From a virus, in the IMG/VR virus record IMGVR_UViG_3300025418_000937, positions 1 through 22,981 of that record: DNA of 22,981 bases. The stretch is one strand, 5' to 3'. Each line of letters starts with the position of its first letter. The stretch's first letter is position 1. The notes beneath the pieces were generated by a model. That model was given only the letters and a program-made list of their open reading frames with translations. It was not told where the DNA came from and did not search any database. Position numbers and translations under genes: made by a program. Positions 1 through 22,981 of the stretch are shown piece after piece.

Positions 1-206
1 GGGTAATGGAATACGCAAAAGCGTTAATGAAAATTTCTATAGCTAATACCCGTGGTAAGTTTGGTGGTACTCAGTTGTTCGGTCAAGGTACTATACAGTA
101 TCAAGAACTAATGAGACAGGGCACCGAAGAAAAGAAAGCTCTTGAAGACGAACTAAAAGGTGGATTCTCAGAAGCTCAACAGCCGCCAATGTTTTTCTTA
201 GGTTAA
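1..206 (+). CDS. C-terminal part of an unidentified phage protein (partial)
   Basis: The reading frame is open to the left edge (codon GTA at 3-5 precedes the first ATG at 6), so this is most likely the tail of a longer gene entering from outside the window; a 66-residue gene starting at 6 cannot be excluded. The visible part is polar and rich in Gln, Glu and Lys. It has a Gly/Gln stretch (GGTQLFGQGTIQYQE) and a charged segment likely to be helical, and ends in PPMFFLG. The stop codon at 204-206 directly abuts the stop codon of the convergent portal gene, leaving no room for a terminator between them. I do not recognise the family. A structural or packaging role would fit the portal next door but is only inference. 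Confidence 0.6.
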   Translation, partial: VMEYAKALMKISIANTRGKFGGTQLFGQGTIQYQELMRQGTEEKKALEDELKGGFSEAQQPPMFFLG

Positions 207-2042
207 TTAACCTGGAGGTAAAGCGCTTCCGCCTGCTGCAGGAGCTTGTGCAGGAGCTGCTGGTGCAGCCCCACCCGCTTCAGGTCCAGGTCCTATCTCA
301 GCAGCACCAGCACCCGGTCCAGGACCAAATGATGGAGCATTCATAGCACCAGGGGCAGCGCCACCGCCTCCACCGCCAGGTCCGCCCTGACCTTCAGGTC
401 CCTGACCCATTGTCATAGCTTCTTTCCAATTCTTACCAAGAGTAGCAATCTTATCTAATTCCCAAGCAAAAGCTGCATCCTTCTTTAACCATTCTCTATT
501 AGCTAAAACTTCGTCATCACTAAAATTCATAAACTTTTTCAGTGCATAAGTTCTAGATATTAAATTTTCCGTTGCTGTAGCGTTCTTCAAGTTATTAAAT
601 TTTATATCTAATAATTGCTGATCTCTCATTGCAGCAAAATGTGAAGGAGGGTTTAATGTAATACCGATATCATTTTCGCGTAAACCGTAATCCTTCCATA
701 AGCCCTTTAGCTTTAAATGAGTAATCAATGTATCTCTAATTGAAGAAGCAAATTGTCTTTGCAGCCTTATAATAAGACGTGCAAATTTTAATTCTTCTCG
801 TAAAATTTCAGTACCATCTGCAAACTTAGTATCAGGCGTTAACCTGCTTGAAGGTACGCGTAATGCTTTGTATAGTTTTTTAACGAAGTAATTTAAATCG
901 TCTAATTGACCTAAATTTGCACCGCCCTTGAGCACTTCTACTTTTGTACCCTGTTCTCCGTTACGACGTGCAAACCAATAACTATCTAACATTGATTGAG
1001 GATCGTAAACGTTTACGTTACCACCCTGTTGGTTGTCGTATGTGCGTTTAGACCAATAATTTTGCATTAAGCGTTTTAAGTACGCTTCTGCTTTTGCTGA
1101 AGGCATATTGCCTACATCAACATAAAATGCTAAACGTTCTGGTGCTCTTACTAAACGATAAACAACAATACTGTCTTCAATTAACGAAAGTTGTTTATAT
1201 GCTCTACGCGCTACTTCAAGATAAGGAAGACGAATCGTTTTGTTCTCATTCCATATATGAGAGTGTAAATATGTAACTTGATGGCGTTCAAGAGGTACTA
1301 AATCCATACCGTCTTTTTGTGGTCCACCAGAAGGTCCACGATTGTTTACAAAACCACCTTTGTTCTCTTCTTTAGGCTTTGGTTTTTGTAAAAGATAGCC
1401 CTTAATAATCATATTCTGAACATTATCAAAAATAGGATTGATATGTTCAGTTGGTATTTGTACTAAACTGATAATACCGGCTTCTTTATTTTCTTCGTTA
1501 ATTACATTTTCAAAGAAAAGCTCAGCATCAATTAAAATTGTCCTAAAATATTCCCATCCCTTTGTATCAAGATTAAAAAGATCTATAACTTGATTAAAGT
1601 TTTTTTCTAGTTCTTTCTTTTGACCTTCGTCTAAACGTTCACTTAAATGCAATTGAGCGTATTTACCTTTATCATCTTTAACTAAAGCATCATCGCAGAA
1701 TTCATCTAATGCGTGACTAATTTCTGCATAAGAAGCCATAATACGATAGTCGGCAATTCTCTTACCCTTATCTGTATCAATTAAAGCATATAGGTAATCG
1801 TGGTAACCTTTATCAATAATAACACCGTTTAAGTTACTAACCGGATTATTAGGATCCTGTACAATGGAAACAGCCTGCTTTAAGTTTTTTTCCTGTTGAG
1901 TGGTACCAACGTTATAAAATGTACGGAACTTTGGATTTAGCTCAGAAATGTTATCAATAACTGTTGAATTACCAGTATATGGTAATTTGTTAACAAAATT
2001 GTTAAAAGACCTTGCGAAATAGTTTTGAGGTTGCTGGGCCAT
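207..2042 (-). CDS. 20: Portal vertex protein, T4 gp20 family
   Basis: The portal forms the dodecameric ring at the unique capsid vertex through which DNA is packaged and the tail attaches. At residues about 291-335 the text RAPERLAFYVDVGN, then PSAKAEAYLKRLM, closely follows T4 gp20 as I remember it. The following Arg/Gly-rich segment with a GGANLGQLDD loop and LYKALRVPSSRL also matches. The protein has 611 residues against 524 in T4. The surplus is mainly a low-complexity Gly/Pro/Ala/Gln tail from about residue 547 to the end, probably disordered. The ATG at 2042 lies in an AT-rich context with no clear Shine-Dalgarno sequence. The gene is the last of the minus-strand run that includes the fiber genes and meets a plus-strand gene end to end. 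Confidence 0.95.
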   Translation of the reverse strand: MAQQPQNYFARSFNNFVNKLPYTGNSTVIDNISELNPKFRTFYNVGTTQQEKNLKQAVSIVQDPNNPVSNLNGVIIDKGYHDYLYALIDTDKGKRIADYRIMASYAEISHALDEFCDDALVKDDKGKYAQLHLSERLDEGQKKELEKNFNQVIDLFNLDTKGWEYFRTILIDAELFFENVINEENKEAGIISLVQIPTEHINPIFDNVQNMIIKGYLLQKPKPKEENKGGFVNNRGPSGGPQKDGMDLVPLERHQVTYLHSHIWNENKTIRLPYLEVARRAYKQLSLIEDSIVVYRLVRAPERLAFYVDVGNMPSAKAEAYLKRLMQNYWSKRTYDNQQGGNVNVYDPQSMLDSYWFARRNGEQGTKVEVLKGGANLGQLDDLNYFVKKLYKALRVPSSRLTPDTKFADGTEILREELKFARLIIRLQRQFASSIRDTLITHLKLKGLWKDYGLRENDIGITLNPPSHFAAMRDQQLLDIKFNNLKNATATENLISRTYALKKFMNFSDDEVLANREWLKKDAAFAWELDKIATLGKNWKEAMTMGQGPEGQGGPGGGGGGAAPGAMNAPSFGPGPGAGAAEIGPGPEAGGAAPAAPAQAPAAGGSALPPG

Positions 2043-2074
2043 TGTTAATATTTACACTGTAGGTTGTTATTATA

Positions 2075-2099
2075 TACTGGATTTAATAAAATGCCAGTA
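2075..2099. repeat. Inverted repeat between fiber gene and portal gene
   Basis: The arms TACTGG (2075-2080) and CCAGTA (2094-2099) are separated by 13 AT-rich bases. On the minus strand the second arm runs straight into TATATAATAAC, about 30 bases before the portal ATG. It could be a weak terminator for the fiber genes, or a site near the portal promoter. There is no T-run, so a classical intrinsic terminator is unlikely. Confidence 0.3.
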
Positions 2100-2102
2100 C
2101 TA

Positions 2103-2717
2103 TTATCTACTTATTAAGAACACACTAAAGTATGTGCCTTGACCCACACCACCACCATACTGTATACCTTGTCCGCTAGATTGATTACTATAAGCGGTAA
2201 AATCTAAATAATCTCCGGAGCCGTTTAAGTATATAACTTTTGATGTAATCTGACTGTAACCATTACCCGATAGTGGGTTTGTTTGTGTTATGGTTTGTGT
2301 AGAACCACTCTTTCTAATTTGTAGGTTATTCTGACCCCAAGCATTGGCAGGAGAAGCAGTACGCCACCAGACCTGAAACTCTACGTGATAAAAACCAGGT
2401 ATTGTTGGTGTGAAACGATATGTTGAAGTATTTAACCAACTGTTAGGATCGGCTACAACTGTTTGCCAAGGCATCAATACATCTGAACCAGCCGGGGTGG
2501 TTATGTCTCCGCTCAACGTAGCCACAGTAACATATGAGCTAGAAACCGTTGGAGATGTTATTGGATTTGTTACTATTATACTCGAGGCGGATACACTCTG
2601 AAATGTTACATTACTTGTCGTATTAAGTGTTTGATTGGCGCCAGGGCCACTAAAACCGCTTATACCAGAAAATCCTATCGGTCCTTGTAATGCTTGATAT
2701 GCAAAGTTGTTACTCAT
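2103..2717 (-). CDS. Short tail fiber protein with collagen-like neck and C1q-like head
   Basis: Residues 14-27 carry a short Gly-X-X run (GFSGISGFSGPG), the same triplets used in the giant fiber gene upstream. A segment LNTTSNVTFQSV typical of phage fiber shafts follows. Residues about 80-204 look like a C1q/TNF jelly-roll: the strand YRFTPTIPGFYHVEFQVWW, a later strand around YLDFTAYSNQSSGQ, and the closing strand GTYFSVFLISR all fit that fold's pattern. Such heads trimerise and often bind receptors or cap a fiber. It is the last of four consecutive fiber genes and starts 12 bases after the preceding stop, with AATAAATATAAACA just before the ATG and no Shine-Dalgarno sequence. The fold call is by pattern recognition only; host receptor binding is inferred. 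Confidence 0.7.
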   Translation of the reverse strand: MSNNFAYQALQGPIGFSGISGFSGPGANQTLNTTSNVTFQSVSASSIIVTNPITSPTVSSSYVTVATLSGDITTPAGSDVLMPWQTVVADPNSWLNTSTYRFTPTIPGFYHVEFQVWWRTASPANAWGQNNLQIRKSGSTQTITQTNPLSGNGYSQITSKVIYLNGSGDYLDFTAYSNQSSGQGIQYGGGVGQGTYFSVFLISR

Positions 2718-2729
2718 TGTTTATATTTA

Positions 2730-3524
2730 TTAAGAAGACATATACCTCAATGAACCGACCATTGAAGCAGGTACAGAAAAGATATTTGGTGTAAGATTTA
2801 CAGTTGATCCAGGGCCTATATTGTACAGTGTAAATCCTTGACTAGTACCTTCATTACCGCCTGTTATACCTTGACCCCCACCGGTAAGCCCGGCATAACG
2901 ATAAACACTTAAATCTCCAAACGGCATTAATAACGGGCCGTCTTCTACCGCGAACGGCAAATTAACTAAATAAAGATTAGCTGAATTTGATACACCTGTA
3001 AACGCAGATACTGATATATTAAAAGTGCAATACACATATCTACCAGTCTTTATATACGCCCCTACTGGTGTACCACCACTATAACCTACAGCAGACAAAG
3101 CATACCCGGCGGCTGATATTTGAGGTACCCAGGTACCGCTAATTTGTGTTGCATAAGTACCAGATGGTGGCGCTACATAAGCAGTATATTGACTGGTATT
3201 GTCACCAAATGTTATTGAACCACCTGCTGAAGTAATAGTATAACTGGTTGATGAAATTTGACCGAACGTAGTAATGTTGCCTGCACTACTAGTATAAAAA
3301 GAAGTTGCACCGGTTGTTGGGTTTAATATTTGTAAACCACCTCTACTAATAACAACATTACCAGATAAGTTAGCTACTTGTACCCCTGTTAAACCAGTTG
3401 TTTGATTAGCTAAATTAATAGAACCAAATGATACGAATAGGTCCTTAAACGGACGGTTAAGAGTACCAATAGACCAAGCACTGGTTGAAGGAACGATTGA
3501 TTGTTGAAAGTAGTTATAACTCAT
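2730..3524 (-). CDS. Tail fiber protein, receptor-binding type
   Basis: The N-terminal part contains IGTLNRPFKDLFVSFGSINL (residues 18-37), a motif recurrent in phage fibers where a structural comparison unit (RP-x-KDL-x-VS-x-GSI) begins the shaft. Near residue 105 is FGDNTSQYTAYV, a variant of the F-x-D-x-(S/T)-QTTAYTG motif found in the two larger fiber genes. From about residue 130 the protein follows a common fiber-tip pattern: a GAYIKTGRYVYCTFNISV strand, then NLYLVNLPFAV, then a Gly-rich end. It is predicted to be an extracellular virion protein. It begins only 1 base after the stop of the 1214-residue gene, so the two are almost certainly co-transcribed. The product ends in RYMSS. Its order relative to the other fibers in the tail is unknown. 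Confidence 0.7.
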   Translation of the reverse strand: MSYNYFQQSIVPSTSAWSIGTLNRPFKDLFVSFGSINLANQTTGLTGVQVANLSGNVVISRGGLQILNPTTGATSFYTSSAGNITTFGQISSTSYTITSAGGSITFGDNTSQYTAYVAPPSGTYATQISGTWVPQISAAGYALSAVGYSGGTPVGAYIKTGRYVYCTFNISVSAFTGVSNSANLYLVNLPFAVEDGPLLMPFGDLSVYRYAGLTGGGQGITGGNEGTSQGFTLYNIGPGSTVNLTPNIFSVPASMVGSLRYMSS

Positions 3525-3525
3525 A

Positions 3526-6500
3526 TTATAAGATATCCCAGTTGTTGTTAAAGATTAAATGTAAGCACCCGTATGGTCCAATCAACTGAGCGAATGTTAA
3601 CCCGTCAATAAGGTTTGGTCCTGTTGCAGATACTGTTATTGATTTTGTTACACCGTCTAAAGCTCCAGATTCATCTTTAATATAGTAGTTCATACCTGCA
3701 ACACCAACTGGTAACTGAACAGTCATTGCACCGTTATAGTTTATACCAACTAAGTAGTCGCTTGATTGTACATTATAAGAAGAAACAGATACGGATGAAG
3801 TATTGACTAGTACACCAGCTGTTACACCAGTGTTTACTATTGCTCTTTCATTTACAACTATACCGGTTGTTGTAGAAGTTGCAAGTAACATTGGCTTGGA
3901 TATTGTACCAATAGCGCTCGGAGATATAGTAGTTAATGCACCAGATAAACTAGTACTTAAATAATAACCTTCTCCTGGGTTTAATCCTGTTAACCCTGTA
4001 ATAATTCCGTCGTAAACAATAGTAAATGTACTACCAGTAGAAGACTGTACAATACCAGCTGCCTGTGAATGTGCAGCGCTATCAGCTAGTGCTAAGAACC
4101 AGCTTCCGTCTACGTTACTTAATCCAACTACTTGCCCGGCGCTAAATGTATTGGAGTATGTAATGACCTGACTAGAAATGTTTACTGTACTACCAGATAT
4201 ACCCGAAAAACCGCTGTAACCAGAAATACCAGAATACCCACTAATACCGGAGTAACCGCTAATACCACTATAGCCAGATATACCTGTAAAACCGCTTATA
4301 CCTGAATAACCAGATATACCAGTATAGCCTGAATAACCAGATGTACCTGTATAACCGGAAATACCACTATAACCAGATATACCAGAATAGCCGGAAATAC
4401 CTGTAAAGCCTGAAATACCAGAGTACCCACTGTAACCACTAATACCGGAGTAACCGCTAATACCACTATAGCCAGATATACCCGTATAACCACTATAACC
4501 AGATATACCAGAGTAGCCACTAATACCGCTATAACCAGATATACCTGTGTAACCAGAATAACCTGATATACCTGTAAAACCTGAAATACCAGTATAACCA
4601 GATATACCTGTAAACCCGCTATAACCACTAATACCTGTAAAGCCTGAAATACCGCTGTACCCGCTTATACCTGAATAACCAGATATACCAGTATAGCCTG
4701 AATAACCACTTATACCGGTAAAGCCGCTGTAACCTGAAATACCAGTGTAACCAGATATGCCAGTATAACCACTGTAACCGGTGAAGCCTGAATAACCTGA
4801 AGTACCAATAGCACCTTGTGCTCCTTGTGCACCGTTTGTACCAGCAGCGCCTTGCGCACCGGCTGAACCTGTTGTACCACTAAAGCCTGAATAACCAGAA
4901 GTACTGTTACCAGAAAAACCAGATATACCACCTTGACCAGCTACCTGTATTTCGAACCAAGGGTTAGTATTTACTGGAAAATCTGTATTACCATTAATAC
5001 CCACGTTACCAGCGGTATTGTTTAGTAGCTGTAAAGATACATTAGTAGTTGTTACCGGAGTAATAATAGCTGCAGCAATACCACCAGCCGCTAAATACGC
5101 AGCATTACTTGTAGTACCGTATGTCGGGCTTACACTACCTATTTGCGTGCCTGTTGTAGTATTAACCCAACCAAAAGCAACTTGACCACCGCCAGCACTA
5201 GCAGAAACTGCAGGTACCTCAGCTCTTAATGAATATGTGTAACCAGCAGATAATGTAATAACACCTGTAGAAGTGTTGAGCGAGATATAACCTTGACCAA
5301 GATCGGCGTCAGCAGTATTAAACACTACAGCACCGCTTAATGCTATTGCCTGTCTGGTGTTTCTACTACCTCTTAAATAAGGTACTGGAGCAGGATTACC
5401 TGCAGGACCTGTAGGACCGCTATAACCAGAAGTACCAGTAGTACCTTGCGCACCAGTAGCGCCTTGAGCACCGGTAGCACCTTGCGCTCCATTTATACCG
5501 GAATAACCTGAAGTGCCTATACCGCTAAAACCACTATAACCCGAGGTACCACTATCTCCTTTAATTTGGCCTACATTAGTCCAGGTTGTACCACTATATA
5601 CCCATAAATTACCGAGTTTTTCATCGATAACCCCGTTACCTACAGTTGCTGCGGAAAAAGCAGTGTTTAAAGTTGTTTGCGGATTATTCGGTGGGTTTAC
5701 ATATACATCTGGTACAGTACCGATAATAGTAACCGAAGAACCGTTTACACCAGAATAACCTGATGTACCTACATCACCTTGAGCGCCTTGAAAACCTTGA
5801 TCCCCTTGCGCGCCTTGGAAACCAATATCGCCTTGAGCACCTTGTACACCAATAGCACCTTGAGCACCTTGATTACCTTGATAGCCTTGCGCACCTGAAG
5901 TAGAATATAACGCCCACTCAGACGGATCGTTTGAAGGATCTAAGTAAACATTTACAGTCGTTACTAGACTAATATATGTATTATTAGTTATTGGGGATAC
6001 TGCAACTGTATTTGCTACATATGAAGACTGTACCCAAGTACCAATAAAGTTTAATACTGTACCTTGCGCACCTTGTGCACCTTGGAAGCCTTGATCTCCC
6101 TGGGCACCTTGTGCACCAATATCGCCTTGATTACCTTGGAAGCCCTGAGCGCCTTGATCTCCTTGCGCTCCTTGATTGCCTTGGAAGCCTTGATCTCCCT
6201 GAGCGCCTTGTGCACCATCATTACCGTTAGCGCCTTGTGCACCTTGTGCTCCTGAACTACCACTACCTGCAGGGCCATATGTAATTTCTGCTGTAGATGT
6301 ATTATAATACACAGCATTTATAACAGAGTCTGTATCATTGCGTACTGGGTTTACAAAGAAACCGCTGCTTAATGCAGGAGTAACATTACCTGTTGCATTA
6401 ATAACAATACTATTAGGAACTTGATAAGGATAATCACTTTCTGCACCACCAGCATAATGACCGATAGCGATAGCGTTATTACCTTGTTGATAATGACCAG

Positions 6501-7170
6501 CAAATCTACCAATAGCAATAGCGTGTCTACCTTGACCAGTAGCACCAGCGTGATTACCAATAGCAACTGATTGATCAAGTTGATCTGTGGAACCAGCATA
6601 TGTACCAATAGCTACTGAATCAGTGTGTTGATTTGTGTTACCAGCATTTAAACCAATAGCAACTGAGTCTGTAGATTGAGAAGTGATTCCTGCACCTGTA
6701 CCGATTGCGATTGGGTTAGTAAAATTATTAACTCCCGTATAAGCTGTGGTTTGTATTGAACCGTCTGGGAATACTATTGTACCGCTTAACCCTATACTAG
6801 TACCAGCTTGAGATTGCGGGTCTATTGCAGCTGAAGGTAATATTAACCGGCCACTTAAATCAAAATTCCAATTATTAAATAGGGATCCACCGTTATCTAC
6901 ACTAGTTTGTATCCAGGCACCGTCGTCTTGAGCAAAAACTATTTGATTAAAGCTATTACTATATATACCTGCTGAACCACCTGGTGGTGCAATAATTTCT
7001 CCTGAACTTATTGCTGATTTATCGCTAAAAGCTATCGCAGTACCGTTATTAAAGTACAGATTACCATCTGTAGATAATGTAACTGTATTTGAACCGTTTA
7101 TAAGTTGGTCTGTAGGACCACCACTACCACCACCCGATAAACCAGGAAATAAGTTTCTATTCCAATACAT
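3526..7170 (-). CDS. Giant fiber/adhesin with YadA-like head repeats and collagen-like tracts
   Basis: This 1214-residue mosaic virion protein is built as follows. A fiber-type N-terminus contains FPDGSIQTTAYTG near residue 135. Six YadA-like head repeats (VAIGxxAG) with a strict 16-residue period lie at about 152-261. GAQG-rich collagen-like tracts lie at about 306-371, 426-471 and 558-589. Between the tracts are small beta modules, including GTWVQSSYVANTVAV at about 375. A C1q-like or beta-sandwich domain spans about 597-745. A long Gly-X-X tract of GIS/GYS/GFT/GYT triplets spans about 791-993. The C-terminal fiber domain carries YNGAMTVQLPVG and IKDESGA and ends in NNWDIL. Such parts form elongated trimers on the tail for host attachment. 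The long tract has almost no proline, unlike animal collagen. The ATG overlaps the junction with the upstream fiber gene (3-base gap); GGAG lies about 14 bases upstream. Confidence 0.85.
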   Translation of the reverse strand: MYWNRNLFPGLSGGGSGGPTDQLINGSNTVTLSTDGNLYFNNGTAIAFSDKSAISSGEIIAPPGGSAGIYSNSFNQIVFAQDDGAWIQTSVDNGGSLFNNWNFDLSGRLILPSAAIDPQSQAGTSIGLSGTIVFPDGSIQTTAYTGVNNFTNPIAIGTGAGITSQSTDSVAIGLNAGNTNQHTDSVAIGTYAGSTDQLDQSVAIGNHAGATGQGRHAIAIGRFAGHYQQGNNAIAIGHYAGGAESDYPYQVPNSIVINATGNVTPALSSGFFVNPVRNDTDSVINAVYYNTSTAEITYGPAGSGSSGAQGAQGANGNDGAQGAQGDQGFQGNQGAQGDQGAQGFQGNQGDIGAQGAQGDQGFQGAQGAQGTVLNFIGTWVQSSYVANTVAVSPITNNTYISLVTTVNVYLDPSNDPSEWALYSTSGAQGYQGNQGAQGAIGVQGAQGDIGFQGAQGDQGFQGAQGDVGTSGYSGVNGSSVTIIGTVPDVYVNPPNNPQTTLNTAFSAATVGNGVIDEKLGNLWVYSGTTWTNVGQIKGDSGTSGYSGFSGIGTSGYSGINGAQGATGAQGATGAQGTTGTSGYSGPTGPAGNPAPVPYLRGSRNTRQAIALSGAVVFNTADADLGQGYISLNTSTGVITLSAGYTYSLRAEVPAVSASAGGGQVAFGWVNTTTGTQIGSVSPTYGTTSNAAYLAAGGIAAAIITPVTTTNVSLQLLNNTAGNVGINGNTDFPVNTNPWFEIQVAGQGGISGFSGNSTSGYSGFSGTTGSAGAQGAAGTNGAQGAQGAIGTSGYSGFTGYSGYTGISGYTGISGYSGFTGISGYSGYTGISGYSGISGYSGISGFTGISGYSGFTGISGYTGISGFTGISGYSGYTGISGYSGISGYSGISGYSGYTGISGYSGISGYSGISGYSGYSGISGFTGISGYSGISGYSGISGYTGTSGYSGYTGISGYSGISGFTGISGYSGISGYSGISGYSGISGYSGFSGISGSTVNISSQVITYSNTFSAGQVVGLSNVDGSWFLALADSAAHSQAAGIVQSSTGSTFTIVYDGIITGLTGLNPGEGYYLSTSLSGALTTISPSAIGTISKPMLLATSTTTGIVVNERAIVNTGVTAGVLVNTSSVSVSSYNVQSSDYLVGINYNGAMTVQLPVGVAGMNYYIKDESGALDGVTKSITVSATGPNLIDGLTFAQLIGPYGCLHLIFNNNWDIL
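4194..4800 (-). repeat. Degenerate short tandem repeats encoding Gly-X-X (GIS/GYS/GFT)
   Basis: About 600 bases consist of 9- and 18-base imperfect units (plus-strand flavour: ACCAGATATACC, ACCACTATAACC). They encode roughly 68 Gly-X-X triplets within the giant fiber gene. The unit spelling varies at third positions, so the amino-acid pattern is kept while the DNA has diverged. Such tracts can expand or contract by slippage or recombination. They also create long open frames on the same strand in other registers, which are not genes. Confidence 0.9.
6390..6718 (-). repeat. Six 48-base repeats encoding YadA-like head units
   Basis: Within the giant fiber gene, the motif (V/I)AIGxxAG occurs six times at an exact 16-residue (48-base) spacing: AIGTGAG, AIGLNAG, AIGTYAG, AIGNHAG, AIGRFAG, AIGHYAG. 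In bacterial trimeric autotransporters, units of this kind build a left-handed parallel beta-roll. Here they are expected to form a similar trimeric block in a phage fiber. Confidence 0.85.
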
Positions 7171-7173
7171 AAA

Positions 7174-9321
7174 TTATGGTCCTACTCCGTTCAAGGCTTT
7201 AATAGCAGCAGCTATTCTATCTAACGCGCCTTGTATTGTTGTAGGTGCAGCTCCATTCCAGTTTGAAGGTACAGCAGGTGTATAAGCACCTGTATACGCT
7301 GTTGTTTGTGTAGAGTTGTCAGCAAAATTAATAGCACTTACCGAACCAATTTGTAAAGTAGTAGTAGATTCAACAGAACTTAAATAAACTGTATTAGTAC
7401 TATTTGTGCAAATACTTAAATTTACATTTGAAATAGGCGGTGCATCAAACCCGTTGTATAAAGGTTTATTACCGATTGTTAATTTTTGAACTAAAGCTCC
7501 GTTATTACCTAAAATTTCTACTGCGTACCCACTAGCAGCCTGGTATAAAGATGGTATGTAAAAACCGGGTATGTAAGTATTTATACCTGGAGCAGAAGTA
7601 ATGGAAATACTTGTACTGCTTAAAGCTCCGTATAAGGAAAGACCTTCATTGGTACTATCTCCGAATCTCGGCCATTGTATCTGATCTTTTAATGTAAACA
7701 CTGTACCGACGTGTACTCCTGGTGCAGCATTTTCTCTATAAAATTCTAACCAGGTACCACCAAAAGCTGAACCGTTAGCATTGTCTATTAATTGAGTGCC
7801 TGTACCTTCTGTTATATGTTGTATATAACCGTTATTAGCTGATAAAGTAATATTACCATTAGCTAATGGGTCGTGGGTAGCAATTAAATGATTTGTTGCA
7901 ACAGTTTGTATATTTTGATAAGCACTTAAGCATACAGTTATACCATCTTGAGCAGCTTTAATTATTAAATTATTAGCAGAAAGATTAGATGTATCAAAAT
8001 TACCATACAGAGCTTCATAACCTATAGTAATTTGACGAGTTTTAACACCGTGGGAACCAATAAGCTCAATTTTTTGCCCGTTGTTAGAAGCATTTATTGA
8101 AGGTATATAAATACCTGGAACAGAATTTACATAACCAGGGCCTGCTCCGAAAAATAAGCTTGTATTATTAGAGTTGCCGTAATATAAAATACCTTCAGTA
8201 CCGTCAGTGTTGAATGCTGGAAATATAGGAGCATCTTTAATATTATAAACCGAACCTTCTAAAATATTATAACCACTTAATGCATTGGTTCTATAAAATT
8301 CTAACCAACTACCACCATAAATTGACTGGCCAATATTATCTTTAATCTGTAAACCGGGCCCATCTGTTTCAATTATTACGTAACCGTTATTAGCTGATAA
8401 AGTAATATTACCATTAGCTAAGGGATTATGGGTGGCTATTAAGTGATTGGTTGCAACAGTCTTAATACTGTTGAATGCACTTAAGCACATTGTTACACCA
8501 TCCCCTACCGGGTTAATTAATAAATTATTTTGAGGGTTTGGTAACGTGTCGTAATTGCCGTACAGGGCTTCATTACCTATAGTTATACTTTGTGTTTTTG
8601 CTCCGTTAGGGCCTATCAATTCTACTTTACGCCCGGTGTTAGCTGCATTTATCGAAGGTATATAAATACCTGGAATTGAATTTAAGTAACCCGGTCCCGC
8701 CCCAAAAAACAAGCTTGTGTTGCTTGTATTGCCGTAGGTGAGCATACCTTCAGTTCCGTCTGTATTAAACGCAGGAAAGATAGGAGCATCCTTAATATTA
8801 TAAACCGATCCCTCTAAAATATTATAACCACTTAATGCATTGTATCTATAAAACTCAACCCAACTACCACCATAAATAGATTGCTGTATATTGTCTTTAA
8901 TCTGTAACCCCGGACCAACTGAATCAACAATCGTGTAACCGTTATTTGCGGAAAGTGTAATATTGCCGTTTAAAAGCGGGTTAGTTGTGCCGACAAGAAT
9001 ATTTGCTGCAGTAACCGATAGCTTATCGTTTAGTTTGCCGTAAGCATATGAATCTCCTTCAACGTATAAATTACGAGTTGTTCTGTTTAAAGCAGTAACA
9101 TCAGCGGATAAAGAAACAACATCAGCAGATAATGCAGAAACTGAAGCTGAAGAAGCACTACCACCTGCACTTAAAATTGCTGCACTTAAAGAAGCTAAAG
9201 ATGTTGCTATGCCCGCACTTAAAGCTAACAGATCCGTGTTTAAATTGGTAAAATTTTGATTTAGCGCGGTACGGCTGTTTTTTAGAAAGTCTGTAGACTG
9301 TAAGGTGGTAATTTGGGCCAT
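7174..9321 (-). CDS. Tail fiber protein with three 185-residue tandem repeats
   Basis: The N-terminus (TDFLKNSRTALNQNFTNLN, then alternating LSA/LSAD heptad-like segments to about residue 85) is a likely alpha-helical or coiled-coil attachment region. Residues about 105-657 are three tandem copies of one domain. Each opens with LxNGNITLSANNGY and contains GGSWxEFYR, PGIYIPSIN and ITIGNEALYG-type motifs. Copies 1 and 2 are nearly identical in places; copy 3 has diverged. The C-terminus has NFADNSTQTTAYTGAY, then NWNGAAPTTIQGALDRIAAA, an ending often seen in phage structural proteins. It is predicted to be an extracellular tail fiber or a distal baseplate-attached protein. It precedes the giant fiber gene by 3 bases and follows the gp15-like gene after a 36-base gap holding CTAAATAATATAAACC. 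No catalytic motif was seen. Confidence 0.8.
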   Translation of the reverse strand: MAQITTLQSTDFLKNSRTALNQNFTNLNTDLLALSAGIATSLASLSAAILSAGGSASSASVSALSADVVSLSADVTALNRTTRNLYVEGDSYAYGKLNDKLSVTAANILVGTTNPLLNGNITLSANNGYTIVDSVGPGLQIKDNIQQSIYGGSWVEFYRYNALSGYNILEGSVYNIKDAPIFPAFNTDGTEGMLTYGNTSNTSLFFGAGPGYLNSIPGIYIPSINAANTGRKVELIGPNGAKTQSITIGNEALYGNYDTLPNPQNNLLINPVGDGVTMCLSAFNSIKTVATNHLIATHNPLANGNITLSANNGYVIIETDGPGLQIKDNIGQSIYGGSWLEFYRTNALSGYNILEGSVYNIKDAPIFPAFNTDGTEGILYYGNSNNTSLFFGAGPGYVNSVPGIYIPSINASNNGQKIELIGSHGVKTRQITIGYEALYGNFDTSNLSANNLIIKAAQDGITVCLSAYQNIQTVATNHLIATHDPLANGNITLSANNGYIQHITEGTGTQLIDNANGSAFGGTWLEFYRENAAPGVHVGTVFTLKDQIQWPRFGDSTNEGLSLYGALSSTSISITSAPGINTYIPGFYIPSLYQAASGYAVEILGNNGALVQKLTIGNKPLYNGFDAPPISNVNLSICTNSTNTVYLSSVESTTTLQIGSVSAINFADNSTQTTAYTGAYTPAVPSNWNGAAPTTIQGALDRIAAAIKALNGVGP
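7349..9010 (-). repeat. Three tandem 555-base coding repeats
   Basis: Equivalent positions in the three copies (for example the GTTATT that begins the NNGY-encoding block at 8941, 8386 and 7831 on the plus strand) are exactly 555 bases apart. The repeat therefore has 185 codons without length change. Copies 1 and 2 share long near-identical stretches, including the block encoding YNILEGSVYNIKDAPIFPAF; copy 3 is more diverged. This implies two duplications, or recent homogenisation of copies 1 and 2. Confidence 0.9.
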
Positions 9322-9357
9322 ATCGGTTTATATTATTTAGTATAACTGGCTTGATGT

Positions 9358-10581
9358 TTACACAGTAAGCCAGGTGTATGTATTACCATCCCAGGTAAAT
9401 GTTGCGTTAACCCAGTCGATTTCAATTGGGTTGACTGTGACGACTTTAATACCGCTTAATGCGTAAGGTTGCTGAGTGGGGTGACCAGGAACATAAGAAT
9501 CTTTAGATAAAATAGAATATCCTGCTGCATTAACTACAATAATGTCGAAATATCCGTCTGACGCAGCTTGATCCGGCGCTTGATAATTAACAACTAATTT
9601 ATTGTTGCTCTGTATCCAATAATTTAAAGCGGGTACTACATTAGGTAGATCTGGATATTTCGCAGAAAGAGACGGTACCGTTGAAAACGAACTAAGCGTA
9701 GTTACATTAGTGTAACCGAACATACCAGGCACTGAACCGCTTAAATACACCGCATCGGTGTAACTGTACATATTGCCTAAAAGGGTGCAGGTACCGGAAA
9801 GACTTGTTGGGGTTATCCAGCGGTCGGTAAAGCTTGTAAACGGTCTTGCCGAAACTGTAACTGTTTCATTATAGGGGGTACCGTTTAACGCATTTAATAT
9901 ATTATAAATTGAACCATATTCCGATTCATTAGTAGGAATAGCTGAAACTGCATAAAAATTGCTATCAATTTTAAATATTCTACCAACCGGGCTTGTATCT
10001 GATTTAAATAACCAGCCTTTTATTGTAAAACTAGTATCACAGGTAACTCTTGTAGGTTGATTACCGTTAATATCGAATGGATAGCCCATTTTTAAGTTAC
10101 CATCCCAAAGAACTTCTGTTCTTATCTCTCGTCCAGGCATAGCATCATTGACCAAAGAAATAACAAAATAAGGATCACTCCACGGAACAAAATTACTAAG
10201 AATTTGATCCATATCGGTTTGAAATCGAGTTAAAATACTAATGTTAACAACTATGTTGACGGGTACCGGTTGTAAAGTATGAGTACTGGATACATCAGTA
10301 GAAGCTTGGTTATAATAATAACCACCGAGTTTATTAAAGACTCTAGTGTTGTCACGAGATATTGAAGATATGCTAAAAGCTACCGCAGGAACCGTTATAT
10401 GCTGTGCTTTATTAACTAAGTCATCTAACACTCTTTCTTTTGCTGAATACACATAACGAACTGCAACCGCGCTACCTGCATTTCTTTGGTTATCAAATCG
10501 TTTTACGATTGCACCATCAAAAGCCTGTAAAAACTGCGTTAGTAAATCCTTAATTTCCCAGTGATAATTGTAGTATTGCAC
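9358..10581 (-). CDS. 15: Tail sheath stabilizer / tail terminator, T4 gp15-like, with long C-terminal extension
   Basis: T4 gp15 caps the tail tube and sheath and joins the tail to the head. Residues 1-190 follow gp15 as I recall it: an aromatic N-terminus (YYNYHW), KRFDNQRNAG and RYVYSAKERVL (T4 has TYASKEHF here), SILTRFQTDMDQIL and PYF (T4: SIFTRYEDDMFQIV...), then TSFTIKGWLFK (T4: SLTFEVNGWMYP). The start codon is GTG at 10579-10581. It places the KR pair at the same distance from the start as in T4, which supports this choice over a later ATG. At 407 residues the protein exceeds T4 gp15 (272) by about 130. The extra C-terminal part is Ser/Thr/Gly-rich and fiber-like. The gene lies 9 bases after the helicase stop and directly upstream of the fiber genes. 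Confidence 0.75.
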   Translation of the reverse strand: MQYYNYHWEIKDLLTQFLQAFDGAIVKRFDNQRNAGSAVAVRYVYSAKERVLDDLVNKAQHITVPAVAFSISSISRDNTRVFNKLGGYYYNQASTDVSSTHTLQPVPVNIVVNISILTRFQTDMDQILSNFVPWSDPYFVISLVNDAMPGREIRTEVLWDGNLKMGYPFDINGNQPTRVTCDTSFTIKGWLFKSDTSPVGRIFKIDSNFYAVSAIPTNESEYGSIYNILNALNGTPYNETVTVSARPFTSFTDRWITPTSLSGTCTLLGNMYSYTDAVYLSGSVPGMFGYTNVTTLSSFSTVPSLSAKYPDLPNVVPALNYWIQSNNKLVVNYQAPDQAASDGYFDIIVVNAAGYSILSKDSYVPGHPTQQPYALSGIKVVTVNPIEIDWVNATFTWDGNTYTWLTV

Positions 10582-10590
10582 TACGTATAC

Positions 10591-12198
10591 TTACACGATT
10601 CTATTTAAAAAGTGTCCTGGTAATATATTTCTATTTTGAGTAATAACTTTTGCAGATAATCCGTCTAAAATATACGTAACGCTCTCGTCTTCTTTAGTTC
10701 TAGTACATCTTCCTGCAGCCTGGATTAAGGATATAAACATTTTCATTCTATACCAATCCGATTCTTTTTCGGAAAGAAGCTTTATGCGTTTGTTTGCAAG
10801 GGAAAGGTACGGTAATTTTACAATAACCTGCCACTTTCCGTAATCTCCCTTAAGATCTAACCCCATAGTTAAAGATGGGCTCACTAAAACAGTAGGGTCT
10901 GTACGTAAAAAATGCTCTTTAACTATAGATTCATTAGTAGCACCCTCTTCTCTGTATAGAAATCTCTTGCCATTTAGCTTATTTTGCAATGCCTGTGTAA
11001 TAGCAAATGAGTGAGTGTGTATGATGCCCTTTTCGTTTTTGTGATATTCAGCAATTTTTTGTATTTCTTCAATAATTTTAGGTAAATTTGCATCAATAGT
11101 CTTATGACTTAATGGGTACTTGCTACTAATAACTATAGGGCTCTTTTTTGCTTCAAAAGTAGACTGTAATTCTATATACTTGTAATCGGTGATACCTAAA
11201 TTCTTTGCAAAAATATCCCGATCTACAATAGTAGCACTCATTAACACTACAACTTCTGCAAAATTAAACAAGCAGTTAGTGAGTTTATCTATTTTTAATG
11301 GAGTGACGGTTACCTTTTCCGCGTCTTTTTCAACAATATACTGAGCATCATCCCAGTGATCTATAGTATGCTTTATAGCTTCAAGTAAATCTTTACGTTG
11401 CTGCTGTTTTACTAGTTCAACTTTATGTTTTTCGTAGCGAGGTCTGTCTGAAAACTCATCAATAGCATTTTCTAGAGAATTGCACACATCTACTAACCAG
11501 CCCAACACTTTTTTAGGTACTTCAGAAGTGAGTTTATCTATAGAAACCCCCAGATAATCAAACGATCTATAATTAATTACAGCAGAAAAGTTTTTTACAA
11601 TTTCGTCTTCTAGTTCTGAGCATTCATCACACACTATAATTTGTCTAGTTTTGAGATGATCAGGTAAATTAAAAAACGAAGCGTAGTTCAACACAGTAAA
11701 TTTCTCAATTAGTGCGTCGTTACGTGTTTCATAGTACGGGCAAATACAATCTCCCCAGCATTTTTTCTTTAAATTAGGAGATATTACACAGGGTGCGTGA
11801 TCTACAGTAAAACTATCGTCTACTTCGCATTGATAGTTAGTTTTACCCTTAAAAATTAAGCTATCTTCAAATAAATTACCGTATTGATCCTGTAACGCTT
11901 TAGTGGTTGTAAGAGCAAACGTACCGTGTGGTTTAAATTTCGAAAAAACCCCAACAAAATCCTTATCATAAGCCTGATAATTCTTTATTAGCTTAGAATA
12001 TTCTGGATCAGCATCATTAGTAGTATTAGCAAGTGTTTTGCTAAAGAAGGATTTACCAGACCCAGTAGGTGCCTGTACTATAATAAACTTAGTACCGGAA
12101 TTTATTGCATCCTGTATCTGTTGCAAACCAGATACTTGATGCTCTCTAGGTGTATGGTTCTCAGGAAAGTAGCTGAGAATAGGTTGGTCAATCTTCAT
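10591..12198 (-). CDS. Superfamily 2 DNA helicase, DinG/XPD-like with Fe-S cysteines
   Basis: This is an ATP-driven helicase, probably acting on replication, recombination or repair intermediates. Walker A APTGSGKS is at 43-50. Motif II is VCDECSELED (Asp191-Glu192-Cys-Ser, a DEAH-box variant). Motif III is MSAT (320-323). A motif V-like region SLTMGLDLKGD lies near 442-452, and motif VI QAAGRCTR at 493-500. Between Walker A and motif II lie Cys124, Cys137, Cys147, Cys151 and Cys153, the place where XPD/DinG helicases bind a 4Fe-4S cluster. At 535 residues it is compact for the family. T4's own UvsW and Dda lack this cysteine domain. The upstream 37-base gap holds a hairpin and TATAAT. There is no Shine-Dalgarno sequence, and the start ATG gives MKIDQPILSYFP. 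Confidence 0.85.
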   Translation of the reverse strand: MKIDQPILSYFPENHTPREHQVSGLQQIQDAINSGTKFIIVQAPTGSGKSFFSKTLANTTNDADPEYSKLIKNYQAYDKDFVGVFSKFKPHGTFALTTTKALQDQYGNLFEDSLIFKGKTNYQCEVDDSFTVDHAPCVISPNLKKKCWGDCICPYYETRNDALIEKFTVLNYASFFNLPDHLKTRQIIVCDECSELEDEIVKNFSAVINYRSFDYLGVSIDKLTSEVPKKVLGWLVDVCNSLENAIDEFSDRPRYEKHKVELVKQQQRKDLLEAIKHTIDHWDDAQYIVEKDAEKVTVTPLKIDKLTNCLFNFAEVVVLMSATIVDRDIFAKNLGITDYKYIELQSTFEAKKSPIVISSKYPLSHKTIDANLPKIIEEIQKIAEYHKNEKGIIHTHSFAITQALQNKLNGKRFLYREEGATNESIVKEHFLRTDPTVLVSPSLTMGLDLKGDYGKWQVIVKLPYLSLANKRIKLLSEKESDWYRMKMFISLIQAAGRCTRTKEDESVTYILDGLSAKVITQNRNILPGHFLNRIV

Positions 12199-12213
12199 TT
12201 AATTTAAAGACCT

Positions 12214-12233
12214 ATTATACAGTAAAAACTGTA
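12214..12233 (-). promoter_or_regulatory. Perfect hairpin overlapping a TATAAT box upstream of the helicase gene
   Basis: On the minus strand, TACAGT-TTTT-ACTGTA (12233-12218) forms a 6-bp stem with a 4-base loop. It is immediately followed by, and overlaps, TATAAT (12219-12214). It begins 2 bases after the stop of the 110-residue gene and ends about 20 bases before the helicase ATG. It could be an operator over a promoter, or a stabilising or attenuating mRNA hairpin. No clear -35 box was seen. Confidence 0.4.
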
Positions 12234-12235
12234 CT

Positions 12236-12568
12236 TTACAAGGCTGAAATTGTAAGGACTGTGTCGTAAAACCGACTATTTTTGACTTTAGTTACACCTT
12301 TGAGGGAAAGTAACAAATCATAGTCATTTTCAGCTAAAGCAGTCAATCTATAATCAAAATTAATCTTATTCCCGTTCTTACCTATAGAGTACGGGTACGG
12401 TATTTCAAATGTTTCTTTCTTTTTTTCATTAATTAATATAAAAGAAAGATAATTACCGGAAAGTTTATACAGTAAGAGCTTGCCGCTCTTGTAAGTTTTG
12501 TGCTTAAAGCAGAATGTTACCTCTTTTTGCAAAAAAGGCATAATTAAATTGTCGATATTTTCGGTCAC
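12236..12568 (-). CDS. Hypothetical protein, 110 residues
   Basis: I do not recognise this protein. It starts with GTG at 12566-12568, overlapping the upstream stop in a GTGA arrangement (4 bases), which supports translational coupling and settles the start. The sequence alternates hydrophobic and charged residues (TFCFKHKTYKSGKLLLYKL, then YLSFILINEKKKETFEIP), as expected for a small beta-rich domain. It has no cysteine motif or membrane segment. Its place between a possible SH3-like protein and the helicase suggests expression with replication-associated genes, but no function can be assigned. Confidence 0.7.
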   Translation of the reverse strand: MTENIDNLIMPFLQKEVTFCFKHKTYKSGKLLLYKLSGNYLSFILINEKKKETFEIPYPYSIGKNGNKINFDYRLTALAENDYDLLLSLKGVTKVKNSRFYDTVLTISAL

Positions 12569-12939
12569 GTGTGCATAAACTGTACTTTTTGAGATTCAGA
12601 CATTTTAGAAAGTACAGAATTAAAAAATTTCCAAAATTCATCTGGTGGTGTTGATTTAATGGCACGTACCACTTCTACGCTTTCAGCGGGTATTAACCTA
12701 AAGTCTTGAAGAAATATATCCCAGGTCATTACTAGTCCTTTTTGTTCAGGACTGAACTTTAAATGGCCTGGTGCACCGTGAAAGTTTAAAGCCAGTCTAC
12801 CAGGCATACTGTTTAAAAGATTCGTATCGTTAGTTGCGAGCATTCTTCTAAAGTTTAATCCGGGTAAAGGTCTACGTCTTGTAAATCTGAGTTCAACTAC
12901 ATTACTGTTGAGGATTTGTTCTAGAGTGCCCGGCGTCAT
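12565..12939 (-). CDS. Small protein, possibly WYL_2/SH3-like fold
   Basis: The 124-residue product has an N-terminal segment VVELRFTRRRPLPGLNFRRM and a later strand VMTWDIFLQDFRLIPAESV. The spacing (basic beta-hairpin, then V-x-x-WD...Q-x-FR-x-I...SV) recalls the small Sm-like/SH3 barrel proteins (WYL_2 type) common in T4-like phages. The resemblance is weak and from memory. The C-terminus (FWKFFNSVLSKMSESQKVQF) is probably a helix. The gene starts 5 bases after the co-chaperonin-like stop, and its own stop overlaps the next start (GTGA), so it sits in a tight translational chain. A nucleic-acid or protein-binding accessory role is a guess. Confidence 0.65.
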   Translation of the reverse strand: MTPGTLEQILNSNVVELRFTRRRPLPGLNFRRMLATNDTNLLNSMPGRLALNFHGAPGHLKFSPEQKGLVMTWDIFLQDFRLIPAESVEVVRAIKSTPPDEFWKFFNSVLSKMSESQKVQFMHT

Positions 12940-12944
12940 TCATA

Positions 12945-13403
12945 TTACTTAGCGGGTTTAGCTCTACCAAAAATGCGTTCTTCATTAAGAAATACGATAT
13001 TTTTTAATCCGTTCATTTTAGCGCATTTAATTCCGAAGTTACTTGGAAAAATAACGTATTCTCCGACCTTAGTCTTACAACGTGGACCAGCTAGAATTAC
13101 TTTAGCTACGCGCCAAGCGGATTGTACCATATTAGTAGGTACAAAAATGCCTTCTCTTAAAACCGCGGTATTGTCTTCATTGCAATCTGCAAACTGGCAC
13201 ATCATAATATCATCTAAAAGACTATCTATACGCCAATCTACGAGATTTAAGTCTGAACCCAAGTAATCGTCGAGACGAACCATACCCTTGACATTATCTG
13301 TCTCAACATCTTCATTAGCTTGAAGTGCCTGATTGCGTTCGTAATCGCCCACTCCTTGGGCTTTTAAATCTCTTTCGATTTTATGTGTTAGATTTTTCTT
13401 CAT
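12945..13403 (-). CDS. GroES-like co-chaperonin (functional analogue of T4 gp31)
   Basis: Residues about 58-146 match the GroES fold pattern. An N-terminal strand is followed by a flexible stretch (about 72-92) that aligns with the GroES mobile loop and its GGI (here REGIFVPT). WRVAKVILAGP corresponds to GEVLAVG. VGEYVIFPSNFGIKC corresponds to VGDIVIFNDGYGVKS, and IVFLNEERIFG to VLIMSESDILA. T4 encodes its own co-chaperonin (gp31) so that host GroEL can fold the capsid protein; the same need is likely here. Unlike GroES (about 97 residues), it carries a polar N-terminal extension of about 55 residues and a loop containing Cys69 and Cys74. The start at 13403 overlaps the end of the upstream gene by 23 bases. 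Confidence 0.7.
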   Translation of the reverse strand: MKKNLTHKIERDLKAQGVGDYERNQALQANEDVETDNVKGMVRLDDYLGSDLNLVDWRIDSLLDDIMMCQFADCNEDNTAVLREGIFVPTNMVQSAWRVAKVILAGPRCKTKVGEYVIFPSNFGIKCAKMNGLKNIVFLNEERIFGRAKPAK

Positions 13404-13773
13404 TTGGTAATTTTAAATTAAATTGCTCTATGTATAGACTTACTTCTCTACTTGAGATTTCAAGGCAGTTGGCAACCTTAGTTAAGCTTTCATTAGACTT
13501 CTTAACAGTTTCTTTTTTCGCTTTTTTAATGTAATTGAATCGCTTGTATTTGCACTTAGGTATTATTGTATCTAAAGCAGTAAACCATTCAGAATTACCT
13601 TCAAAACTCTTCCAATATCTATTAGTAGTTTCGTTGACTATATGAGCAAGCGGTGCAGAATACATAGAACACCAACGCTGAACAAGGAACGGTTGAAATT
13701 CCTTGTTCTCGTTGATGTTTTCTACGTTAATTTCCTTACCTTTATATAAAACTCTGTTAATGTAATCAAACAT
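13381..13773 (-). CDS. Probable DNA polymerase clamp loader small subunit (gp62-like)
   Basis: In T4, gp62 with gp44 loads the sliding clamp gp45. This 130-residue protein has the pattern I associate with short gp62-type subunits of distant T4-like phages: FDYIN at the start, FQPFLVQRWCSMYSAPLAHI (residues 26-45), then a helix leading to IIPKCKYKRFNYIKKAKKE (70-88). The last 40 residues are a charged helix-turn-helix-like end (LTKVANCLEISSREVSLYIE). It is shorter than T4 gp62 (187). The ATG overlaps the upstream stop as TAATG, and its 3' end overlaps the co-chaperonin-like gene. The match is by pattern only. The C-terminal part could alternatively suggest a small DNA-binding protein. Confidence 0.5.
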   Translation of the reverse strand: MFDYINRVLYKGKEINVENINENKEFQPFLVQRWCSMYSAPLAHIVNETTNRYWKSFEGNSEWFTALDTIIPKCKYKRFNYIKKAKKETVKKSNESLTKVANCLEISSREVSLYIEQFNLKLPNEEKSNT

Positions 13774-14354
13774 TAAACAATAACCTTTGTGGTTGCAACA
13801 AAAATATTATCTACCATACCATAGAATAACTGATGCACCTGTTTTTGGAATGTTTCAGCTTGTTCAGGTGTAAGGTTAGTGCTATATGCAAATGCAGGAG
13901 CTTTTTTACCAGCATTAATATTAATACCGGTATGTCCAATAGCTACTCCGTCTTTAGAATAGGTTATACTAACCGACGCTTTGCCTTTTTGCTGTATGAT
14001 ACCACCCTGATTGTGTTCAGAATGAATAATAATATCATCGCCCTTCATTTCAATAGGCTTGTTAATATAAGGGTGTAAAGCATTTGCAATATTAGTATTA
14101 AATAAACGCTGAAAACATACCGCACCGAATGGATCTAAGTTAGGTATTTCCCAGCAAAAATTAATCATAGAATCACTATAGATATAGTCTTTCTCTAAAG
14201 AATCTTCTAAATCTATAAGGTTTAAAGTTACCTCTACAGGTGCAACAAAGCTAACAATATTACCTATAGCTAAGGTACGCTCTCTAAAATACTTATAAGC
14301 AAAGCGTTTATGTATAAAGTCACCGTTATATATGTTTTGGTCTGTAATGATCAT
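13773..14354 (-). CDS. DUF366-like protein
   Basis: The 193-residue product resembles the DUF366 family, known mostly from archaea and some bacteria and phages, with no function that I can cite. The fitting features are an N-terminal IYNGDFIHKRFAYKYF, then NLIDLEDSLEKDYIYSDSMI (aligning with the family's MVDLEDV...S-x-DMLHF), a CFQRLF motif, KGDDIIIH, and KASVSITYSKDGVAIGHTGI followed by NINAG, which fits the family's K-x-SVSI...HxGINI signature. A C-terminal helix carries EQAETFQKQVHQLFYGMVD. The gene is 23 bases downstream of the glycosyltransferase and overlaps the next gene as TAATG. The AT-rich gap before it has TTATAATTTACTATT and no Shine-Dalgarno sequence. On the same strand upstream lie queC and the amidotransferase, so a link to base modification is possible but unproven. 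Confidence 0.6.
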   Translation of the reverse strand: MIITDQNIYNGDFIHKRFAYKYFRERTLAIGNIVSFVAPVEVTLNLIDLEDSLEKDYIYSDSMINFCWEIPNLDPFGAVCFQRLFNTNIANALHPYINKPIEMKGDDIIIHSEHNQGGIIQQKGKASVSITYSKDGVAIGHTGININAGKKAPAFAYSTNLTPEQAETFQKQVHQLFYGMVDNIFVATTKVIV

Positions 14355-14377
14355 AATAGTAAATTATAATATAAATT

Positions 14378-15064
14378 TTAATAAGCTCCAGATCTAGTTT
14401 TAACTAAAAACCAGTCTTGTCCAAGGTTAAATTCTTCGGTAAAACTTTTTAGTCCAGGAGATGCGTGCGTAACTCTTATGTTTGTGGTACCGAGCTTTAA
14501 TTTAGCTTTATTACATTGCAAGCTAAAGTCTAGGTCGTAAAAATGAAATTTCGAAGGACAGGTTTCGTCAAATTTTACACCTGCTTCAAATATTTTTTTA
14601 GGGTTAAACGCTAAGAACAGACCGTCTAAAAGAACCACTCTACCGTTCTTACCGAAGGTAGTATTAAATACACTGTTATTACTAATGCTTACGTGATCAA
14701 CACTACCCTTTTGATCTTCCTTCGGACACATTAAATGCCAAAGCGTGGGTGGTTGTATTCTCGGGTTTAAGCCACCAGCTAAACCTACTATATCGTATTT
14801 ACCAAATGCTTGATGTAGTTTGTCTACCCAATTTTCATCAGTAATAACTACATCGTCGTGAGCTAACACTAAAACACAATCTTCATCCTTGTAAGTGTTA
14901 ATATAGTTATTATAAATTTTAGATATAGCTGTGGTATTATTAAATGTACCGCTTACAGTAGTAACTTTATCTAAACCTACACTGCTAACAATAGTGTACT
15001 TGTCTCTCTTTTTAAGGTCAGAATAGGAAGCAGCAGTAGAGCAAAATCCGAGATAAATTTTCAT
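14378..15064 (-). CDS. GT-A type glycosyltransferase
   Basis: The 228-residue protein resembles small GT2-like transferases (Glyco_tranf_2_5/StrF-like). A nucleotide-sugar half ends in VLVLAHDDVVITDENWVDKL, where HDD (69-71) is the probable metal-binding DXD-equivalent. An acceptor half has VVLLDGLFLAF (143-153), then the conserved FHFYDLDFSLQC (173-184) and THASPG (199-204). It would transfer a sugar from a nucleotide donor. In phages the acceptor can be modified DNA bases, virion proteins or host envelope, and nothing here decides among them. It is cytoplasmic, with no signal peptide or membrane segment. The start overlaps the preceding stop as TAATG. Proximity to QueC and the amidotransferase makes DNA-base decoration worth testing. 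Confidence 0.75.
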   Translation of the reverse strand: MKIYLGFCSTAASYSDLKKRDKYTIVSSVGLDKVTTVSGTFNNTTAISKIYNNYINTYKDEDCVLVLAHDDVVITDENWVDKLHQAFGKYDIVGLAGGLNPRIQPPTLWHLMCPKEDQKGSVDHVSISNNSVFNTTFGKNGRVVLLDGLFLAFNPKKIFEAGVKFDETCPSKFHFYDLDFSLQCNKAKLKLGTTNIRVTHASPGLKSFTEEFNLGQDWFLVKTRSGAY

Positions 15065-15324
15065 TAATCTTGTATAACAGTTTGTAAAGGTATGTTAGGG
15101 AAACGACGAGTTAATTCTTCGGCAGTCGTATCTTCAGTAACACCTGTATCATACAGATAAATGTTGTGTAATTTGTTATTCTTATCGTTTATTTTTTCTG
15201 CTAATTCAAGTAAACGTTTGCGATGTGTAACTGTGTGGTCAGAACATACGTCGCAATGCGCGGTAAAAAGCAATGATTCTACTAGTAATTGTTTCTCTTC
15301 TGTATTTAACTGTAAGCCTTTCAT
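15064..15324 (-). CDS. Hypothetical protein, 86 residues
   Basis: I do not recognise this protein. It is predicted to be soluble and mostly helical: an N-terminal helix (EEKQLLVESLLFTAHCDVC), a CDVCSDH motif (Cys25, Cys28) that could bind metal but lacks an obvious second cysteine pair, and a basic helix HRKRLLELAEKIND. The C-terminal third is polar. Its stop overlaps the glycosyltransferase start by 1 base (TAATG), so the two are likely translated together. The upstream 42-base gap contains TATAAACC and TATACTGTAA but no Shine-Dalgarno sequence. Confidence 0.65.
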   Translation of the reverse strand: MKGLQLNTEEKQLLVESLLFTAHCDVCSDHTVTHRKRLLELAEKINDKNNKLHNIYLYDTGVTEDTTAEELTRRFPNIPLQTVIQD

Positions 15325-15366
15325 ATAGTGCTTACAGTATAAAGGTTTATAAAAATAAATCTACTA

Positions 15367-15738
15367 CTATTTACCGAAAAAATGTATTAAAAGATCAGTA
15401 ACACTACTTATTAACGCAACCCAAATAGCTGTTTGCATATGCCAATGTAAGCCCTGCTGCTTTTGATGCTTAGTATCGCATTTACTTATAGTGGTGTGCA
15501 TTTCGTTATGGTACACTTCCATTAAGTCTCGTGTTTCGTTAAAACGGCTATCTATTTCTGCTCTTAAATGCGCAACGTCATTATTAAGAGTTGCAACCTG
15601 CTGCATTAAACTCGGGTGACCATTGCCATCTCGTACAATCTTACTAATATTAGCAAGATCTTCTTTAACATTAACTATATCTCTGTTAATATAGTCGATA
15701 ACAGTATTACGTTCAGGTGTAGATTTTTTTGCGGGCAT
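15367..15738 (-). CDS. Coiled-coil protein with C-terminal membrane anchor (XhlA-like layout)
   Basis: The 123-residue product has a long amphipathic region (residues about 12-75; heptad-like pattern through DIVNVKEDLANISKIV and VATLNNDVAHLRAEIDSRF). A His-rich linker follows (KCDTKHQKQQGLHWHMQ), then one hydrophobic segment at about 103-121 (AIWVALISSVTDLLIHFF) ending in GK. Helical domain plus terminal membrane anchor is the layout of the XhlA-type holin accessory proteins, so a role in lysis or membrane association is possible; sequence identity to XhlA is not evident. The ATG is preceded by ATAGGT (weak AGG). The gene lies 8 bases after the amidotransferase stop. Confidence 0.6.
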   Translation of the reverse strand: MPAKKSTPERNTVIDYINRDIVNVKEDLANISKIVRDGNGHPSLMQQVATLNNDVAHLRAEIDSRFNETRDLMEVYHNEMHTTISKCDTKHQKQQGLHWHMQTAIWVALISSVTDLLIHFFGK

Positions 15739-15746
15739 ACCTATAC

Positions 15747-16403
15747 TTAGAATATAAAGTATGGAGATTTATGCTTAAATTTTCCTGCTGGCACTATACA
15801 ATCGTAATCCTGTATTGCATAAACAATCCCCTCGTTTAAGGATTCACTACCTTCAAATTCAGTAGACGAAAAACATCCCGTAACTGGATTAGCAAATAGT
15901 GTACTTGCACTTCTAGCTAAATAGGTTTTTTTGTGTTTGCTATTAAAAGCCCATATAGCATATGTACCTTTAAGAGATTCCATAGCTTCTGATACTTTTA
16001 ATTTAATTTCTAACATACGCGGTATAATACAGCTATCGGTTCTACCGGTAAAATCTTCGTCAGGAAAATACTCTCTACATAAACTCTCAAAATTACTAAT
16101 AATACCGTTATGAGCCACTATCCAATCACCATAAATGAACGGGTGATTGTCTCCAGGTTCAAACGATTTCGTTTCTACGGTTGGTCCTCGAGAGTGATAC
16201 AAGTAATAACGACCGTGGGTATCTATACCTGGCGGATTAAAACAATCTACAGGTTCATTGAAGATACCTTCTGTCTTTTGAATACCGTACTGATTATTAG
16301 AGTCTAATACCAACGTACCCGAACTATAATGACCTCTCGCAAGATTATCTTTGTATAAACTAAAAGCTATGTCTTTAATTTTACTACCCGCTATACCGCA
16401 CAT
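15747..16403 (-). CDS. Class II glutamine amidotransferase (Ntn hydrolase), next to QueC
   Basis: This stand-alone glutaminase domain of 218 residues releases ammonia from glutamine for an acceptor enzyme. Residues expected for the GlmS/PurF fold are present: Cys2 in MCGIAG (nucleophile after Met removal), RGHYSSG (23-29), HSRGPT (70-75), NHPF (86-89), AHNGIISN (97-104) and the GRTDS loop (120-124). No synthetase or isomerase domain is attached, so it must act with a partner. The gene begins 1 base after the queC stop, the most obvious partner. In crenarchaea and some phages a fused Gat-QueC protein converts preQ0 to archaeosine-type bases, so a split version is plausible. Alternatives are amidation of a sugar or other small molecule. 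Confidence 0.85.
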   Translation of the reverse strand: MCGIAGSKIKDIAFSLYKDNLARGHYSSGTLVLDSNNQYGIQKTEGIFNEPVDCFNPPGIDTHGRYYLYHSRGPTVETKSFEPGDNHPFIYGDWIVAHNGIISNFESLCREYFPDEDFTGRTDSCIIPRMLEIKLKVSEAMESLKGTYAIWAFNSKHKKTYLARSASTLFANPVTGCFSSTEFEGSESLNEGIVYAIQDYDCIVPAGKFKHKSPYFIF

Positions 16404-16404
16404 A

Positions 16405-17127
16405 TTATGTTAAATAGGTTAAAGGTTTACAATCGTATCGTTCCCAAGGAATATTACGTGAATATTTAATAGGGTCAATAGCTTTATTGTCAATAAAGCC
16501 TTTAATTCGTGCAGCACACGACACACATTCCCCGCAAGCAGGATCAGTACCCTCGTAACAGGTATGTGTTTGTCTAAAGTCTACTTGTATGTCAATGCCA
16601 GTTTTAATAACCTCTTCTTTAGAGTAACGCATAAACGGTGCATTAACCTTAATTGTGTTCTTACGATTAAGTCCGTATATGTCGTTAACTTTATTGAGAA
16701 ACATTGAAGTACAATCCCAATAACCTGAAAAATCGTCTGTTTCTACAGCTCCATAAAATAGGTCTTGTGCACCGATTGATTCAGCCCAACCTGCCGCACT
16801 TGTTAATAATAACAAGTTTCTGAAAGGTACATAACTTAAAGGCTGAGCATTACCAATATCATCTTTAGCTTTTGGTATCTTAAGATCCGTATTAGTTAAA
16901 GCAGACATTGTAGAGATATCTCTAAAGAAATCCATATTGATTACTTTATGCTCTTTAACATTGCAGGCTTTAGCTTGAAACTTAGCACATTCAATCTCTC
17001 GAGCAATCCGTTGACCGTAATTAAATGTAACGGCGTATACTTCATCGTATTTAAGTGTTTTGGTTACATAATGTAATAATACGGTACTATCCATACCGCC
17101 TGATAATATGACTAGTGCTTTCGACAT
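16405..17127 (-). CDS. queC: 7-cyano-7-deazaguanine (preQ0) synthase QueC
   Basis: QueC uses ATP and ammonia to convert 7-carboxy-7-deazaguanine to preQ0. The PP-loop SGGMDS is at 9-14. VPFRNLLLLTSAAGWAES (100-117) and GAVETDDFSGYWDC are family landmarks. The zinc site is Cys190, Cys198, Cys201 and Cys204 in CYEG...ACGECVSCAARIKGF. At 240 residues it is of normal length (about 230) and appears intact. It is the first gene after a divergent 51-base gap and is followed after 1 base by the amidotransferase gene. A late-promoter-like TATAAATC lies about 18 bases upstream of its ATG. In phages QueC usually serves DNA protection by 7-deazaguanine derivatives; host tRNA queuosine supply is the alternative. 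Confidence 0.95.
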   Translation of the reverse strand: MSKALVILSGGMDSTVLLHYVTKTLKYDEVYAVTFNYGQRIAREIECAKFQAKACNVKEHKVINMDFFRDISTMSALTNTDLKIPKAKDDIGNAQPLSYVPFRNLLLLTSAAGWAESIGAQDLFYGAVETDDFSGYWDCTSMFLNKVNDIYGLNRKNTIKVNAPFMRYSKEEVIKTGIDIQVDFRQTHTCYEGTDPACGECVSCAARIKGFIDNKAIDPIKYSRNIPWERYDCKPLTYLT

Positions 17128-17144
17128 ATAGTTATAATAGTGTA

Positions 17145-17152
17145 GATTTATA
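17145..17152 (-). promoter_or_regulatory. Late-promoter-like TATAAATC upstream of queC
   Basis: The minus-strand octamer matches 7 of 8 bases of the T4 late promoter TATAAATA. It lies in the 51-base divergent gap, 18 bases from the queC start. T4 late promoters have no -35 box. A chance match is quite possible in DNA this AT-rich. Confidence 0.35.
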
Positions 17153-17178
17153 GAAATTCAATAGAAAAGTAGTAAATA

Positions 17179-18081
17179 ATGTATATGAAGAATGTGTTCC
17201 AAGATGCTTTTAGGGAGTCTTTAGACAAAGAGGGTGCAGGTATTATGCACTATGCTGATCAAAAAGCAAAAGAAGCCGGTAAAAAAGAGTTTAAACTTGG
17301 CAACAAAACATTCCCTGTAAAGGAAAAAAAGAAACTTGAAGATGAAGGTAATGCCTTCGGTCAAGCTGTACAAAATACTCCTAAAGGACAGGAAATTAAA
17401 GTTCACGGTCATAGTACCGGAGAAATTAAAAAAGAAAATGATCCAAAGTGGATCCAGCACGCTCACGTGAAAAAGGGTGGTTTACATAAAGCTTTACACG
17501 TTGCGCAAGGTGAAAAGATTCCTGCTGCTAAACTAAGCAAAGCTTTACACAGCAAGAATCCGCACGTTAAGCATATGGCTCAATTTGCAAAGAACGTAAA
17601 GAAAGAAAATGCTTTAGAAAAAGGTTTTGCAAATGTAGTAAAGGAAAATTTAGCTATGGGGTTTGAAGCAGCTCCAAAAGCACCTGTACCACCAGCTCCA
17701 GCTGAACCAGCTCCAGACGAAGGAGAAGCAGCCTGGAAAAAATCTTTAGATCCGCAAACTGATCCAAACAAATTCGATGCAGCTAAAAACCCGGCTCTTA
17801 AGCTTGACACTGAGGGTGTTGTTAAAGCTCGTGAATGGATTAAAAAGCTTGATGATATGGCAACATTCATTAACGGTACAGATGAGAGCAGTTTAAATGC
17901 ACAAATTAATGCATTAGAAATGCGTAACTCTATTCCTTTTAAGGGTATTGTCCGCCGTGAAGAAAAACGTATTACTAAATTAGCTGAAAACTTACGTGGT
18001 TTGGCAGAACTATTTAAGACTGTTGTTACGAGTTCTGGTAAGAAGATACACGACGCAACAAGCCGTATTAGCTCTCGTTAA
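17179..18081 (+). CDS. Basic phage protein with GLHKAL...GEKIPAAKL motif, unknown role
   Basis: The 300-residue, strongly basic protein is one of only two complete plus-strand genes here. Residues 99-141 carry KGGLHKALHVAQGEKIPAAK and a following helix; a similar GLH...GEKIP segment recurs in other phage proteins, to my recollection without a known role. A Pro/Ala/Glu linker (about 163-186) separates this from a C-terminal helical domain (207-300; KAREWIKKLDD, KRITKLAENLRGLAELFKT). There is no signal peptide, membrane segment or catalytic motif. Two in-frame ATGs (17179, 17185) are possible and neither has a Shine-Dalgarno sequence. The gene overlaps the convergent primase gene by 4 bases. 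A virion-internal or DNA-binding role fits its charge but is inference. Confidence 0.75.
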   Translation: MYMKNVFQDAFRESLDKEGAGIMHYADQKAKEAGKKEFKLGNKTFPVKEKKKLEDEGNAFGQAVQNTPKGQEIKVHGHSTGEIKKENDPKWIQHAHVKKGGLHKALHVAQGEKIPAAKLSKALHSKNPHVKHMAQFAKNVKKENALEKGFANVVKENLAMGFEAAPKAPVPPAPAEPAPDEGEAAWKKSLDPQTDPNKFDAAKNPALKLDTEGVVKAREWIKKLDDMATFINGTDESSLNAQINALEMRNSIPFKGIVRREEKRITKLAENLRGLAELFKTVVTSSGKKIHDATSRISSR

Positions 18082-19094
18082 TCAGGTCTTTTGATCTGAG
18101 AGTATTGTATTAAACCTTTCATACCTTTGTATGTGTTTTGTACGATATTAGTATATTGTATTTCGTCTTGCTTTTGCACCGTACAAAGCTCATTTAAATC
18201 TTTATATTGTGCGTATTCTTTAGGCCAAATAAACACAGACTCTCCCTTGTCTAAGAGCTCCTTAGTTACTTTATAAGAAGTCTTATCAACCCATTGATTG
18301 TCTAATACATAAATTAGTTCGTGCATAGGGTACGACTTTTGTATCATATCTAATTGCTCTTCAGTAGGGTGTATACCGGCTAATGCTACACTATTACGTA
18401 AAAACATAGCATCAATAGGGCCTTCCTGTAAAAATATGTATTCAATATCTGGTGAAACTCTATCTAAATTAAATACCCCTTTGTCACTATTTGCTTTAGA
18501 TAGATATTTTGCTTTATCTTCGTCCTCTTTGTATAAAGCTCTCGATTGATAGGTTATAATCTTACCCTCAGTGTTATAGAACGGAAATACAACTCTATTT
18601 TTGTGAGTCATATCAGTCAAACTTATCCAGAGCGTTTTAGGCTTATTAACAGCAGTGCTTAAACGTCTTTTACTGATAAAACTAAGAGCATCCTTAACTA
18701 CCTGGTTTTCTTTATAAAATGATACCTGATTACTATCAAATAGATTAATACTATCGTAAGGTAAGGGATTAGGGTTTATTTTCTTATAAAAATCTGATTT
18801 TTTGATAATATCTTCTATCGTGTCTGCGTGACTTCCAGATTCTGCTAGTATTTCACTAACAGACATATGAGTCATTTCTTTAACAAACTCTAATCCGTTT
18901 TTACTCTCTCCGCAATTATGACAGAATAAGTGATCATCTTCAGGAATGTAAAAAAATCTACGTTTTTTACCTGCACTCTTACCTTCGTGACAGTATGGAC
19001 ATTCTCCCGCATACGTGTTAGTATTCTTTTTAAATACAGGTCTCTTCGCATATTGGAAGAACGTCTGTATAATAAAATTTTGCGGTACAATCAT
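18078..19094 (-). CDS. 61: DNA primase, DnaG type (T4 gp61-like)
   Basis: The enzyme makes RNA primers for lagging-strand synthesis, normally with a hexameric helicase (gp41) that is not in this window. The N-terminal zinc-binding domain uses Cys32, Cys35, Cys58 and Cys61 (CPYC...CHNC). The catalytic part has a Toprim domain: the Glu motif LQEGPIDAMF (Glu224), the second acidic site IYVLDNQ (Asp265), and KDLNEL (299-304) at the usual third position. At 338 residues it matches T4 gp61 (342). It starts 20 bases from the divergent gp4-like gene, with a purely AT spacer and no Shine-Dalgarno sequence on either side, and overlaps the plus-strand gene at its 3' end by 4 bases. Confidence 0.9.
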   Translation of the reverse strand: MIVPQNFIIQTFFQYAKRPVFKKNTNTYAGECPYCHEGKSAGKKRRFFYIPEDDHLFCHNCGESKNGLEFVKEMTHMSVSEILAESGSHADTIEDIIKKSDFYKKINPNPLPYDSINLFDSNQVSFYKENQVVKDALSFISKRRLSTAVNKPKTLWISLTDMTHKNRVVFPFYNTEGKIITYQSRALYKEDEDKAKYLSKANSDKGVFNLDRVSPDIEYIFLQEGPIDAMFLRNSVALAGIHPTEEQLDMIQKSYPMHELIYVLDNQWVDKTSYKVTKELLDKGESVFIWPKEYAQYKDLNELCTVQKQDEIQYTNIVQNTYKGMKGLIQYSQIKRPD

Positions 19095-19114
19095 AAAAGT
19101 AAATATATAATATA
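19095..19114. promoter_or_regulatory. 20-base divergent AT-only spacer between primase and gp4-like genes
   Basis: The spacer is AAAAGTAAATATATAATATA: 19 of 20 bases are A or T, and the ATGs of two opposite genes flank it directly. A full -35/-10 promoter for both genes cannot fit without entering coding DNA. A T4-late-style -10-only element could (TATATAAT on the plus strand, TATATTTA on the minus). Both mRNAs would be nearly leaderless if transcription starts here. Confidence 0.35.
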
Positions 19115-19570
19115 ATGGCTCTAAAGAATAGCAAATTTATTCAAGGAATTTACACTCCTATTAACAAAAACAAATATATGGGTAGTGCTAATCCTGTATA
19201 CAGATCAGCATTGGAAAGAGACTTCTTTTTGTTTTTCGACAAAAACCCTAATGTTACAGCCTGGGCTAGTGAAAGCATAGTTGTGCCTTATTATAGTGAT
19301 GTTGATCATAAAGTACACCGGTATTATGTAGACTTGATAGCAGCTATCAAGGATAAAGATGGTAATAACAAAAAATATTTGATAGAATTAAAACCGTTTG
19401 CTCACACTCAACCACCTATTCCTTCGGATAGAAAAAAACAGAGTACGGTACTGTATGAACATTTAATGTACAAACAAAATCAAGCCAAATGGAAAGCCGC
19501 GAGTGAGTACGCGGCTAAAAAAGGAATGGAATTTATTGTATTGACTGAAAAATATCTTACAGCTCAGTAG
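19115..19570 (+). CDS. 4: Head completion nuclease, T4 gp4-like (TnsA-type fold)
   Basis: T4 gp4 (gp50/gp65 complex) finishes DNA-filled heads so that tails can attach. The family landmarks are visible: GIYTPINKNKYMG near the start, VYRSALERDFFLF (28-40; Glu34), WASESIVVPYYSDVD (50-64; Glu53), HRYYVDL (68-74; Asp73) and IELKPFAHTQPP (90-101; Glu91 and Lys93). The Glu...Asp...Glu-X-Lys set is the TnsA/PD-(D/E)XK nuclease signature, so the active site appears complete. The length (151) matches T4 gp4 (150). It is on the plus strand, divergent from primase, and its 3' end overlaps the convergent 197-residue gene by 14 bases. Confidence 0.85.
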   Translation: MALKNSKFIQGIYTPINKNKYMGSANPVYRSALERDFFLFFDKNPNVTAWASESIVVPYYSDVDHKVHRYYVDLIAAIKDKDGNNKKYLIELKPFAHTQPPIPSDRKKQSTVLYEHLMYKQNQAKWKAASEYAAKKGMEFIVLTEKYLTAQ

Positions 19571-20150
19571 GATCTACTGGCTCATCTCTCATATCAATCT
19601 TTGGCTCATCAAAATCAATTTCACCAGGCTCTTCTTCCGGTTCTGGTCTAGCTGCTGGTTTACGGCCTGCTTTACCCTTAAGGCCGCGCAGTCTTAAAAT
19701 AGCATCCTTAACGCGCGCCATTTTAGCAGCTTTTTCAGCTCTAGCAATCGTATCAATGTCTGGCTCCTGCTCTTCACCGCCACCTGATTGTGCATCAGCC
19801 ATAGCTGATTTTACTACTTCAGGATCAAGATTAAGAGGTGTTTCTTCTGAATCCATTGAACTAATACCAGCTAGCACTTCTTGTTCAGTAGCATTAGGGT
19901 TATGTTGTAGATAATTTGCTACAGCATCTTTAGTTCTTAAAGTGTCTGGTAACTCTTTGTATTTAGTACCAGCAGGCGCTGCAGCTGGTGTAGCTGGTGC
20001 GCTACCTTTTTGTGCGTTAACCATATTACGAGCTTTCCAGTATGGAATACCCTGTGCTACAAGTTTATCAATTTCTGGGTTTCTTGGTTTTGCCATTTCC
20101 AATTCAAATGTAGATTCGGCAATGTAATTAATGGCTTCGTCAAATTTCAT
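19557..20150 (-). CDS. Acidic-tailed protein with capsid-targeting-like N-terminus; candidate internal head protein
   Basis: The 197-residue product begins MKFDEAINYIAES. T4 internal protein IPIII, as I recall it, begins MKTYQEFIAEA; this leader targets it to the prohead core and is cut by the gp21 protease after the (I/L)-x-E motif. An equivalent cut here would fall after IAE (residue 12). Next comes a basic conserved-looking part (PEIDKLVAQGIPYWKARNMV, residues 25-44) and an Ala/Pro linker. Later a helical basic patch (MARVKDAILRLRGLKGKAGR) precedes a strongly acidic C-terminal tail. There are no catalytic or membrane features. The gene follows the kinase gene after 16 bases and converges on gp4. 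The internal-protein idea is inference; it could be any small cytoplasmic protein. Confidence 0.7.
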   Translation of the reverse strand: MKFDEAINYIAESTFELEMAKPRNPEIDKLVAQGIPYWKARNMVNAQKGSAPATPAAAPAGTKYKELPDTLRTKDAVANYLQHNPNATEQEVLAGISSMDSEETPLNLDPEVVKSAMADAQSGGGEEQEPDIDTIARAEKAAKMARVKDAILRLRGLKGKAGRKPAARPEPEEEPGEIDFDEPKIDMRDEPVDPTEL

Positions 20151-20166
20151 AGTATAATAATACTTA

Positions 20167-20883
20167 CTATAATTTAAACTGTTTTTTATCCGTTATACCT
20201 AATTGGTCTGCAAGCATTTGTTGTTCAGCGATATCTCCCTTAATTAAGGAATCTTCTTCTCCGAAAAACTCACAATTATTATTAATGTACATATTCATTA
20301 TAGCAATACGCTCTACCGGATTTCCATAAACCGGAATAATTGGCGGGGTGTCATCGTTGTCAAAGAAACGAGATCTACCACTTTGCCAGGCTTGATAGAT
20401 AGTATCAAAAAGTACAGCTATTTCTCCGCGATAAACTGGATCAATATCTCTATTCTCTTTAGTCTGAAGAAGTACGTCATTTTCTTTACATAATGGTATG
20501 TAAAATATTACTGAATAGGATTTAACTGCTTCTCTTACCTGTGTAACGGTTTTATCAATAAAAGTTTCATCAATATCCGAAACACCTTTATCATACAGCC
20601 ATAATGAGTATACTAAATTATCAATCGGTGTACGATCAAAGATTATCTTCTTTTTACCGTAATTTGCCATTGCTTCATCAACGAGATAATTTAAAATCTC
20701 TTGTTGAGACTCTTTAGTACCTTTCTTATTAATAGGTAGTTTTTTCTCTTTAATAAGATCCCGATACGTTTTTTCTGGCTTATTTAGTTGAGGCCACTGA
20801 AGCATCATATCGTTTACAAGTGTGGTTTTACCAATACATTGAGTACCGATAATACCTATTTTACTAAGTTTGGAATGGCTCAT
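20167..20883 (-). CDS. P-loop kinase/ATPase (AAA_28/NadR-like), possible nucleotide kinase
   Basis: The Walker A sequence GTQCIGKTT (13-21) follows a short KIGII strand. The second landmark IIFDRTPIDNLVYSLWL (80-96) places Asp83 and Arg84 where dNMP kinases and NadR-like kinases have their DR substrate/Mg motif. A helix and strand with SVIFYIPL follow, then NRDIDPVYR, which could be the arginine lid. The length (238) is normal for the family. It could phosphorylate a nucleotide or nucleoside, and a modified-nucleotide substrate would be attractive given the Que genes, but the substrate cannot be read from sequence. The ATG is preceded by TATAAAGCGTAAATTTTAATAA and no Shine-Dalgarno sequence; the upstream gap is 37 bases. 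Confidence 0.7.
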   Translation of the reverse strand: MSHSKLSKIGIIGTQCIGKTTLVNDMMLQWPQLNKPEKTYRDLIKEKKLPINKKGTKESQQEILNYLVDEAMANYGKKKIIFDRTPIDNLVYSLWLYDKGVSDIDETFIDKTVTQVREAVKSYSVIFYIPLCKENDVLLQTKENRDIDPVYRGEIAVLFDTIYQAWQSGRSRFFDNDDTPPIIPVYGNPVERIAIMNMYINNNCEFFGEEDSLIKGDIAEQQMLADQLGITDKKQFKL

Positions 20884-20920
20884 TTATTAAAATTTACGCT
20901 TTATAGGGATATTAGCAACC

Positions 20921-21148
20921 TCATTCATCATCTTCAGGTGGTTGACCGGTTTCCACATCTACCCAATCAAGTACACAATTGTGAGGTGGGTTGTAACCTA
21001 TAGCTTTAACAAAAGCGTTAAACTGCTCTGTTAGTTCCTCTAAGTCGGCTTGACCGTCAAATATAATTTCAATTTTACGAGGCACACTGACATTAATATC
21101 GTCATTAGTATGCTCTAACGTATATGTGAATTTTATTTCTTGCTTCAT
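20921..21148 (-). CDS. Hypothetical acidic protein, 75 residues
   Basis: I do not recognise this protein. A beta-strand-rich first half (IKFTYTLEHTNDDINVSVP, then KIEIIFDGQ) is followed by a helix (LEELTEQFNAFVKAIGY) and a Pro-rich acidic tail ending in DDE. A helix leading to GYNPP...LDWV is common in small phage proteins, but no role is known to me. Its start is well defined: ATG at 21146-21148 has a strong GAGGAGG Shine-Dalgarno sequence 5 bases upstream and overlaps the preceding small gene as ATGA, so the two are translationally coupled. Confidence 0.75.
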   Translation of the reverse strand: MKQEIKFTYTLEHTNDDINVSVPRKIEIIFDGQADLEELTEQFNAFVKAIGYNPPHNCVLDWVDVETGQPPEDDE

Positions 21149-21306
21149 ACTACCTCCTCGACAATACCGAGAAGTTCAGCAATTACTAATAAAGCACCAG
21201 CAGAAGCTGTATGCCCTACAAACAAAGCACAACCCGCAAGAATGCGGATAACGCTTTTGCCTAAACTAATGTAGAAGTGTGATTTTGGATCTGGATTGTA
21301 ACTCAT
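21145..21306 (-). CDS. 53-residue single-pass membrane microprotein
   Basis: The minus-strand frame from ATG (21304-21306) to TGA (21145-21147) encodes MSYNPDPKSHFYISLGKSVI and a hydrophobic stretch (about residues 19-49; ILAGCALFVGHTASAGALLV within it), ending in EEVV. It is thus a short polar N-terminus plus one long membrane-spanning helix, or a tight hairpin. It fills the gap between the queE stop (4 bases before its ATG) and the next gene, whose ATG it overlaps as ATGA. That spacing and the lack of any other gene in this gap support it as real. A holin-like or other membrane role cannot be told from 53 residues. Confidence 0.65.
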   Translation of the reverse strand: MSYNPDPKSHFYISLGKSVIRILAGCALFVGHTASAGALLVIAELLGIVEEVV

Positions 21307-21309
21307 ATA

Positions 21310-22116
21310 TTATACTTTAAGGGCTTTGTCCCAAACCTGCAAGTGCATTCTGTTCGAGAACTTAAAATTATATTTCTTACATAGTTCAGCTACTACAGGC
21401 CCAACCTCTAGTAGTTCTTTACGACTACCACACATAGGCATAACCCATACATTACTAGAAGGTAAACCTACATCAGGATTATTAAGATAGTTTTCTAATA
21501 CTTCGTTTAAGTCTGATTCTTGCTTAGCAACAAACTTAAAGCAAGCATCGTGTAATACTAGATAACGTAGTACTTCTGGTTTGAAACGTTTATCAACTGG
21601 ATCTCCATTACTAGATAATTTAGGTGAAGTAGTAAACGTTACATTAACACCGAGACAGGACCATTCATCATCAGGCATAATAGTTCCGTTAGTTTCAAAG
21701 TCGATATGTAATCTAGGCTTACCGATATCATTAGCAGTAAGAGTTCTACTGTAATTAGCGAAACCCCAACGATCTCTAATAAACTTAACAAATAATAGTA
21801 AATTCTTCTGCTGAATAAAGGGTTCACCACCAGTTAACTTAAGTAAAGCACCTTCTTTTAATCTTTCGTGGTAATCATTCTTTTCAAAGAGTTGTGCTAC
21901 TTCTTCAAACGTCATTTTATTCTTCTTAGACCAGCTAACGTAGCTATCACAACCGTTTGGTGAGTCTTCACTCTTAAAACCAATACAGGTTAAGTTACAC
22001 ATAGCCATTCTCATAAACACTGAAGGGTAACCAATATAACGACCTTCACCTTCTAGTGTGTAGAATACGAAATCATCAGAAATGAATAAAGTTGTATTAG
22101 GATCTATATTAGACAT
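21310..22116 (-). CDS. queE: 7-carboxy-7-deazaguanine synthase QueE (radical SAM)
   Basis: QueE rearranges 6-carboxytetrahydropterin to 7-carboxy-7-deazaguanine using S-adenosylmethionine and a 4Fe-4S cluster. The landmarks are TLEGEGRYIGYPSVFMRM (20-37), the cysteines Cys40, Cys44 and Cys56 (CNLTC...GCDSYVSW), LTGGEPF (94-100), HIDFETNGT (137-145) and FTTSPKLS (161-168). The spacing CX3CX11C differs from the usual CX3CX2C because about nine residues are inserted before the third cysteine; the C-D-S-x-x-SW context after it is kept. The length (268) is slightly above many bacterial QueE (about 210-250). It follows queD by 14 bases. The ATG lies in an AT-rich context (TATAATACCTAT) with no Shine-Dalgarno sequence. 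Confidence 0.9.
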   Translation of the reverse strand: MSNIDPNTTLFISDDFVFYTLEGEGRYIGYPSVFMRMAMCNLTCIGFKSEDSPNGCDSYVSWSKKNKMTFEEVAQLFEKNDYHERLKEGALLKLTGGEPFIQQKNLLLFVKFIRDRWGFANYSRTLTANDIGKPRLHIDFETNGTIMPDDEWSCLGVNVTFTTSPKLSSNGDPVDKRFKPEVLRYLVLHDACFKFVAKQESDLNEVLENYLNNPDVGLPSSNVWVMPMCGSRKELLEVGPVVAELCKKYNFKFSNRMHLQVWDKALKV

Positions 22117-22130
22117 ATAGGTATTATATA

Positions 22131-22571
22131 TTATGCTTTATAAATTGCACTATTATCTGGGTGTTCCCAAACTTCTACTTTAGAACACCAGCAACGGCCT
22201 GTAGTTAAATTATCAACGTATTCGTTTGCTAATCTATGGCAAAGTTCAGCAAATCTTTCAATACCTACACCGTCTTCAAGTACCACTAGTTCAATCATTT
22301 TACGTTGTTCTAGCTGTTTAAATATATCTAAGTCAGGGTCTTTTGCCCATACAACTGTCTTATGATCGAAGTACTCCTCTAAAGAAGTTTTAAGCTGCTT
22401 TAAAGCACCAAAATCTACAACCCAGTTGTTTTGATCTAAAACATCACAGGTAAACCAGAACTTAGCCTGTAAGCGGTACCCGTGAATAAAGTGACAATGA
22501 CTTTGTGCGTAAGGCTGTCTAAATGCAGCCGACCCTAGTGGAATGACTTTAGTAGATGTAAATTTACCCAT
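22131..22571 (-). CDS. queD: 6-carboxy-5,6,7,8-tetrahydropterin synthase QueD (phage-type)
   Basis: QueD turns dihydroneopterin triphosphate into 6-carboxytetrahydropterin, the substrate of QueE just downstream. The family signals are SHCHFIHGYRLQAKFWF (24-40), with Cys26 as the likely catalytic residue and His30-Gly31 of the HGH-type zinc motif; NNWVVDFGALKQLK (48-61); FDHKTVV (68-74); GVGIERFAEL (102-111); and VEVWEHPDNSA near the end. The canonical third His of HGH is Tyr32, and the canonical early Zn-binding His appears to be Phe17 (AAFRQP). I recall FRQ.../HGY forms in other phage QueD-like proteins, so this is probably a subfamily feature. The length (146) is normal. A weak AAGG lies just before the ATG. 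Confidence 0.85.
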   Translation of the reverse strand: MGKFTSTKVIPLGSAAFRQPYAQSHCHFIHGYRLQAKFWFTCDVLDQNNWVVDFGALKQLKTSLEEYFDHKTVVWAKDPDLDIFKQLEQRKMIELVVLEDGVGIERFAELCHRLANEYVDNLTTGRCWCSKVEVWEHPDNSAIYKA

Positions 22572-22600
22572 ACCTTATAGTATGGTATAAAATAAAAAAC

Positions 22601-22957
22601 TCAACTTAAAAAATGATTAGAATATCTTTCAATCCATTCCTCTAAAATACGAGGCTTAATATCTGGTGGGGTAGAAATAACTGCATTACTTTCATCCGTT
22701 GAGTCATACAAATATCTTTGTATGTACCTTTTCTCATCCATAGTTTTCAAATTGATATAAATTCCGGCTCTTTTATCCTTAATTACAGTATTGCCAACTA
22801 GTGCAACTCCCACACTATCAAACCTTACAAACTTATTGGGCTCAGTGTATGTACAAAGGGTGTTAATAAAATCGTCTTTCTTTTCTTTAGAGAAAAAGTA
22901 AATAAATATAGGTACATCTTCACTACTATAAGTTTTATTTCTATATTTTAATATCAC
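22601..22957 (-). CDS. Hypothetical protein, 118 residues
   Basis: I do not recognise this protein. The start is GTG at 22955-22957. It is a compact, soluble-looking alpha/beta protein with hydrophobic strands (VPIFIYFF, VGVALVG, AGIYINLKT), charged loops and a C-terminal helix (PRILEEWIERYSNHFL). There are no cysteine clusters, nucleotide-binding motifs or membrane segments. It is the first gene of the minus-strand run ending the window (29 bases before queD), so it may share its transcript. An exact TATAAATA lies 15 bases upstream of the start. Confidence 0.65.
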   Translation of the reverse strand: MILKYRNKTYSSEDVPIFIYFFSKEKKDDFINTLCTYTEPNKFVRFDSVGVALVGNTVIKDKRAGIYINLKTMDEKRYIQRYLYDSTDESNAVISTPPDIKPRILEEWIERYSNHFLS

Positions 22958-22971
22958 GCAATTATTTACTT

Positions 22972-22979
22972 TATTTATA
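22972..22979 (-). promoter_or_regulatory. T4-late-type promoter box TATAAATA
   Basis: The octamer exactly matches the T4 late promoter consensus on the minus strand. It lies upstream of the run 118-residue gene, queD, queE. The distance to the GTG start (15 bases) would leave a leader of under 10 bases. The window ends 2 bases beyond, so further context is missing. Confidence 0.4.
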
Positions 22980-22981
22980 AA

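Follow-up and report, generated by a model that had tools for sequence, protein, structure and literature searches.

The window analysed here is the whole of the 22,981-base record IMGVR_UViG_3300025418_000937, which by its gene content belongs to a T4-like phage; it encodes the portal protein gp20 (Portal_T4 in Pfam, E 5.2e-110), and a family search also identifies genes for a primase and a helicase. The focus of this report is a minus-strand gene that runs convergently with gene 4, which overlaps its 3' end by 14 bp. The features of this gene and of its surroundings are collected in Table 1.

Table 1. Features of the gene under study and of related genes in the window; a slash within a sequence marks a predicted or presumed cut.
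Feature	Position	Strand	Description and basis
Gene under study	19557..20150	-	197 aa, starts MKFDEAINYIAES; putative internal head protein; conserved ORF, conserved ATG
Leader, codons 1-12 (MKFDEAINYIAE)	20115..20150	-	Putative capsid-targeting propeptide; I10 and E12 invariant, P1' variable
Predicted cut between codon 12 (Glu) and codon 13 (Ser)		-	Written MKFDEAINYIAE/S; gp21-type site
Late-promoter-like motif TAAGTATT	20159..20166	-	Starts 16 nt upstream of the ATG, between the kinase gene and the gene under study
Three-helix core, helix-turn-helix-like, codons 68-121	19788..19949	-	AlphaFold2 and weak HTH-type matches of homologues
Basic helix region, codons 126-166, ending GKAGRK	19653..19775	-	Alignment, AlphaFold2, charge
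Acidic tail, codons 167-197	19560..19652	-	Charge; two main alternative tails among homologues
Gene 4 (head completion/closure)	19115..19570	+	phrog_218, E 8.1e-47
gp20 portal	207..2042	-	On contig G020 followed by gp21, a gp22-like protein and gp23
Second leader-type protein, 300 aa (MKNVFQDAFRESLDKEG..., by eye)	17185..18081 (300-aa ORF at 17179-18081)	+	Sister-clade counterpart starts MSTFANKFLKALNE/D

Several other genes of the window deserve mention in their own right. The 300-residue protein carries AGKKEFKLGDKTFPVKEK-like repeat units in relatives and a C-terminal part which, by eye, is very conserved; in the phage collection it has one match, of 47 residues, in Tunturiibacter phage Tunturi_3. 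At 15367-15738, an ORF of 123 residues with a late-type motif 11 nt upstream and a C-terminal stretch that by eye resembles a membrane helix is a possible lysis protein. Positions 13773-14354, 15747-17127 and 21310-22571 hold a DUF366 protein (E 6e-19) and genes that by eye resemble those for QueC, QueD, QueE and a glutamine amidotransferase, perhaps together a 7-deazaguanine DNA-modification set. Finally, the 1214-residue product of 3526-7170, with its long collagen-like GAQG and SGYSGIS repeats, is judged by eye to be probably a fibre.

Relatives of the gene and conservation of its leader

The ORF is a real gene. Relatives are present in viral contigs, 3 of them found among 54 pattern stretches by a single-sequence search and 25 among 68 by an alignment search, and all 25 have an ATG at the leader start. 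An alignment of 16 rows (A2), comprising the window protein and 15 relatives after omission of 10 that are identical or nearly identical to rows kept, has 18 invariant columns, six of which fall within the first twelve residues (M1, K2, F3, A6, I10 and E12). In all 16 rows an [IL]xE motif ends at column 12, with A or S at P2 and S, N, T, A or H at P1', and no other [IL]xE is common to half or more of the rows, that is, the family has no further conserved gp21-type site. Compared codon by codon across 17 sequences, the leader codons vary synonymously while the six invariant residues remain unchanged, which points to selection on the peptide.

Mean identity across the family is 47%. The body behind the constant leader is a mosaic, in which the segment EIEKLVAQGMPYWKAR alternates with AILARAAELEKQGLSPATAYAYARKEF among homologues, and the tails likewise alternate between the MRDEPVDPTEL kind and GGTGSQNPYDYEGQD. 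In a sister clade the gene at the same place beside gene 4 starts MNFNKFANIINE/S or MNFNKLANVINE/S; an alignment of eight divergent members that includes this strongly diverged clade keeps M1, F3, I10 and E12, and I10-x-E12 is found in 8/8 rows. With the site invariant in both alignments and P1' variable, the first-pass annotation, which had seen a gp21-type IAE cleavage site in the leader, is borne out on this point.

Known families offered no name for the protein. The window protein has no tblastn match in 50,697 phage records at E 10, no match to a PHROG or Pfam family at E 0.1 or to an NCBIfam or PADLOC family at E 1, and no detected homology to the T4 internal proteins; five homologues gave no internal-protein PHROG match at E 1, sequences of solved structures gave 0 matches at E 1, and in bacterial and archaeal genomes 33 pattern stretches yielded 0 relatives. 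The idea that the protein might belong to a class including anti-restriction proteins found no support in the family searches. The first-pass annotation had also suggested looking for the same leader on other proteins, and here a degenerate DNA pattern led back to the family itself, matching 25 viral stretches, once each, all of this family. By contig name, 24 of these lie on contigs already known for the gene and L208 is a new homologue; L208 and L206 were translated and are both homologues, and the remaining 23 rest on earlier translations.

The predicted cleavage site, the phage protease and the late-type motif

The resemblance on which the first-pass annotation had drawn, namely that the leader mirrors that of T4 IPIII, did not hold up as evidence and was rejected: the pairwise score is 12, a value at chance, since 463 of 5000 shuffles attain it. 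Among 88 N-termini of gene families from the same phages, 4, of which two look leader-type by eye, likewise score at least 12 against the IPIII leader. According to an excerpt of PMC9026906, residues 1-10 of IPIII are enough for targeting, in which residues 4 and 7 take part, while cutting involves residues 8 and 10. When the two leaders are anchored at the site, Y9 matches F7 of IPIII, A6 faces its Y4, and F3 is invariant in the family, a partial counterpart only.

Site conservation was assessed in an enrichment test on the genes of a sister genome and of nine records, three of which fall slightly short of completeness, with 74 families of at least three sequences; the sister-clade member was assigned to the family of the present gene manually, blastp having made no link between the two. 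Across all families an invariant [IL]xE occurs in 8/74 N-termini and in 61/728 internal windows (P = 0.30), so that there is no general N-terminal enrichment of the motif. Among families below 75% mean identity the counts are 6/48 versus 18/431 (P = 0.024), below 65% they are 4/23 versus 3/228 (P = 0.0016), and below 55% they are 2/15 versus 1/144 (P = 0.024). The four N-terminal families below 65% comprise that of the present gene, two of leader type and one, MKGLQLNTEEKQLLVE, that does not clearly look like a leader. Ranked by the difference in conservation between the first twelve residues and the rest, the gene stands third of 74, its leader being more conserved than its body; of the seven families ranked highest, five, that of this gene included, are leader-type by eye. 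Judged from these comparisons, what is above chance is the invariant I10-x-E12 in a diverging protein.

A regular expression for leaders, derived from T4 and from leaders found beforehand and thus partly designed after looking, matches 14 of 88 families, whereas 2000 shuffles gave 4.54 on average and at most 12; a late-type motif lies within 90 nt of 6/14 matching families versus 10/74 others (P = 0.018). Its false matches include MNVYIGFCSTAT and a kinase family at a wrong start, and among the genes tested in two T4 stretches it matches 10 of 70, IPI, IPII, IPIII and gene 2 included, of which at least five are not head proteins by annotation. Because of its post-hoc design and these matches, the expression is given little weight.

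The protease that would act on such a site is encoded outside the window. gp21 (Peptidase_S77) is found in 18 of 24 records, and the check for a gp21 homologue that the first-pass annotation had proposed gave a positive answer for this phage: contig G020, identical to window positions 1-3613 at 3613 of 3613 bases, carries gp21 (PF03420, E 3.3e-35), together with a gp23 recognized by phrog_138 and a gp22 assigned by position and by eye, without a family match. In an alignment of four gp21 rows, the columns of what we take to be the catalytic triad of T4 gp21 (H85, S140 and D168) are invariant. A triad of H, S and D is given in an excerpt of PMC5694885, and excerpts of PMC9026906 and PMC5694885 describe cutting by T4 gp21 after L/I-x-E and the targeting of internal proteins by short propeptides. 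In several related phages the pro-region of gp23 ends ...ENQEQWC[LI][NG]E/A, like the FLTE/A of T4 (site assigned by eye); the window phage's own gp23 has CFE/A, not [IL]xE, at the presumed site.

Upstream of the gene, TAAGTATW is present in 27/27 homologous loci (15/15 distinct upstream sequences), and sister-clade copies have TAAGTAAT, one base off, in 2/2 distinct upstream sequences. With orthologous genes counted repeatedly in both sets, the motif occurs 77 times in the stretches scanned, 35 times at 8-35 nt before an ORF start, compared with a mean of 5.05 for 60 letter permutations (the motif among them), the next best of which, with 19, is the motif shifted by one base; in a wider set that overlaps the first, 61 of 120 occurrences stand at this distance from ORF starts. 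Among the genes that follow it are those for gp21, a tail-sheath stabiliser, a head-tail adaptor, a baseplate wedge protein and an endolysin and, in one record, gene 4; several genes for leader-type proteins also have it, and so do ORFs which by eye are lipoprotein-, glycosyltransferase- and homing-endonuclease-like. The motif lies 68-69 nt upstream of gp23, and in a DNA polymerase family it is found within 90 nt in at least one record, so that TAAGTATW also occurs outside the virion genes. Of the 27 ORFs of the window, 3 have it within 40 nt. An excerpt of PMC3037559 gives TATAAAT as the late motif of T4, and we regard TAAGTATW as a putative late promoter. In the wider set it stands mostly 11-13 nt before start codons (39/61), with no evident Shine-Dalgarno sequence in between; if it is a late promoter, many late mRNAs of the clade would be nearly leaderless.

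Leader-type N-termini were also seen on other motif-bearing genes (MKNFNILYTKLLED, MRDKSFNKLVQLLE, MKNSKFNSLFKEAY, MKRNIYTLLAEKY, MPNVKLLAEKY and MSKRKTNKLLSEAEYY), all assigned by eye, the regular expression that gathers such starts not being specific. Separately, two large nucleotidyltransferase-type proteins by eye start in a comparable manner, L109:1421-3301 (MISFKNYFNERILEES; DUF6267 E 4.4e-57, CTP_transf_like E 3.1e-5) and L173:11152-12795 (MFSFKQFFLLNEGG; CTP_transf_like E 0.0033, below cut-off), and portions of the two have matches in 179 and 520 phage records, for the most part those of cyanophages; by eye, similar leaders are seen in proteins of cultured relatives, which start MQGFKTFLSEA and MITFHVFITEA, the latter being the cytidyltransferase of P-RSM6. 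A leader-type protein of 70-90 residues (L106:15025-15273, L117:19391-19603, counterparts in L111 and L114, and L170:6298-6570), with a late-type motif 31-32 nt upstream, has a middle part that resembles the mature N-arm of gp23 of the same phages, SSDFYAPGDAR...RRTFPK versus SSDFYAQGDAR...RRTFPE, with an added run of lysines (two members give pairwise blastp values of E 2e-8 and 4e-5).

The protein body and competing explanations

The protein as a whole is acidic (pI 4.7, charge -12.4), and its basic parts are confined to residues 13-60 and 126-166, the latter with a pI of 10.0 and a charge of +3.8. Residues 167-197 are acidic (pI 4.1, charge -10.2), and the acidic tail and the basic character of the helix region that the first-pass annotation had pointed out are confirmed by calculation. 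In several homologues an AT-hook-like KGRPGRK (recognized by eye) takes the place of the GKAGRK of the window protein. AlphaFold2 predicts helices only, in a model that is poor overall (mean pLDDT 66.7, pTM 0.32) and reaches a pLDDT of about 87-90 for residues 71-120, with a leader helix at residues 2-19 at low confidence; a fold search with it returned nothing significant, the best PDB match being a Pax paired domain at E 0.28 and the best in BFVD having E 0.20. Homologues L104 and L145 give weak HTH-type matches to Sigma70_r3 (E 0.0029 and 0.015, below Pfam's cut-off), and a homologue weakly matches the transcriptional activator family phrog_1324 (E 0.0016). Taken with the helical body and the basic region, these HTH-type matches make DNA binding by the body plausible. 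A match of L145 to phrog_722, a family of unknown function (E 7e-6), was set aside as uninformative, with 0/15 phage records matched at E 1 and 3/14 cellular control genomes matched.

We consider it probable that the gene encodes a late internal head protein that is targeted by its leader, cut by gp21 after Glu12, associated with DNA and probably ejected with it. The steps we infer are core binding, cleavage, packaging, DNA binding and ejection: the gene would be expressed late, its first 12 residues would act as a targeting propeptide that binds the prohead core and carries the protein inside, and the phage's own gp21 would remove this leader after Glu12. The mature protein, beginning at Ser13, would then be held on the packaged DNA through its small helical core of DNA-binding type and its basic helix, and would probably leave with the DNA on ejection. 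A single conserved [IL]xE site followed by a variable P1' is what would be expected of a propeptide cut once, not of a shredded core protein. The reading of the first-pass annotation is in our view more likely right than wrong, on grounds other than those it gave; it is supported by the conserved site at residue 12, the gp21 of the phage, the late-type motif and, by eye, leaders of broadly similar form on further proteins of these phages.

A sharper version of this explanation is that the protein replaces that of T4 gene 2, being packaged, binding the DNA ends and shielding them from host exonuclease after ejection, which we hold to be a possible but rather unlikely refinement. In T4, Melnitz-3, HTVC008M and P-RSM6 (4/4), gene 2 (phrog_429) adjoins gene 4 (phrog_218), on the same strand in T4, Melnitz-3 and P-RSM6 and on the opposite strand in HTVC008M, and it is this slot that the convergent gene described here holds, its family adjoining gene 4 in 16/16 distinct places listed and at the sister-clade locus L152. 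While phrog_429 is found in 4/4 reference phages, it was detected in 0/11 related records, and an alignment search for gp2 found 0/13 related records and recovered the control P-RSM6; the related records in both counts may all be fragments. T4 gp2 itself has a leader-like start, MAIFQIINE/ST, near the FANIINE/SL of the sister clade, and its residues 1-79 match the HTH family phrog_32288. Against this, the distant relatives L151, L154, L155 and L158 have other neighbours beside gene 4, three marine gp2 proteins are without the leader and the HTH part of T4 gp2, and homology of the protein to T4 gp2 was rejected because hhalign, run against a profile made from T4 gp2 by itself, gave E 0.53 and 0.57. 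Gene 2 is, moreover, described as undetected in some marine cyanophages too (excerpt of PMC2993671), and hence its absence need not imply replacement. Without detectable gp2 homology, and with other neighbours of gene 4 in distant relatives, the protein may act like gp2 without necessarily being a gp2.

Taken further, this would mean that the clade lost gene 2 and that the slot was refilled by an unrelated, leader-tagged HTH-type protein, one of several late proteins tagged with short, gp21-cleavable leaders, among them large enzyme-like proteins (DUF6267 with nucleotidyltransferase) and a capsid-protein mimic. We regard this scenario as doubtful; if true, a diversity of proteins would be packed into the heads of this clade.

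We also give a small chance to a late, non-virion protein, either a DNA-binding regulator or a replication or packaging accessory, whose N-terminal helix would bind another partner and never be cut. Such a role would agree with the weak matches to Sigma70_r3 (E 0.0029) and phrog_1324, with the kinase and primase genes close by and with the occurrence of the late-type motif near a DNA polymerase gene; however, invariant P3 and P1 with a free P1' form the pattern of a protease site, and the genes of named families with the motif at 8-35 nt are structural, head-completion, protease and lysis genes, the exceptions being named by eye only. A prohead core component like gp67 or gp68, shredded by gp21 and leaving the head, would likewise be helical, partly acidic and preceded by a late-type motif, but the sole conserved [IL]xE site lies at the leader, whereas T4 core proteins are cut into multiple fragments (excerpt of PMC9026906), which makes this explanation very unlikely. 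Equally improbable is a chance likeness, in which the N-terminal helix would be an ordinary one and its IAE incidental, and for which the IPIII score, the T4 matches of the regular expression and the missing all-family enrichment could be cited, but which sits badly with I10 and E12 kept across so diverged a family and with the high rank of the leader in conservation over the body.

Comparison with known head proteins

Our preferred explanation, a late internal head protein, would place the gene among those whose products are cargo delivered with the DNA, a group of T4-like phage proteins about which little is known beyond the T-even phages. A conserved leader, a phage gp21 and a late-type motif could in combination be used to list packaged or injected proteins from environmental genomes, and such leaders would supply new natural targeting tags. 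Among the matches listed, no paper dealt with capsid-targeting leaders in this clade or in cyanophages. The trick of tagging with a leader is known from T4, and here it is probably used on a protein family that is yet without a name.

As far as can be told from sequence, a putative N-terminal propeptide of 12 residues ending in I-x-E fits the T4 capsid-targeting class in length and in site. Like the gene described here, putatively a late one, the late-type genes of T4 IPI, IPII, IPIII and Alt encode a short N-terminal helix ending in a gp21-type site and belong to a phage that encodes gp21, and in both cases the leader persists while the bodies vary. In contrast, the T4 internal proteins are without sequence homology to the present protein, which is acidic overall and has a helix-turn-helix-like core, whereas an excerpt of PMC9026906 calls the related T-even internal proteins basic; furthermore, its leader is two residues longer than that of IPIII, whose targeting residues are matched in part only. 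T4 gp2, the DNA-end protector (phrog_429), resembles it in adjoining gene 4, in a leader that ends I-x-E/S and in an HTH-type N-terminal part, but the protein has neither the conserved phrog_429 domain nor profile similarity to gp2. Finally, the head and ejection proteins of SPN3US carry, according to an excerpt of PMC5694885, an N-terminal propeptide that is cut after Glu by a gp21-type protease, a likeness in which cleavage is presumed for the protein of the window; in the same excerpt, the SPN3US propeptides are mostly longer than 100 residues and cut after A-x-E, in contrast to the 12 residues and the I-x-E of the leader described here.
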